Assembly (NCBI RefSeq): GCF_000482705.1
Contig: NZ_AXWO01000013.1
Location: forward strand, 1 to 64,000
Reading direction: 5' to 3'
Length of the DNA: 64,000 bases
From: Glycomyces arizonensis DSM 44726
Lineage (GTDB): Bacteria; Actinomycetota; Actinomycetes; Mycobacteriales; Micromonosporaceae
Shown here: positions 1 through 64,000 of the stretch, piece after piece
Layout of the letters: each line of letters starts with the position of its first letter
Position numbering within the stretch: position 1 is the stretch's first letter
Translations under genes and position numbers: made by a program
Notes under the pieces: model-generated
The model's database searches: none
What the model was told of the DNA's origin: nothing
The model's input: the letters and a program-made list of their open reading frames with translations, nothing else

Positions 1-1
1 C

Positions 2-121
2 AAGACCTCGCAGGCGGTGCGATCGCTCGAAGGCTTCGTGTTCTTCGCCGAGCGCGTGGACGGCGAGGCCGGCACCGTCCTGGCCCACCAGGCCGAGCAG
101 GTGATCGACCAACTGGAGTAG
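2..121 (+). CDS. C-terminal fragment of an unidentified protein
   Basis: An open frame enters from the left edge and stops at TAG 119-121, giving the last 39 residues of a protein. The tail ends in a helix-like run (HQAEQVIDQLE). Codon usage is typical of the window, and a strong terminator hairpin follows directly, so this is probably a genuine gene end. The fragment is too short to name a family. Confidence 0.6.
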   Translation, partial: KTSQAVRSLEGFVFFAERVDGEAGTVLAHQAEQVIDQLE

Positions 122-134
122 ACGACCATCGATG

Positions 135-162
135 AGCGGGGTTCCCTTCGGGGGACCCCGCT
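135..162 (+). terminator. Rho-independent-type hairpin
   Basis: A 12-bp stem (one G-T wobble) closes on a TTCG tetraloop at 147-150. It lies 13 bases after the stop of the left-edge gene. The run after it (ttcgcgtt) is only weakly T-rich, as is common in high-GC actinobacteria. Confidence 0.75.
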
Positions 163-317
163 TTCGCGTTGACGACGACCGCTCCGCCAAACATGGGATG
201 ATACGAGGAATTCACGCGTAGGCCTTGCGCGCGTCCCCTCGTTGCGCTTGAGTGTGAAGACGAGTCACTCACGGCGCGCGCCGTGAGTCCAGCACAACAG
301 CATTGGAGCAGCTCCTC

Positions 318-2573
318 GTGCATTCCCTCCGACGGAGAGCCCGGACGGCGACCGCCGCCGCGGGCCTGGCGGCCCTCGGCATCACCGGGCTCGCCTTCCC
401 GCAGGCCGCCCACGCCGACGAGATCCCGATCATCCACATCGGCGAGGTCCAGGGGTCGATCGGCGACGACGACACCGACTTCGCATCGCCGCTGCACAAC
501 GAGACGGTCCGCGTCCAGGGCGTGGTCACCCAGCTGACCCTCGAAGGCAACGGCAACAGCGGCTTCTTCGTCCAGGAGCGCGCCGACGCCACCGACGGGG
601 ACCCGAACTCCTCGGACGGCATCTTCGTCTACAACGGCACCTTCGACAGCCTGCGCACCGCCACCGGCTCGCCCGCCGCCGAGGAGCTCGGCCCGCGCTG
701 GACCGTGGCCGTCGGCGACGAGATCGTCCTGGAGGCGAAGGTCGGCACCTACTACGGCAACGTCCAGTTCAGCGGCGGCTCGGCCTACGTCTACGACGTG
801 GTCGACACCGGCCTCGACCCGCTGGAGGCCGTCGAGGCCGCCGAGGTGGACCCGCCCGACGACGCCGCGGACGCCGAGCGCTACTTCCGCCGCCACCTGG
901 GCATGCAGCTGACCGTCCCCGCCGACTCGGTCGTCACCGCCGGACGCGACGTCTTCGGCACCGACGGCGAGGTCTGGGCCATGCGCGGCGACCACGAGGT
1001 GGCCCAGCGCGAGGACTACTCCCAGCGCGCCTACCGCGACGCCCACCCGCTCGACAACGTCCCGGGCGAAGCCTTCGACGACGGCAACGGCTACCTGTTC
1101 ACCATCGGCTCCTTCGGGATCAAGGCCACCGCCGGGAACGCCGACGCGATGATCGCGCCCGCCAAGACCTACGACGTGATCACCGAGGCCGCCACCGGCG
1201 GCGTGTACCTCACCTTCGGCAAGTACACCGTCAACGTCGCCGAGAACCTCGACCTCGAAAGCGGCCCCCAGCCCGCCGAGAACCACCCCGTCGAGCCCGC
1301 CGGGCGCGGCGAGGCCGCCATCGGCTCCTACAACGTCGAGAACCTCTACGACACCCGCGACAACCCGAACTCCGAGTGCGACGACCTCGCCGACCCCGGC
1401 TGCGTCGACCCCGACGACCCCGAAGGCAACGTCGACCCGCCGTTCGACTACGTCCCGGCCTCCTACGCGGAGTACGAGGCGCGCATGGGCCGCATGGCCG
1501 CCCAGATCACCGGCGACCTGCACAGCCCCGACGTCCTCATGGTCCAGGAGACCGAGACGCAGGACGTCTGCGAGGCCAACCCCGAGTGGACTCCCGATGC
1601 CGACCTCGGCGCCGACCGCCTCGTCTGCGACCTGGAGAACACCGGCGAGGCCAACGCGCACGCCGACGGGCAGCCCGACTCGCTCCAGGAACTGGCGCTC
1701 ATCATCGCCGAGAGCGGCGGCGCCGAGTACACCGCCGCGGGCGACCTCGACGCGGGCGACACGCGCGGCATCATGACCGCCTTCCTCTACCGCGCCGACG
1801 ACGTCGAGCTGCTCGACGCCCGCCGGAGCGACCCGGTGCTCGGCTCGGACCCGGAGGTCGACTACGGCACCGAGGCCGATGAGATCAACGCCGACGTCCA
1901 GAACCCGAAGGCGCTCAACGCGTCTCTGCCCGAGGACGTCTTGGAGCAGTGCTCGGGCTCGGGCGTGTTCGCCTGCAACGGCTCGGACGTGTTCTCACGT
2001 CCCGCGCAGGTGGGCCTGTTCCGCTTCACCTACGAGAAGCCCGGCCGCGACAAGCACGCCGACGTCTACCTGGTCGACAACCACTTCTCGTCCGGGCCGG
2101 ACCGCCGCGTCCTGCACCGCACCGAGCAGGCGGCCTACCTGGCCGCGATCAGCGACGCGATCCTGTCCGACGACCGGCGGGCCAAGGTGCTGGCAGCCGG
2201 GGACTTCAACGTCTTCCCGCGCCCGGACGACCCGTTCGCGCCGGGCCAGACGATCGCGGGCGACTGGGTCGGCCCCTCCGACCAGCTCGCGCCGATGTAC
2301 GAGGACTCAGGCCTGTCGAGCCTGTACGACACGATGCTCGACGAGCACCCCGCGGCCGCGTACTCGTACACCTACATGGGGCAGACGCAGACGCTCGACC
2401 AGATGTGGGCCTCGCCGTGGCTCCAGCGGCGGATCGAGGACGTGGCCTCGGCGCACATCAACGCCGACTACCCGGCCGACGCCCCCGGCGAGGAGCCCGC
2501 CTACGGCGCGTACGGCGTCTCGGACCACGACCCCGAGGTGGTCACGCTCGACCTGAAGCACCTCTGCAGATAG
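318..2573 (+). CDS. Secreted ExeM/NucH-family endonuclease
   Basis: The product is a predicted extracellular nuclease of about 751 aa. A GTG at 318 is preferred over the in-frame TTG at 303, because GGAG at 305-308 sits 9 bases ahead of it and the signal peptide stays intact (SLRRRAR, hydrophobic core, AHA-DE cleavage site). An OB-fold-like N-terminal half is followed by an endonuclease/exonuclease/phosphatase domain: IGSYNVENLYD near residue 335, a catalytic-type VQETE near 409, GDFNVFP near 628 and SDHDPEVV near 735. These are the usual metal- and phosphate-binding blocks of the DNase I-like fold. It probably degrades environmental DNA for phosphate or nutrients. It is monocistronic, with a terminator hairpin just after the stop. 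Confidence 0.88.
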   Translation: MHSLRRRARTATAAAGLAALGITGLAFPQAAHADEIPIIHIGEVQGSIGDDDTDFASPLHNETVRVQGVVTQLTLEGNGNSGFFVQERADATDGDPNSSDGIFVYNGTFDSLRTATGSPAAEELGPRWTVAVGDEIVLEAKVGTYYGNVQFSGGSAYVYDVVDTGLDPLEAVEAAEVDPPDDAADAERYFRRHLGMQLTVPADSVVTAGRDVFGTDGEVWAMRGDHEVAQREDYSQRAYRDAHPLDNVPGEAFDDGNGYLFTIGSFGIKATAGNADAMIAPAKTYDVITEAATGGVYLTFGKYTVNVAENLDLESGPQPAENHPVEPAGRGEAAIGSYNVENLYDTRDNPNSECDDLADPGCVDPDDPEGNVDPPFDYVPASYAEYEARMGRMAAQITGDLHSPDVLMVQETETQDVCEANPEWTPDADLGADRLVCDLENTGEANAHADGQPDSLQELALIIAESGGAEYTAAGDLDAGDTRGIMTAFLYRADDVELLDARRSDPVLGSDPEVDYGTEADEINADVQNPKALNASLPEDVLEQCSGSGVFACNGSDVFSRPAQVGLFRFTYEKPGRDKHADVYLVDNHFSSGPDRRVLHRTEQAAYLAAISDAILSDDRRAKVLAAGDFNVFPRPDDPFAPGQTIAGDWVGPSDQLAPMYEDSGLSSLYDTMLDEHPAAAYSYTYMGQTQTLDQMWASPWLQRRIEDVASAHINADYPADAPGEEPAYGAYGVSDHDPEVVTLDLKHLCR

Positions 2574-2577
2574 CGGA

Positions 2578-2610
2578 ACGGCGGCGAGCGGCCCTGCCGC
2601 TCGCCGCCGT
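2578..2610. terminator. Bidirectional terminator between convergent genes
   Basis: A perfect 14-bp stem with a 5-nt loop (ccctg) lies between the nuclease stop (2573) and the stop of the convergent binding-protein gene (2621). It can serve both strands. Confidence 0.75.
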
Positions 2611-2620
2611 CGCAACGTGA

Positions 2621-3667
2621 TCAGGTGAGCTTCTGCGCGTTCGTGATCGCCTCGGCCAAGGCCTCCAGGTTCGCCGCGGCGCTCGCGTACGAGTAGATCG
2701 GCTCGGAGTTCCAGGGCGTGATCTGGCCGGCCTCGACGGCGGGCATCGCGTTCCAGGTGGGGAACTCGGCGAGCGCGTCCGGTTGCAGCGTCAGCTCGCG
2801 GGCGTCGAGGAACAGCAGGTCGGCGGTGTACTTGCCGGCGTTCTCCCACGACAGGCTCTCGAAGTACCCGCCGGCGCCGCCGTTCTCGTCGGGGTTGTCG
2901 GGCACGATGAAGTCGACGCCGAGCTCGGTGAACAGCCGCAGGTCGTTGGCCATCACGGGGTTCGAGGCGTAGAAGTACTCGGCCGAGCCCGAGCAGGCCA
3001 GGATGGTGATCGGGTTCGCCGCGGCGGCGGCGCGCAGCGTCTCGACGGCGGCGTCGTAGCGCTCCTTGGCGCCGGTGTTCTCCTCGGATTCGAGGTCGGC
3101 GCCGAGGCTCTCGGCCAGCTCGGCGTGGCGGCCGATGACGTCGCTGAGGGTGTTGGAGCCGTCGTCGGCGGCCAGCAGCACGGGCGGGGCGAAGCTCGTG
3201 ATCTCCTCGGTGCTCTCGGCGGGCACGTACCACAGCGAGGCGGGGTCGAGGTAGTAGTGGGTCATCAGGACCTCGGGGCCGAACGCGATGTAGGCCTCGA
3301 TGTCGAACTCGCCGTAGGTGTTCCCGATGACGGTCAACTCGTCGACGGGGAGGTTCCCGGCCTGGCTGGTGGCGCTGCCGTCCTCGTTGGTGGTGGGGCC
3401 GAAGACGGCCCCCGGGGTGATGCCGAAGTCGTGGAGCGCGGCGGCCATGCCGGTGAAGGCGACGATCTTGGTGGGCACCTGGTCCAATTCGACGGTCTCG
3501 CCGGTGTCGTCGGTGAACGACCACGGGCCGCTCGAACCCGAGTCGCCGGAGTCCTCGCCGTCGCCGCCCGAACCGCAGGCGGCGAGCATGCCGGTGAGGC
3601 CGAGGGCGCCGCCGCCCGCGAGCAGCCCGCGCCTGGCGAGCTTGACGCTGTCGACATCGAATGCCAT
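2621..3667 (-). CDS. Iron-siderophore ABC transporter substrate-binding lipoprotein
   Basis: This 348-aa lipoprotein should capture a ferric siderophore outside the membrane and hand it to the divergent FecCD-type permeases. The N-terminus has a twin-arginine-like LARRGLL stretch, a hydrophobic core and a lipobox LAAC with the lipidated Cys at about residue 31, then a Gly/Ser/Asp-rich linker. The rest resembles the class III (FhuD/BtuF) binding fold, for example the early TKIVAFTG and late NSEPIYSYA blocks. The ATG at 3667 has GGAG a few bases upstream. An iron box lies 44 bp upstream of the start. The exact siderophore cannot be read from the sequence. Confidence 0.9.
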   Translation of the reverse strand: MAFDVDSVKLARRGLLAGGGALGLTGMLAACGSGGDGEDSGDSGSSGPWSFTDDTGETVELDQVPTKIVAFTGMAAALHDFGITPGAVFGPTTNEDGSATSQAGNLPVDELTVIGNTYGEFDIEAYIAFGPEVLMTHYYLDPASLWYVPAESTEEITSFAPPVLLAADDGSNTLSDVIGRHAELAESLGADLESEENTGAKERYDAAVETLRAAAAANPITILACSGSAEYFYASNPVMANDLRLFTELGVDFIVPDNPDENGGAGGYFESLSWENAGKYTADLLFLDARELTLQPDALAEFPTWNAMPAVEAGQITPWNSEPIYSYASAAANLEALAEAITNAQKLT

Positions 3668-3710
3668 GTGTATCTCCTCAGTGAAGGGCAGGTGACCGCC
3701 GGGATGTCAG

Positions 3711-3729
3711 TTAGGTTAGCCTAAGCAAA
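3711..3729 (-). promoter_or_regulatory. DtxR/IdeR-type iron box for the binding-protein gene
   Basis: TTAGGTTAGCCTAAGCAAA matches the left and central part of the known 19-bp IdeR/DtxR consensus (TTAGGTTAGSCTAACCTAA). It sits in the divergent promoter region, nearer the minus-strand gene. It implies repression when iron is plentiful. Confidence 0.85.
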
Positions 3730-3809
3730 GGAGGCGGCGTGAATCCGGCGGGGAGGCGAGTGACATGAGGTACCCCGCCGGGCGGGCGCACGGCCTCCAT
3801 CGATCCGGC

Positions 3810-3828
3810 TTAGGTTAGCCTAAACAAA
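3810..3828 (+). promoter_or_regulatory. DtxR/IdeR-type iron box for the permease operon
   Basis: TTAGGTTAGCCTAAACAAA differs from the first box by one base and ends 28 bp before the TTG start of the first permease. With two boxes 99 bp apart, each arm of the divergent locus can be repressed separately by the iron regulator. Confidence 0.85.
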
Positions 3829-3856
3829 ATAAACGACCGTCCCTCGGAGCCCGCAG

Positions 3857-4870
3857 TTGTCCACCACCGCCACCGTCGCCCCGCGAACGAACCGCCGCGT
3901 GACCGGCCTGTTCGTCTTCGCGGGCGTCCTGGTCGCCCTCGCGGTCCTCAGCGTCGCCGTCGGCTCGCGAGCGCTGAGCCTGCCCGAAGTCTGGTCCGGG
4001 CTCACCGACGCCGCCTCGGACGCCTACCCCGTCGTCACCGAGCTCCGCCTGCCCCGCACCGCCCTCGGCCTCGCCGCCGGGGCCGCCCTCGGCCTGTCCG
4101 GCGCCCTCATGCAGGCCATGACCCGCAACCCGCTGGCCGACCCCGGGCTCCTCGGCGTCAACACCGGCGCCGCGGCGGCCGTGGTCACCGCCGTCCACTT
4201 CATCGGGCTGACCACCTTCACCGGCACGCTCGCCTTCGCGTTCATCGGCGCCGCCGTCGCGGCCGTGGCCTGCTACCTCATCGGCGGCGCCGCCACAGCC
4301 ACCCCCGCGCGGCTCGCCCTCGCCGGGGCCGCCGTCACCGCCGCCGGGTACGCCTACGTCTCCGCCATCCAGCTCCTCGACACCGCCACGCTCGAGCAGA
4401 TGCGGTTCTGGTCGGTCGGGTCCCTCGTCAACGCCCACACCGTCCCGCTGTGGCCGGTCATCGGCCTCATCGCGGCCGCCGGGATCGGCGGCGTGCTCCT
4501 CGCCAGGCCGCTCAACGCGCTGGCACTCGGCGACGCCACCGCCACCGGCCTGGGCATCGACCCGCGCGTGCTGCGCGTCGCCGGGATCGGTGCCATCACC
4601 GTCCTGGCCGGGACCGCCACGGCCGCGTGCGGGCCGATCGTCTTCGTCGGGCTGGTCGTGCCGCACGTCGTGCGCGCCTTCACCGGACCCGACCAGAACT
4701 GGGTCCTGCCGTACTCGATGCTGACCGGCGCGGCGTTCCTCGTCGCCGCCGACATCATCGGCCGCGTCGTCGCCCGCCCCTCCGAACTCCAGGTCGGCAT
4801 CGTCTGCGCCGTCGTCGGCGGCCCGTTCTTCCTCTACCTGGTCAACCGCAGGAAGGTGGCCCGCCTGTGA
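3857..4870 (+). CDS. FecCD-family iron-siderophore permease, first subunit
   Basis: A 337-aa polytopic membrane protein of the FecCD/BtuC family, one half of the permease channel. Typical blocks are LRLPRTALGLAAGAALGLSG, the following MTRNPLADPGLLGVNTGA, and the GPIVFVGLVVPH block that contacts the ATPase. About nine to ten hydrophobic helices are visible. The start is the TTG at 3857, chosen because GGAG at 3846-3849 is well placed and no better in-frame start lies nearby. Its TGA overlaps the GTG of the next permease, so the two are translationally coupled. Confidence 0.92.
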   Translation: MSTTATVAPRTNRRVTGLFVFAGVLVALAVLSVAVGSRALSLPEVWSGLTDAASDAYPVVTELRLPRTALGLAAGAALGLSGALMQAMTRNPLADPGLLGVNTGAAAAVVTAVHFIGLTTFTGTLAFAFIGAAVAAVACYLIGGAATATPARLALAGAAVTAAGYAYVSAIQLLDTATLEQMRFWSVGSLVNAHTVPLWPVIGLIAAAGIGGVLLARPLNALALGDATATGLGIDPRVLRVAGIGAITVLAGTATAACGPIVFVGLVVPHVVRAFTGPDQNWVLPYSMLTGAAFLVAADIIGRVVARPSELQVGIVCAVVGGPFFLYLVNRRKVARL

Positions 4871-5919
4871 GCACCGCGCCCGCGCTCGCCCGCACGGCCG
4901 TCGTCCGCGTCGGCGGCCGCTCGGTCCGCCTGCACGGCCGCACCGCCGCCGCGGCCGCCGGATGCCTCCTCGCCCTCGTCGCCGTCGCCACCTGGTCGAC
5001 CACCACCGGCACCTTCGAGCTCACCCTCGACCGGCTCTGGGCCACGCTGAACGGCTCGGGCACCCGCGCCGAGGACTTCATCGTCTGGACGGTGCGCCTG
5101 CCGCGGCTGGCCACCGCCGTGGCCGTCGGCGCCTGCCTCGGCCTGGCCGGGGCCGTCTTCCAGACCCTCACCCGCAACCCGCTCGGCAGCCCCGACATCC
5201 TCGGCCTCACCCAGGGCGCCTCGGTCGGCGCGCTCGGCGCCATCGTCATCGCGGGAGCCTCCAGCACGGCGGTCACCGGCTCGGCCGCGGCCGGAGCGCT
5301 CGCCACCGGCCTCGGGATCTACCTGCTCACCCGCGGCGGCGACCCGTCCGGCTACCGGCTCGTCCTGGTCGGCATCGGCGTCGCGGCGATCCTCGCCGGG
5401 ATCAACGGCTACCTCCTGACCCGCAGCGACATCGTCGACGCCTCCAGAGCGGTCTACTGGCTCACCGGCGACCTGGGCGGGCGCGACTGGGGCCAGGCCG
5501 CCACCGCCGCCGTCGTCCTCGCCGCCGGGACCGTCGCGACCGTGGCGATCGGCCGCGGCCTCGACGCGCTGCGGCTCGGCGACGCGGCCGCCGTCGGCCT
5601 CGGCACGCGCGTGGGCGCGGTCAAGATCACCGCGCTGGTCACCGCCTCGGTCCTCACCGCCGGAGGCGTCGCCATGGCCGGGCCGCTCGCGTTCGTCGCG
5701 CTGGCCGCCCCGCACATCGCCGCCCGCCTGACCGGCTCGTCCCGCAGCCTCCTGTGCGCCGCGCTGGTCGGCGCGCTCATCGTCGCCGCCGCCGACGCGG
5801 CGGCCGTCTACGGCGTCGCCGGGCACCAGCTGCCGACCGGCGTCGTCACCGGCGTCGTCGGCGGCGTCTACCTCATGTGGCTGCTCGCCACACAGCGCAA
5901 GAAGGGGATCATGCCGTGA
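4867..5919 (+). CDS. FecCD-family iron-siderophore permease, second subunit
   Basis: A 350-aa second permease that should pair with the preceding one as a heterodimer. It has the family blocks VRLPRLATAVAVGACLGLAG, LTRNPLGSPDILGLTQGA and AGPLAFVALAAPHIA. The GTG start overlaps the upstream stop by four bases (GTGA), and its own stop overlaps the start of the ATPase gene in the same way. This gives equal expression of the three inner-membrane and cytosolic parts under the iron box at 3810-3828. Confidence 0.92.
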   Translation: MSTAPALARTAVVRVGGRSVRLHGRTAAAAAGCLLALVAVATWSTTTGTFELTLDRLWATLNGSGTRAEDFIVWTVRLPRLATAVAVGACLGLAGAVFQTLTRNPLGSPDILGLTQGASVGALGAIVIAGASSTAVTGSAAAGALATGLGIYLLTRGGDPSGYRLVLVGIGVAAILAGINGYLLTRSDIVDASRAVYWLTGDLGGRDWGQAATAAVVLAAGTVATVAIGRGLDALRLGDAAAVGLGTRVGAVKITALVTASVLTAGGVAMAGPLAFVALAAPHIAARLTGSSRSLLCAALVGALIVAAADAAAVYGVAGHQLPTGVVTGVVGGVYLMWLLATQRKKGIMP

Positions 5920-6710
5920 CCGTCGCATCGCAGAGCCCGCTGGCCGTCCGGAACGCCACGATCGGATACGGGCGCGTCGCCATCAGCGAAGGGCTCACCG
6001 TCGACCTCCCCGAAGGCGAGTTCACCGTCATCATCGGCCCCAACGCCTGCGGCAAGTCCACCCTGCTCAAGGCCCTGGCGCGCATGCTGAAGCCCTCGGC
6101 CGGGCGGGTGCTGCTCGACGGGCGCGACATCCACTCCCAGCCCACGAGGTCGGTCGCCAAGCGCCTGGGCCTGCTGCCGCAGTCGCCGATCGCGCCGGAC
6201 GGGATCACCGTCGCCGACCTGGTCGCCCGCGGCCGCTACCCGCACCAGGGCCTCTTGCGGCAGTGGTCGGCCGAGGACGAGGCCGTCGTCGCCGAGGCCA
6301 TGGAGGCCACCGACATCGAAGACCTCGCCTCGCGGAGCGTCGACGAGCTGTCCGGCGGCCAGCGGCAGCGGGTGTGGATCGCGATGGTGCTCGCCCAGCA
6401 GACCCCGCTGCTGCTGCTCGACGAGCCCACGACCTACCTCGACATCACCCACCAGCTCGAGGTCCTCGACCTGTGCGCCAAGCTCCACCGGGAGGGCCGC
6501 ACGCTCGTGGCGGTGCTGCACGACCTCAACCAGGCCGCCCGCTACGCCACGCACCTGATCGCGATGCGCGAGGGCGCGGTGGTCGCCGAGGGAGCCCCGG
6601 CCGACATCGTCACCGCCGACATCGTCGAGAAGGTCTTCGACCTGCCGTGCCGGATCATCGACGACCCCGAGACGGCCACGCCCCTGGTGATTCCCAAGTC
6701 CGGTCGCTAA
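5916..6710 (+). CDS. Iron-siderophore ABC transporter ATP-binding protein
   Basis: A 264-aa ATPase that powers the two FecCD permeases. Walker A GPNACGKST is at residues 41-49, the signature LSGGQ at 145-149, Walker B LLLLDE at 165-170 and the H-switch His near 202. The arrangement and length match FepC/FecE-type proteins. The GTG at 5916 overlaps the stop of the second permease. The TAA at 6708-6710 meets a TAG on the opposite strand, where the convergent LtrA-like gene would be expected to end. Confidence 0.93.
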   Translation: MTVASQSPLAVRNATIGYGRVAISEGLTVDLPEGEFTVIIGPNACGKSTLLKALARMLKPSAGRVLLDGRDIHSQPTRSVAKRLGLLPQSPIAPDGITVADLVARGRYPHQGLLRQWSAEDEAVVAEAMEATDIEDLASRSVDELSGGQRQRVWIAMVLAQQTPLLLLDEPTTYLDITHQLEVLDLCAKLHREGRTLVAVLHDLNQAARYATHLIAMREGAVVAEGAPADIVTADIVEKVFDLPCRIIDDPETATPLVIPKSGR

Positions 6711-7853
6711 GCTCCGCGCCGCGAGCCTCCTCGACCGGTACTCCAGCGCCAAGCCGCCGATGAGGACGATCGCTATGGCGCCCAGCTGACTCGCGGCGTT
6801 GTACAGGCCGACCGGCGTCACCGCCAGGACCGCCGCGGCCAGGCAGACCCGGTCGAGCGGGCGCTGCAGCGCCATGGCGGACCGCAGCCAGGCCGTGCCG
6901 AGCAGGAACGCGGCGACGCCTCCCGACACCAGCAGCATCGCCGTGAGATCGAGCGGGGACGTGGCGTGCCCGATGGCGTGCTCGACCCCCGCGGCGAACA
7001 CGATGATGCCGAGCAGCACCGGAATGAACGCGTACGAGAGTCCGTTGAGGACCTTCCGGACCCGCTGCACCTGGTCGCTCGTCTCGGCCAGCGCCTCCTC
7101 GGTCCGCGGCATCTCGTGGACGAACAGCGCCCACCACAGGCAGGCGGCGACGGCGAGGCTGAGGATCGCCGCGAAGAGCAGATCGCCGTCGAGCGCCAGC
7201 CCCGCGGCCCCGATGCTGATGGCCACCACCGACTCGCCGAGGGTGACGATGACGACCAGGCCGTGGCGCTCGGTGATGTGCCCCGGGTGCAGGGTGAGCC
7301 CCTTCTGGTTGTGAAAGATCGGGACCGACCACACGATGACGGCCGCGAGCGCCCACAGCAGGTGCCGCCACAGCCCCTCGGGGCCCAGCTGGGCGGCGAA
7401 GACGGCGGCGACGGCGGCCATGTTGGCGACGAAGACCGGCCCGACCGCCTTGGTGGCCTGGAGGTACATCAGGCCGTGGATGACCACGACGACGAGCATG
7501 CCCACGGCGATCCAGACCTCGCCCTCCTCGAAGGCGACCGGGACGCTCATGCCGACCAGCAGCCAGCCGGCCATGGCGACCAGGACGAGGATGCGGCGCG
7601 CCGGGCGCACCGGCGGGATCACGTTCGTCAGCCAGCTGTAACCGGCGAACATCCACCACAGGAACCCGAGCATGAGCACCGACTGGAGGAGGCCGGTGAG
7701 CGGGTGGTGGGCGATCAGGGCGGTGAACTGGGTGACGATGAAGACGAAGATGAGGTCGAAGAAGATCTCCAGCGTGCTGACCCTCAGCTCGTCTTCGTCC
7801 TTGGTCGGTTCGATGTTCTCCACGAACCATTGAGGGAGTCTGTCTGCGAGCAC
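6707..7853 (-). CDS. LtrA-like (low temperature requirement A) membrane protein, 3' end uncertain
   Basis: A polytopic membrane protein of the LtrA family, whose function is not established. The N-terminal block ELRVSTLEIFFDLIFVFIV is diagnostic, and about ten to twelve hydrophobic helices follow, ending near LEYRSRRLA. The start is taken as GTG 7853, with no clear RBS. The reading frame has no stop at the end of the conserved region and would continue antisense through the siderophore ATPase to 5868. A TAG in an adjacent frame at 6707-6709 gives a family-typical length of about 380 aa if one frameshift lies just before it. The coordinates here assume that end. Confidence 0.65.
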
Positions 7854-7882
7854 GCGCAATACTAACCCGGCTGCTCGGGCCG

Positions 7883-9259
7883 CTATTCGAGCTGCGCCTT
7901 GGGGATCCGCACTTCGATGGCGGTGCCCTCGCCCTCGGCGCTCTCCAGGCGCAGCTCGCCGCCGTGCCCGCCGACGATCGAGGTGACGATGGACAGCCCG
8001 AGCCCCGAGCCGCCGGTGGCGCGCGAGCGCGAGGGGTCGGCGCGGTAGAACCGGTCGAACACGCGCTGCCGGTGCTCCTCGGGGATGCCGGGCCCCTGGT
8101 CGGCCACGCGCAGCACGGCCTGCGGGCCGTCGCTGTCGACCGAGACGTCGATGCGGGTGCCCGGAGGCGTGTGGACGCGGGCGTTGTTCAGCAGGTTGAC
8201 CAGCACCTGGCGCAGCTGGCCGTCGTTGGCCACCACGGTGATCTCGTAGGGCGCGTGCAGCTCGATCGGATGGTCGGCATCGGCCACCTCGGCGTCGTCG
8301 ACCGCGTCCTGGGCGAGCTGGCGCAGCTCGACGAGCTCGCGGTCGCCGCCGACCTCCTCGTCGAGCCGGGACAGCACCATCAGGTCGTCGACGAGCCCGG
8401 CGAGCCGGGCGTTCTCCGAGCCGATGCGGTCCATGGCCCGGTCGAGCTTCTCGCCCTCGGCGGCCACGCCGGACTGGTAGAGCTGCACGTAGCCGCCGAT
8501 GGCCGTCAGCGGCGTGCGCAGCTCGTGCCCGGCGTCGGCGACGAACTGGCGCAGCCGCTCGTGCTGGCGGTCGCGCTGGCCGATGGCGTCGGTCAGGCGC
8601 GAGACCATGCGGTTGAGCGCCAACGAGAGCCGCCCCATCTCGGTGCGCGGATCGGCGGGCGTGATGCGGTGGTCGAGCCTGCCGGAGGCGACGGTCTCGG
8701 CGTCGGCGACCATCCGGTCGACCGGGCGCATGCCGCGGCGGGTGATGATCCACGCGGCCGCGATCCCGATGGCGGCCACCACGAGCGCGGTGATGATGAC
8801 GGTCCTCGTCAGCGTCCCGATGGTCGCCTCGACGTCGTCGATCGGCGTGGCGATCACGACGTCGACGGGGACGTCCTTGATGGCGTAGTAGTCGTTGACG
8901 GCGAGGGCCCGGTAGGTCACCTCGTCGTCGGTGCTCTCGACGTTGAAGTACTCGTCGGTGTCCGGTGAGGCCGACAGGTCGGGCAGTGCGAACGGCTCGT
9001 CGATGTAGCCCGAGTTCTGGACTGCCACGAGTTCCCCCTCTTGATCGAAGGCCATGACCGCGAACTCGGAGTAGCCGAAGTCCTCGGCCGGGTTCCCGTC
9101 GGGAGGGTCGCCCAGGTGGCGCGCGTACTCGAGGAGCTTCTTGTCGACCTGCCCGGTCAGGTGGTCCGAGACCGTCGTGACGGTCACGAACCCGATGACG
9201 GCCACCGCGACGATGAGCAGCACCGCCATCGCCGCGGCGATCTTGGTCCTGATCGCCAC
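7883..9259 (-). CDS. Sensor histidine kinase, OmpR/PhoB class
   Basis: A 458-aa membrane sensor kinase. TM1 is at about residues 8-30, an extracytoplasmic sensor at 31-150, TM2 at 152-172, then HAMP, a HisKA block with phosphoacceptor His245 (GHELRTP), the N box NLLNN near 356, G1 DQGPGI near 387 and G2 GGSGLGL near 417. It phosphorylates the regulator encoded 2 bp upstream (stop 9262-9264, GTG start 9259). The sensor sequence gives no clue to the stimulus. No obvious target gene adjoins it. Confidence 0.92.
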   Translation of the reverse strand: MAIRTKIAAAMAVLLIVAVAVIGFVTVTTVSDHLTGQVDKKLLEYARHLGDPPDGNPAEDFGYSEFAVMAFDQEGELVAVQNSGYIDEPFALPDLSASPDTDEYFNVESTDDEVTYRALAVNDYYAIKDVPVDVVIATPIDDVEATIGTLTRTVIITALVVAAIGIAAAWIITRRGMRPVDRMVADAETVASGRLDHRITPADPRTEMGRLSLALNRMVSRLTDAIGQRDRQHERLRQFVADAGHELRTPLTAIGGYVQLYQSGVAAEGEKLDRAMDRIGSENARLAGLVDDLMVLSRLDEEVGGDRELVELRQLAQDAVDDAEVADADHPIELHAPYEITVVANDGQLRQVLVNLLNNARVHTPPGTRIDVSVDSDGPQAVLRVADQGPGIPEEHRQRVFDRFYRADPSRSRATGGSGLGLSIVTSIVGGHGGELRLESAEGEGTAIEVRIPKAQLE

Positions 9260-9261
9260 GG

Positions 9262-10020
9262 CTACTCCCGCGGCGGGCGCAGCATGTAGCCCACGCCCCG
9301 GACGGTGTGGATGAGCCGGGGACCCAACTTTTCGAGCTTGCGGCGCAGGTAGAACACGTACGTCTCCGCCAGGCTCGACTCGGTGTCGAAGTCGTAGCCC
9401 CACACCTGCTTGAGCAGCTCCTGCTTGGAGACGACGCGCCCGGCGTTGGCCGCGAGGTAGCGCAGCAGCCGGAATTCGGTGGGGGAGAGGTCGACCGCCT
9501 TGCCGCCCCTGGTCACGCGGTGCTCGGCGAGGTCCAGCGTCAGGTCGGCGACGGTCACGGAGTCGTCGGCGCGGGGGCCGTCCGCGCCGATGAGCGTGCG
9601 CCGCAGGACCGCCGAGACCCGCAACGACAGCTCTTCGAGTCGGAACGGCTTCATCAGGTAGTCGTCGCCGCCGGATCCGAAGCCCTCGCGCAGGTCGTCG
9701 GGGGTGGTGCGCGCGGTCAGGAAGATGATCGGGGTCTTGTCGCCGGTCGAGCGGAGCCGTTCGGCGACGCCGAAGCCGTCGAGGCCGGGCATGTTGACGT
9801 CGAGGATGATCAAATCCGGTCGGGAGGCGTCGACCGCGGCCAGCGCGGCGGTGCCGGAGGCGGCCGAGGCGACATCGTAGCCCTGGAACGAGAGCGCCTC
9901 GACCAGAAGATCGGCCAGGCTCTCCTCGTCGTCCACGATCAGGAGCCGCGCCGCCGACCCGTCCGGCCGGAGCGGCACCTCTGGTGGCGTGGCCGCGGCG
10001 GGCCCGCTGCTCGACGTCAT
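9262..10020 (-). CDS. OmpR/PhoB-family response regulator
   Basis: A 252-aa transcription factor: a receiver domain with the acidic pair in LLIVDDE, phosphoacceptor Asp74 (ILDVNMPG) and the conserved Lys in LMKPF, then a winged-helix domain ending VRGVGYML. The ATG at 10020 is chosen over an upstream in-frame start at 10110, because GGAG lies 6 bases ahead and the first 30 residues of the longer form are low-complexity. It is co-transcribed with the following kinase gene. Confidence 0.92.
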   Translation of the reverse strand: MTSSSGPAAATPPEVPLRPDGSAARLLIVDDEESLADLLVEALSFQGYDVASAASGTAALAAVDASRPDLIILDVNMPGLDGFGVAERLRSTGDKTPIIFLTARTTPDDLREGFGSGGDDYLMKPFRLEELSLRVSAVLRRTLIGADGPRADDSVTVADLTLDLAEHRVTRGGKAVDLSPTEFRLLRYLAANAGRVVSKQELLKQVWGYDFDTESSLAETYVFYLRRKLEKLGPRLIHTVRGVGYMLRPPRE

Positions 10021-10235
10021 CACCGCTCCTATCGCTGCTTGTGCGCTGGTCGCGCCCGGCCAGCCTAGTGCAGCCCGCGGCGGACGTGTAGGGCTCGCGG
10101 CCGTTTCCACGCCACTTCTGGCGCGGCTCCCAGCTTCCGTTCAGCCACGCGGCGAGTCGGGGTGGCATCGAGCCTTGCGGACCTGTAAGTTACCCATTAG
10201 TAGTATTCGGCGCCCACCGACCTGGAGGCACAGCA

Positions 10236-11072
10236 ATGGAGCGAGCCGTCAACGACCACCCCCTCGCCGGGAGGGCGGCCTTCGTCACCGGCGCCAGCCG
10301 CGGCATCGGCAAGGCCATAGCCGTCGCGCTCGGCGCGGCCGGAGCACAGGTGGCGCTGTTCGCCAAGACCGGCGAGCCGCACCCCAAGCTCCCCGGGACG
10401 CTCTACGAGACCGCCGCCGAGATCGAAGAGGCGGGCGGACGGGCCCTGCCGATCGTCGGCGACCTGCGCGACGCCGACGCCGTCACCGAGGCCGTCGACC
10501 GCGCGGCGGCCGAATTCGGCGGGCTCGACATCTGCGTCAACAACGCCTCGGCGCTCGACCTCACCTCGGTGGGGGAGATGAGCCTGAAGAAATTCGACCT
10601 CATCACGCAGGTCAACCTGCGCGGCACCTTCGCGACCCTGACGGCAGCGCTCCCGCACCTGCGCGAATCCGACCACGCGCACCTGTTGACCATCGCCCCG
10701 CCGCTGAACACGGACCCGAAGTGGTTCGACGGCGGTCCCTACACGGCCACCAAGTACGGCATGACGATCATGACCCTCGGCGCGGCCCAGAGCGAGCCCG
10801 GCGTGGCCGCCAACTGCCTGTGGCCCGCGACGACGATCGCCACGGCGGCGGTGGAGTTCGCGCTCGGCGGCCAGCCCATGGTCGAGCGCAGCCGCAGGCC
10901 CGAGATCGTCGCCGACGCCGCACTGGCGATCCTCGCCAAGGACCCCGCCGCCTACACCGGCAACGCGGCCCTGGTGGAGGACGTGCTGGCGGCGGAAGGG
11001 ATCACGGACCTGTCCGGCTACGCCGTGGTGCCGGGCCAGACCGACTTCCAACCCGACATCTACGTGGACTGA
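10236..11072 (+). CDS. Short-chain dehydrogenase, HSDL2-like
   Basis: A 278-aa NAD(P)-dependent SDR. The TGASRGIG dinucleotide-binding motif is at residues 18-25, NNAS follows the fourth strand, and the catalytic YxxxK is Tyr169-Lys173 (YTATK). The unusual FAKTGEPHPKLPGTL segment after the second strand is typical of the hydroxysteroid dehydrogenase-like 2 group. GGAGG precedes the ATG. The substrate is unknown. The usual catalytic Ser between NNAS and Tyr is replaced by TIAPPLN-type sequence, which is also common in this subgroup. Confidence 0.85.
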   Translation: MERAVNDHPLAGRAAFVTGASRGIGKAIAVALGAAGAQVALFAKTGEPHPKLPGTLYETAAEIEEAGGRALPIVGDLRDADAVTEAVDRAAAEFGGLDICVNNASALDLTSVGEMSLKKFDLITQVNLRGTFATLTAALPHLRESDHAHLLTIAPPLNTDPKWFDGGPYTATKYGMTIMTLGAAQSEPGVAANCLWPATTIATAAVEFALGGQPMVERSRRPEIVADAALAILAKDPAAYTGNAALVEDVLAAEGITDLSGYAVVPGQTDFQPDIYVD

Positions 11073-11390
11073 TCACCTGATCAATCCGTCGAAGGTGACC
11101 ACGGTGCCGTCCTCCATGTGCATCTCGACGGGACCGAAGATGGAGTAGAAGCGGAGTGAACCAAGCGCGTCGGCGTGCTTGCCGAAGCTCGCGCCGGCTT
11201 CCGGATACACCTGCATGGAGGCGGCACCGCGCCCGGTGTCGTAGCCGATGGCGAGTGCGCCGGGGCACTCGGCCAGGTGAATGCCCTCGTCACCTTCGCA
11301 TCCGGCGCACCGGATGGTGAAGGTCTGCGGAGCGGCGGGCGGATCGAGGTCGGCCCTACCTGTCGGATGGGCGACAATGGGCGAGGACAC
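11073..11390 (-). CDS. Hypothetical protein with CxxC motif
   Basis: A 105-aa protein of unknown function. The GTG start at 11390 has a well-spaced GGAGG. The product has a CAGC motif and a third Cys about 15 residues later (CPGALAIGYD), then a beta-rich C-terminal half. It could bind a metal, but this is not established. It is divergent from the XRE/DUF397/UTRA cassette, shares its 241-bp intergenic region, and ends one base after the SDR stop. Confidence 0.6.
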   Translation of the reverse strand: MSSPIVAHPTGRADLDPPAAPQTFTIRCAGCEGDEGIHLAECPGALAIGYDTGRGAASMQVYPEAGASFGKHADALGSLRFYSIFGPVEMHMEDGTVVTFDGLIR

Positions 11391-11571
11391 GGTGTTACCT
11401 CCGATGTCTCAAGACCGGGGCGGGCCTCGGCGTCCAAACTCTGGCCCCGCCCCGGTCGGTTTCTGAGAGAGGCGCGAAACGTCTCGTCTTGCGAACCCCC
11501 GGTAGCTGTTGGCTCGTGTTCGCTGTCTCACACCTGACTGGTATCTTTGCACAAAGAGACAATGTATACAA

Positions 11572-11596
11572 GCGTTAAATCTCAATGTGCGTTAAA
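11572..11596 (+). promoter_or_regulatory. Direct repeat GCGTTAAA x2, possible operator
   Basis: Two copies of GCGTTAAA start at 11572 and 11589, 17 bp apart, in an AT-rich patch just ahead of the XRE-type gene. The spacing and the unusual local composition suggest an operator or promoter element for the cassette, possibly autoregulatory. No proven binding motif is known to match. Confidence 0.4.
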
Positions 11597-11631
11597 ATTC
11601 TAGCGGGTTGATGAGGATAGGGAGCGGAGAC

Positions 11632-12501
11632 ATGGCGGGACCTGGACGACCGAAAGGGCCGGGACCGAGTCTGCGCTCCCGCTGGCTTGGCGAGAAGCTT
11701 CGCGCGCTGCGCGAGGAGGCGGGTGTCTCGGTCATGGAGACCGCGGAGTTCTTGCAGCGAGACCGGTCCGCGGTAAGCCGCCACGAGACCGGTGAATATC
11801 CGATCCGCAGAGCGGACGTCTACGCCTTGCTGACCTTCTACGGGGTAGAGGACGAGAAGCCTCGGAGCGAGCTGCTCGACCTGTGTGAGGAGGTCTGGCG
11901 AAAAGGCTGGTGGGACCCCTACAGGGAGGACGTCACCAGGGACTTCATCAATCTGCCGTGGCTGGAGTCGCGAACCGACTGGTTGTGCGTGTACCAGAAC
12001 ATGCTGGTCCACGGGTTGGCGCAGACACCCGCCTACGCGGAGGCGGTCATCCGCAATGCCGAACGCGGTGCCGATGAGGACCAGATGCAGCGGTGGATCG
12101 ATCTCAGGCTCGAGCGGCAGCGGATCTTGTCCGAAGACGAGCCGCTGAACTACGAGCTGGTGCTGGAGGAACCGGTGCTCCACCGGCCGATCGGCGGCCT
12201 GGAGACGATGCGCGGACAACTGGAGCACCTGCTCGACCTCGCCAGCCGGAGCAACATCGACCTGCGGGTGATGCCCACCGCGCACGGCCCGCACGGAGGC
12301 CATCACGGAAGCTTCCAGTTGTTCGTAATGCCAGAGCAGTTTCCCAATGTGGCCTATGTCGAGACGCTCGGCGGGGCGCTCTATGTCGAATCACCTGGAG
12401 TCGAGCGTTTCGAACACGCATGGGAGGATCTTTTCAGCAACGCGCTCGACCCCATGCGGTCCGCAGCGCTCATCGAAGCGGCACTGGAGGAAACCAAGTG
12501 A
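11632..12501 (+). CDS. XRE-type regulator with DUF5753 (Scr1/SARP-associated family)
   Basis: A 289-aa cytoplasmic protein: an N-terminal helix-turn-helix (LGEKLRALREEAGVSVMETAEFL, then SAVSRHETGEY) followed by the DUF5753 ligand-like domain, seen in the early block QTPAYAEAVI and the later VAYVETLGGALYVE. This architecture is abundant in Streptomyces and relatives and is usually paired with a DUF397 protein, as here. It is sometimes described as an antitoxin-like regulator. ATG 11632 is chosen for its GGAG at 11621-11624. The stop overlaps the GTG of the DUF397 gene. Confidence 0.9.
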   Translation: MAGPGRPKGPGPSLRSRWLGEKLRALREEAGVSVMETAEFLQRDRSAVSRHETGEYPIRRADVYALLTFYGVEDEKPRSELLDLCEEVWRKGWWDPYREDVTRDFINLPWLESRTDWLCVYQNMLVHGLAQTPAYAEAVIRNAERGADEDQMQRWIDLRLERQRILSEDEPLNYELVLEEPVLHRPIGGLETMRGQLEHLLDLASRSNIDLRVMPTAHGPHGGHHGSFQLFVMPEQFPNVAYVETLGGALYVESPGVERFEHAWEDLFSNALDPMRSAALIEAALEETK

Positions 12502-12758
12502 GGATCACCGGCACTGTCCAGCGGCTTTCTGACGAGGAGCTGGCCGGGGTTCGCTGGAGAATCAGCACACGCAGCAGTGACAACGGCGGCAGTTGTGTCG
12601 AGGCCGGACCGCTCTCGGACGGCTCGGGCCGGGTGGCGGTCCGACACTCGCACCATCCGGAAGGCTCGGTCATCGTGTACACCCGCGCCGAGTGGGATGC
12701 CTTCCTCGCCGGTGCCAGAGACGGCGAGTTCGACTTCGACGAGACTCCTTCGGCGTGA
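12498..12758 (+). CDS. DUF397 small protein
   Basis: An 86-aa DUF397-family protein, recognised from RWRISTRSSDNGGSCVEAG and the C-terminal YTRAEWDAFLAGARDGEFD. Members are typically encoded next to DUF5753 regulators and are thought to act with them, some in development control, but the biochemical role is unclear. The GTG start overlaps the upstream stop by four bases. The gene in turn overlaps the UTRA gene, giving tight stoichiometry within a three-gene unit. Confidence 0.88.
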   Translation: MRITGTVQRLSDEELAGVRWRISTRSSDNGGSCVEAGPLSDGSGRVAVRHSHHPEGSVIVYTRAEWDAFLAGARDGEFDFDETPSA

Positions 12759-13300
12759 CACGCCAGGCCGACCGCTTCCAGCCGATCCGGCGCGGCTTCC
12801 CCGGCCGGATGTTCGCCTGGCGTAGCGGTCGCGCCATCCAAGACGCCGACACCGGTCGGCGGCCCCGCGCGGTCGACGTCGTCATTCGCGAAGCGGCCGC
12901 ACCGCAGCAGATCGCCGAATTGCTCGCGACCGAGGTCGATGCGCCCCTCCTTTTGCGCTCGCGGCGATTCCTGGTCGAAGGCCGTCCGGTCCAGCTGGCC
13001 CGCTCCTACTATCCGCTCGAACTGGTGCGCGGCACGCAGATCACCGAGAACGACACCGGTCCGGGCGGCGCCTATGCCCGTCTCGCGGAGATCGGCCACG
13101 AACCGGTCGAGTTCATCGAGACAGTGTGCACCCGGATGCCGTCCCCGGAGGAGGGCGAACAGCTCGAACTGCCAGGCGGCACTCCTGTCTTCGCCGTCCT
13201 TCGGGCGGCGTATGCCGCCGAGGGCCGGTGCGTGGAAGTCACGGAGATGATCCTCGACGGCAGTGCCTATGAGCTCGAATACTCCTCAGGCCGCCCGTAG
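12755..13300 (+). CDS. Stand-alone UTRA-domain protein lacking a DNA-binding domain
   Basis: A protein of about 181 aa matching the C-terminal effector domain of HutC/GntR regulators: LLRSRRFLVEGRPVQLARSY, then an FIETVCTRMPSPEE block and a final VTEMILDGSAYELEY strand pair. The usual N-terminal winged-helix domain is absent, because the frame upstream of the GTG at 12755 only shadows the DUF397 gene. The GTGA overlap with DUF397 makes a downstream start the natural one, so this is probably not a truncation artefact. It may sense a small ligand for the cassette. The ligand and mechanism are unknown. Confidence 0.75.
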   Translation: MTRQADRFQPIRRGFPGRMFAWRSGRAIQDADTGRRPRAVDVVIREAAAPQQIAELLATEVDAPLLLRSRRFLVEGRPVQLARSYYPLELVRGTQITENDTGPGGAYARLAEIGHEPVEFIETVCTRMPSPEEGEQLELPGGTPVFAVLRAAYAAEGRCVEVTEMILDGSAYELEYSSGRP

Positions 13301-13309
13301 CGGCCATGC

Positions 13310-14320
13310 TCAGGCGATGAGGTGGACGTCGCCGAATTCGTGCCACAGGTACCTCGCCTCGATGGCCGCCTCGTAGGACTCGCGCAGCAGCTCGGTCTCC
13401 GCAATCGCCTCCAGCATCGACAGATGCGTCGAGCGCGGCTCGTGAAAACCGGTCAAGAGGCCGTCCACCACCTCGGGCGGTTCGGCGGGGGAGATGATCC
13501 GACCGGTGTGACCCGAAGCGGCTTCGACTCGCCCTTGCCGCACGGCGCTCTCCAGCGCCCTCACCACTGTCGTGCCGATCGCGAGCACCCTGCCGCCGGA
13601 TTCCCTCGCACCGTTCACCGCCCTGGCGGTGTACTCACTCACCTCGAACCACTCCGGGTAGGGGTCCTCGTCGCTCTCCAGCGACGCCACGCCCGTGTGC
13701 AGAGTGATCGGGGTGATGGCGACGCCGCCCGAGACCAGCCGCGTCACGATCTCCGGAGTGAACGGCCTTGCCGCACTAGGCATCTCGGCCGATCCCGGCA
13801 CCGTCGCGAACGCCGTCTGGTACGCCGACACCGGCCAGTCCCTATCGATGTACGAATACCGGATCGGCTTGCCGTACCGCGCCAGGTACTCCGGGACCGA
13901 CGCCACCGGCGGTCTTGTCACCCACAGCCGCTTGCCGAACCGTTCCTCCAACCGCAGCGTCACCCCGCCCGGCAGTCGGACCGTGTTTCCGGGAACCTCT
14001 CCCAGGTACGGCCTCGGGCCGTCGCGCAGTTCCACCAGCCATGAGCCGTCCGGCCTGCTCGATGAGAAGTGGACTCGCCAGCCGTGCTTCGTCGGCACCG
14101 ACGCCGGGAGCGTCGTGGAGTTGTTGACCACCAGCAGGTCTCCCGGGCGGATCAGCGCCGGGAGGTCGTCGAAGTGGTGGTGTGCGATCGTCTCCGATGC
14201 CTTGTCGGACACCAGCATCCGCACGTCCGAGCGTGCCGTGCCGCGCACTTCGGCCGGTTCCCTCGCCTCCAGCGCGGCGTCCAGCGCGAACGCGAACGGT
14301 GAGGTCAATGTGGTGCTCAT
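13310..14320 (-). CDS. queA: S-adenosylmethionine:tRNA ribosyltransferase-isomerase (QueA family)
   Basis: A 336-aa QueA-family protein. In the known pathway it transfers and isomerises ribose from SAM onto 7-aminomethyl-7-deazaguanine at the tRNA wobble position, making epoxyqueuosine. Family blocks are visible: DLLVVNNSTTLPAS, then the Tyr-rich AYQTAFA with GSAEMPSAARPFT, THLSMLEAI, and a C-terminal FGDVHLIA that resembles the usual FGDAMLI ending. The ATG overlaps the stop of the upstream SDR gene (ATGA). No other queuosine gene lies in the window, so the substrate should be treated with some care. Confidence 0.88.
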   Translation of the reverse strand: MSTTLTSPFAFALDAALEAREPAEVRGTARSDVRMLVSDKASETIAHHHFDDLPALIRPGDLLVVNNSTTLPASVPTKHGWRVHFSSSRPDGSWLVELRDGPRPYLGEVPGNTVRLPGGVTLRLEERFGKRLWVTRPPVASVPEYLARYGKPIRYSYIDRDWPVSAYQTAFATVPGSAEMPSAARPFTPEIVTRLVSGGVAITPITLHTGVASLESDEDPYPEWFEVSEYTARAVNGARESGGRVLAIGTTVVRALESAVRQGRVEAASGHTGRIISPAEPPEVVDGLLTGFHEPRSTHLSMLEAIAETELLRESYEAAIEARYLWHEFGDVHLIA

Positions 14321-15009
14321 GCCACCGTCACTCCCCGGAAATCCCGGGCCTCGATCCGGCCGCTGTCCGGCCGGGCCGCGACGATCCGGGCGATGGCGTC
14401 GGCCGCCTCCCCGGGCGGCGGGGCCTGCTCGGCGTCGGTCTCGCCGACGGCGTCGGCGAGCATCCCGGTGCGCATCTCGCCGGGGTCGACCGCCCAGACG
14501 GCCACCTTCGGCTCCTCGGCGGCCAAGACGTTCGACAGCTGGTCGAGCGCGGCCTTCGTCGCCCCGTACGGACCCCACGTGGCGTACGGGCCCACGGCGG
14601 CGTCGGAGGTGATGTTGACGATCGCGCCGCGCCGCTCCCGCAGCGACGGCAGCGCCAGCTGGGCCAGGGCGACCGGCGCGGTCACGTTCACGTCGAACAG
14701 GCGCGGCCACGCGTCCAGGTCGGCCTCGCCGAGCTCTGGCAGGGGGACCTGGCCCAGCGTCGAAGCGTTGTTGACGAGCAGGTCGATCCGGCCCTCGGCC
14801 AGCGCGACCAGCCGCTCGCGGTGGGCCGCGTCGGCGACGTCGCCCGCGAGGTGCGCGGCCCCGAGCCTCCCGGCGACCTCGGCGAGCCGGTCTTCGCCGC
14901 GCGCGGTCAGGACCAGGTCCCAGCCGTCGGCGGCGAGCCGCTCGGCGAGTGCCTTCCCGAGTCCGGCCGAGGCGCCGGTGATGATGGCGGTACGCGATTC
15001 GTTGTTCAT
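14317..15009 (-). CDS. Short-chain dehydrogenase/reductase
   Basis: A 230-aa SDR with TGASAGLG at residues 11-18, LVNNAST after the fourth strand, a catalytic Ser region (NITSDAA) and YGATK as the catalytic Tyr/Lys pair. The start at ATG 15009 gives a normal N-terminus. The GGAGG immediately before it is too close to act as an RBS, so the message may be leaderless or begin at the in-frame ATG 15045. It is coupled to queA by a 4-bp overlap. The substrate is unknown. Confidence 0.85.
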   Translation of the reverse strand: MNNESRTAIITGASAGLGKALAERLAADGWDLVLTARGEDRLAEVAGRLGAAHLAGDVADAAHRERLVALAEGRIDLLVNNASTLGQVPLPELGEADLDAWPRLFDVNVTAPVALAQLALPSLRERRGAIVNITSDAAVGPYATWGPYGATKAALDQLSNVLAAEEPKVAVWAVDPGEMRTGMLADAVGETDAEQAPPPGEAADAIARIVAARPDSGRIEARDFRGVTVA

Positions 15010-15132
15010 GCCTCCGACGCTATGGGCGCATGCCTCCGGCGTCATCGGGCCGAAGTCGCGGTCGGTCCTGCACCGCTGGTCTTAAGACCTGCGTCGGAAG
15101 GCACGGGCGCCGGATTCGACTAGGTTGGAGGC

Positions 15133-16254
15133 GTGACCGCTTCCCGCTCGGACTCGACCGCGCTGCTGCACGAGGTGTCGGCGGCCGTCGGCGCGATCAC
15201 CCGACACCTGTCGGTCGCGCAGGTGCTCGAGGTGATCGTCTCCTCGGCCCGGCGCCTCGTCGGCGCCGACTACGCCGCGATCGGCATCCCGGACGACGAG
15301 GGCGGCTTCGCCGAGTTCATCACCGACGGCATCGGCGAGGAGCAGCGCCTGGAGATCGGGCCCCTGCCCCGCCAGCACGGGATGCTCGCCGCGATCCTCA
15401 CCGAGACCGAGCCGATCCGCCTGCCCGACCTGCGCCGGGACCCGCGCTACCGGTGGTGGCCCAAGGCCCACCCCACGATGGCGGCGCTGCTCGGCGTGCC
15501 CATCCGCGACGGCGAGCAGACGCTGGGCATCGTGGTGCTCACCAACGACCTCGGCGGCCCGCTGTTCACCGAGGCCGACGTCGAGCTCATCGAGCTGATC
15601 GCCTCGCACGCGGCCATCGCGCTCACCAACGCGCGGCTCTACGAGCACAGCCGGGAGCTGACCATCGTCCAGGAGCGCAACCGGCTCGCCCGCGAACTGC
15701 ACGACGCGGTCATGCAGCGCCTGTTCTCCCTGCGACTGTCGGCGCGCGCGGCGGCGAAGCAGATCGACACCCACCCGGCGGCCGCCGCGGCGCGCATGGA
15801 GGAGGTCGAGACCCTCGCGGCCGACGCGATCGGGGAGCTGCGCGGCGTCATCGTCGAGCTCCGCCCGGCCGACCTGGACGCCCACGGCCTGGTCGAGACG
15901 CTGCGCCGCCACGTCGCCCTGCTCGACCGCCTGCACGAGACCGACGTCGCCTTCACCGTCCGCTCCCCGGTGGACCTCTCCCGCGACGCCGAGGTCGAGG
16001 TGCTCCGGCTCGTCCAAGAGGCCCTCGGCAACGCCATCCGCCACGCCAGAGCGCGAAGCGTCGCGGTCACCGTCGACTCCGAGCGCATCACCGTCGCCGA
16101 CGATGGCGAGGGCTTCGACGCCGACGAGGCCGCCACGCGCGGGCTCGGCCTGCTGTCGATGCGCGAGCGCGCGAAGGCCCTCGGCGGCGACCTCCGCGTC
16201 GCCACCGCCCCCGGCGAGGGCACCGTCATCACCCTGGAGCTGCACCGTGCATGA
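15133..16254 (+). CDS. GAF-domain histidine kinase, NarL class
   Basis: A 373-aa soluble kinase with an N-terminal GAF domain (about residues 25-170), a HisKA_3 dimerisation helix with phosphoacceptor His190 (ARELHDAVMQRLF) and an HATPase domain (LVQEALGNAIRHA, DDGEGF, GLGLLSMRERA). It resembles the DevS/NreB group but has one GAF domain and no evident haem or FeS motif. The GTG start is nearly leaderless. The cognate regulator overlaps the 3' end by 8 bp. Confidence 0.9.
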   Translation: MTASRSDSTALLHEVSAAVGAITRHLSVAQVLEVIVSSARRLVGADYAAIGIPDDEGGFAEFITDGIGEEQRLEIGPLPRQHGMLAAILTETEPIRLPDLRRDPRYRWWPKAHPTMAALLGVPIRDGEQTLGIVVLTNDLGGPLFTEADVELIELIASHAAIALTNARLYEHSRELTIVQERNRLARELHDAVMQRLFSLRLSARAAAKQIDTHPAAAAARMEEVETLAADAIGELRGVIVELRPADLDAHGLVETLRRHVALLDRLHETDVAFTVRSPVDLSRDAEVEVLRLVQEALGNAIRHARARSVAVTVDSERITVADDGEGFDADEAATRGLGLLSMRERAKALGGDLRVATAPGEGTVITLELHRA

Positions 16255-16864
16255 GCCGATCCGGCTGCTCATCGTCGACGACCACCCCGTGGTCAGGCAG
16301 GGCCTGCGCGCCTACCTCGAACTCGAAGCGGACTTCGACATCGTCGCCGAGGCCGGCGACGGCGAGGAGGCGCTGGCCGCCATCGGCGAGGACGAGCCCG
16401 ACGTGGTGCTCCTCGACCTCAAGATGCCCGGCACCGACGGCCAGGCCGTGCTGGAGCGCCTCGGCGGCGACGGGCCGCGCGTCCTGGTGCTGACCTCGGC
16501 CACCGACAGCGAGCGCGTGCCCGCCGCGATCGAGGCCGGAGCGGCCGGGTTCGTCTACAAGGACATCGACCCCGACGCCCTGGCCGCCGCCATCCGGACC
16601 GTCCACGCCGGGCAGACGCTGCTGTCACCCGCGGCGATGCGCGGCCTGATGTCCGGCGGCCCCGCCGCCGCCCCCGAGCTGACCCCGCGCGAGAGCCAGG
16701 TCCTCGGCCTCATCGCCAAGGGCCAGACCAACCGCCAGATCGCCCGGGCCCTCGGCGTCTCGGAGAAGACGGTGAAGACGCACGTGACGAACCTGCTGCG
16801 CCGAATCGGCGCCGCCGACAGGACCCAGGCGGCCCTGTGGGCCGTCCGCCACGGCGTCGGCTGA
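16247..16864 (+). CDS. NarL/LuxR-family response regulator
   Basis: A 205-aa regulator: receiver with DDH near residue 11, phosphoacceptor Asp57 (VVLLDLKMPG), the conserved Thr/Ser and Lys (LTSA, FVYKD), and a C-terminal LuxR helix-turn-helix (LTPRESQVLGLIAKG to KTVKTHVTNLLRRI). GTG 16247 overlaps the kinase stop, so the pair is one operon. Targets are not evident. Confidence 0.92.
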   Translation: MHEPIRLLIVDDHPVVRQGLRAYLELEADFDIVAEAGDGEEALAAIGEDEPDVVLLDLKMPGTDGQAVLERLGGDGPRVLVLTSATDSERVPAAIEAGAAGFVYKDIDPDALAAAIRTVHAGQTLLSPAAMRGLMSGGPAAAPELTPRESQVLGLIAKGQTNRQIARALGVSEKTVKTHVTNLLRRIGAADRTQAALWAVRHGVG

Positions 16865-16910
16865 CCGTTCACCGATGATTCATAAAGGGACGCCCACGTA
16901 GAATCGGCGC

Positions 16911-17948
16911 GTGCCCCTTCAGCGTAAATTCATATCCCCCTTTCTCTTGATCCTCACCTTGCTCGCGGTGGGCTCGGCGGCGGGCTCCCGAGCGGTGCCG
17001 CCGGCGACCGTGGACGCCTATGAGGTGTGGACCGGCTCGGTGCAGGACCCCTGGTGCGGTACGGACGATGCGGCGTACCTCCTCGACGAGGACGCCGACC
17101 TCCGAGGACCGCACTTCTCCCTTTCGCTCCTATGCGGATATGTAGAGAGCCGCATTCCGGAATTCGCGTTCGAGGAGACCAGCACGGCGCGACAGCTCGC
17201 CGACGATACGGAACTGCTGCTCGTCCAGATAGCCCACGCCGCCGATTACCTTCCTGAAACCGAGCGCTTTCCCGCCGTGCATGCGACTTCCGTACGAGCC
17301 TGGGTCGAAATCGGGCGCAAGCGCATCGCGCTCGATGCGCCGCCGACAAAAGGCGGATACCTGGCCGTCATCGTCCCAGAGGGTGAAAAATCGGCACTGT
17401 GGATAGAGGATGCGGAAAGGGCGCAGGGACTCGATCTGAGGAACGGCGAGCAACTCGACCCTGTGAGCGCCTATTACGAGGAGCCGGGTCTGTGGACCGA
17501 GAAGTTGCCCGATTACGACTATGACGACGTCCGATTCCGAAACGGTGGAGCGACGTGGGACCTCAGCTGCGACAGCATCGGAGCGAATGTCACACGTGCC
17601 GTTTGGCTCGAGGACCAGGGGTGGGCGCCCGAGGGGAAGGCCTTTCTCGTGGCCGAGTTCTGGTGGTGCAGCGGCGAAGGCGTCTACGACGGCGCGATTT
17701 GGGTGCTCGACGCTGACAAGGCGATGACGGTCTGGATCGATTCGGAGATCGTCCAATCGTCAGTGCTGGAAGAGCGCCCCTATGAAAGCGGCGGAGCCGT
17801 GTACACCGCCGTCTTCGAGGTGCCGAGCGATGTCGAAAGGTTCCGAATTCTCTTCGCGCCGGTGGGCGAAGTAATCGATGAACGTACCGGGGCGACCTAT
17901 GAGCTGGAGGTGTTGCCCAGGATCACCGACAGCGAGGTGACCTTCTGA
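16911..17948 (+). CDS. Exported or membrane-anchored protein of unknown function
   Basis: A 345-aa protein with an N-terminal hydrophobic segment (FLLILTLLAVGSAAGS) and an acidic, Trp/Tyr-rich body with scattered Cys residues. No recognisable domain was found. The gene is less GC-biased than its neighbours (tolerating many A/T third positions), which can mean recent acquisition. A TAGAAT -10 element at 16899-16904 lies six bases before the GTG, so translation is probably leaderless. A terminator hairpin separates it from the convergent aldo/keto reductase. Confidence 0.75.
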   Translation: MPLQRKFISPFLLILTLLAVGSAAGSRAVPPATVDAYEVWTGSVQDPWCGTDDAAYLLDEDADLRGPHFSLSLLCGYVESRIPEFAFEETSTARQLADDTELLLVQIAHAADYLPETERFPAVHATSVRAWVEIGRKRIALDAPPTKGGYLAVIVPEGEKSALWIEDAERAQGLDLRNGEQLDPVSAYYEEPGLWTEKLPDYDYDDVRFRNGGATWDLSCDSIGANVTRAVWLEDQGWAPEGKAFLVAEFWWCSGEGVYDGAIWVLDADKAMTVWIDSEIVQSSVLEERPYESGGAVYTAVFEVPSDVERFRILFAPVGEVIDERTGATYELEVLPRITDSEVTF

Positions 17949-18038
17949 CGCGCGGCTGCGGTCGTGCCGATCGGCCGATAAGTGATGCTGACAGTGCGCC
18001 ACGAAGCGCTCGACCCACTTGAGGCCACCGAACGATAG

Positions 18039-18064
18039 CGGCCTTCCAGCGCTGTGGAAGGCCG
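18039..18064. terminator. Terminator hairpin between convergent genes
   Basis: A perfect 10-bp stem (CGGCCTTCCA and its complement) with a 6-nt loop lies between the stops at 17948 and 18079. Confidence 0.7.
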
Positions 18065-18078
18065 GGACCCGACTGCCG

Positions 18079-18915
18079 TCAGCGCTCGCCGCTCCCCGGG
18101 TCGATGCCCTGGCGTTCGCCGGTGTCCAGGGCGTCGATTCGGGCCATCTCCTCGTCGGTGAGGGCGAAGTCGAACACGGCGAGGTTCTCGGCGATCCGCT
18201 CGGCGTGCGAGGACTTCGGGATCACCACGCAGCCGTGCTGCAGGTGCCAGCGGATGACCACCTGCGCGGCCGTCTTCTCGTGCGCCGTGACCGCCTCGAC
18301 CACCGCCGGCTCGTGGAGGAGCGAGCCGGTGCGCTGGCCCAGCGGCCCCCACGACTCGGTCGTGATGCCCCGCTCGGCGTGCCAGGCCCGCAGCTCCGCC
18401 TGGTTGAAGTAGGGGTGCAGCTCGACCTGGTTGACCGACGGCCACACCCCGAGCTCGGCGTGGACCTGCTCGAGGTGCTCGGGCAGGAAGTTCGAGACGC
18501 CCGCCGAGCGGATCAGGCCCTCCTCCTTCGCCTCCAGCAGCGCCTGGAACGTCTCCACGTACAGGCCCTGCTTCGGGGACGGCCAGTGGAGCATGAACAG
18601 GTCGAGGTGGTCGGTGCCGAGGCGCTCCAGCGAGGACTCCAGCGCCGCCCGGGCCTTGTGGTAGCCGTGGTGGTCGTTCCACAGCTTGCTGGTCAGGAAC
18701 ACGTCCCCTCTGGCGAGCCCGGAATTCGCGACGGCGCGCCCGACGCCGGTCTCGTTGCCGTACATCTCGGCGGTGTCCACCAGCCGGTACCCCAGCTCCA
18801 GCGCCGTCTCCACGGTCCGCCGCGCCTCGTCGTCGCCGACCTTGTAGGTCCCGTACCCGATGCGGGGCATGACGACGCCGTCATTGAGCGTGATCGGTGC
18901 GCTGAGATCAGTCAT
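18079..18915 (-). CDS. Aldo/keto reductase
   Basis: A 278-aa NADPH-dependent oxidoreductase of the AKR5-like (2,5-diketo-D-gluconate reductase) group. The catalytic tetrad is visible as Asp and Tyr in VDTAEMYGNE, Lys in LTSKLWN and His in LFMLHWP. NADPH-binding residues are in VIPKSSHAERIAEN. The ATG at 18915 fits homologue N-termini (LNDGVVMPRIGYGTY follows); an upstream in-frame ATG at 18933 is less likely. Specific substrates cannot be predicted. Confidence 0.9.
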   Translation of the reverse strand: MTDLSAPITLNDGVVMPRIGYGTYKVGDDEARRTVETALELGYRLVDTAEMYGNETGVGRAVANSGLARGDVFLTSKLWNDHHGYHKARAALESSLERLGTDHLDLFMLHWPSPKQGLYVETFQALLEAKEEGLIRSAGVSNFLPEHLEQVHAELGVWPSVNQVELHPYFNQAELRAWHAERGITTESWGPLGQRTGSLLHEPAVVEAVTAHEKTAAQVVIRWHLQHGCVVIPKSSHAERIAENLAVFDFALTDEEMARIDALDTGERQGIDPGSGER

Positions 18916-18963
18916 GCCCGCGATGGTATCCACTCGCCCGGGCCTCCCGCACCGGTTACGGCC

Positions 18964-19956
18964 TCACTCGCCCGCGCGCAGGGCCGCCCGGTCGGCGTCG
19001 ACCATGACCCGCGCCAGCTCGTCCCAGTGCACCTTCGCCCTCCAGCCGATCTCGCGCCCGATCTTGGCCGGGTCGCCGATGAGCTCGGGCACCTCGGCGG
19101 GCCGCTCGTACCGGTCGTCGTGCTCGACGTGGTCGCGCCAGTCGAGCCCGGCGTGCGCGAACGCGGCCTCGGCGAAGTCGCGGACCCGTGCCGGGCGGCC
19201 GGTGGCGATCACGTAGTCGACCGGCTCGGCGTGCTGAAGCATCAGCCACATCGCCTCGGCGTACTCGGGCGCGTACCCCCAGTCCCGGACGGCGTCGAGG
19301 TTGCCCAGGTAGACGTGCTTCTCGATCCCGGCGGCGATGCGAGCCACGGCCCGGGTGATCTTGCGGGTCACGAACGTCTCGCCGCGCCTCGGGCTCTCGT
19401 GGTTGAACGCGATCCCGCTGGCGGCGAACATGCCGTAGGACTCGCGGTAGTTGACCGTCGCCCAGTGCGCGTACAGCTTCGCCGCCCCGTACGGGCTGCG
19501 CGGGTGGAAAACGGTGGTCTCGCTCTGCGGCGGCGCGGCCAGCCCGAACATCTCCGAGGTCGACGCCTGGTAGATCCTCGCCTCCACCCGCGAGGCCCGC
19601 ACCGCCTCCAGCAGCCGGACCGCGCCCAGCGCGGTCACGTTCGCCGTGTACTCGGGCAGGTCGAAGCTGACGCGCACGTGGCTCTGCGCCGCGAGGTTGT
19701 AGATCTCGTCCGGGGCGATGTCGCGCACGAGGTTGCCCAGGAGCCCGGCGTCGGTCACGTCGCCCTTGTGGAGGAAGAGTCGCCGCCCCGACTCGTGCGG
19801 GTCCTGGTAGACCGCGTCCAGCCGGGAGGTGTTGGCGATCAGCGACGAGGTGTGCCTGACGATCCCGTGGACCTCGTAGCCCTTGGACAGCAGCAGCTCG
19901 GTCAGGTACGACCCGTCCTGGCCGGTGATGCCGGTGATCAGCGCGGTCCTGGTCAT
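18964..19956 (-). CDS. gmd: GDP-mannose 4,6-dehydratase
   Basis: A 330-aa extended SDR converting GDP-D-mannose to GDP-4-keto-6-deoxy-D-mannose, the first step to GDP-fucose, GDP-rhamnose or related sugars. Diagnostic features are [10 protein letters not shown] at the N-terminus, the STSEMFG block with its catalytic Thr/Ser and Glu, [12 protein letters not shown] (Tyr/Lys) and [16 protein letters not shown]. No partner epimerase/reductase is adjacent, so the end sugar is unknown. The ATG at 19956 has a GGA-type RBS. The longer frame back to 20082 is intergenic. Confidence 0.92.
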
Positions 19957-20100
19957 GCGCTCGGTCCTTCCCGGCCGCGGCGCGGCCCCGAACCAGCCTA
20001 ATGGGGCTTCCCGAAGACCGGATGCCGCGGACCGCCCAACGGGAGGCGCGAATGGATACGATGGCACCACAAGTCCTGACAACGGAGTCGGTGGTGTCCA

Positions 20101-21078
20101 ATGCCGGAAGTCTCAGTCGACCTCGCCATCATCGGTGCCGGGCCGACCGGCCTCTACGCGGCCTACTACGCGGGCTTCCGCGGCCTGTCGACAGTGGTCG
20201 CCGACGCGCTGCCCGAGCCCGGCGGCCAGATCACCGCCATGTACCCCGAGAAGCTCATCTTCGACGTCGGCGGCTTCCCCGAGATCAAGGGCCGCGACCT
20301 CGTCGAGAACCTCGTCCGCCAGGCCGCCCCGTTCGAGCCGTCCTACCTGCTCGGCCGCCGCGCCGAGAAGCTCGACTGCTCAGGCGGCAAGCCCGTGCTC
20401 GACTTCGACGACGGCACCCGCGTCTCCTGCGGCGCCGTCCTCATCACCGGCGGCCTCGGCAGCTTCACCTCCCGGCCGCTTCCGGCCGCGGCCGACTTCG
20501 GCGGCGAGGGCGTGGTCTACTTCGTCCCCGAGCTCGCCGCCCACGCGGGCCACGACGTCGTGGTCGTCGGCGGCGGCGACTCGGCCTTCGACTGGGCGCT
20601 GGCCCTGCACCCCATCGCCCGCAGCGTCACCCTCGTCCACCGCCGCGAGAAGTTCCGCGCCCATGCGGGCACCGTCGCGCGCGTCCGCGACCTCGACGTC
20701 CCGATCATCGTCAACGCCCAAGTGGACCGCATCCTCGGCGACGAGCGCGTGATCGGCGTGGAAGCCGCGGTCAAGGGCGAGAGCGAGGCGCGCAAGCTCC
20801 CCGCGGACACGGTCGTCGCCGCGCTCGGCTTCACCGCCGACCTCGGGCCGATGACCGACTGGGGCCTGGACATCGAGAAGCGCTGCATCCTCGTCGACTC
20901 CGCGATGGCGACGAACCTGCCGCGCGTCTTCGCCGCCGGTGACATCGTCCAGTACCCCGGCAAGGTCCGCCTCATCGCCACCGGCTTCGGCGAGGCGGCC
21001 ACCGCCGTGAACAACGCGGCCGTCGCCATCGATCCCGACGCGCACCTCTTCCCCGGCCATTCGAGTGAAGGGACCTAG
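20101..21078 (+). CDS. Ferredoxin-NADP reductase-like flavoprotein (FNR2 type)
   Basis: A 325-aa FAD/NAD(P)-binding protein. The FAD GxGxxG motif is in [25 protein letters not shown] follows the second strand, and the NADPH Rossmann motif is [15 protein letters not shown]. The thioredoxin-reductase CxxC is missing; the segment has SAFDWAL, as in ferredoxin-NADP reductases of the TrxR-like group. The closing [30 protein letters not shown] is typical. It probably moves electrons between NADPH and a ferredoxin encoded elsewhere. Confidence 0.88.
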
Positions 21079-21184
21079 CGGGGACCTTCTGCGCCGCAAT
21101 GGTTCCCGTGCTCACGTTCTACTGCGGAGGCGAAATATTCGGGTGTGATGCCCTGTCCCGCGCGGGGAGTCTTAGGATGCGGGA

Positions 21185-22150
21185 ATGCTTGCCATGACCG
21201 TCGCCGACGGGAAACTGATCGCCGACACGGTGCCCGACCCCGAGCCCGGCCCCGAAGAAGTGCTCATCGAGGTCGCCGCGGCCGGAGTGAACCGCGCCGA
21301 CCTGCTCCAAGTCGCCGGCCACTACCCGCCCCCGCCCGGCGCGCCCGCCTGGCCCGGCCTCGAAGTCTCGGGAACCATCATCGCCGTCGGCGACGACGAC
21401 AACGCCGCCCTCGTCGGCTCCGAGGTGTGCGCCCTGCTCCCCGGCGGCGGCTACGCCCAGCTCGCCGCCGTCGACGCCGGGCTCGTGCTGCCGAGGCCCG
21501 AGGGCGTCGACCTGGTCGAGGCCGCGGGCCTGCCCGAGGTCGCCGCCACCGTCCACTCCAACCTCGGCTACCTGATCGAGCCGCGGTTCTCCGAGGCCGA
21601 GCCCCGCGTGCTCGTCCACGGCGGCGCGGGCGGCATCGGCACCTTCGCCATCCAGTACGCCTCCAAGCTCGTCGGCGCCCACGTCTGGACCACCGCCCGC
21701 GACGACTTCGCCTCGCAGCTCCAGGACCTCGGCGCCGAGCGCGTCATCGACTACCGCAGCGAGGACTTCTCGGCCGAACTCCAGGCCGCCGGAGGCGCGC
21801 AGGCCATCCTCGACGTCATCGGCGCGGCCTACTTCGAGGCCAACCTCAAGGCCCTCGCCACCGACGGGCACCTCGTCATCATCGGCCTCCAGCAGGGCCG
21901 CACCGCCGAGATCGACCTGGGCGCACTGCTCGCCAAGCGCCACACCGTGGCTGCCACCGCGCTCCGCTCCCGCCCGATCGAGCAGCGCCGCCAGATCCTC
22001 GCCGAGGTCTTCGCGCACGTCTGGCCCCTGCTGGACGACGGCAGGGTCAAGCCGGTGGTCACCACCCGCGTCCCGCTGACCGAGGCGGACGAGGCGCACC
22101 GCGTCATGAGCGCCGGAGGCCACTTGGGGAAGACCGTCCTGACGCCTTGA
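21185..22150 (+). CDS. NAD(P)H:quinone oxidoreductase (zinc-free MDR, PIG3-like)
   Basis: A 321-aa medium-chain reductase without zinc ligands. The N-terminal VNRADLLQVAGHYPPPPG block is characteristic of the PIG3/quinone oxidoreductase group, and VHGGAGGIGTFAIQYA is the NADPH-binding motif. It should reduce quinones or other activated alkenes and carbonyls. Convergent with the MerR gene and separated from it by a terminator. Confidence 0.88.
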   Translation: MLAMTVADGKLIADTVPDPEPGPEEVLIEVAAAGVNRADLLQVAGHYPPPPGAPAWPGLEVSGTIIAVGDDDNAALVGSEVCALLPGGGYAQLAAVDAGLVLPRPEGVDLVEAAGLPEVAATVHSNLGYLIEPRFSEAEPRVLVHGGAGGIGTFAIQYASKLVGAHVWTTARDDFASQLQDLGAERVIDYRSEDFSAELQAAGGAQAILDVIGAAYFEANLKALATDGHLVIIGLQQGRTAEIDLGALLAKRHTVAATALRSRPIEQRRQILAEVFAHVWPLLDDGRVKPVVTTRVPLTEADEAHRVMSAGGHLGKTVLTP

Positions 22151-22153
22151 CGC

Positions 22154-22192
22154 AGCCGCGCCCGCCCGCGCTCGGCACGGGCGGGCGCGGCT
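22154..22192. terminator. Bidirectional terminator hairpin
   Basis: A perfect 15-bp GC stem with a 9-nt loop lies between the quinone oxidoreductase stop (22150) and the convergent cysteine-peptide ORF stop (22203). It would end both transcripts. Confidence 0.75.
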
Positions 22193-22202
22193 CGTGCCAC
22201 CG

Positions 22203-22250
22203 TCAGCCGCAGCATCCGGGGTCGCACGGGCAGCATGTCTCGTCGTTCAT
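22203..22250 (-). CDS. 15-residue cysteine-rich peptide coupled to merR
   Basis: A tiny ORF encodes MNDETCCPCDPGCCG, with five Cys in its last ten residues (CC-P-C-DPG-CC). Its ATG overlaps the MerR stop (ATGA), and a strong GGAGG at 22260-22264 lies 9 bases upstream inside the MerR coding sequence. A terminator follows. These are direct signs of translation. Clustered CC/CxC motifs suggest binding of a soft metal such as Zn, Cd, Cu or Hg, perhaps as a miniature metallothionein or a chelator modulating the regulator. No described family was recognised. Function is inference. Confidence 0.6.
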   Translation of the reverse strand: MNDETCCPCDPGCCG

Positions 22251-22684
22251 CGCGTCGCACCTCCCTCCTCGCATTGCTCGGGCGGGCACCAGTTCGCGGG
22301 CAGCGGCTCGCCGCAGCCCCCGTCCTCGACGGCCCGCAGCATCGACGTGAGCTGGGACCGCAGGCCCTCCAGCCTGGCGATCTCGGCGCCGATCTCGCCG
22401 AGGCGCCGCTCCAGGTGCTGCTCGGCCGGCTCGCACGGGCACACCCCGGTGTCGCGCACGGCCAGCAGGTCGGCGATGTCGCCCAGGCGCAGGCCCGCGC
22501 CCTGGCAGGCGCGGATGAACCGCGCCCGGTCGATCGCCTCGGCGCCGTAGCGCCGGTACCCGGCCGCGCTGCGCCCCGCGGGCGGGAACAGGCCCTCGCG
22601 CTCCCAGTGGCGGATGGTGTCGGCCGTGACGCCGACGGCCTCGGCGATCTTCCCGACGGTGAGTGTCGCTGTCGCGGTGGTCAT
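22247..22684 (-). CDS. MerR-family metal-responsive regulator
   Basis: A 145-aa MerR activator/repressor. The winged helix (LTVGKIAEAVGVTADTIRHWEREGLF) is followed by RYGAEAIDRARFI and a long dimerisation helix from about residue 90 to 118. Cys82 and Cys84 (CPC) precede the helix, and Cys124, Cys133 and Cys138 lie in a C-terminal loop, positions comparable to the metal site of ZntR/CadR-type proteins. It should sense a divalent soft metal. The start ATG is only six bases from the -10 element, so the mRNA is probably leaderless. No efflux pump or reductase adjoins; the only partner is the Cys peptide. Confidence 0.9.
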   Translation of the reverse strand: MTTATATLTVGKIAEAVGVTADTIRHWEREGLFPPAGRSAAGYRRYGAEAIDRARFIRACQGAGLRLGDIADLLAVRDTGVCPCEPAEQHLERRLGEIGAEIARLEGLRSQLTSMLRAVEDGGCGEPLPANWCPPEQCEEGGATR

Positions 22685-22690
22685 GGATCG

Positions 22691-22722
22691 AACGTAGACC
22701 TTGGAGCCGACTCCAAGGTCAA
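22691..22722 (-). promoter_or_regulatory. MerR-type promoter with perfect 10-bp inverted repeat
   Basis: On the minus strand a TTGACC -35 (22717-22722) and TACGTT -10 (22691-22696) are separated by an elongated 20-bp spacer. GACCTTGGAG and its exact complement (22697-22720, 4-bp centre) fill that spacer. This is the textbook operator geometry of MerR regulators and closely resembles the ZntR operator core CTGGAG...CTCCAG. It indicates metal-dependent autoregulation. Confidence 0.85.
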
Positions 22723-22855
22723 GTCCGGAACCGGGAAATCCCCGAACGGCCGGGACCCGCCGGTAATGCGTTGGAGCCCGGTCTCAGGCGGCGATTACCA
22801 TTGACCGCGAACACGAGCGCCGAGCCCCGCTCGGCCTGTCGATTGAGGGAGAACC

Positions 22856-24892
22856 GTGGCATCCGCAGCGCCGAACACCAGTCCAGACCCCGCCGTGAGC
22901 GCGACCGAACCGCTCTGGGTGACGGCTGGCACTACGTGCGCCGACGCGGTGGCCGAGGCCGGCCTCCCCGCCCACGGCCCGGCCGCGATCGTCGTCGTCC
23001 GCGACGCCGAAGGCCGCCTGAGGGACCTCGCGTGGGCCCCCGAGGCCGACACCAAGGTCGAGCCGGTGCCGCTGAACAGCCCCGACGGGCTCAGCGTCAT
23101 GCGCCACTCGGCCGCCCACGTCATGGCGCAGGCCGTCCAGGAGCTGCGCGAGGCGAAGCTCGGCATCGGCCCGCCGGTGACCGACGGCTTCTACTACGAC
23201 TTCGACGTCGAAGAGCCGTTCACCCCCGAGGACCTCAAGCAGATCGAGAAGCGGATGCTTCAGATCATCAAGCAGGGGCAGACCTTCCACCGCCGCAAGT
23301 ACGCCTCGCTGGAGGAGGCCCGCGCCGAGCTCGCGCACGAGCCGTACAAGCTCGAACTCATCGAGACCAAGGGCGAGGGCACCGACGCCGACGAGGTCAT
23401 GGAGGTCGGCGGCGGCGAGCTCACCGCCTACGACAACCTGGACCGGAGCGGCGAGCGCGTCTGGTCGGACCTGTGCCGCGGCCCGCACCTGCCCTCGACC
23501 AGGCTCATCGGGGCGGTCAAGGTCATGCGCTCGGCCGCGGCCTACTGGATGGGCTCGGAGAAGAACCCGCAGCTCCAGCGCCTCTACGGCACCGCCTGGC
23601 CGACCAAGGCCGAGCAGAAGGAGTACCTCCAGCGCCTGGAGGAGGCCGCCAAGCGCGACCACCGCAAGCTGGGCCAGCAGCTCGACCTGTTCTCCTTCCC
23701 CGACGAGCTCGGCTCCGGCCTGCCGGTGTTCCACCCGAACGGCGGCGTCGTCCGCATGGTCATGGAGGACTACTCGCGCAAGAAGCACGTGGAGGCGGGC
23801 TACTCGTTCGTCAACACCCCGCACATCACCAAGAAGCAGCTGTTCGAGACCTCCAAGCACCTCGAGTGGTACGCCGAGGGCATGTTCCCGCCCATGGAGC
23901 TGGAGGGCGCCGAGTACTACCTCAAGCCGATGAACTGCCCGATGCACAACCTGATCTACGCCTCCAGGGGCCGCTCGTACCGCGAGCTGCCGCTGCGGCT
24001 GTTCGAGTTCGGCTCGGTCTACCGGTACGAGAAGTCCGGCGTGGTCCACGGGCTCACCCGCGCCCGCGGCTTCACCCAGGACGACGCCCACATCTACACC
24101 ACCAGGGAGCGGATGGGCGAGGAGCTGACCTCGCTCCTCCAGTTCGTGCTGGACCTGCTGAAGGACTACGGGCTCGACGACTTCTACCTCGAACTGTCCA
24201 CCAAGGACCCGGAGAAGTACGTCGGCGACGACGCCACCTGGGAGGAGTCCACCCAGGTCCTCGCCGAGGTCGCCGCGGCCTCCGGGCTCGACCTGGTGGC
24301 CGACCCGGGCGGCGCGGCCTTCTACGGCCCGAAGATCTCCGTCCAGGTCAAGGACGCCATCGGCCGGACCTGGCAGCTCTCGACCATCCAGCTCGACTTC
24401 TTCGAGCCGGAGCTGTTCAAGCTGGAGTACGCGGCCGCCGACGGCTCCCGCCAGCGACCGGTCATGATCCACCGGGCCCTGTTCGGCTCCATCGAGCGGT
24501 TCTTCGGCGTCCTCACCGAGCACTACGCGGGCGCGTTCCCCGCGTGGCTGGCGCCGGTGCAGGCGGTCGGCATCCCGGTGCGCGACGCGAACGCCGACTA
24601 CCTCGACGGCTTCTTCGCGCAGTTGCGCGCGAAGGGCATCCGCGGCGAAGTCGACCACTCGGACGACCGGATGCAGAAGAAGGTCCGCAACGCCCAGCTG
24701 CAGAAGATCCCGTTCATGGTCATCGCGGGCGACGACGACCAGGCGGCCGGGACGGTCTCCTTCCGCTACCGCGACGGCTCCCAGCGCAACGGCGTCCCGA
24801 TCGACGAGGCGGTGGCGCACGTGGTCGACGTCGTCGAGTCCCGCGTGAACCAGGGCCCAGCGGCGCCGCCCGCCGAGGAGGCGGGGGAGTAG
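22856..24892 (+). CDS. thrS: Threonyl-tRNA synthetase
   Basis: A 678-aa class II synthetase charging tRNA-Thr. A TGS-like N-terminal domain is followed by the editing domain ([11 protein letters not shown], then [11 protein letters not shown]) and the catalytic core with [21 protein letters not shown] and [17 protein letters not shown], which carry the Cys and two His zinc ligands known in this enzyme. The C-terminal anticodon-binding domain contains [16 protein letters not shown]. The GTG at 22856 has a GGGAGA RBS. No T-box leader is visible. It heads the conserved thrS-HIT-pgsA-pimA-pdxS region. Confidence 0.97.
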
Positions 24893-24900
24893 CGACCGCT

Positions 24901-24926
24901 ACGCGGCGGGGCTCGCCCCGCCGCGT
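24901..24926. terminator. thrS terminator hairpin
   Basis: A perfect 11-bp stem (ACGCGGCGGGG with complement) and 4-nt loop begins 9 bases after the thrS stop. It also faces the end of the convergent VapC gene. Confidence 0.75.
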
Positions 24927-24954
24927 TCGGCTCTTCCGAATCGATGCGTCGGCC

Positions 24955-25392
24955 TCAGTCGAGGTCCGCTGGGAGAATCTCGAAGGAGCCGAAGGACTCG
25001 GTCAGCGGCGAGATGGCACGGAAATCGCGTTGGTCCAACGTGAAGATGCGGTTCGTCCGATACTTGGCGGCCAGCGCGACCCCGATGCTGTCGGCCAGAT
25101 CGAGGCGAAGGCCGACGTATTTGTTCCGCACTTCGTCGGCTGTGGCGAAGTCCTCGGGAGTGAGCTGCGCAAGCTGATGCACTCCGGTGTTCAGGTCCTC
25201 GATGATCGCCGAACTCACCTTCGCGGCCTGGTCGTAGCCGTAGTCCCGGCGGAGCATGTGGTCGAACTCGGTCATCACCAGCGGCGAGATATGGAGCGTC
25301 TCGGTCTGGAGGATCGTCGAAGCCTGCTCGTGACAGTCCTGAGCGGGATCGAAGGCCGCCAGGAGCGCTGAGGTGTCCGCGACGATGATCAC
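24955..25392 (-). CDS. vapC: PIN-domain toxin (VapC-like)
   Basis: A 145-aa PIN-domain ribonuclease. Acidic active-site residues are visible in IIVADTSALLAAF (first Asp), PLVMTEFDHML (Glu), LRLDLADSIGVALA (Asp pair) and FTLDQRDF. It forms a toxin-antitoxin pair with the upstream ribbon-helix-helix gene, whose stop overlaps this ATG by four bases. The RNA target is unknown. Less GC-biased than thrS, consistent with a mobile module. Confidence 0.88.
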   Translation of the reverse strand: MIIVADTSALLAAFDPAQDCHEQASTILQTETLHISPLVMTEFDHMLRRDYGYDQAAKVSSAIIEDLNTGVHQLAQLTPEDFATADEVRNKYVGLRLDLADSIGVALAAKYRTNRIFTLDQRDFRAISPLTESFGSFEILPADLD

Positions 25393-25637
25393 CGCTTGGA
25401 CACCCGTCGCTTGATGCTCTGGTAGATCGCTTCGTCCATCTCCTCAAGGCTGCGGCGCTTTCCTCCCGTGAGGACCGGATACGGGCGGTTCCGGCGCGGC
25501 CGGTCGGACTGGACTTCGGAGGCGAGGCGCTTCGCCGCGCGCCTCACGAACTCTGCCTTGGAGACCCCGAGGCGTCGAGCGGCCGCTTCGATCTCGGCTT
25601 CGAGCTCCTCCGAGAGGTACAGCGTCGTCTTGTGCAT
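25389..25637 (-). CDS. vapB: Ribbon-helix-helix antitoxin (VapB-like)
   Basis: An 82-aa protein whose N-terminal ribbon-helix-helix (KTTLYLSEELEAEIEAAARRLGVSKAEFVRRAA) should bind DNA, and whose basic C-terminal tail (RRSLEEMDEAIYQSIKRR) should wrap and inhibit the PIN toxin. It is first in the operon, as is usual for autoregulated antitoxins. A palindrome overlaps its start codon. Confidence 0.85.
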   Translation of the reverse strand: MHKTTLYLSEELEAEIEAAARRLGVSKAEFVRRAAKRLASEVQSDRPRRNRPYPVLTGGKRRSLEEMDEAIYQSIKRRVSKR

Positions 25638-25647
25638 ATGGCATATG
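25635..25647 (-). promoter_or_regulatory. Palindromic operator overlapping the antitoxin start
   Basis: Two CATATG hexamers one base apart form a 13-bp palindrome that covers the antitoxin start codon. Such AT-rich palindromes are typical autoregulatory sites for RHH antitoxins and stand out in this GC-rich DNA. Confidence 0.6.
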
Positions 25648-25735
25648 GTACCACCAAAGCTGGCCGTTTTGCCTCATTGATTCGGCGAGGGCGGCGGCGC
25701 GCACCCTTGCCGGTGCGCGCCGCCGTTCTGTGCTC

Positions 25736-26656
25736 TCAGGCCTGTTCGGGGACCGGTTCCTCGTGCTGCGACTCGTCGGCCTCCTCCTCGGCCCGCTCCT
25801 TGCGGTGCTCCCGGACGGACCGGGCGACCGCACCGGCCCACGCCAGCGCGATGACCGCGTAGGCGAGGGCCGCGGCGGGCGCGGACGCGCCGATCCAGTC
25901 GCTGCGCAGCAGCGTGCGCGCGTTGGTGATGACGATCAGGCCGCCGACCAGTGAGCCGAGGACGCGCGGCGGGACGTGGCGGACGAGCCAGGCCGCGACC
26001 GGCGCGGCGATGACCCCGCCCACCAGCAGCGCGGCGACCCACGCGAAATCGACGCCCGCGGTGCCCAGGCCGACCAGGAAGCCGATGCTCGCGGCCAGCG
26101 TCACCAGGAACTCGGCGGCGCCCATCGAGCCGATGACCTTGCGCGGCTCCATGCGCCCGCTGGCCAGCAGCGCCGGGGTGCCCACCGGGCCCCAGCCGCC
26201 GCCTCCGGTGGCGTCGAAGAAGCCCGCCACCAGCCCCAGCGGCCACAGGAAGCGGTGCCGCAGCGGCTTGCCGAGGCTGTCGCGACTGAAGCCGAAGGCC
26301 GTGAAGCGGACCAGGAGGTAGACGCCGAGGCCGAACAGGATCAGGGACATGATCGGCCCCGCGACCTCGGTCGACAGGTTCGACAGGACCGTGGCCCCGG
26401 CGAAGGCGCCGATGGCCCCGGGCAGGCCGATCCTGCCGATGAGCTTCCAGTCGATGTTCCCGAAGCGCCAATGGGAGACGCCCGAGGCGAGGGTGGTGCC
26501 GATCTCGGCGAGGTGGACGGTGGCCGAGGCGGCGGCCGGGCTGGTGCCGATGGCCAGGAGCAGCGTCGACGAGGTGACGCCGTAGGCCATGCCGAGGCTG
26601 CCGTCGACCAGTTGCGCGGCGAGCCCGACCAGGCCGAGCAGAACGAGGGTGCGCAC
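25736..26656 (-). CDS. TauE/SafE-family (TSUP) permease
   Basis: A 306-aa membrane protein with about eight helices and two related halves (GLAAQLVDGSLGMAYGV and LVAGFFDATGGGGWGPVGTPALLASG), as in sulfite/organosulfonate exporters. The C-terminus is a charged cytoplasmic tail (ERAEEEADESQHEEPV). GTG 26656 is chosen for its AGGA 8 bases upstream. Probable substrates are sulfite, thiosulfate or related sulfur anions, by family only. A dyad upstream suggests regulation. Confidence 0.88.
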   Translation of the reverse strand: MRTLVLLGLVGLAAQLVDGSLGMAYGVTSSTLLLAIGTSPAAASATVHLAEIGTTLASGVSHWRFGNIDWKLIGRIGLPGAIGAFAGATVLSNLSTEVAGPIMSLILFGLGVYLLVRFTAFGFSRDSLGKPLRHRFLWPLGLVAGFFDATGGGGWGPVGTPALLASGRMEPRKVIGSMGAAEFLVTLAASIGFLVGLGTAGVDFAWVAALLVGGVIAAPVAAWLVRHVPPRVLGSLVGGLIVITNARTLLRSDWIGASAPAAALAYAVIALAWAGAVARSVREHRKERAEEEADESQHEEPVPEQA

Positions 26657-26677
26657 GGGGAGATCCTTTCCTATTAA

Positions 26678-26696
26678 TCCTACAAAATTAGTAGGA
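26678..26696 (-). promoter_or_regulatory. AT-rich dyad upstream of the TauE/SafE gene
   Basis: TCCTAC and its exact complement GTAGGA are separated by 7 A/T-rich bases, 21 bp upstream of the permease start. It has the form of a homodimeric repressor operator. The regulator is unknown; an Rrf2-like sulfur regulator is one possibility. Confidence 0.55.
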
Positions 26697-26757
26697 ATAT
26701 GATGCGCCGCGATCACCGGCCTGTCAACCGACCCGTCCAGGTGCTGGGACCGGCCCC

Positions 26758-28263
26758 TCAGTCCTCGCCGGTCTCCCCGAGCCAGCGCGCCAGGCGTCCC
26801 GCCCGCGCCAGGGCCGTCAGGCGCCGCTCGGTGGCCTCGCGCAGATCCGGATAGGTGACCACGATGAGCTGGTCGCCCGAGCGCAGCCGCTCGCCGTGCG
26901 CGGGCACGAACAGCCGGTTCGCGCGCACCACGCTCGCCACGGCGCTGCCCTCCGGCAGCCGCAGCTCGAACAGGCGCAGCCCCGCCAGGCCCGAGCGCCT
27001 GGGGATGGTGATGGTCAAGACCTCGGCGTCGACGGCGTCCAGCGGCGCGGTCTCGATGTCGACCTCCTGGACGAGCCCCGGCTGCGAGAGCCGGAGCCGC
27101 TTGGCCATCCACGGCAGCGTCGGCCCCTGGAGGAGCGTGAACGCCAGCACCAGGATGAACACGATCTCCCACAGCGCCTGCGCGCCCGGCAGCCGCTCGG
27201 AGTGCGGGATGGTGGCCAGGACGATCGGCACCGCCCCCCGCAGCCCCGCCCACGCGATCAGCGCCTGCTCCCTGATCGAGAACCTGAACGGCAGCAGGCA
27301 CAGCACCACCGACAGCGGCCGCGCCACCAGCGTCAGCACCGCCCCGAGGATGAGCGCCGGGACGACCGCGTCCAGCAGCGTCGCCGGGCTCGCCAGCATG
27401 CCCAGCATGACGAACATGCCCAGCTGCGCCATCCAGCCCAGGCCGGTCGCGAACGACTGCGTCGCCGCCCGGTGCGGCAGCCGCGAATTGCCCAGGACGA
27501 GCGCCGCCAGGTACGCGGCGATGAAGCCCGAGGCGTGCAGCGCCCCCGAGGCCGCGAACGCCGCCATGCCGAGGCTGAACACGGCGAGCGGGTACAGCCC
27601 GGACACCGGCAGCGCCAGCCGCCGCAGCAGCCACGCGCCGCCGAAGCCGATCACCAGCCCGATCGCCGCGCCCGCCGCCAGCTCCCAGACCAGCGTCACG
27701 ACCAAATCGCCCGCGCTCGGTATGCCCGCCGCCGAGGAGAACGCCAGCACCAGGATCACCGCCGGGGCGTCATTGAACCCCGACTCGGCCTCCAGCGTGC
27801 CGCTCAGCCGCCTCGGCAGGCCCACGTTGCGCAGCTCGGAGAACACCGCCGCCGCGTCGGTCGAGGCCACCACCGCGCCGAAGACCAGCGCCGCCTGCCA
27901 CGCGAAGCCGAGCAGGTAGTGCGCGCCCGCGGCCACCACGGCGACGGTGATGAACACCCCGAACGTCGCCAGCAGGCTCGCCGGGGCCAACTGCCCCGAG
28001 ATCGCCTTCCACCGCGTCGACAGGCCGCCCTCGATGAGGATGAGCGCCAGCGCGAACGTGCCGATGACCTGCGCCAGCCCGAAGTCCCCGAAGGCGATCC
28101 CCAGCCCGTCCTCGCCGAGGGCCATGCCCGCGCCGAGGAACACCAGCAGCGCGGGCAGCCCGAGCCGGTGGGTGGCCCGGATGGCCGCGATGGAGACGAG
28201 CACGGTGACGCAGCCGATGAGCAGCACGAGATACAGCTGAGGCGACGTCACACTTCGCAGCAT
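26758..28263 (-). CDS. Potassium/proton antiporter, NhaP2/CvrA type
   Basis: A 501-aa CPA1/CPA2-like cation:proton antiporter with about 12-13 helices (STDAAAVFSELR and LRGAVPIVLATIPH are the conserved transport motifs) and a C-terminal TrkA-C-like domain from about residue 400 (ITIPRRSGLAGLRLFELRLP, SGDQLIVVTYP) that probably senses nucleotides. The ATG at 28263 has a GGAG eight bases upstream. It faces away from the HIT gene, across a 272-bp region containing a long palindrome. Confidence 0.9.
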   Translation of the reverse strand: MLRSVTSPQLYLVLLIGCVTVLVSIAAIRATHRLGLPALLVFLGAGMALGEDGLGIAFGDFGLAQVIGTFALALILIEGGLSTRWKAISGQLAPASLLATFGVFITVAVVAAGAHYLLGFAWQAALVFGAVVASTDAAAVFSELRNVGLPRRLSGTLEAESGFNDAPAVILVLAFSSAAGIPSAGDLVVTLVWELAAGAAIGLVIGFGGAWLLRRLALPVSGLYPLAVFSLGMAAFAASGALHASGFIAAYLAALVLGNSRLPHRAATQSFATGLGWMAQLGMFVMLGMLASPATLLDAVVPALILGAVLTLVARPLSVVLCLLPFRFSIREQALIAWAGLRGAVPIVLATIPHSERLPGAQALWEIVFILVLAFTLLQGPTLPWMAKRLRLSQPGLVQEVDIETAPLDAVDAEVLTITIPRRSGLAGLRLFELRLPEGSAVASVVRANRLFVPAHGERLRSGDQLIVVTYPDLREATERRLTALARAGRLARWLGETGED

Positions 28264-28353
28264 ATCCGGGTCTCCAGGGCCGAAACCGGATAGTTTGGCG
28301 CCGCAGGCCCCACCCGTCCCGCGCCCGCCTGGTCGACGCCGCGGCACCGGTAG

Positions 28354-28526
28354 CTCAGATGAGTGCTCGCCGATTGCGCAGGAGCGTTGCCCGGTCTATT
28401 TTCCCGCTCCCTTCGTTGTCGAATGCCCGTTTACAACTTTCGGTAGGCGGACATTCGGCCGCCTCGGGAGCGGAAAAATATCCTCGGGCACTGCGGACCT
28501 CCGCAATCGGCGAGCACTCATCTAAG
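28354..28526. repeat. Long imperfect palindrome, MITE-like
   Basis: The outer arms form a 22-bp perfect inverted repeat (28357-28378 with 28502-28523), extended to about 29 bp with two mismatches. Inner arms also pair: TATTTT[C/T]CCGCTCCC near 28397 with its complement near 28467, and GAATG[C/T]CCG with its complement at the centre. Most of the 170 bp can therefore fold on itself. The right arm abuts the HIT gene's -10 box. No clear target-site duplication or transposase is seen. It may be a non-autonomous mobile element or a structured regulatory region. Confidence 0.75.
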
Positions 28527-28528
28527 AT
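28523..28528 (+). promoter_or_regulatory. -10 element of the HIT gene
   Basis: TAAGAT lies seven bases before the GTG start, consistent with a leaderless message. It overlaps the outer edge of the palindrome's right arm. No convincing -35 box is present. Confidence 0.5.
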
Positions 28529-28535
28529 CGTCTCC

Positions 28536-29081
28536 GTGAGCCAAGTTGCACCCGAAGGCGCCGGAGTCCCCGACGAGTACGAGCGACTGTGGACGCCCCA
28601 TCGGATGGCCTACATCAAAGGCGAGGGCAAGCCGACCGGCGACGACGCCGACATCGAGGGGTGCCCGTTCTGCGAGATCCCCAAGTTCGGCGACGCCGAA
28701 GGGCTCATCGTCACCCGGGGCCGCACCATGTACGTCGTCATGAACAAGTTCCCCTACAACTCCGGGCACCTCATGGTGGTGCCGCTGCGGCACGTCCCCG
28801 ACTACACCGACCTCGACACCGACGAGGTGGCCGAGATGGGCGCGCTCACCCAGGAGGCGATGCGCACCATCCGCGCCGCCATGGGCGCCCACGGGTTCAA
28901 CATCGGCATGAACCAGGGCCAGGTCGCCGGCGCGGGCATCGCCGGGCACCTGCACCAGCACATCGTGCCCCGCTGGGGCGGCGACGCGAACTTCATGCCC
29001 ATCATCGGCCGCACCAAGACCCTCCCGCAGCTGCTGGGCGACACCCGCGCCGAGCTGGCGGCCGCCTGGGGGCGCTCGTAG
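28536..29081 (+). CDS. HIT-domain nucleotide phosphohydrolase/phosphorylase
   Basis: A 181-aa histidine-triad protein with GHLHQHIVPRWGGD as the HxHxHxx catalytic motif, plus the Cys pair in CPFCEIP. It matches the actinobacterial Ap4A phosphorylase/hydrolase-like protein (the Rv2613c type) encoded between thrS and pgsA, and probably degrades diadenosine polyphosphates. GTG 28536 is chosen because the frame upstream runs through the palindrome. Confidence 0.9.
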   Translation: MSQVAPEGAGVPDEYERLWTPHRMAYIKGEGKPTGDDADIEGCPFCEIPKFGDAEGLIVTRGRTMYVVMNKFPYNSGHLMVVPLRHVPDYTDLDTDEVAEMGALTQEAMRTIRAAMGAHGFNIGMNQGQVAGAGIAGHLHQHIVPRWGGDANFMPIIGRTKTLPQLLGDTRAELAAAWGRS

Positions 29082-29201
29082 CCAGGCGGGCACTATAGAG
29101 TCAAGGCGCACCCACCACCGGCCCAATGCCCGAACACCCGACGGGCGGCGCCGGCCACGGCGAAGCTTGCGAGCCGTCAATGAGTACGGAATCAGGAGAC
29201 C

Positions 29202-29831
29202 ATGGCGAAGTTCCTTCGGACCTCTGGACGCGCGGGACTGCGGCGCTACATCGACGCCGCGGCGAAGGTCCTCATCCGCATCGGCGTGTCCGCCAACGCC
29301 GTCACCGTCACCGGCACCGCCGTCATCGCGGCCGCCTCGGTCTTCCTGCTGTCCCAGGGGCACCTGCTGGCCGGCCTGATCGTGGTCACGCTCATCGCCT
29401 TCACCGACCTGATCGACGGCGCGATCGCCCGCGTCAAGGGCACCACGAGCCGCTTCGGCGCCCTGCTCGACTCCACCTGCGACCGGCTCGCCGACGGCGC
29501 TATCCTGGCCGGCCTGGCCTACTGGCTGCTCGCCGAGGAGCGCTTCTTCGCCTGCGCGATGACGCTGCTGGCGCTCATCGCCTCGCAGGTCGTCTCCTAC
29601 GTCAAGGCCCGCTGCGAGAGCCTCGGCGCCGAGTGCAATGTCGGCGTCGCCGAGCGGCCCGAACGCCTCATCCTCTCCGGAGTGGCCGTCCTGGCCGAGG
29701 TCGTCGGCGTCCCGTTCGCGATGGAGGTCGGCATGGCCCTGCTGGCACTGCTGTCGACGATCACGGTCGTCCAGCGCCTCGTCCACGCCCGAACCGTCCT
29801 GGAGGCCGTCGAGGAGCGCGTCGATGCGTGA
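29202..29831 (+). CDS. pgsA: Phosphatidylinositol phosphate synthase (CDP-alcohol phosphotransferase)
   Basis: A 209-aa integral membrane enzyme. The CDP-alcohol motif D-x2-D-G-x2-A-R-x8-G-x3-D-x3-D is visible as DLIDGAIARV followed by FGALLDSTCDRLADG. In actinobacteria this gene position encodes the enzyme joining CDP-diacylglycerol with inositol 1-phosphate. About five to six helices are predicted. It overlaps the acyltransferase gene by 8 bp and begins the PIM operon. Confidence 0.92.
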   Translation: MAKFLRTSGRAGLRRYIDAAAKVLIRIGVSANAVTVTGTAVIAAASVFLLSQGHLLAGLIVVTLIAFTDLIDGAIARVKGTTSRFGALLDSTCDRLADGAILAGLAYWLLAEERFFACAMTLLALIASQVVSYVKARCESLGAECNVGVAERPERLILSGVAVLAEVVGVPFAMEVGMALLALLSTITVVQRLVHARTVLEAVEERVDA

Positions 29832-30714
29832 GAAGCTCACCGAATGGGGCTACCTGGCCGCCTGGCGGGGCGTCCGCCTCATGCCCGAGCGGTCCGCCGC
29901 GGCCACCTTCCGCCGCTTCGCCGACCGCGCCTGGTCCAAAAACGGCCGCGCCGTCCAGCAGCTGCGCCGCAACCTCGCCCGCGTCATCGACGGTGAGCCG
30001 AGCGACGAACTGGTGCGCGACGCCCTGCGCTCGTACGCCCGGTACTGGATGGAGGCGTTCCGGCTCCCCTCGATGAGCCGCGAGGCCCTGGGCCGCAGCT
30101 TCGAGATGCACGGCTACGAGCCGGTCGCCGAACGCGCCGCCGAGGGCAAGGGCAGCGTCGTCGCCCTGCCGCACTCGGGCAACTGGGACTTCGCCGGGGC
30201 CTGGGTGCCCCAGATCGCCGGCAACCCCCTCACCACCGTCGCCGAGCGCCTCAAACCCGAAGGCGTCTTCCGCCGCTTCGTCGCCTACCGCGAGTCGCTG
30301 GGCATGACGATCGTCCCCGCCTCCGGAGGCGACCGCAACCCGCAGGCGATCCTCGGCGAAGCGCTCGACGCCGGGCACGTCGTCGCCCTCGTCGCCGACC
30401 GCGACCTGGGCCGCAGCGGCGTCGAGGTGAAGTTCTTCGGCGAGGCCACCACGTTCCCCTCGGGACCGGCGCTCCTGGCCATCCGCAACAACGTCCCGCT
30501 CTACACCGCGCACATCCACTACGAGGCCGACCGGGCCGTCTGCCACATCACCGGGCCGGTCGACACCGGCACCGGCCGCCTGCGCGAACGCGTCGCCTCC
30601 ACCACCCAGGCCATGGCCGACGCCTTCGCCGAGGGCATCGGGGACCACCCGGCCGACTGGCACATGCTCCAGCGGTTCTGGGCCGCCGACTTCGCACCCG
30701 CCGCGGAGTCCTGA
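29824..30714 (+). CDS. patA: PIM acyltransferase (PatA-like)
   Basis: A 296-aa lysophospholipid acyltransferase-family enzyme. The HX4D motif is HSGNWD near residue 119, and the later FPSGPALLAIRNNVPL block is family-typical. By homology and position between pgsA and pimA it should acylate phosphatidylinositol mono- or dimannoside at the inner membrane face. ATG 29824 overlaps the pgsA 3' end, and its TGA overlaps the pimA ATG. Confidence 0.92.
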   Translation: MREKLTEWGYLAAWRGVRLMPERSAAATFRRFADRAWSKNGRAVQQLRRNLARVIDGEPSDELVRDALRSYARYWMEAFRLPSMSREALGRSFEMHGYEPVAERAAEGKGSVVALPHSGNWDFAGAWVPQIAGNPLTTVAERLKPEGVFRRFVAYRESLGMTIVPASGGDRNPQAILGEALDAGHVVALVADRDLGRSGVEVKFFGEATTFPSGPALLAIRNNVPLYTAHIHYEADRAVCHITGPVDTGTGRLRERVASTTQAMADAFAEGIGDHPADWHMLQRFWAADFAPAAES

Positions 30715-31838
30715 TGGGGGCCCTGCGGATCGGGATCGTGAGCCCGTACTCCTTCGACGTGGCCGGCGGCGTCCAGTTCCACATCCGCGACCTCGCCGAC
30801 ACCCTCATCGACGCCGGGCACGAGGTGTCCGTCCTCGCCCCGGCCACCGACACCACCGACCTGCCCGACTACGTCGTCTCCGGCGGCAAGGCCGTCGCCG
30901 TCCCCTACAACGGCTCGATCGCCCGCCTCGCCTTCGGGCCGCTCTCGGCCTCGCGCGTGCGGCGCTGGTGCCTGGACGGCGACTTCGACGTCGTCCACGT
31001 CCACGAGCCGCTCACACCGAGCCTGTCGTGCCTGGCCGTGCTCACCGCCCGCTGCCCGGTCGTGGCCACCTTCCACACCGCGATCACCCGCTCGCGGATG
31101 CTCGCGGCCGGGAAGAACATGGCCCAGCTGGTCCTGGAGAACCTCTCCGCGCGCATCGCCGTCAGCCCCTACGCCCGCAAGGTCCAGGTGGAGCACCTCG
31201 GCGGCGGCGCCGTCGAGATCCCCAACGGCGTCCCGGTCGACTTCTACCGCAAGGCCCTCCCGCTCGAGTCCAAACCGGAGGGGCCCACCATCGGGTTCAT
31301 GGGCCGCTACAACGAGCCCCGCAAGGGCTTCGGGATCCTCCGCACCGCCTTCGCCCGCCTCGCCGCCGACCGGCCCGACCTGCACCTGCTCGTCGTCGGC
31401 CGCGGCGACCCCGAGGCCGCCCTCGCCGGGCTCGACCCCGAGCTCGCCGAGCGCGTCCACTTCCTCGGCGCGGTCTCCAATGAGGAGAAGGCGAGCATGC
31501 TCGCGGGCGTCGACCTCTACGTCGCCCCCAACACCGGCGGCGAGTCGTTCGGGATGATCCTCACCGAGGCCATGGCCGCCGGAACCTGCGTGCTCGCCAG
31601 CGACATCGAGGCGTTCAAGAGCGTCCTGGACGACGGCGAGGCGGGCGGCCTGTTCGCCGTCGGCGACGCCGCCGACCTCGCCGTGAAGGCCCGAGTCCTG
31701 CTCGACGACGCCGCCCTCAGGGCCGCCTACGTCGAACGCGCGAACGAGTGGGTCCGCCGCTACGACTGGCCCGAGGTCGCCGGGCGCGTCATCGAGGTCT
31801 ACCGCGCCGCCATCGAGGCGGGCGCCGAACGCCGCTGA
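30714..31838 (+). CDS. pimA: Phosphatidylinositol alpha-mannosyltransferase (PimA)
   Basis: A 374-aa GT4 (GT-B fold) enzyme that transfers mannose from GDP-mannose to phosphatidylinositol. The N-terminal GGVQFHIRDLA donor/acceptor loop, HVHEP, and the EX7E-type block SFGMILTEAMAAG are visible. It follows pgsA and patA in the usual actinobacterial order and shares a 1-base overlap with patA. The gmd enzyme upstream also uses GDP-mannose, but the two genes are not linked. Confidence 0.95.
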   Translation: MGALRIGIVSPYSFDVAGGVQFHIRDLADTLIDAGHEVSVLAPATDTTDLPDYVVSGGKAVAVPYNGSIARLAFGPLSASRVRRWCLDGDFDVVHVHEPLTPSLSCLAVLTARCPVVATFHTAITRSRMLAAGKNMAQLVLENLSARIAVSPYARKVQVEHLGGGAVEIPNGVPVDFYRKALPLESKPEGPTIGFMGRYNEPRKGFGILRTAFARLAADRPDLHLLVVGRGDPEAALAGLDPELAERVHFLGAVSNEEKASMLAGVDLYVAPNTGGESFGMILTEAMAAGTCVLASDIEAFKSVLDDGEAGGLFAVGDAADLAVKARVLLDDAALRAAYVERANEWVRRYDWPEVAGRVIEVYRAAIEAGAERR

Positions 31839-31886
31839 CCACACCGGCCTCGGCCGGGGAGGCCGGACGCGCGGGGCCCCATTACG

Positions 31887-32375
31887 ATGATCCGGGTGTG
31901 GTGGCTGGCGGTGCTCGTAGCGATCGTGGCGGCCGTCGGCGCGTACGCGACATGGACGGTCACGCGCGTCGAACGGCTGCACCGGCGCGCCCGCACCGCC
32001 GAGGCCGCGCTGCTGACCAAGCTCGACGACCGCGCCGAGACCGTCCTCAAGTTCGTCGGCCGCCCCGGCTTCGAGGAGGCCGTCGCCCTCGCCCTGTCCG
32101 TCGTCGCCGTCCCCGCCGAGACCCGCCGCCAGCGGGAGCTGCGCGAGTACGCCGAGAACGACCTGACGCGGGCCCTGCGCGAGCTCGACCGCGACCACGT
32201 CGGCGCCGACGACCTGGAGGCCGCCAACCGGCGCGTCGCCCTGGCCCGCCAGATCCACACCGACTTCGTGCGCGACGCCGTCGCCTCCCGGTCGCTCCCC
32301 ATCGCCGTGCTCATGCGCCTCCACCACCGCCTGCCCAGGCCGCAGTACTGGGACATCGAGGACCCGCTCCACTAG
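31887..32375 (+). CDS. Small single-pass membrane protein of the pimA operon
   Basis: A 162-aa protein with one N-terminal membrane helix (WWLAVLVAIVAAVGAYATW), then an Arg/Glu-rich, helical cytoplasmic body likely to form a coiled coil (RVERLHRRARTAEAALL, YAENDLTRALRELDRD). The same position beside pimA is held by a conserved membrane protein in many actinobacteria. It resembles LemA-like proteins only loosely. Function unknown. Confidence 0.8.
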   Translation: MIRVWWLAVLVAIVAAVGAYATWTVTRVERLHRRARTAEAALLTKLDDRAETVLKFVGRPGFEEAVALALSVVAVPAETRRQRELREYAENDLTRALRELDRDHVGADDLEAANRRVALARQIHTDFVRDAVASRSLPIAVLMRLHHRLPRPQYWDIEDPLH

Positions 32376-32420
32376 AACGGCCGTGCGTTCCGCCACAGCG
32401 GTGTGAGGCCCGTCGCGGCG

Positions 32421-32426
32421 TAGAAT
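32421..32426 (+). promoter_or_regulatory. -10 element of pdxS
   Basis: TAGAAT lies about 50 bp ahead of the pdxS GTG, in the 100-bp gap after the pimA unit. It matches the actinobacterial -10 consensus (TANNNT). No good -35 was seen. Confidence 0.45.
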
Positions 32427-32475
32427 CGACCAGGTCAGGCACCCCCAACGAGACCAGCAGATGGAGCCGGTGACC

Positions 32476-33381
32476 GTGTCAGAGACCCAGAAGACCGAGG
32501 CCGAGATCGGGACCGCCCGCGTCAAGCGCGGCATGGCCGACATGCTGAAGGGCGGCGTCATCATGGACGTCGTCACGCCCGAGCAGGCCAGGATCGCCGA
32601 GGACGCCGGAGCCGTGGCGGTCATGGCGCTCGAACGCGTCCCCGCCGACATCCGCGCCGAGGGCGGCGTCTCGCGCATGTCGGACCCCGACATGATCGAC
32701 GGCATCATCGACGCCGTCTCGATCCCGGTGATGGCCAAGGCCCGCATCGGCCACTTCGTCGAGGCCCAGGTCCTGGAGACCCTCGGCGTCGACTACGTGG
32801 ACGAGTCCGAGGTGCTCAGCCCCGCCGACGAGGCCAACCACATCGACAAGTGGCAGTTCACCGTGCCGTTCGTGTGCGGCGCGACCAACCTCGGCGAGGC
32901 GCTGCGGCGCATCACCGAGGGCGCGGCCATGATCCGCTCCAAGGGCGAGGCCGGGACCGGCAACGTCATCGAGGCCACCCGCCACATGCGCCAGATCCGC
33001 CAGGACATCGGCCGCCTGACCATCCTCGACGACCACGAGCTGTACGCCGCCGCCAAGGAGCTGCGCGCCCCCTACGAGCTGGTCGCCGAGGTCGCCAGGC
33101 TCGGCAGGCTCCCGGTGGTGCTGTTCACCGCCGGCGGCATCGCCACCCCCGCCGACGCGGCCATGATGATGCAGCTCGGCGCCGAGGGCGTCTTCGTCGG
33201 CTCGGGCATCTTCAAGTCCGGCGACCCGGCCAAGCGGGCCGCCGCGATCGTCAAGGCCACCGCCTTCCACGACGACCCGAAGGTCATCGCCGAGGTCTCC
33301 CGCGGCCTGGGCGAGGCCATGGTCGGCATCAACGTCGACACGCTCCCGGCGGACCAGAGGCTCGCCTCCCGCGGCTGGTAG
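32476..33381 (+). CDS. pdxS: Pyridoxal 5'-phosphate synthase subunit PdxS
   Basis: A 301-aa TIM-barrel protein that condenses ribose 5-phosphate, glyceraldehyde 3-phosphate and ammonia to [19 protein letters not shown] start, [18 protein letters not shown], the catalytic Lys in MAKARIGH, and FVGSGIFKS are the family markers. GTG 32476 is preferred over ATG 32461, because GGAG at 32463-32466 is then 9 bases upstream. Ammonia comes from PdxT, encoded about 2.1 kb downstream after unrelated genes. Confidence 0.95.
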
Positions 33382-33397
33382 CCGCGCGGACGCACCG

Positions 33398-33424
33398 CGG
33401 GTCCCGGCCGCGGGCCGGGGCCCG
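33398..33424. terminator. Terminator hairpin after pdxS
   Basis: A 12-bp GC stem with one G-T wobble and a 3-nt loop lies between pdxS and the convergent inhibitor gene. Confidence 0.65.
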
Positions 33425-33429
33425 TCGCG

Positions 33430-33852
33430 CTACCGCGGCGCGAGGTCGAACAGCAGGCCGCCGGTGTAGTCCACGGCGGTGCAGTAGTTCCCGAACTGGC
33501 CCTGGTAGGAGTGGAAGTCGTCGTTCCATATCCCGTGCGCCCGGACCGACACCGGCCGGTAGTCCATGGTGCACATGCCGCCCGATGACGTCAGCGCCGC
33601 GATCTCGCCGTTGACCTCGGCGAGCTGGGCGCAGACCTCGGCGCCGTGCGGATGGGTGCCGCCGCCCGGGCACACCAGCACCGCGTGGCGCTCGGTGCCG
33701 TCGGGGAGCTCGACCTCCACGTAGTAGGCCGACCCGCCTTGCTGCGGCTCGGCCGGTTGATTCGCCTGCGCCCCGGCGGCTCCGGCGGTGACGAGCACGG
33801 TGAGCGCCGCCGGGCCGAGGACCGCGAGGGCGCGTGAGAGCTTCTTGACCAT
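33430..33852 (-). CDS. Secreted subtilisin-inhibitor-family (SSI) protein
   Basis: A 140-aa secreted protein. A signal peptide (KKLSRALAVLGPAALTVLVTAGAAGAQA) precedes a compact domain with the SSI hallmarks: LVCPGGGTHPHGAEVCAQL, GGMCTMDYRPVSV, then a Cys-containing FGNYC near the end, giving the two expected disulfides. In SSI the reactive loop follows the third Cys, here C-T-M-D-Y. The P1 site appears to be the Met/Asp region, suggesting a subtilisin-like protease as target. Likely controls extracellular protease activity. Confidence 0.88.
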   Translation of the reverse strand: MVKKLSRALAVLGPAALTVLVTAGAAGAQANQPAEPQQGGSAYYVEVELPDGTERHAVLVCPGGGTHPHGAEVCAQLAEVNGEIAALTSSGGMCTMDYRPVSVRAHGIWNDDFHSYQGQFGNYCTAVDYTGGLLFDLAPR

Positions 33853-33929
33853 CCCGCGATCCTAAGTGCGCAAGCTTCGCAAAACACCATCGACACACCC
33901 GAATCGGTCGCCCGGCCTAGTCTGGGGGC

Positions 33930-34220
33930 ATGAACGCAGACGACCTCGACCAGCTCCCCACCGCCGAACTCCAGCAGCGGGCGTTCGCCCTGGCCCGCCA
34001 CCGGCACGACTGGGGCTTCTTCATCGACCTGTTCCGCCACACCCCGGCCGCGGCCCAAGCCGACAACCTCGACCCCGACGTCGCCGAGATCGGCGTCGCC
34101 ATCGACGACCTCGTCGCGATGTGGCGCCAGATGACCGAAGGCGAATGGGGCGAGGCCGAACCGCTGGCGCGCGCCCGGTTCGTCGACTACCTCCGCGAGG
34201 GAGAGGACACCGTCGACTGA
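33930..34220 (+). CDS. Small conserved-type hypothetical protein
   Basis: A 96-aa acidic, all-helical protein (AELQQRAFALARHRHDWGFFIDLFRH, then IDDLVAMWRQMTEGEWGEAEPLARARFVDYL). No transmembrane helix, signal peptide or known domain was seen. ATG 33930 is the only sensible start. Function unknown. Convergent with the membrane protein that ends at 34225. Confidence 0.65.
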   Translation: MNADDLDQLPTAELQQRAFALARHRHDWGFFIDLFRHTPAAAQADNLDPDVAEIGVAIDDLVAMWRQMTEGEWGEAEPLARARFVDYLREGEDTVD

Positions 34221-34224
34221 CGGC

Positions 34225-34806
34225 CTACAGTGCGGCCGGTCCCGAGCGCGTCGACTCCGTCATCCAATGCTTGACGTCGCCGGAGAACAGCCACCACACC
34301 GCCAGGATCGACGCGAACACCCACAGCATGAGCAGCAGGAACAGTCCGCCGCTCTGGAGCGTGGAGAGCATCCCCAGCAGCAGCAGGACGATCGAGGCGG
34401 TGATCGCCAGGCGGCGCACGACCTTCAGCCGCGTCTTGAGCCGGATCGCGCACAGCGCCGACAGGATCGCCGCGAGGATCAAGAGCGCCGCGATCGCGAT
34501 CGTCGTGCTCAGGTACGTCGTCCCGTGGAAGTAATCGGCGTCGCCGCGCGCGAGCGACTCGGCGTCGGCCTGCGTCGCGCCGCCGTCCAGGTACAGGTCC
34601 GTGCGGGCCTCCACCAGCTCGTCGCGGCTCGCCTGGCGGAACGCCATCAGGTTGACGACGAGCAGGTTCCCGGCCAGCACGGCGAACACCGTCTGGACCC
34701 ACAGCGCGATCCGCAACCGGCCGAGCTTCTTCGGCGGCCCCTCGTCCTCCTCGTCGACGCTGTCGGGGACGGGGGAGGAGGGACCGAAGTTCGGTTGCGG
34801 GAGCAT
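34225..34806 (-). CDS. Four-helix membrane protein of unknown function
   Basis: A 193-aa protein with a proline/acidic cytoplasmic N-terminus and four predicted helices: WVQTVFAVLAGNLLVVNLMA, STTIAIAALLILAAILSALC, LAITASIVLLLLGMLSTL and LLLMLWVFASILAVWWLF. A roughly 45-residue polar loop lies between helices 1 and 2. No family recognised. It forms a pair with the next upstream four-helix gene. Confidence 0.75.
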   Translation of the reverse strand: MLPQPNFGPSSPVPDSVDEEDEGPPKKLGRLRIALWVQTVFAVLAGNLLVVNLMAFRQASRDELVEARTDLYLDGGATQADAESLARGDADYFHGTTYLSTTIAIAALLILAAILSALCAIRLKTRLKVVRRLAITASIVLLLLGMLSTLQSGGLFLLLMLWVFASILAVWWLFSGDVKHWMTESTRSGPAAL

Positions 34807-34828
34807 TGGCGTCAGCCTTCCGGGGCGG

Positions 34829-35239
34829 TCAGTGGTTGAACCAGCGGCGGGCGAACCGCTCGGTCAACGTTCCGATGATGATGATTGGAACGATAGCCAA
34901 TCCGATGCACAGCGCCCAGTACAGACCGCCGGTGACCATGAGCCACGCCAGGCCGGCCAGGCTCAGGACCTGGCTGATGAGGATCAGGATCCACAGGACG
35001 CGCCACTGGGTGCGCAGCAGCAGCACGGCCAGGACCAGCCACACCGCGAGGGCGCCGAGGCCCACCGCGCCGCGGTAGACGTCGTCCTTCGCGGCCGAGG
35101 GGACGAAGTCGCGGGCGGTGTGGTGGAGCAGCACGATCAGGCCGCCGGTGGCGACGCTGATCGCCGCCTGGAACCACATGGCGTTGCGTCCGGCCCGGAC
35201 CGAACGGGGCATAGGGTTGCGCTTCACTATCTCAGGCAT
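34829..35239 (-). CDS. Small four-helix membrane protein
   Basis: A 136-aa protein with four predicted helices and a positively charged N-terminus. It lies 22 bp upstream of the other four-helix gene on the same strand, so both are probably one transcript. It lacks recognisable motifs. The divergent neighbour pdxT starts 258 bp away. Confidence 0.72.
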   Translation of the reverse strand: MPEIVKRNPMPRSVRAGRNAMWFQAAISVATGGLIVLLHHTARDFVPSAAKDDVYRGAVGLGALAVWLVLAVLLLRTQWRVLWILILISQVLSLAGLAWLMVTGGLYWALCIGLAIVPIIIIGTLTERFARRWFNH

Positions 35240-35497
35240 GGTCCTCTTGCTCCTAGGGGTGCGGCACGTTCGCCCGCAGAGCCTAACGGATCACACCCAG
35301 TGACCCGAATTCGCCCACCTCGGCGACACCGGGACGCCACCGCCGGACCCGGCCCTGTCACAGCGCCGATTGCCCAGGTAGGCAGTCGAGGCCGCTCGAA
35401 TTACCCTTGAATCGCCCGCCGAACGCGACCCGCCCGACCGGGGCGCGGCCCGCCGCGCGGGCCGATCCACCGCATTCCCCGCCGAGAAGGAGTCCCG

Positions 35498-36136
35498 ATG
35501 GGAGCCGTACCCGAGGTCGGCGTGCTCGCCCTGCAAGGCGACGTCGTCGACCACATGCGCGCGATCGAGGCCGCGGGCGCCCGCGCGGTGCCCGTCCGCC
35601 GCGAATCCGAGCTCGACTCGGTCGACGGCCTGGTCATCCCCGGCGGCGAGTCGACGACCATGAGCAAGCTGCTGACCGTCTTCGACCTGTTCGATCCCCT
35701 CCGGAAGCGCCTGGACGCCGGGATGCCCGCGTTCGGGTCCTGCGCCGGGATGATCATGCTCGCCGGCGAGGTGCTCGACGGCCGAGCCGACCAGCGCTCC
35801 TTCGGCACCATACCGATGACGGTGCGCCGCAACGCCTTCGGACGGCAAGTCGACTCGTTCGAAGCCCCGATCGAACTGGAGGGCATGGCGGGCGGGCCCT
35901 TCCACGGCGTGTTCATCCGAGCGCCGTGGGTCGAGCGGGTCGGCGAGGGTGTCCAGGTCCTGGGCCGCGTCAGCAGCGGGGACGGATCGCCCGACGAGGC
36001 GGGCGGTAGGATCGTCGCCGTACGTGCGGGCGCCTGCATGGCCACCTCCTTCCACCCGGAGGTGACGCCGGACGCGCGGGTGCACCAGTACTTCGTGGAC
36101 ATGGTCCGGCGCGCCGTCGCCGGAGCGGTGGAGTAG
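35498..36136 (+). CDS. pdxT: Pyridoxal 5'-phosphate synthase glutaminase subunit PdxT
   Basis: A 212-aa class I glutamine amidotransferase supplying ammonia to Pdx[21 protein letters not shown], the [13 protein letters not shown] oxyanion region, [10 protein letters not shown] with the nucleophilic Cys, and FHPEVTPD with the catalytic His-x-Glu are all present. AAGGAG precedes the ATG. yebC follows after 21 bp. Confidence 0.95.
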
Positions 36137-36157
36137 AACGACAAGGGGAACGCCGGG

Positions 36158-36916
36158 ATGAGTGGCCACTCCAAGTGGGCGACGACCAAGCACAAGAAGG
36201 CCGCGATCGACGCCAAGCGCGGCAAGATCTTCGCGAAGCTGATCAAGAACATCGAAGTCGCGGCCCGCACCGGCGGCCCCGACCCCGCGGGCAACCCCAC
36301 GCTCTACGACGCCATCCAGAAGGCCAAGAAGAGCTCGGTGCCCAACGACAACATCGACCGGGCCGTCAAGCGCGGCGGCGGGCTCGACGGCGCGGGCGTC
36401 AACTACGAGACGCTCATGTACGAGGGCTACGCGCCCGGCGGCGTCGCGGTCCTCATCGAGTGCCTCACCGACAACAAGAACCGCGCCGCCTCCGAGGTCC
36501 GCGTCGCCCTGACCCGCAACGGCGGGGCGCTGGGCGAGGCCGGAAGCGTCGGCTACCTGTTCTCCCGCAAGGGCGTCATCATCGTGCCCGCCGCCGACGG
36601 GCTGAGCGAGGACGACCTCCTCATGGCCGTCCTCGACGCGGGCGCCGAGGAGGTCAACGACCTCGGCGAGAGCGGCTTCGAGGTCCTGTGCGAGCCGACC
36701 GACCTGGTGGCGGTGCGCACCGCGCTCCAGGAGGCCGGGATCGACTACGACTCCGCCGAGGCCGGTTTCCAGCCCTCCACGAGCGTCCCGGTCGACGCCG
36801 AGGGCGCCCGCAAGGTGTTCCGCGTCGTCGACGCGCTCGAGGACTCCGACGAGGTCCAGAACGTCTACACCAACGTCGACGTCTCCGACGAGGTCCTCGC
36901 CGAACTCGACGCCTAG
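36158..36916 (+). CDS. yebC: YebC/PmpR-family transcription or translation factor
   Basis: A 252-aa protein of the TACO1/YebC family ([28 protein letters not shown] is diagnostic). Family members act as DNA-binding regulators or help ribosomes through polyproline stretches. It lies between pdxT and ruvC, the usual actinobacterial setting, although three extra genes intervene here before ruvC. Confidence 0.95.
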
Positions 36917-36951
36917 GGCTTAAGGGCTCCGGCCGCGGGTACGTCTGCCCG

Positions 36952-37596
36952 ATGATCGAAGAGACGATGATGGTCCCGGCCGGGCCGGTGGAGCTCGAAG
37001 GCGAGCTGCGCGTGCCGGACGACGCGGCGGGCGTGGTCGTGTTCGCCCACGGCAGCGGCAGCGGCCGCCACAGTGAGCGCAACCGCTTCGTCGCCCGGTC
37101 ACTGCACGAGGCCGGGCTTGGGACGCTCCTGTTCGACCTGCTCACGCGCGAAGAGTCCGACGACCGGGCCAAGGTCTTCGACGTCGACCTCCTGGCCGAG
37201 CGGCTCGTCGAGGTCACCAACTGGCTTCAGAACCGGCCCGGCCCGGAGAACGAGTGGGTCGGCTACTTCGGGGCCAGCACCGGCGCGGCCGCCGCGCTGC
37301 GGGCCGCCACCGCCCCCGGCGTGGAGGTGCGCGCCGTCGTCTCCCGCGGGGGACGGCCCGACCTGGCCGCCGATGACCTGCCGAACGTCAGGACGCCGAC
37401 GCTGTTGATCGTCGGCGAGCGCGACGAGGACGTGCTGCGCCTGAACTACGACGCGCAGCGCCGCCTCGGCGGCCCGAGTCGCGTGACGATCGTCCCGGGC
37501 GCGACGCACCTGTTCGAGGAGCCGGGCGCCCTGGAGTCCGTCGCCGAACTCGCCCAAGACTGGTTCAACGAGCACCTGGGCGGCGTCACACCTTGA
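36952..37596 (+). CDS. Alpha/beta hydrolase, dienelactone hydrolase-like
   Basis: A 214-aa alpha/beta hydrolase. [18 protein letters not shown] is the oxyanion region, [13 protein letters not shown] contains the nucleophilic Ser, IVGERDEDV carries the acid, and [11 protein letters not shown] the catalytic His. Similar hydrolases often accompany phosphoribosyltransferases of unknown function, and here the convergent next gene encodes a PRTase fusion. The two 3' ends overlap by 11 bp. Substrate unknown. Confidence 0.87.
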
Positions 37597-39616
37597 ACGG
37601 GTAGGTCTCGGGCGCCTCGTCCCGCTCCCAGTGCGGGGTGCGCTCCAGCGGTTCGAGCGCGCGCGTCTCGTCGATGTGGATGACCGCGTCGAACTGCTCG
37701 GCGGGCCTGGCCGGGAAGTAGTGGCTCAGCCGCTCGGTCTCGGGCCGGTAGACCACGCCGATGGCCCGTTCGAGCCGGTCCTCGCTCAGCACCTCGGCGG
37801 CCCGATGAGCGGTGTCGAACCTGACCAGGAACTCCTTCTGGCCGACCTGGTGGAACAGCTCCTCGACGCTGCCGCCCAGCCCCGGCCGCACCCGCTTGCG
37901 CAGCGCGGGCCCGCCCCAGTCGTCGGCGGCGGTCACCGTGCCGGTGTAGGTGGTGAACCCGACCGAGCGGCTCTCGCCTGGATGGCGCTCGCGCACCAGC
38001 TGCCCGACGTTGACCTCGCCGCGCTCGGCCGAGTCGGTGGCGCGCGCGTCGCCGAGGTGGGAGTTGTGCGCCCACACCACGATCTTCGCGGGCTCGCCGC
38101 GCCGCTCGCTCAAGTGCCCGGCGAGCGCGTCGAGCGTGTCGACCATGTGGGTGTCGCGCAGGTTCCACGAGTCGACGGAGCCGCCGAACATGGACCGGTA
38201 GTACTCCTCGGCGGCCCGGACGGTGTGCGCGTTGCGCTCGGCGTAGAACCGCTCGTCCTCGGCCAGCAAACCGTCCCGCTTCGCCGCCTCCACGCCGCGC
38301 CGCTGGAGCTCCAGCAGCTGCTCGGTGACCTCCTGCTCGCACCGCTCCCCGGCGCCGAACGCGGCCGCGTACCCGTAGGCCTGGCCGTCGTCCCCGCCGC
38401 CCCGGTGGTCGAGGCACGCGTAGCGCTCCCTGGCCCGAGCGGCCGCGTCCGGGTCGACGCGCTCCAGGTAGGCGATCACCTCGTGGATCGAGCGGTAGAG
38501 GCTGTAGAGGTCCAGGCCGTAGAAGCCGGTCCGCTCCTGCGGCTCGCGCCGGTCGTTGCTCACGCGCAGCCACTCGGCGAACCGCACCACGGCCGTGTTG
38601 CGCCACATCCACGTGGGGAAGCGCTCGAATCCGAGCAGCGCCTCCTCGGCGCTGCGGTCCCCGCCGTGGCCGCGCACGTACCGGTTCACCCGGTAGGCGT
38701 CGGGCCAGTCGGCCTCCACCGCCACGGCGCGGAAGCCGCGCTCCTCGATGAGCCGCCGCGTCAAGCGCTCGCGGGCGGAGTAGAACTCCTCGCTGCCGTG
38801 CGAGGCCTCGCCCAGCAGCACGAAGCGGGCGTCGCCCACCAGGTCCAGCCAGGTGTCGTCGTCGGGCAGGCCGTCGGCCACCGGCCGGGCCTCGGCGCGG
38901 ACGATCGCCACCGCCGAGCCGGCATCAGGTGGATCTGCGCGGGGCGGATCGGCCGCCTCCTCGGAGTCCGGCCCGTTCGCGGACGCCAGCAGTTCCTCGA
39001 CCTCGGCGTCGCTCGTCTGGCCGAACTCGCGGTAGGACTGGCCCACCGCGCTGAACGGCTCGGGGTTCGTCGCGCACACCATCTCGTCGACCATGCCGCC
39101 CAGCTCCCGGCACGTGGCGGCCGATCCCGTGGGCACGGCCACGACGATGCCCGCCGGGCCGAGGCTGCGCACCGCCCGGATCGCGGCCCGCATCGTCGAG
39201 CCGGTGGCCAGGCCGTCGTCGACGAGCAGCACCGTCCTGCCCGACACGTCCGGCGGGGGCCTCTCGCCCCGGTAGGCCCGCTCGCGGCGGCGCAGCTCCT
39301 CGCCCTCGCGCTCGGCGACCCGGTCGATCGTCGCCCGGTCGACGCCGCTGAGGCGCACCACCTCGTCGTTGAGGACCTCGACGCCACCCGAGGCGATGGC
39401 GCCCATCGCCAGCTCCTCGTGGCCGGGGACGCCGAGCTTGCGGACGGTGAACACGTCCAGCGGGGCCCTGAGCGCCCGCGCCACCTCGTAGGCCACCGGC
39501 ACACCGCCCCGCGGCAGTCCGAGGACCAGCGTGTCGGAGCGGCCCCGGTAGGGGTCGAGCAGCGCGGCCAGCGCATGGCCGGCGTCGCCTCGATCGCGGA
39601 AGACCACGTTCGGCAT
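37586..39616 (-). CDS. Phosphoribosyltransferase-erythromycin esterase fusion
   Basis: A 676-aa two-domain protein. Residues 1-210 are a type I PRTase with the PRPP-binding motif [13 protein letters not shown] and [15 protein letters not shown]. After an acidic linker, residues 265-676 form an erythromycin-esterase-like domain ([27 protein letters not shown] and [13 protein letters not shown], with putative metal or catalytic His/Glu residues). ATG 39616 is chosen because the region upstream is low-complexity. Such proteins are common in soil bacteria and are not established as macrolide resistance determinants. Function unknown. Confidence 0.88.
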
Positions 39617-39669
39617 GCCGGGGAGATGCCCGCCGGCCGGCCCGGTTAAACGGCCCGGTCCAACCACGA

Positions 39670-39694
39670 CGGGCGGCCCCGCCGGAGCCGCCCG
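39670..39694 (-). terminator. Hairpin downstream of the MFS gene
   Basis: An 8-bp stem (CGGGCGGC and complement) with a 9-nt loop lies just after the MFS stop on the minus strand. It probably ends that transcript before the PRTase-esterase gene. Confidence 0.5.
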
Positions 39695-39709
39695 CCGCCA
39701 CTTCCTCGC

Positions 39710-40963
39710 TTACGCGGCGAGGACCGGTTGCCTGCGGTAGATGCGGATCGTGGCGAGGACCGCGATGGTGGTGCCGATGCCGTAGACGATGATGCCGCCG
39801 GTCATGTTCGCCAGGGTCACGCCGCCCATCGTGGCCAGGGCCGGCATCGCGCCGCCCGCGGCCATCTGCAGGCAGCCCATGAACGCCGAGGCCGTCCCGG
39901 CCACCTTCGGCTCCTGCGAGGACATGGCCGCCGCCCCGAGGTTCGGGAAGACGACGCCGCAGCCGAACATCATGATCGCGATGCCGCTCGGCACGGTCAC
40001 CAGGTTGTCGACCCCGGCCAGCTGCACGCCGGTGAGCAGCGCGACGCCGGTCAGCGAGCACGTCAGGCCGATCACCATGCGGCGGTGCGTCTCGACGCGG
40101 TCGATCATGAACAGGTTGACCTGGTTGCCCGCCAGCAGTGACAGCGTCCCGATGGCGAAGATCGCCGAGTACGCTCCCGCCGAGGCGCCCATCTCGTTCT
40201 GCGAGATGAAGCTGAAGGTCGAGACGTACGTGAACAGCATCGAGAAGTTCAGGCACACCGCCAGGACCGGGGCGATGAAGTACTTGTCGCGCACCAGGCG
40301 GCCCAGCGTCGCCGCGAACTCGCGGGCCTCGAGCGTCTGGCGCTGGTCGGCCGGCAGGCTCTCGGGCAGGTAGCGCCACACCAGGACCGTCGCCAGCGCC
40401 GACATGACCGCCATGAACACGAACACGGCCGTCCAAGGGGCCACGATGATGAGCTGCGCCCCGATGATCGGGCCCAGCATCGGCGCGAGCATCGTGATGA
40501 ACATCATCTTGGAGGTGAACCGGGTCATGTCGTCGCCCTGGAAGTGGTCGCGGATGATCGCCCGGGCGATCACCATCCCCGCCGCACCGGACAGGCCCTG
40601 GATGAAGCGGATGGCGATCAGCTGGTCGGCGTTGGTGGCCACCGTGCACAGCAGCGCCGTCAGGGTGAACGCGCCCATGCCGATCAGGAGCGGGACGCGG
40701 CGGCCGAACCGGTCCGACAGCGGGCCGAGGACGGCCTGCCCGAGCGCCAGACCCACCATCATGGACGTCAGGGTCAGCTGGATGTGCTTCTCGGTCGAGC
40801 CCAGCGACTCGGCCATGTCGGGGAAGGCGGGAAGGTACAGGTCGGTGGCGAGTGGCGCGGTCGCGGTGAGCGCGCCGAGCACGAACACCATCATCGCGAT
40901 GAAACGGCGGGGATAGCCGTCGTGAGCAGCGGTCGGATTGAGCGCAGCGGCAGACACAGGCAT
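39710..40963 (-). CDS. Bcr/CflA-type MFS drug exporter
   Basis: A 417-aa major facilitator with 12 helices. The motif A-like loop [14 protein letters not shown] lies between helices 2 and 3, and [13 protein letters not shown] in helix 1 is the Bcr/CflA signature. Homologues export bicyclomycin, chloramphenicol or related small molecules. The actual substrate is unknown. ATG 40963 has only a weak RBS. It faces away from ruvC. Confidence 0.9.
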
Positions 40964-41187
40964 CTCACAAAGAACGTCTTGGCAGAGAACAGGATGGGGG
41001 GAGGGCCGGCTTGCTGCGGTTCGCAAGTGTCGCCGTGAGTACGTCGTCGTCGGCTCCGGGCCCATACGAACGTAACCCCCGCCTAGCCGCCCGGCAAGTG
41101 GTTTATGGGCCATGCCACGGGCGTCGCGGAACACACCTGTCACCCCGCCCGGATAAGCTGGCGCGAACGACAGAACGGAGGGGCGAG

Positions 41188-41742
41188 TTGCGCGTCATGG
41201 GGATCGACCCGGGGCTGACCCGCTGCGGCGTCGGCGTCGTCGAAGGACGGCCCGGAGCGCCGGGCCGCATGATCGCGGTCGACGTCGTCCGCACCGATCC
41301 CGAAGCGCCCCTTGCCGACCGGCTCCTCGCCCTCGACGAGGGCCTGCGCCGCCACATCGAGGAGCACGAACCGGAGGCCGTCGCCGTCGAGCGGGTCTTC
41401 AGCCAGCACAACGTCGCCAGCGTCATCGGCACCGCCCAGGCCTCCGGCATCGCCCTCCTCGCCGCCGCCAGGGCCGGACTCCCCACCGCCACCTACACCC
41501 CCTCGGAGGCCAAGGCCGCCATCTGCGGCAACGGCACCGCCGACAAGCGCCAGGTGACCGCCATGGTCACAAGAGTGCTGCGCCTGAGCGAGGCGCCGAG
41601 GCCCGCCGACGCCGCCGACGCGCTCGCCATCGCCATCTGCCACCTTTGGAGGGGCGGCATGAAGGCCAGGATCGCCGCCGCCGCGAACCCGGAGCGGACC
41701 CGCGGTTCGCGCGCGCCGCACAGGAGGGGAGGACCGCGATGA
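41188..41742 (+). CDS. ruvC: Holliday junction endonuclease RuvC
   Basis: A 184-aa crossover junction resolvase. [16 protein letters not shown] carries the first catalytic Asp, VAVERVF the Glu, and [14 protein letters not shown] the C-terminal acidic pair. TTG 41188 is chosen for the GGAGG 6 bases upstream. Its TGA overlaps the ruvA ATG. A basic C-terminal tail follows the core. Confidence 0.95.
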
Positions 41743-42335
41743 TCGCCCAGCTGACCGGAACGGTCGCCGCCGTAGGGGAGTCCTACGCCGTCGTCGACGT
41801 CGGCGGCGTCGGGTACGCCGTGCACGCCGGAGCCCACACGCTCGCCAACCTGAAGGTCGGCTCCCAGGTCGTCCTCCACGTCTCCACGATCGTCCGCGAG
41901 GACTCGATCACCCTGTTCGGCTTCAACGGCCCCGCCGAGCGCGACCTGTTCGAGCTGCTCCAGACCGCGCAGAAGATCGGCCCGCGCATCGCCCGCGACG
42001 CCGTCGAGGCCCTGCGGCCCGACGTCATCCGCCAGGCCATCGCCACCGGCGACACCGCCACGCTCTCGCGGATCCCCGGCGTGGGCAAGAAGAGCGCCGA
42101 GCGGATCGTCCTCGACCTGGCCGACAAGATCGGCCCGGTCGACCTCGGCTCGCCGAAACAGGCCGGCCCCCGCCCCGGCGGCTGGCGTACCCAGGTCAGC
42201 CAGGGCCTCCAGGCGCTCGGCTGGTCGGCCAAGGACGCCGAGACCGCCATCGAGAAGCTCGACGCCGAGGGTGTCGACGGCGCGGACGTGCCCACGCTGC
42301 TGAAGCAAGCCATCCGACTGCTCGGGAAGCGATAG
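41739..42335 (+). CDS. ruvA: Holliday junction helicase subunit RuvA
   Basis: A 198-aa tetrameric junction-binding protein. The OB fold ([28 protein letters not shown]), the helix-hairpin-helix segments ([17 protein letters not shown]) and the C-terminal RuvB-binding UBA-like domain are all present. It overlaps ruvC by 4 bp and lies 3 bp from ruvB. Confidence 0.96.
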
Positions 42336-42338
42336 GCC

Positions 42339-43400
42339 ATGGACGACGAACCCGAATACACCCCCGAGGAGTGGGACGCCGCCCTCACCGCCGCCGAGGC
42401 CACCGAGCTCGACCGCCTCGCCGAGGCCGGCATCCGCCCCGGCAAGCTCGACGACGTCATCGGCCAGACCCGCGTCCGCGAGCAGATCGGCCTCCTCCTC
42501 GAAGGGGCCAGGCGCCGCGGCGCCACCCCCGACCACCTGCTGCTGTCCGGCCCGCCCGGCCTCGGCAAGACCACCCTGGCGATGATCGTCGCGGCCGAGC
42601 TCGGCGTGGGCCTGCGCCAGACCTCCGGCCCGGCCATCGAGCGCTCCGGCGACCTCGCCGCGATCCTCACCGGCCTCGCGAGAGGCGAAGTCCTGTTCAT
42701 CGACGAGATCCACCGCATGGCCCGCCCCGCCGAGGAGCTCCTCTACACCGCCATGGAGGACTTCCGCGTCGACGTCATCGTCGGCAAGGGCCCCGGCGCC
42801 ACCGCCATCCCGCTCGAACTCGAGCCGTTCACCCTCGTCGGCGCCACCACCCGCGCCGGGCTCCTCACCGGGCCGCTGCGCGACCGCTTCGGCTTCCTCG
42901 GCCAGCTCGAGTTCTACGGCGACGCCGAGCTCGAGGCCATCGTGAAGCGCTCGTCGGGAATCCTCGGCGTCGCGATCACCGACGAGGGCGCCGCCGAGAT
43001 CGCCTCCCGTTCCCGCGGCACGCCCCGCATCGCCAACCGGCTGCTGCGCCGCGTCCGCGACTTCGCGCAGGTCCGCGCCGACGGCACCATCACCACGCCG
43101 GTCGCCTCCGAAGCCCTCGCGCTCTACGACGTCGACGAGCTCGGCCTCGACCGCCTCGACCGGGCCGTCCTGGGCGCCCTGGTCAAGACGTTCGGCGGCG
43201 GCCCGGTGGGCCTCACCACCCTCGCGGTGGCCGTGGGGGAGCAGTCCGACACCGTCGAGGAGGTCAGCGAGCCCTACCTGGTCCGCGCCGGGCTCCTGGC
43301 CCGCACGCCGCGCGGGCGCGTGGCCACCGCCGCGGGGTGGCGCCACCTGGGCCTGGCCCCGCCCGCCACCGAAGGGCTGTTCGGGACCGGCGACGCGTAG
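42339..43400 (+). CDS. ruvB: Holliday junction branch-migration ATPase RuvB
   Basis: A 353-aa AAA+ motor. Walker [10 protein letters not shown], Walker B ...FIDEIHRM, sensor 1 ...VGATTRAG, the arginine finger region GPLRDRFGF and the C-terminal winged helix are present. Third gene of the overlapping ruvCAB unit. Confidence 0.97.
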
Positions 43401-43431
43401 GGTTGGAACCGCAAGCAGGAGCTCCGCTCCG

Positions 43432-43450
43432 CCCGTCCGGCACGGACGGG
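43432..43450 (+). terminator. Hairpin after ruvB
   Basis: An 8-bp stem (CCCGTCCG with complement) and a 3-nt loop lie in the 141-bp gap between ruvB and yajC. It may only partly terminate, since yajC/secDF usually follow in the same direction. Confidence 0.5.
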
Positions 43451-43541
43451 TCGAAAGGCGCGGGCGGCGCGAACCGGACGCCCGGGCGCGCGAGATAGAC
43501 TCCGCCCACGTCTCAAGTGACCACCAACGAAAGGCACCGCC

Positions 43542-43988
43542 GTGCTCTCAGCCGTAGACGTTCTCGCGCAGGATGACGCCGCCGGAGGCAGCAACCTGCT
43601 CTTCCTGATCATGATCGTCGGGTTCATCGTCCTGATGTACTTCGTCATGATCAGGCCCCAGAGGAAGCGCCAGCGCGAGCAGCAGAACATGCAGAACCAG
43701 GTCGAATCCGGCGCCCGCGTCATGACCATCGGCGGCCTGTACGGCACCGTGGTGGACTCCGACGAGGAGACCGTGACCCTTGAGGCCTCCGACGACGTCT
43801 TCCTGGTGTTCGCCCGCCAGGCCGTCGCCCGGGTCCTGCCCACCGAGGAGGAGGCCCCCGCCGAAGGCGAGACCGCCCCGATCGACGAGGACGAGGCCAC
43901 GCTCACCGACGAGGACCTCGAGAAGCTCCGCTCCACCGACGAGGGCGACGACAAGCACACCGGCAAGTCCGATCGCAAGGAGTACTAG
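43542..43988 (+). CDS. yajC: Preprotein translocase subunit YajC
   Basis: A 148-aa single-pass membrane protein. One N-terminal helix (LLFLIMIVGFIVLMYFVMI) is followed by the conserved RPQRKRQREQQNMQ and a GLYGTVVDSDEETVTLEASD beta segment, then a long acidic tail typical of actinobacterial members. It associates with SecDF in the Sec complex. GTG 43542 has an AAGG RBS. Confidence 0.93.
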   Translation: MLSAVDVLAQDDAAGGSNLLFLIMIVGFIVLMYFVMIRPQRKRQREQQNMQNQVESGARVMTIGGLYGTVVDSDEETVTLEASDDVFLVFARQAVARVLPTEEEAPAEGETAPIDEDEATLTDEDLEKLRSTDEGDDKHTGKSDRKEY

Positions 43989-44199
43989 AGGGGTCGGCGA
44001 CGCGAAGCTCCCGGCCCGCAGTCAGGCCGGACAAAGCCGTCGATCGCGGCCGTCTAGAATGAGCCGCGCCGACACTGCGTGTCCAAGGCCACTCCCTCCG
44101 GTCGGCGCCCGCCCTACCGGGCGGAGCCGCGGAGGCCGGCACCGCCGGACCGGGCTCTCCCTGCGCCCGCTCCGCACCAAGCGAGGAAGAGACTGACCA

Positions 44200-46086
44200 T
44201 TGCCGTCGAACATGGGTGCAACCACGGGCGCTGACCGCCCACGGAAGAAGATCCAGCGCAAGCGCCTGCCCGTCGCCCCCTATTTTGTCGCGCTGCTGGC
44301 CGTCGTGGGCATCCTCTGGGCCGCCGCCCTCGCGGGCTCAGGATGGAAGTTCCCGACGCCGAAACTCGGTCTCGACCTCCAGGGCGGCCTGTCGATGACG
44401 CTCACCGCCCTCCAGGAGGGCAGCGACGAGCCGCCGAGCGCCGACACGATGGAGCAGGCCCGCCAGATCATCGAGGGCCGCGTCAACTCCACCGGCGTCG
44501 CCGAGCCCGAGGTCTTCGTCGAAGGCAACGAGAACATCGTGGTCAACGTGGCCGGCGACGACATCAGCGAAGAGGCCCTCCGCGACGTCGGCGCCCCCGC
44601 CGAGCTGCGCTTCCGCATCGTCACCGACTCCGCCCCCGACTACTCGGCGCTCCAGGACGCGATGGCCGAGGAGGCCCCCGAAGGGGAGACCACCCCCGAA
44701 GCCGAGTCCACCGAGAGCGAGGCGCCCGCCGAAGGCGGCGAGGAGTCCTCCGCGGCGGCCACCGACGAGCCCACGGGCGAGTCCACCACCGCCGAGTCCA
44801 CCGAGACGCAGTCGGCCGAGGACGAGACCACCGGCTCCCCGCAGGTCGCCACCGCCGACGAGGACATCACCGTCGAGGACGTGTGGGCCAAGGTCGGCGA
44901 GCAGGCCGCCTCGCTCGCCCAGAGCCTGACCGCCGCCCCGACCGACGAGGCCTCCATCGCCGCCCTCGCGCCGTTCGGGGAGCTCACCGGCGACGAGGTC
45001 AACGTCCTGCCCCCCAACGTGCAGTTCTACGTCCCCTCGATCACCTGCGAGCAGCTCGGCGACCGTCCGCCGAACGCGGTCCAGGACCCCGACGCCGCGG
45101 TCGTCGCCTGCTCCGAACCCGAGCCGGTCTCCGAGGACGAGCCCGACATGAAGTTCTCCACCAAGTACCTGCTCGAGCCCGCCACCGTGCTCGGCTCGGA
45201 CGTCTCCAAGGCCGACGTCGGCAACGACCAGGCCAATCTCAACAACTTCGTCGTCAACGTGCAGTTCACCGCCGACGGCGCCGACAGGTGGGGGGCCCTC
45301 ACCAGCGAGAACGTCGGCCAGCAGGTCGCCATCGTCCTCGACAACGACGTGGTGAGCGCGCCGAACATCCAGGAGGCGTCGACCAACTCCACCCGGATCT
45401 CCGGCGACTTCACCGCCACCGAGGCCAACCAGCTGGCCGACCAGCTCAACTTCGGCTCCCTGCCGACCACGTTCGAGGTCCAGACCCTCAACGAGGTCAC
45501 CGCGACCCTCGGCGTCGAGCAGCTCCAGGCGGGCATGATCGCCGCGGCCGTCGGCCTCGGCCTGGTCTTCCTCTACTGCATGCTGTACTACCGCCTGCTC
45601 GGCTTCGTCGTGCTCGGCAGCCTCGTCGTCTCCACGGTGATCCTGTATCCGACCATCGCGCTCCTGGGCTCGCAGATCGGCATGACGCTGACCCTCGCGG
45701 GCATCGCGGGCTTCGTGGTCGCCATCGGCATCACCGCCGACTCGTTCGTGGTGTACTTCGAACGCATCAAGGAGGAGATGGCCGGAGGCAGATCGCCGCG
45801 CTCGGCCATCCCCCGGGCCTGGGTGCGCGCCCGGCGGACCATCATCTCCGCCAGCGCCGTCTCGATGATCTCCGCGGTCGTCCTGTACTTCCTGGCGATC
45901 GGCCCCGTCCGGGCGTTCGCCTTCGCGCTCGGCCTGTCCACGCTCGTGGACGTCCTGGTGGTGTTCGTGTTCACCCACCCGATCGCCGAATGGCTGGCCC
46001 GCGGCCGGGTCCTCAGCAACGTCCACCTGTCCGGGCTCCACACGAAGACGGTCCCGGCCCCCGGCAAAGCGGCCTCGCGCGGCTAA
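44200..46086 (+). CDS. secD: Preprotein translocase subunit SecD
   Basis: A 628-aa RND-type protein driving late stages of Sec export with the proton motive force. One N-terminal helix, a large periplasmic P1 domain beginning GLDLQGGLSMTL, and five C-terminal helices with the GFVVAIGITADSFVVYFERIKEE motif. The P1 region carries a Glu/Ser/Thr/Ala-rich insertion at about residues 155-215, a low-complexity linker seen in many actinobacteria. The TTG at 44200 is chosen, with ATG 44212 as alternative. A 211-bp gap separates it from yajC. Confidence 0.94.
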   Translation: MPSNMGATTGADRPRKKIQRKRLPVAPYFVALLAVVGILWAAALAGSGWKFPTPKLGLDLQGGLSMTLTALQEGSDEPPSADTMEQARQIIEGRVNSTGVAEPEVFVEGNENIVVNVAGDDISEEALRDVGAPAELRFRIVTDSAPDYSALQDAMAEEAPEGETTPEAESTESEAPAEGGEESSAAATDEPTGESTTAESTETQSAEDETTGSPQVATADEDITVEDVWAKVGEQAASLAQSLTAAPTDEASIAALAPFGELTGDEVNVLPPNVQFYVPSITCEQLGDRPPNAVQDPDAAVVACSEPEPVSEDEPDMKFSTKYLLEPATVLGSDVSKADVGNDQANLNNFVVNVQFTADGADRWGALTSENVGQQVAIVLDNDVVSAPNIQEASTNSTRISGDFTATEANQLADQLNFGSLPTTFEVQTLNEVTATLGVEQLQAGMIAAAVGLGLVFLYCMLYYRLLGFVVLGSLVVSTVILYPTIALLGSQIGMTLTLAGIAGFVVAIGITADSFVVYFERIKEEMAGGRSPRSAIPRAWVRARRTIISASAVSMISAVVLYFLAIGPVRAFAFALGLSTLVDVLVVFVFTHPIAEWLARGRVLSNVHLSGLHTKTVPAPGKAASRG

Positions 46087-46095
46087 GGAGCACCG

Positions 46096-47253
46096 ATGAG
46101 CACCAAGCAGAAGAACGCCGAGAGCCCCAAGCGCCTCTCCATCTGGAGCCAGCTGTACCGCGGCGAGACCCAGTTCCCGATCGTCCAGTACCGCAGGCGC
46201 TGGTACCTCGTCTCGGCCGTCCTCGTCGTCGGCCTCGCCGTCGTCATGCTCACCAAGGGCTTCGTCCTGGGCATCGACTTCGCCGGCGGCGTGCAGTACA
46301 CCGTGCCCCACACCGAGGCGTCCCTGACCGAGGTGGAGGACGCGGCCGTCGCCGCGGGCGCCGACCTCGGCTCCGGCCAGATCGCCGGCTCGGGCGACGA
46401 CGCCTCCTACATCATCCGCACCGGCGAGATGGACCGGGAGCAGACCGACGCCGTCCGCGACGCCATGGCCGAGGAGGCCGGCATCGCCTCGGAACAGATC
46501 TCCGTCTCCACGGTCTCGGCGACCTGGGGCGCGGCGGTGTCCAATCAGGCGCTCATCGCGCTCGGGGTCTTCCTCGTCCTCATCGCCGCGTTCATCTGGC
46601 TGCGGTTCGAGCGGCGCATGGCCGCGGCCGCCCTCGCGGCCCTGATCCACGACCTCGTGCTGACCGCGGGCGTCTACTCCCTGGTCGGCTTCGAGGTCAC
46701 GCCGTCGACCATCGTCGGCGCCCTGACGATCCTCGGCTACTCGCTGTACGACACCGTGGTCGTCTTCGACAAGGTCCAGGAGAACACCGCGCACCTGCTC
46801 CAGACGCGGCAGAAGACCTTCGCCGAGGCGGTCAACGACGCGATCAACCAGACCCTCATGCGGTCGATCAACACCACGATCATCGGCGTGCTGCCGGTGG
46901 CCGCGCTGCTGGTCGTCGGCGTGGGCGTCCTCGGCGTCGGCACCCTGACCGACCTGGCGCTCGTGCTGTTCATCGGCATGATCGTCGGCACCTACTCCTC
47001 GGTCATCCTGGCCGCGCCGTGGGTGGTCGACATGACCGAGCGCAGCGCGGTCTACCGCCGCCACAACCAGAAGATCGCCAACAAGCGCTCGGAGTCCAAG
47101 ACCGACGCGGCGGCGGAGCACGAGGACGACGACCGGCTCCGCACCGCGAAGACCGACGAGATCCCGCTCGAACTGCTCGACGAGCCCAAGGCCACGGCGG
47201 GCGCCGGATCGGGCGGCTCGCGCCCGCAGCAGCGCCGCAGGAAGCGCCGCTAG
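46096..47253 (+). CDS. secF: Preprotein translocase subunit SecF
   Basis: A 385-aa partner of SecD with six helices. GIDFAGGVQYTV is the P1 start, and the TM4-5 region has LTILGYSLYDTVVVFDKVQEN. A basic C-terminal tail (QQRRRKRR) follows an acidic segment. GGAG precedes the ATG 9 bp after secD. A bidirectional terminator follows. Confidence 0.95.
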   Translation: MSTKQKNAESPKRLSIWSQLYRGETQFPIVQYRRRWYLVSAVLVVGLAVVMLTKGFVLGIDFAGGVQYTVPHTEASLTEVEDAAVAAGADLGSGQIAGSGDDASYIIRTGEMDREQTDAVRDAMAEEAGIASEQISVSTVSATWGAAVSNQALIALGVFLVLIAAFIWLRFERRMAAAALAALIHDLVLTAGVYSLVGFEVTPSTIVGALTILGYSLYDTVVVFDKVQENTAHLLQTRQKTFAEAVNDAINQTLMRSINTTIIGVLPVAALLVVGVGVLGVGTLTDLALVLFIGMIVGTYSSVILAAPWVVDMTERSAVYRRHNQKIANKRSESKTDAAAEHEDDDRLRTAKTDEIPLELLDEPKATAGAGSGGSRPQQRRRKRR

Positions 47254-47264
47254 CGCAGGACACG

Positions 47265-47306
47265 GCGAAGGGCGGGCGGATCCGATCGGATCCGCCCGCC
47301 CTTCGC
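47265..47306. terminator. Bidirectional terminator, 19-bp perfect stem
   Basis: A perfect 19-bp stem with a GATC loop lies between the secF stop and the convergent small gene. It lacks a T-run on either side but is the strongest hairpin in the window. Confidence 0.8.
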
Positions 47307-47324
47307 GTCCTCGGGAGTCGCCCG

Positions 47325-47531
47325 CTATTCCTCGTCGCCCCGCATCTTCGAGGCGGCGTCGCGGCCCTTCTCCTTGAGGTCGTCCATGAAGCCGCCCTGC
47401 TCGTCCTCTTCGCCGGACTCCTGGTCCTTGTTGAACATGTCGCCGGCCTTGTCCTTGGCCTGGTCGCCCATGTCCGAGGCCTTGTCCCTGGCCTTGTCCT
47501 TCATCTCGTTGAACTTGTCGTCCATCCCCAC
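47325..47531 (-). CDS. Small acidic/lysine-rich repetitive protein, stress-like
   Basis: A 68-aa highly charged, Gly/Ala-poor helical protein with repeated K-[AD]-[KRD]-D-K-A-x-D motifs (KDKARDKASDMGDQAKDKAGDM). It resembles CsbD-like or LEA-like stress proteins, which remain disordered until they bind membranes or dry out, but no specific function is known. GTG 47531 is preferred because GGAGG lies 9 bases upstream. An AT-rich -10-like TATATT on this strand (47562-47567) fits a stress promoter. Confidence 0.8.
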   Translation of the reverse strand: MGMDDKFNEMKDKARDKASDMGDQAKDKAGDMFNKDQESGEEDEQGGFMDDLKEKGRDAASKMRGDEE

Positions 47532-47726
47532 GGTGAACCCCCTCCTTGCGTGAGTCCGTTCAATATAAGGGCTCAGAGGCGCCTCGGGGGCGCACTCGCG
47601 GAAGAGCGCGGACCGCCCCCGCGTACACCCGTGGTCGAATCCCGGACGCGACTCCAGGCTGATTCGCCGCGCCCCGCCTCCGCCGTAGCGTGGCCGCAAC
47701 GACGCACCACCGGCAGTGGAGACGAC

Positions 47727-48932
47727 ATGAACGACACAGTAAAACCCCAGGCCAAGGCCAGAACAGCGATCATCGTCGGCGGAGGCGTGGCCGGTCCGAC
47801 GGCCGCGCTCGCGCTGCGCCGGGCCGGTATCGAGGCCGTCGTCCACGAGGCCCGCGACACCCGCCCCGAGCCCGGCGGCGGTCCGCTCTCGGTCGCCGCC
47901 AACGGCCAGGCCGCCCTCGACCTCGTCGGCGCCGGGCACCTGCTCGACGGCATCGCCGTGCCCACGCCCCGGTTCATCGTCCAGAGCTACACCGGCAAGG
48001 TCCTCGGCGAGATGAACGACGCCCCCGACCGGCGTCCCCGCATGACCCTCCCGCGCGGCACCCTGACCGCGGCGCTCGGGCGCCACGCCGAGTCCGAGGG
48101 CGTCGAGTTCGCCTACGGCAAGCGCTTCGTCGGCGCCGTCGACACCGGCCGCAGCGTCATAGCCCGGTTCGACGACCACACCACCGCCGAGGCCGACGTC
48201 CTCATCGGCTGCGACGGCATCCACTCGGCCGTGCGCGCCGCCATCGACCCGAAGGCGCCCGAACCGCGCTACACCGGCCTGGTCGGCTTCGGCGGCCACG
48301 TCGACGCGGGCGGCCTGCCCGACACCGGCGGCGCCCAGCACTTCGTGTTCGGCCGCAAGGCCTTCTTCGGATACCAGATCGAAGCGGGCGAGTGCGGCTG
48401 GTACGCGAACCTCCCCGTCAAGCGCATCGGCCAGGGCGAGCTGCGCGAGACCGGCATCGACGCCTGGACCGAGCGCCTGCGCCTCGCCTTCGCCCGCGAC
48501 GACAGCCCCGCCCTGGCGATCCTTGACCGCGTGACGCCCGAGACCTTCATCCCGGCGCACAGGCTCGAAGACCTGCCGCGCGTGCCGCGCTGGTCGAAGG
48601 GCCGGACGGTGCTCGTCGGCGACGCCGCCCACGCCACCTCCCCGTCCTCGGGCCAAGGAGCGTCGCTCGCGGCCGAGTCGGCCGTCGAACTCGCCATATG
48701 CCTGCGCGACCTCCCGCCCGAGGCGGCCTTCCGCGCCTACCGGCACCGCCGCGGCGACCGCGTCGAGCGCGTCATCGCGATGGCGGCGAGGACGAACCGG
48801 GCCAAGGCCGCGGGCCCGGTGGCGGCGAGGCTCCGCGACCGCTTCATGCCCTTCTTCATGGAGAAGTTCAACACGCCCGAGAAGACCGCCTGGCAGTACG
48901 CCTACCGCATCGACTGGGAGGCCGCCGCCTAG
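47727..48932 (+). CDS. FAD-dependent monooxygenase
   Basis: A 401-aa flavoprotein of the PHBH/PheA family. The FAD motif GGGVAGPTAALALRRAG is at the N-terminus, GCDGIHSAVR is the DG motif, and GDAAHATSPSSGQGASLAAESA is the GD motif. It should hydroxylate an aromatic or polyketide-like substrate using NAD(P)H. No biosynthetic cluster surrounds it. It sits where actinobacteria usually carry apt between secF and relA. Confidence 0.9.
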   Translation: MNDTVKPQAKARTAIIVGGGVAGPTAALALRRAGIEAVVHEARDTRPEPGGGPLSVAANGQAALDLVGAGHLLDGIAVPTPRFIVQSYTGKVLGEMNDAPDRRPRMTLPRGTLTAALGRHAESEGVEFAYGKRFVGAVDTGRSVIARFDDHTTAEADVLIGCDGIHSAVRAAIDPKAPEPRYTGLVGFGGHVDAGGLPDTGGAQHFVFGRKAFFGYQIEAGECGWYANLPVKRIGQGELRETGIDAWTERLRLAFARDDSPALAILDRVTPETFIPAHRLEDLPRVPRWSKGRTVLVGDAAHATSPSSGQGASLAAESAVELAICLRDLPPEAAFRAYRHRRGDRVERVIAMAARTNRAKAAGPVAARLRDRFMPFFMEKFNTPEKTAWQYAYRIDWEAAA

Positions 48933-48948
48933 TAGAGGACGGCGCGCC

Positions 48949-51318
48949 TCAGATCTTGGACTCGGCCCCGGTGAGGCGGTAGGCGTCGTAGACGCCGTCG
49001 ACCTTGCGGATGACCTTGATGATGTGGTCGAGGTGCTCCGGGTTCGCCATCTCGAAGGTGAAGCGCGACAGCGCCACCCGGTCCCTGGTCGTGGTGACCG
49101 TGGCCGACAGGATCGACACCCGCTCACCGGACAGCACCTGCGTCACGTCGGCCAGCAGGCGGTGGCGGTCCAGCGCCTCGACCTGCACCGTCGCCACGAA
49201 GGTCGCCTGGTCGTCCTCGTCGGACCAGCGGACCTCCAGCACCCGGTCCGGCTGCAGCTCGATGCGCTCCTCGGCGTTCTCGCAGTCCCTGCGGTGGATG
49301 CTGATCACGTGGTAGCGCGTCGCGAAGCCGATGATCGAATCGCCCGGGATCGGGTTGCAGCAGTGCGCGAGGCGCACCGGCATGTCGCCCTCGTCCATGC
49401 CCGCCACCGTCACCGCGACGTGGATGTCGCCGTGCGCCTCCGGCACGATCCTGGCCGGCTGCGTCGGCGCCGTCGCCTCCGCCATGTCCTCGGTGGCGCC
49501 CTCGGCGCCGCCCTGGACCTCCAGCAGCCGCGTCACCACGTGCGTCGGCGAGATGTGGTGCTCGCCCAGCGCCGCGTACAGCGCCTCGACGTCCTTGAGG
49601 TTCAGGTCCTTCGCGAGCGAGGTCAAATTGTCGTGCGTGAGCATCCGCTGCATCGGCATGCGGCGCTTGCGCATCGCGCGGGTGAGCTCCTCCTTGCCGA
49701 GCTCGATCGCCTCCTCGCGGCGCTCCTTCTTGAAGTGCTGCTTGATCTTGGTGCGGGCGCGCGGGCTCTTGACGAAGTTCAGCCAGTCCTCGCTCGGCGC
49801 GGCCGTCTCCGAATTCGAGGTGAACACCTCGACCACGTCGCCGTTCGACAGGGTCGACTCCAGCGGCACGATCTTGCCGTTCACCTGCGCGCCGATGCAC
49901 CGGTTGCCGACCTCGGTGTGGACGGCGTAGGCGAAGTCGACCGGCGTCGAGCCCGCGGGCAGCGCGATCACATCACCCTTGGGAGTGAACACGTACGCCT
50001 CCGAGGAGGCCAGGTCGAAGCGCAGCGCGTCGAGGAACTCCGAGGGGTCGGCCGCCTCCCGCTGCCAGTCCAGCAGCTGGCGCAGCCACGCCATGTCGTC
50101 GATGTGGGCCGGGGGACCGGCGACGGTGGAGTTCTTCGTCTCCTTGTACTTCCAGTGCGCCGCGATGCCGTACTCGGCGGTGCGGTGCATCGCCATGGTG
50201 CGGATCTGCATCTCCACCGGCTTGCCGTTCGGCCCGATGACCGTCGTGTGCAGCGACTGGTACATGTTGAACTTCGGCATCGCGATGTAGTCCTTGAAGC
50301 GGCCCGGCACCGGCTGCCAGGACGCGTGGATCACCCCGAGCGCCGCGTAGCAGTCCCGCTCGTCCTCGACGAGGATCCGCAGGCCGACGAGGTCGTAGAT
50401 GTCGTTGAAGTCGCGGCCGCGCACGATCATCTTCTGGTAGATCGAGTACAGGTGCTTCGGCCGCCCCGTCACCTCCGCCTTGATGCGGGAGTCCTTCAGC
50501 TGGTCCTTGACCTGCGCGGTCACCTGCTGGAGCAGCATCTCGCGCTGCGGGGAGTGCTCGGAGACCAGGCGCGCGATCTCGGCGTAGCGCTTCTTGTACA
50601 GCGTCGCGAACGAGAGGTCCTCGAGCTCCCATTTGATGGTGTTCATCCCGAGCCGGTGGGCGAGCGGCGCGAGGATCTCAAGCGTCTCGCGGGCCTTCTG
50701 CTCCTGCTTCTCGGGCGCCAGGAACGTCAGCGTGCGCATGTTGTGCAGCCGGTCGGCGAGCTTGATGACCAGCACGCGCGGGTCCTTGGCCATCGCGACG
50801 ACCATCTTGCGGATCGTCTCGGCCTTGGCCGCGTCCCCGAGCTTCACCTTGTCGAGCTTGGTGACGCCGTCGACCAGGAGCGCGACCTCGCCGCCGAACT
50901 CCTCCGACAGTTCCTCGACCGTGTACTCGGTGTCCTCGACCGTGTCGTGCAGCAGCGCCGCGACCAGCGTGTTCGTGTCCATGCCGAGCTCGGCGAGGAT
51001 CGAGGCCACCGCGAGCGGGTGCGTGATGTACGGGTCACCGGACTTGCGGAACTGGCCGCTGTGCAGGCCCTCGGCCCTCGTGTAGGCCTGCTGGAGCAGC
51101 CGCACGTCGGCCCGCGGGTGGGCGGCCCGGTGGGCCGCCACCAGGGGTTCGAGGACCTCGGGCAGCGTCGAGGACTGCCATGGCGCGTTGAACCGCGCCA
51201 AGCGGGCGCGCATGCGCCTGCCGGTGGGGGGCCCGACCGAGACGGCCTCCGAGCCGGAGGCCCGCGTCCCGGTGTCCGCGGCCTTGCCGTCCGGCCCTGC
51301 GGCTCGTTCGGTCACCAC
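48949..51318 (-). CDS. relA: Bifunctional (p)ppGpp synthetase/hydrolase RelA/SpoT
   Basis: A 789-aa stringent response enzyme. The hydrolase HD motif [10 protein letters not shown] is at about residues 125-134, the synthetase domain includes [16 protein letters not shown] and [19 protein letters not shown], the TGS domain starts [21 protein letters not shown], and a C-terminal ACT domain ends the protein. Both catalytic halves look intact. The GTG at 51318 is preceded by GGAGG. Convergent with the monooxygenase (stops 16 bp apart). Confidence 0.96.
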
Positions 51319-51442
51319 CGTCGCCTCCTCGAACTCACTGAACCAAGTAGCGGCCCGCAGGACTCGCCGTGGGAGCCTGCAACGCTCATCAAGCTTAGGC
51401 TCCCATCGTAGCCGGGTCTACCAGCGGACCAGAGCGACCAGG

Positions 51443-52381
51443 TCACATGACGCCCGCGGCGGCGACCTCCTGCACGATGTCGAGACCGGAGGTGATCTGC
51501 CCCAGAATCGTGTAGCTCGCCGGGTTCAGCGTCGAGTCCTCGTAGACGATGAAGAACTGGCTGCCGGTGGTCCCGGCCCCGGCGTTCGCCATCGCGAGGG
51601 TCCCGGCCGGGTAGTTGTTCTCGGTGCCCGCGGGCATGTTCTCCTCGGCCATCTCGTAGCCCGGGCCGCCCATGCCCGCGCCCTGCGGGTTGCCGGACTC
51701 GATCGCGGCGCGCGCGTCGGGATCACCGCATTGGAGGACATAGATGCCCTGGGTGGTCAGCCGGTGGCACTGCTGGCCGTCGAAGTAGCCCTGCCCGGCC
51801 AGGTGCGTGAACGAGCCGGCCGTGCACGGGGCGTTCGCCGTGTCGATGTCGGCGGTGACGACGCCGAGGTTGGTGACGATCGTCATCTCCTGCGTCCCGG
51901 CGGCGGGCTCGACGGTCGCGGGCACGGTGTCGCCGCCGGTCGGCGTGTACGCGCACTCGGCGGTGGACGACGCGTCGGGGGCGCTCAGCGACATGCACTC
52001 GAGGTAGACGTCGGTGGCGGGCTGCCCGTCGCCGGCCCCGCTCGACTCGCCGGTCGCACCTTCGCCGCTGGGCTCGATGCCGTCGCAGCGCGCGGCGGCG
52101 CCCTCGGCGTTCGCCACGGTCTCCTCGATCGGCGTGTCGTTGCCGCCCGCGGGGGTCTCGGCGCTCGTCTCGGTGTCGCCCGGGGTCGCCGAGTCGCTCT
52201 CGTCGTCCGGCGAGAACACGGTGACGGCGATCCACGCGATGAGCACCAGCGCGACGAGCGCGCCGACGCCGCCGAGGCTCCACCAGACGGTGCGCTGCCT
52301 GCGCTCCTGCTCCGCCTTCTGGGACATGCGCTGCTGGAGCTGCTGGCGGGCGGCCATGCGCTGGGATTGTTTCGACGCCAC
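51443..52381 (-). CDS. Membrane-anchored cyclophilin peptidyl-prolyl isomerase
   Basis: A 312-aa protein with a basic N-terminus, one helix (VWWSLGGVGALVALVLIAWIAVTVF), a Ser/Thr/Glu-rich linker, and a cyclophilin domain (MTIVTNLGVVTADID, CHRLTTQGIYVLQCGDP, GSQFFIVYEDS). The catalytic Arg of CHRL is present. The Cys in place of the usual Gly in QGGDP is typical of this actinobacterial membrane subgroup. GTG 52381 has AGGAG eight bases upstream. It should assist folding of exported proteins. Confidence 0.92.
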   Translation of the reverse strand: MASKQSQRMAARQQLQQRMSQKAEQERRQRTVWWSLGGVGALVALVLIAWIAVTVFSPDDESDSATPGDTETSAETPAGGNDTPIEETVANAEGAAARCDGIEPSGEGATGESSGAGDGQPATDVYLECMSLSAPDASSTAECAYTPTGGDTVPATVEPAAGTQEMTIVTNLGVVTADIDTANAPCTAGSFTHLAGQGYFDGQQCHRLTTQGIYVLQCGDPDARAAIESGNPQGAGMGGPGYEMAEENMPAGTENNYPAGTLAMANAGAGTTGSQFFIVYEDSTLNPASYTILGQITSGLDIVQEVAAAGVM

Positions 52382-52419
52382 CGTCGGTTCTCCTTCGAAT
52401 TCGTCGTCTGCTGAGGGGG

Positions 52420-52761
52420 CTATTCGGTCGACTCGCCGCTGGGGGTCTCGCTCGCCTCGGCGGTGGCGCTGGCCTCGCCGCTGGGGGCCTCGCTCGCCGC
52501 GTCCGTCGGCTCGGTGCTGGGCGCGTCGGTGACCTGGGAGGTGGGGGTCTGGGTCACGGCCGGGTCGTCGGCGGGCTCCTCGGAGTCGAAGAAGCCGCTC
52601 TGCCACAGGTACCCGGCCGTCAGGAGCACGGCGATGGCCAGCAGTCCGAAGGCGGCCTGGAGCTGGCGGCGCCTGCGGAGCCTGCCCGCCAGGCGCGCGT
52701 TCTTCTTCGCGTTCGCGATGCGCTGCTTGCGCCGCTCCATGTGCTTGGACTTGGCGGGCAC
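52420..52761 (-). CDS. Single-pass membrane protein with acidic Thr/Ser-rich tail
   Basis: A 113-aa protein: Arg/Lys-rich cytoplasmic N-terminus (ERRKQRIANAKKNARLAGRLRRRRQ), one helix (AAFGLLAIAVLLTAGYLW), then a Glu/Ser/Thr/Pro/Ala low-complexity extracellular tail. It lies 38 bp upstream of the cyclophilin gene and resembles that protein's own N-terminal architecture. GTG 52761 has a good GGAGG. Function unknown. Confidence 0.8.
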   Translation of the reverse strand: MPAKSKHMERRKQRIANAKKNARLAGRLRRRRQLQAAFGLLAIAVLLTAGYLWQSGFFDSEEPADDPAVTQTPTSQVTDAPSTEPTDAASEAPSGEASATAEASETPSGESTE

Positions 52762-52923
52762 TGCGGGGCCTCCTCGGTTACCGGTCTTGAAGCCGCCGGG
52801 CCGTGCATCGGCCCGGTTCGCGTAGCAAGGGGTTACGCGAACTGGAGTGTATCGGGCGCTGTCAGGCGGGCCACTGCTGCCTGCCAGGTGTATCCTGAGG
52901 CGCGGCGAGAGAAGGGGGAGCGG

Positions 52924-53616
52924 GTGCTCATCGAGACGCTTGTGGCTGATGCGTTCGGCACGAACTGCTACGTGCTGTCCGGTGGCCGCGGCTCGGAGTG
53001 CGTCGTCGTCGACCCCGGCGTCGGGATCGCCCCGCGGCTGGAGGACGTGCTCGCCGAGCACCGGCTCAAGCCCGTCGCCGTCATCCTCACCCACGGGCAC
53101 ATCGACCACACGTACTCGGTGGCGCCCGTCTGCGGCGCGAACGACGTCCCGGCCTACATCCACCCCGGCGACACCCACATGCTGGAGGACCCGGCGCTCG
53201 GCTTCGGCCCCGCCAGCCGCGCCATGTTCGGCACCGGCCTGGACTGGACCGAACCCGACGACGTCGAGGTCCTCGCCGACGGCGCCACCCTCGAACTCGC
53301 CGGGCTCCGCTTCCGCGTCGACCACGCCCCCGGGCACACCCCCGGCTCGGTCATGTTCCACACCGGCGCCGAACACGGCACCGGCGCCGAGGCCCCGCAC
53401 ACGCTCTCGGGCGACGTCCTCTTCGCGGGCGCCATCGGCCGCACCGACCTGCCCGGCGGCAGCGACGCCCAGATGCGGGACAGCCTCGAACGCAAGGTCC
53501 TGCCGCTCGACGACGAGGTCGTCGTCCTGCCCGGGCACGGCCCGCGCACCACGATGGCCGCCGAGCGCGAGTCCAACCCGTACCTCAAGCAGGTGGCGGA
53601 GCATTCGCGGCGCTGA
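52924..53616 (+). CDS. Metallo-beta-lactamase-fold hydrolase, glyoxalase II-like
   Basis: A 230-aa MBL-fold enzyme. The THGHIDH motif (HxHxDH), VDHAPGHTPGS and VVLPGHGPRTTM provide the binuclear metal ligands. It matches the small hydrolase encoded between relA/ppi and hisS in many actinobacteria. Thioester or glyoxalase II-type substrates are likely. GTG 52924 has a GGGAG RBS. Confidence 0.92.
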   Translation: MLIETLVADAFGTNCYVLSGGRGSECVVVDPGVGIAPRLEDVLAEHRLKPVAVILTHGHIDHTYSVAPVCGANDVPAYIHPGDTHMLEDPALGFGPASRAMFGTGLDWTEPDDVEVLADGATLELAGLRFRVDHAPGHTPGSVMFHTGAEHGTGAEAPHTLSGDVLFAGAIGRTDLPGGSDAQMRDSLERKVLPLDDEVVVLPGHGPRTTMAAERESNPYLKQVAEHSRR

Positions 53617-53674
53617 GCGCCGCCCTGCCACCGTCCGCACATCGCACGCAGCCAGTCCGAACGAGGAGACCGCC

Positions 53675-54997
53675 ATGCCACGACCCCAGCCGCTCTCGGG
53701 ATTCCCCGAACTGCTGCCCCGGCAGCGCATCGTCGAGCAGCAGGTCGTCGACCATCTCCGCCGGGCCTTCGAACTCCACGGCTTCGCGAACCTCCGGACC
53801 CGCGCCGTCGAGCCCATGGACCAGCTGCTCCGCAAGGGCGAGACGTCCAAAGAGGTCTACGTGCTGCGCCGCCTCCAGGCCGACGCCGAGGGCGCCGACG
53901 CCGGGCTCGGTCTCCACTTCGACCTGACCGTGCCGTTCGCGCGCTACGTCCTGGAGAACGCCGGGAAGCTCAACTTCCCGTTCCGCCGCTACCAGATCCA
54001 GCCGTGCTGGCGCGGCGAGCGCCCCCAGGAGGGCCGCTACCGCGAATTCCTCCAGGCCGACATCGACATCGTCGACCAAGGCGAGCTGCCCGCCCACTAC
54101 GAGGTCGAGATCCCGCTCGTCATCGCCGACGCCCTGCGCGGCCTGCCGCTGCCGCCGGTGCGCATGCACGTCAACAACCGCAAGCTCTCCCAGGGCTTCT
54201 ACCAGGGCGTGGGCATCGGCGACACCGAAGGGGCCCTGCGGATCGTCGACAAGCTCGACAAGATCGGCGCCGACGCGGTCGCGAAGCTCCTCGTCGACGA
54301 GGTCGGGGCCACCCCCGAGCAGGCCGAGGCGTGCCTGAGCCTGGCCGAGATCAGCGCCGAGGACGCCTCCTTCGTCGACCGCGTCAAGGCCCTGGGCGTC
54401 ACCGACCCGCTCCTGGAGGAGGGCCTCGCCGAGCTCGCCGCCGTCGTCGAGGCCGCCGCGAAGGAGGCCCCCGGCCTGGTCGTCGCCGACATGAAGATCG
54501 CCCGCGGCCTCGACTACTACACCGGCACGGTCTACGAGACCGTCATGGAGGGCTACGAGAGTCTCGGCTCGATCTGCTCGGGCGGCCGCTACGACACGCT
54601 CGCCTCCGACGGCAAGCACACCTACCCCGGCGTGGGCCTGTCGATCGGCGTCTCGCGGATCCTGGTGCCCCTGCTCCAGGCTGGAAGCCTCACGGCCACC
54701 CGCGAGGTCCCCACCTGCGTGCTCGTGGCCCTCGCCAACGAGGACGAGCGGCCCGCGTCGAACGCGATCGCCCAGAGGCTTCGCGCCCGCGGCATCCCGA
54801 CGCAGGTCTCGCCCTCGGCGGCCAAGTTCGGCAAGCAGATCAAGTTCGCCGACAAGCGAGGCATCCCGTTCGTGCTCTTCTCAGGGGAAGACGGACATCA
54901 GATGAAGGACATCCGCTCAGGCGAGCAGGTCGCGGTCGACGTGGACGCCTGGGAGCCCCCGGCCGAGGACCTCCACCCGAGCATCGTCGCCCAATAG
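53675..54997 (+). CDS. hisS: Histidyl-tRNA synthetase
   Basis: A 440-aa class II synthetase. Motif 1 FRRYQIQPCWRGERPQEGRYREFLQAD-type residues, the histidine-binding GLDYYTGTVYE and the C-terminal anticodon domain (PTCVLVALANEDE to KFGKQIKFADKRG) are all present. The activation-site segment reads DLTVPFARYV rather than the LRPE-type seen in E. coli HisRS. ATG 53675 follows a GAGGAG. The stop lies inside a 16-bp repeat. Confidence 0.92.
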   Translation: MPRPQPLSGFPELLPRQRIVEQQVVDHLRRAFELHGFANLRTRAVEPMDQLLRKGETSKEVYVLRRLQADAEGADAGLGLHFDLTVPFARYVLENAGKLNFPFRRYQIQPCWRGERPQEGRYREFLQADIDIVDQGELPAHYEVEIPLVIADALRGLPLPPVRMHVNNRKLSQGFYQGVGIGDTEGALRIVDKLDKIGADAVAKLLVDEVGATPEQAEACLSLAEISAEDASFVDRVKALGVTDPLLEEGLAELAAVVEAAAKEAPGLVVADMKIARGLDYYTGTVYETVMEGYESLGSICSGGRYDTLASDGKHTYPGVGLSIGVSRILVPLLQAGSLTATREVPTCVLVALANEDERPASNAIAQRLRARGIPTQVSPSAAKFGKQIKFADKRGIPFVLFSGEDGHQMKDIRSGEQVAVDVDAWEPPAEDLHPSIVAQ

Positions 54998-55030
54998 CAT
55001 CGTCACCGAATAGCACTGCCGCCCGATAGC
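54983..55030. repeat. Three 16-bp tandem repeats at the hisS 3' end
   Basis: Units at 54983-54998 (atcgtcgcccaatagc), 54999-55014 (atcgtcaccgaatagc) and 55015-55030 (actgccgcccgatagc) are imperfect copies. The hisS TAG (54995-54997) lies in the first copy, and the same TAG recurs in the next two. This looks like slippage-type duplication of the gene's tail. Confidence 0.65.
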
Positions 55031-55034
55031 GAGA

Positions 55035-55063
55035 CGCCGGGCGCCCTCTCGGGGCGCCCGGCG
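55035..55063. terminator. Terminator between hisS and the convergent flavoprotein gene
   Basis: A perfect 12-bp stem (CGCCGGGCGCCC with complement) and a 5-nt loop, directly following the tandem repeats. Confidence 0.75.
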
Positions 55064-55072
55064 ATCATCCGT

Positions 55073-56260
55073 TCAGGCCGTCGCCTCGACCGCCCGGCCT
55101 TCGGCGGCCGCCTCCCGCTCCATGCGGTGGCGGCGCACCGGCAGCCCGAGCGTCGGGTGGGCGACGCCCCACACCGCGCCCTTGCAGACGAGTTCCTTGT
55201 AGCGGGCGGCCGTCCTCCCCTTGAGCAGCGAGCCCTTGGCCCGGTCGTCGGCGGTGACGAACTGGATGAGCCCGTCGCGGCGGCCGAGACTGATGCACTG
55301 GTTGAAGTACCGCAGCGGGGCCTTGGGGATCTTGCGGCCGGTCAGGCGCGCGGCGATCGCGTCGGCGGCCTGCCAGGCCACGGGAACGCCCGAGGCGCAG
55401 GACATGCGCAGCGGCTTGTCGCCCGGGCCCATCGCCAGCGCGGCGTCGCCGACGGCGTACACGTCCGGGTGCGAGACCGAGCGCATGGTGGCGTCGACGA
55501 CGATCTGGCCGGTGCCGGAGACCTCGAGCGTGGAGGCGGCGGCGATCGGGTGGACGGCGAAACCGGCGGTCCACACCGTCACGTCGGCCCCGACGGCCCG
55601 GCCGCCTTCAAGGACCACGCCGCCCGCCTCGACGCGTTCGACGGCCGCGCGCTCGTGGACGGTGATGCCGAGCCGTTCGACGACGCCGCGCAGGTGACTC
55701 CGGCCCCTGCCGCTGAGCCAGCCGCCCAGGCCCTCGCGCGCGGCGAGCGCGACGTCGAGGTCGGGCCGGGTCTCGGCGATCTCGGTGACGGCCTCCAGGC
55801 CGGTCAGCCCGCCGCCGACGACCAGGACCCGCGCGCCCGCACCGAGTTCGGCGAGGCGCTCGCGCAGGCGCAGCGCCCCCGGGCGGCTCGCGAGCTCGTA
55901 GGCGTGCTCGGCGACGCCGGGCACCCCGTGGTCGGCCGCGGCGCTGCCCAGACCGTAGACGAGGGTGTCGTAGGCGAGCTCGTCGCCGCTCTTGAGCGCG
56001 ACGGTCTTGGCCTCGACGTCGACGGCGGTCACCCGGTCGACGCGCAGCCGCACGCCCGTGCCCTGGAACATGTCGGCCAGCGGCCGCGGCTTGAGGTCCT
56101 GCCCGGCGGCGAGCTGGTGCATGCGGACGCGCTCGACGAAGTCGGGTTCGGCGTTGACGAGCGTGAGGTGGACGTCCTCGCGGCGCAGCCGCTTGGCGAG
56201 GCGGCCGGCGGCGATGGCCCCGGCGTATCCGGCTCCGAGGACGACGATGCGGTGATTCAT
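55073..56260 (-). CDS. NDH-2-like FAD-dependent oxidoreductase
   Basis: A 395-aa pyridine nucleotide-disulfide-type flavoprotein. N-terminal VVLGAGYAGAIAAGRLAKRL binds FAD, VLVVGGGLTGLEAVTEIAE binds NAD(P)H, and VYAVGDAALAM closes the FAD site. It resembles type II NADH dehydrogenases but lacks an obvious C-terminal membrane helix. It lies directly downstream of an ECF41-type sigma factor gene, the classic context for ECF41 target oxidoreductases. ATG 56260 has a GGAG RBS. Confidence 0.9.
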   Translation of the reverse strand: MNHRIVVLGAGYAGAIAAGRLAKRLRREDVHLTLVNAEPDFVERVRMHQLAAGQDLKPRPLADMFQGTGVRLRVDRVTAVDVEAKTVALKSGDELAYDTLVYGLGSAAADHGVPGVAEHAYELASRPGALRLRERLAELGAGARVLVVGGGLTGLEAVTEIAETRPDLDVALAAREGLGGWLSGRGRSHLRGVVERLGITVHERAAVERVEAGGVVLEGGRAVGADVTVWTAGFAVHPIAAASTLEVSGTGQIVVDATMRSVSHPDVYAVGDAALAMGPGDKPLRMSCASGVPVAWQAADAIAARLTGRKIPKAPLRYFNQCISLGRRDGLIQFVTADDRAKGSLLKGRTAARYKELVCKGAVWGVAHPTLGLPVRRHRMEREAAAEGRAVEATA

Positions 56261-56313
56261 GGTCTGCTCCTGTCTTGGCGTGTTCGCCTCCTGAACCGGA
56301 TGGCGGCGCGATT

Positions 56314-56343
56314 CCTGACAGGCGCGGCCTATGAGGCCTGACA
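56314..56343 (-). promoter_or_regulatory. Two TGTCAGG elements upstream of the flavoprotein gene
   Basis: On the minus strand, TGTCAGG occurs at 56337-56343 and 56314-56320. A CGTC-like tetramer follows each: TGTC after 16 nt, and CGGT after 15 nt. ECF41 sigma factors are known to use -35 TGTCACA with -10 CGTC, so these are plausible but imperfect promoter candidates. Confidence 0.4.
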
Positions 56344-56351
56344 CACGGTGG

Positions 56352-57296
56352 TCACCAGGCGCTCATGATCGGTTCGCCGTGGTCGCCCGAGCGCCACTGG
56401 CGCTCGGCCCTGACCAGCTTGTCGGGGTTGACCATGTTGCGGACCGCCGAGACCCGCCCGCCGGTCACCTCGATGCCCATGATGCCGGCGAGGCGGCCGT
56501 CGACGACCGCCACCAGCGCCGGGGCGCCGTTGACGACGGCCGTGTGGATGGCGGCCGGGCCGCCGAGGAGTTCGCGCTTGGCCGCGCCGGGCTTGAACAG
56601 GCCGCGCAGGAACTTCGCGACCGCGAGCGCCCCGGAGAACGGCTTGGCGCGTGCGGGGACCTTGCCGCCGCCGTCGCCCACGGCCACGGCGTCTTCGGTG
56701 AGGAGCTTGACGAGCGCCTCGACGTCGCCGCCGGCGGCGGCGGCCAGGAACTCGTCGATGACCTTGCGGGCGGCGGCCCGGTCGACCTCGGCGCGGGGCA
56801 CCTCCGCGGTGAGATGGCGCTTGGCGCGGTGGAAGGTCTGCTGGCTGCCGGCCTCGGTGATGTCGAGGATCGCGGCGATCTCGGCGTGCGAGTGGGAGAA
56901 GGCCTCGCGCAGGACGTAGACGGCGCGCTCGGTGGGGGAGAGGCGCTCCATGACCACGAGCACGGCCAGGGAGACCGATTCGCGCTGCTCGGCGGTGTCG
57001 GCCGGGCCGAGCATCGGGTCGCCGTCGAGGACCGGCTCGGGCAGCCATTGGCCCACGTAGGTCTCGCGCCTGGCCCGCGCCGACGTCAGCTGCGTCAGGC
57101 ACAGATTGGTGAGGACCTTGGTCAGCCACGCCTCGGGCACCTGGATGTGCTCGCGATCGGCGGCGTCCCAGCGCAGGAAGGTCTCCTGGACGGCGTCCTC
57201 GGCCTCGCTCGCGGATCCGAGCAGGCGGTAGGCGATGGCCCCCAGGCGTGCCCTGGAGGCCTCGAAGAGGTCGACCTCGTGCGAACGCAGCGGCAT
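56352..57296 (-). CDS. ECF41-type (SigJ-like) RNA polymerase sigma factor
   Basis: A 314-aa sigma factor. Region 2 is LLGSASEAEDAVQETFLRW, region 4 is LSPTERAVYVLREAFSHSHAEIAAIL, and an extra C-terminal SnoaL-like domain (DEFLAAAAGGDVEALVKLLTEDA to the end) is the ECF41 hallmark. In this group the domain replaces a membrane anti-sigma factor and controls activity directly. No anti-sigma gene adjoins. It lies 91 bp upstream of its probable target flavoprotein gene. Confidence 0.92.
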   Translation of the reverse strand: MPLRSHEVDLFEASRARLGAIAYRLLGSASEAEDAVQETFLRWDAADREHIQVPEAWLTKVLTNLCLTQLTSARARRETYVGQWLPEPVLDGDPMLGPADTAEQRESVSLAVLVVMERLSPTERAVYVLREAFSHSHAEIAAILDITEAGSQQTFHRAKRHLTAEVPRAEVDRAAARKVIDEFLAAAAGGDVEALVKLLTEDAVAVGDGGGKVPARAKPFSGALAVAKFLRGLFKPGAAKRELLGGPAAIHTAVVNGAPALVAVVDGRLAGIMGIEVTGGRVSAVRNMVNPDKLVRAERQWRSGDHGEPIMSAW

Positions 57297-57336
57297 GGTC
57301 CGATCCTATCCGCGACGCCGCCGCACCGGCGATGCG

Positions 57337-57362
57337 GCGGACCGGACCCGCGTCCGGTCCGC
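57337..57362 (-). terminator. Terminator hairpin of the first LppU-like gene
   Basis: An 11-bp perfect stem (GCGGACCGGAC with complement) and a 4-nt loop directly follow the stop at 57362 on the minus strand. Confidence 0.7.
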
Positions 57363-58135
57363 TACTCGACCTCGCGGACGCAGTAGATCGCCGTGATCGA
57401 GTCGATCTCGGGGTCCCAATCGCGTCCGGCGGAGACGGCGGTGTCGGTGAAGTAGTACTGCGTCCAGTCGTAGCCGTCGCAGGCGTTGCTGGCCGCCACC
57501 GAGTGCCATTCGTCCTCGGGGTCGGGGTCGTCGGGGGACTGCTCGACGTGGATCACCAACCAGTAGGCGCTCTCGGAGTCGCAGGGCACGACGTAGAAGC
57601 CCTCGTCGGAGTTCTCGATGCACTCGTCCTCCACCGGCACGCGGTAGACGGCCTCGTCGGACTCGGTGGTCGCCTCCTCGGGCGAGGGCGACTCGGAGGT
57701 GACCTCGTCGGACGGGCTCGGATCGTCGCTGGTCTCCACGACGGCGACCGGGTCCTCGGTCTCCTCGTCACCGCCGGTCAAGGTGATGCCGACGAAGATC
57801 GCCCCCGCCGCGATGACCGCGACGACGATGACGAGGGTCGCGATCAGGGGCGTGTTCGACGACCCGCCCGGCGGCGGGGGCGCGGGCTGGCCCGGCTGGA
57901 ACGCCTGGCCCGGGTACTGCCCGGGAGGCGGGGTGCCGCCGGGCGGCACGCTGCCGGGCACGACGCTCATCGGCGGGTTCGCCTGGTACCCGGGCTGCCC
58001 GTAGGACGTCTGGCCGTACGGGTCGGGGCGCGAGTAGGGGTCGGCGTCGGTGGTGAAGTGCTGGGGCTGCGAGGGCGGACCGTACCCGGGCTGCTGCTGG
58101 TTGGGGTCGTACGGGTTCGGGGGCGGGTAGCTCAT
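57362..58135 (-). CDS. LppU/SCO3897-like membrane protein, paralogue 1
   Basis: A 257-aa protein. The proline/glutamine/tyrosine-rich cytoplasmic N-terminus (PPNPYDPNQQQPGYGPP) is followed by one helix (LIATLVIVVAVIAAGAIFVGITL), a Ser/Thr/Glu-rich linker and a Cys-containing extracellular domain (VEDECIENSDEGFYVVPC, ASNACDGYDW, AIYCV). LppU-like proteins have no known function. ATG 58135 has GGAGA upstream. It is the downstream member of a two-gene set. Confidence 0.8.
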   Translation of the reverse strand: MSYPPPNPYDPNQQQPGYGPPSQPQHFTTDADPYSRPDPYGQTSYGQPGYQANPPMSVVPGSVPPGGTPPPGQYPGQAFQPGQPAPPPPGGSSNTPLIATLVIVVAVIAAGAIFVGITLTGGDEETEDPVAVVETSDDPSPSDEVTSESPSPEEATTESDEAVYRVPVEDECIENSDEGFYVVPCDSESAYWLVIHVEQSPDDPDPEDEWHSVAASNACDGYDWTQYYFTDTAVSAGRDWDPEIDSITAIYCVREVE

Positions 58136-58218
58136 CTGGTTCTCCGTTGCATCGCCGGGGGACGGGCCGGTGCTCCCACCCATTCTAGGTGGCCAGTGCG
58201 ACCGTCCCGAACACGACG

Positions 58219-58250
58219 AGGGCCGCCCGGCGGAGACGCCGGGCGGCCCT
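58219..58250 (-). terminator. Terminator hairpin of the second LppU-like gene
   Basis: A perfect 14-bp GC stem with a GAGA tetraloop lies just downstream of the paralogue 2 stop on the minus strand, so the two paralogues may be separately transcribed. Confidence 0.75.
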
Positions 58251-58266
58251 GCGGCCGTTCAGGGTG

Positions 58267-59214
58267 CTAGTGGTCGATGACGCACAGGATGCCCCAGACC
58301 TTGCCCTCCACGCCCGTGACCGGCCACGGGTAGTAGTTGGCGTCCGGGCACCCGCCCAGTTCGGCGTCCGACTCCTCCTGGGTCATCTCGACCGGCGGGG
58401 AGACCACCTCCGAGTTGATGACCTCGTAGACCGCGTTCGGGTCGTCGCAGGAGACGCTCCACCAGCCATCGGTGCTGTCGTCGAAGCACAGGCCGACGTC
58501 GGGAGTGATCGGCATGCGTCCCTGGTCGTCGGCCTTCTCGATGGCCTCGACGCAGTACAGGTGGTCGACCGGGCCGCCGAGGCCCTCGACCGACTCGGTG
58601 TAGACGTACTGGTAGCTCTTCCACAGCTGGCCGAGCTCCCAGCCCATGACCTCTTCGCCGCACAGGTCGATCACGGCTTGCGTGTCGGTCAGCTCGCCGG
58701 ACATGTCGACCTCGGCGCCCGAGTCGTTCGAGACCGCGGTGATGGTCCAGAACGCGTTCGGGTCGTCGCAGGGGACGACCAGGTCGTCGGTCTCGCTCGA
58801 GAGCGCGTCGGCCATGCAGTCGCCGACCTCGGCCGCCTCGGCGGCCTCCACCTGGTCGTCGTTCAGCGTGTCGTTGTTCGGGTCGGTGTCGTCGCTCGAG
58901 TCGCCGCCCAGGAAGACGCGCAGGGCGATGACGATGCCGATCACCACGACGGTGCCGACGGCGCCCAGGATCTTCGCGGTGGCGCCGCCGCCCTTGTTGC
59001 CGGCCGGGGGCATCGGCGGCGGAGGGGCGCCGTAGCCGCCGGGCTGCGGGGGCGGCGGGTAGCCGGGCTGCTGCTGGCCGTAACCCGGCTGCTGCGGGGG
59101 GTAGCCCGGCTGCTGCGGCACGGGCCCACCCTGCTGCGAAGGATAGCCCGGCTGCTGAGGCTGCTGGCCGTAGCCAGGAGGCGGAGGGTTGCCGCCGGGT
59201 GGGGGATAGGTCAT
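58267..59214 (-). CDS. LppU/SCO3897-like membrane protein, paralogue 2
   Basis: A 315-aa protein with a Pro/Gln/Gly/Tyr-rich N-terminus containing repeated QQPGY[PG] units, one helix (AKILGAVGTVVVIGIVIALRVFL), an acidic linker and two related Cys-containing extracellular segments (GDCMADALSSETDDLVVPCDDPNAFW and GLCFDDSTDGWWSVSCDDPNAVY). The two segments look like an internal duplication, which paralogue 1 does not clearly share. ATG 59214 has GGAG upstream. Function unknown. Confidence 0.8.
   Translation of the reverse strand: MTYPPPGGNPPPPGYGQQPQQPGYPSQQGGPVPQQPGYPPQQPGYGQQQPGYPPPPQPGGYGAPPPPMPPAGNKGGGATAKILGAVGTVVVIGIVIALRVFLGGDSSDDTDPNNDTLNDDQVEAAEAAEVGDCMADALSSETDDLVVPCDDPNAFWTITAVSNDSGAEVDMSGELTDTQAVIDLCGEEVMGWELGQLWKSYQYVYTESVEGLGGPVDHLYCVEAIEKADDQGRMPITPDVGLCFDDSTDGWWSVSCDDPNAVYEVINSEVVSPPVEMTQEESDAELGGCPDANYYPWPVTGVEGKVWGILCVIDH
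59041..59170 (-). repeat. QQPGYP-type codon repeat
   Basis: The N-terminal coding region of paralogue 2 carries about five imperfect copies of a Gln-Gln-Pro-Gly-Tyr unit, visible in DNA as recurrent cccggctgctg on the plus strand. Such repeats are prone to slippage and length variation. Confidence 0.7.
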
Positions 59215-59702
59215 TGGTGAACTGCTCCTTGAAAACGTATTGTTGCAATGCCGACGGATGTACGGCAGGTGTCGTCGCGGCGGTGCCAGGGGTGGCTTGC
59301 GAGCTTCGCCATGACTCTGCCAGAGACGACCGACATGTCTCGCCCTGGACGCTCCAGGGGACGGCGTGCCGGCCTCGCCTCGGCAGGTGCCTCGATCACG
59401 GTGATGGGTGCCGTGCGATCTCAACACTCTAACCACCCCGCGCAACGCGCCCGCGCGCCGTTCCCACTCGGATGGGCGCGCTGCACGCCCATTGCGGCAC
59501 GCTTGCGCAGGGAAATGACGTCCGGGAGGAAAACGCCCGGGCCGCTCGGATCGTAGGACGATGCCGTCCGCCAGATGAGCGATGCATTACACTCGTCTGA
59601 CACTTTGTTTGCATTCTTTCGGGCCGACGTCGTCCCGTATGAGATACCGCCGTGTTCCAGCGCCCCACAGGCTGGAACGCTCGACGACGAAGGAGGCCAA
59701 GG
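59215..59702. other. 488-bp intergenic region between lppU-like gene and gltB
   Basis: No credible coding sequence was found. It should hold the promoters of the divergent LppU-like gene and gltB, but no -10/-35 pair stands out on either strand. The region is less GC-rich near 59580-59650. The only distinct structure is the hairpin at 59654-59678. Confidence 0.6.
59654..59678 (+). promoter_or_regulatory. Hairpin in the gltB leader
   Basis: A perfect 8-bp stem (GTTCCAGC and complement) with a 9-nt loop ends 14 bp before the gltB RBS (GGAGG 59692-59696). It could affect mRNA stability or translation. No matching riboswitch class was recognised. Confidence 0.4.

Positions 59703-64000
<4,298 letters not shown>

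Follow-up and report, generated by a model that had tools for sequence, protein, structure and literature searches.

The locus described here raises the question of what a metal-type MerR regulator controls when neither merA nor a metal ATPase gene adjoins it, and whether a very short cysteine-rich ORF at its stop codon could be the answer. In the window, by which we mean the whole 64-kb stretch of DNA that was analysed, the unit consists of the following features.

22691..22722, minus strand: MerR-type promoter/operator, with the -35 element TTGACC at 22722-22717 and the -10 element TACGTT at 22696-22691
22720-22697, minus strand: inverted repeat GACCTTGGAG-N4-CTCCAAGGTC with perfect 10-bp arms
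22247..22684, minus strand: merR, a metal-type MerR regulator of 145 aa, assigned by Pfam MerR_1, MerR and MerR-DNA-bind and by the subfamily profile and tree
22260..22264, minus strand: GGAGG, the ribosome-binding site for the peptide, located within the last part of merR and 9 nt before the peptide ATG
22203..22250, minus strand: gene of the Cys-rich peptide MNDETCCPCDPGCCG, 15 residues, in ATGA overlap with the merR stop, assigned by sequence and conservation
22154..22192, minus strand: G+C-rich hairpin 3' of the peptide, a possible terminator, perhaps common to the convergent quinone oxidoreductase gene

The earlier note had described the overlap of the two ORFs, the length of the peptide and the GGAGG nine bases before its ATG, and the coordinates agree with all three. 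It had also described a 20-bp promoter spacer filled by a perfect 10-bp repeat. The spacer has this length and the arms are perfect, but the 24-bp repeat starts inside the -35 hexamer and fills the spacer plus four bases. The window has, in any case, the 19-20-bp spacer with a palindromic operator that characterizes metal-responsive MerR regulators. The proposed terminator after the peptide corresponds to a strong hairpin with an 18-pair G+C stem (-51.6 kcal/mol, fold z -2.9), but it has no U tract and a consensus terminator scan of the locus found no terminator there. The divergent upstream neighbour of merR is a thrS-like gene. Regarding the claim that no pump or reductase adjoins the unit, this is true of merA and of metal ATPases, but a PIG3-type quinone oxidoreductase gene converges on it from the opposite strand. 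Just beyond the thrS-like gene (24955-25637, minus strand), a ribbon-helix-helix protein gene is followed with a 4-base overlap by one for a PIN-domain protein, a VapBC-like toxin-antitoxin pair, and a GAF histidine kinase is paired with a LuxR-type response regulator at 15133-16864 (plus strand).

The window MerR scored above the Pfam cut-offs for PF13411 (66.2 bits), PF00376 (57.4) and PF09278 (51), having both the MerR helix-turn-helix and the MerR-DNA-bind domain, and it is 94% identical to the MerR of Glycomyces tenuis. Since it fell below all four curated NCBIfam equivalog cut-offs, namely ZntR (76.6 of 168 bits), CadR-PbrR (70.2 of 151), mercury MerR (74.1 of 151) and CueR (60.2 of 147), it is none of these regulators. 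By sequence, its nearest relatives of known structure are of the mercury and cadmium types. Candidate metal ligands are C84, C124 and C133 and, additionally, C82 and C138; the protein has a CPC loop and a Trp-Cys tail. In alignments, C84 falls on the loop Cys of 4ua1, a Bacillus MerR, and of CadR 6jgf. Towards the C-terminus, C124 and C133 are a pair with nine residues between their positions, the same spacing as in MerR and ZntR. The protein therefore shows the metal-binding Cys loop, that is, a loop Cys together with a C-terminal Cys pair, and from these residues we infer that the signal is a divalent metal of the soft kind and not Cu(I).

Some MerR proteins are redox sensors, and the quinone oxidoreductase is the convergent neighbour of the unit in Glycomyces; both points would suit a thiol module with MerR as the sensor of disulphide or electrophile stress and the peptide as a sacrificial thiol. 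However, the metal-type MerR-DNA-bind domain with its Cys loop argues against it, as do the nearest relatives of known structure, which are mercury and cadmium regulators, and the PIG3-type oxidoreductase family was seen as a neighbour at Glycomyces loci only. We consider such a redox function unlikely.

When short patterns derived from the window MerR were scanned against 84,980 species genomes, 33 loci were obtained, all of them actinobacterial by record title. With a subfamily profile built from 19 members, scores ranged from 176 to 234 bits for complete subfamily members, from 134 to 165 for a second clade, which comes from other classes of the phylum, and from 115 to 133 for outgroup MerRs; L019, a partial subfamily member, scored 132 bits. 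A member with at least 176 bits was present in 6 of 394 genomes of the class sample and in 42 of 397 of the order sample (own genome included), one further genome of the latter having only a copy with a frameshifted MerR (L154). Within the genus, merR orthologs occur in 16 of the 21 other Glycomyces genomes and the remaining five lack the regulator, showing that the unit is patchily distributed.

In order to be counted, a peptide ORF had to start between -150 and +95 of the merR stop and to have 8-45 aa with at least 4 Cys and at least 15% Cys. Such an ORF was found in 70 of 78 distinct subfamily loci, counting one locus per distinct merR end and leaving out L065 and L163 (the own locus once more) as well as L019, which has the peptide and a partial MerR. 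The 70 peptides have 11-30 residues and 5-10 Cys, at a Cys fraction of 0.21-0.55 (mean 34%), and 54 of them satisfy a stricter rule (at least 5 Cys and 30% Cys), 16 falling below it. Their starts lie from -17 to +20 of the merR stop in 68 cases, most often at -10, -1, +5 and +8. In the two remaining loci the start is at -74 or -72, and the merR frame continues over the peptide. For 67 of the 70 loci, the start that was chosen has a GGAGG-type site at a distance of 3-13 nt, a count helped by the start-choosing script, which favours starts with a ribosome-binding site. The 15-18-residue form is common to the window and three other Glycomyces loci (L002, L003 and L004). The earlier note had made its reading depend on the ORF, its ribosome-binding site or its Cys pattern being conserved at homologous merR loci, and these counts bear the reading out; the peptides keep their Cys-richness and their position, but not the exact CC-x-C-x3-CC spacing.

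Applied to the outgroup, the same rule found no Cys-rich ORF at any of 25 distinct MerR loci; a merA-like gene with an identity of at least 45% is present at 18 of them. In equal-size windows from the flanks of the 78 loci, both strands considered, an ORF was obtained in 16 of 1840 cases and never with a ribosome site. Under the strict rule there were none in 117.5 kb of control loci and none in 461 kb of flanks, near-duplicates included, and among the ORFs of 8-60 aa in the whole window, none but that of the peptide reaches 5 Cys and 30% Cys. Selection was measured on the longer Glycomyces forms and on a second family, not on the 15-residue form of the window. Twelve Glycomyces loci encoding the 28-29-residue form gave a pN/pS of 0.28 in frame (dN/dS 0.23), compared to 1.34 and 1.53 for the two alternative frames. 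Ten Cys columns were constant in all twelve, and pairwise nucleotide identity was 0.97, then about 0.33 just beyond the stop codon. The second family, with six loci (three of identical DNA), gave a pN/pS of 0.13. This in-frame selection points to a translated, selected product in those forms. A chance or decaying ORF without a product could be suspected because the ORF is very short, its sequences differ strongly between families and one ortholog is broken. Nevertheless, its frequency at merR against that in outgroup loci and matched controls, together with the in-frame purifying selection, refutes this at the level of conservation and makes it extremely improbable. On this comparative evidence, the peptide is a real gene that recurs with its sensor across many actinobacteria.

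A tree of 120 rows, from which L154 and L019 were excluded, contained a clade of 74 with 70 peptides, the second clade of 16 with 11, a clade of 4 of an Arg/Lys type without peptide, and an outgroup of 26 rows without peptide; these 26 include the identical proteins L157 and L158, while our other outgroup counts use 25. Peptide presence on this tree, in which many forks are weakly resolved, requires eight gains or losses versus a mean of 33 in shuffles. The second-clade figure refers to 11 of 16 rows, as a group of 17 had included the frameshifted L154, and the short peptide is absent in the other 5. Two second-clade loci have longer Cys-rich proteins after merR, with repeated CxCGC or CGCGCxCC-like blocks (L105, 98-110 aa, and L108, 81 aa), and three others (L097, L099 and L102) have two different Cys micro-ORFs in tandem, one of a form common to different genera, CPCCGCPCGDCGG, and the other of the CDCGPECPC type or similar. 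Read by eye, the ORF that is ATGA-coupled to another MerR relative, L098, is thioredoxin-like and contains a CPVC motif, which makes it a further candidate for a small thiol effector.

A sigma-70 scan limited to spacers of 16-18 nt found no promoter at the window's merR. The strict pattern TTGA..TAnnnT was present in 56 of the 78 subfamily loci and had no match in the other 22; the spacer was 20 bp in 56 of 57 matches, and in 42 of the 57 the first ATG or GTG lay 6-7 nt past the -10, which fits a leaderless start. As the ATG of the window's merR is only 6 nt from the -10, its message is probably leaderless. We then looked for further operators in the own genome, a 5.05-Mb draft in 49 contigs. 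At up to 3 mismatches, a threshold that weaker sites would escape, there is a single site, at merR itself, so that at this stringency merR plus the peptide is the sole predicted target and a wider regulon is disfavoured. The view of the earlier note that the peptide is the apparent effector is strengthened by this result. A looser operator pattern, applied to 48 other genomes, gave 8 further sites in Glycomyces, of which 3 could be placed beside another MerR paralog by coordinates, and more in G1096, G1106 and G1114. In 12 of the 48 genomes this pattern gave nothing at all, and extra targets may exist there.

The gene context was surveyed in 81 peptide loci, using genes called by an in-house GC3 rule instead of annotation, flanks of about 1.5-3 kb, and L140 and L154 as further exclusions. 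The nearest downstream gene was convergent in 57 loci and on the same strand in 22, within 50 nt in four of these (L057, L095, L109 and L119); in 2 none was seen. No merA- or metal-ATPase-like gene was found in the examined flanks of the 70 peptide loci, except for one 33% match at L137. A conserved neighbour gene was also sought among the 25 largest groups listed, which came from noisy six-frame ORFs, and rejected, since all but the first were confined to one lineage. The members of the first group lie on the strand opposite merR, in mixed positions over and beside it, and are tentatively read as antisense ORFs. Folding after the peptide was strong (fold z below -2, 50 mononucleotide shuffles each) in 29 of the 81 loci and is not a general feature.

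These data bear on whether the ORF could be a translational attenuator that responds to cysteine, in the manner of the leaderless polycysteine ORFs that exist in mycobacteria (Canestrari 2020, as cited in PMC9094748). It is likewise short, rich in Cys codons and actinobacterial, and the loci with a same-strand gene downstream, above all the four with a gene within 50 nt, would allow it. Against this, an attenuator should lie upstream of the gene that it controls, whereas the next gene is convergent in the window as in most of the loci surveyed, which counts against a general leader role. Moreover, the ORF has its own SD, selection acts on its amino acids, Asp and Glu are enriched, and no Rfam match was found. 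An attenuator is therefore very unlikely in our opinion. Among the three roles that the earlier note had offered, the translational sensor is disfavoured, as the peptide ORF is the last of the unit in the window and in most relatives, and that of a chelator or buffer, judged from sequence, is favoured.

The composition of the peptides is in line with a chelator. The 79 distinct peptides of both clades have 35% Cys, 16% Asp, 9% Gly and 8% Glu (Asp plus Glu 24%), few hydrophobics, and about 1% of Phe, Trp and Tyr together. CC (153) and CxC (158) dominate their Cys steps, with 36 of CxxC. Small, very Cys-rich and poor in aromatics, they resemble metallothioneins. No Pfam or NCBIfam family scored above cut-off for nine of the Cys-rich proteins (seven short peptides of 20 residues or more and two of 81-98 aa), so that 'metallothionein' is here a label of composition. 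The five Cys in the 15 residues of the window's peptide can hold about one metal ion, making it a small sink unless it is highly expressed.

The third role was that of a metal carrier to the regulator, and the eight peptide-less subfamily loci are informative in this respect. Six have Arg or Lys at the tail Cys position, two of these on plasmids and divergent from a P-type ATPase. One (L008/L036) is half-lost: the second half of the peptide is gone and the frame continues to 196 codons. The last (L140) is degenerate: it is the second copy of its genome, and its MerR is shortened. By eye, the Arg/Lys-type loci L149, L150, L152 and L153 lie near MFS-transporter-, polyketide-synthase-, ligase- or amino-acid-permease-like genes, as if these regulators had been adopted by biosynthetic clusters. 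The peptide could be a detachable ligand of MerR that hands over or strips metal and sets the threshold of the switch rather than detoxifying bulk metal. Of the 70 loci with a peptide, 68 have Cys at the Trp-Cys tail position (L063 has Leu instead of the Trp; the Cys of L125, L069 and L138 was taken from a separate residue table), versus Arg or Lys in 6 of the 8 loci without peptide (Fisher p 3e-6, kinship ignored). In addition, a Cys segment is in frame with MerR in two lineages (L066, counted among the 70, and L106), and the C-terminal CCHH tail of CueR provides auxiliary Hg ligands according to PMC6899792. Yet the Arg/Lys loci without peptide form only two clades and hence represent few events, and the peptide is retained in L050 and L159, although Tyr or Leu replaces their tail Cys. 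Both fusions have an internal ATG, at an SD-like site in L066 and after a G-rich stretch in L106, so a free peptide may still arise, and the peptides share little but Cys and acidic residues, which would argue against one docking surface. We hold a detachable ligand to be possible but not probable. A related idea, equally tentative and also rather improbable to us, is that MerR and its co-translated peptide form a two-piece, self-resetting sensor whose regulon is itself, the fusions and the covariation with the Trp-Cys tail being traces of this.

The reading that we prefer, and regard as fairly probable, is that of a self-contained module in which an autoinduced soft-metal MerR sensor has an ultra-short metallothionein-like peptide as its sole effector. 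With its loop and C-terminal cysteines, the MerR dimer would hold a soft divalent metal, for which Zn, Cd, Pb and Hg are the likeliest candidates, and the metal-loaded regulator would untwist its own 20-bp-spacer promoter and switch on the two-gene message. From this message, merR would be translated leaderless and the peptide via the strong GGAGG coupled to the merR stop. The stronger ribosome site should yield an excess of thiolate peptide over added sensor, and by tying up the metal as a thiolate complex, the peptide could both protect the cell and reset the sensor in a negative feedback. The peptide would thus probably be a very small metal trap, with its own sensor turning on its production when needed.

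If this is true, the whole sense-and-respond circuit fits in about 500 bases, and the peptides are among the smallest genetically encoded metal-binding effectors, measured against known metallothioneins. Their genes would represent an actinobacterial class that is easy to overlook at this size, and a regulator without a neighbouring pump or enzyme could have a hidden effector. The unit would allow a direct test of the minimum length of a useful metallothionein and offer a compact part for metal biosensing and bioremediation.

Regarding known systems, MymT is a mycobacterial copper metallothionein of about 53 residues under the CsoR-type RicR. It is small, actinobacterial and Cys-rich like the peptide, a metal protein by prediction only in our case, but differs in its length, in RicR and in copper. 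The cyanobacterial SmtB-SmtA pair consists of an ArsR-type repressor and a metallothionein of about 56 residues with a folded multi-metal cluster. Here, too, one metal sensor and one small Cys-rich protein (with metal binding predicted in our case) share one locus; unlike that pair, the unit has a MerR-type activator in the same message as an effector of 11-30 residues. The actinobacterial mercury-type MerRs near merA have the same fold but are an outgroup in the tree, with the peptide absent in 25 of 25. The mycobacterial polycysteine ORFs are likewise short, Cys-rich and missed by gene callers but, according to PMC9094748, regulate a downstream gene, while in the window no further ORF of the unit follows the peptide, which has a ribosome site of its own. 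In PMC12301328, which also names SmtA, the MerR-family regulator CadR of Pseudomonas aeruginosa turns on a small unannotated metal-binding protein, Zrd, upon Zn or Cd; Zrd, for which two zinc-ribbon domains are predicted, is encoded in a separate intergenic region. The unit resembles CadR-Zrd in joining a MerR-family regulator to a small unannotated target, its metal response and metal binding being predictions; it differs in that the peptide shares the regulator's own message and that no other target was found in the own genome. Searches of the open PMC literature, which comprises neither subscription papers nor preprints, found no description of a MerR-coupled Cys peptide. The unit differs from the pairs SmtB-SmtA and CadR-Zrd in its activator type, its single message, its apparent sole target and the size of its effector.
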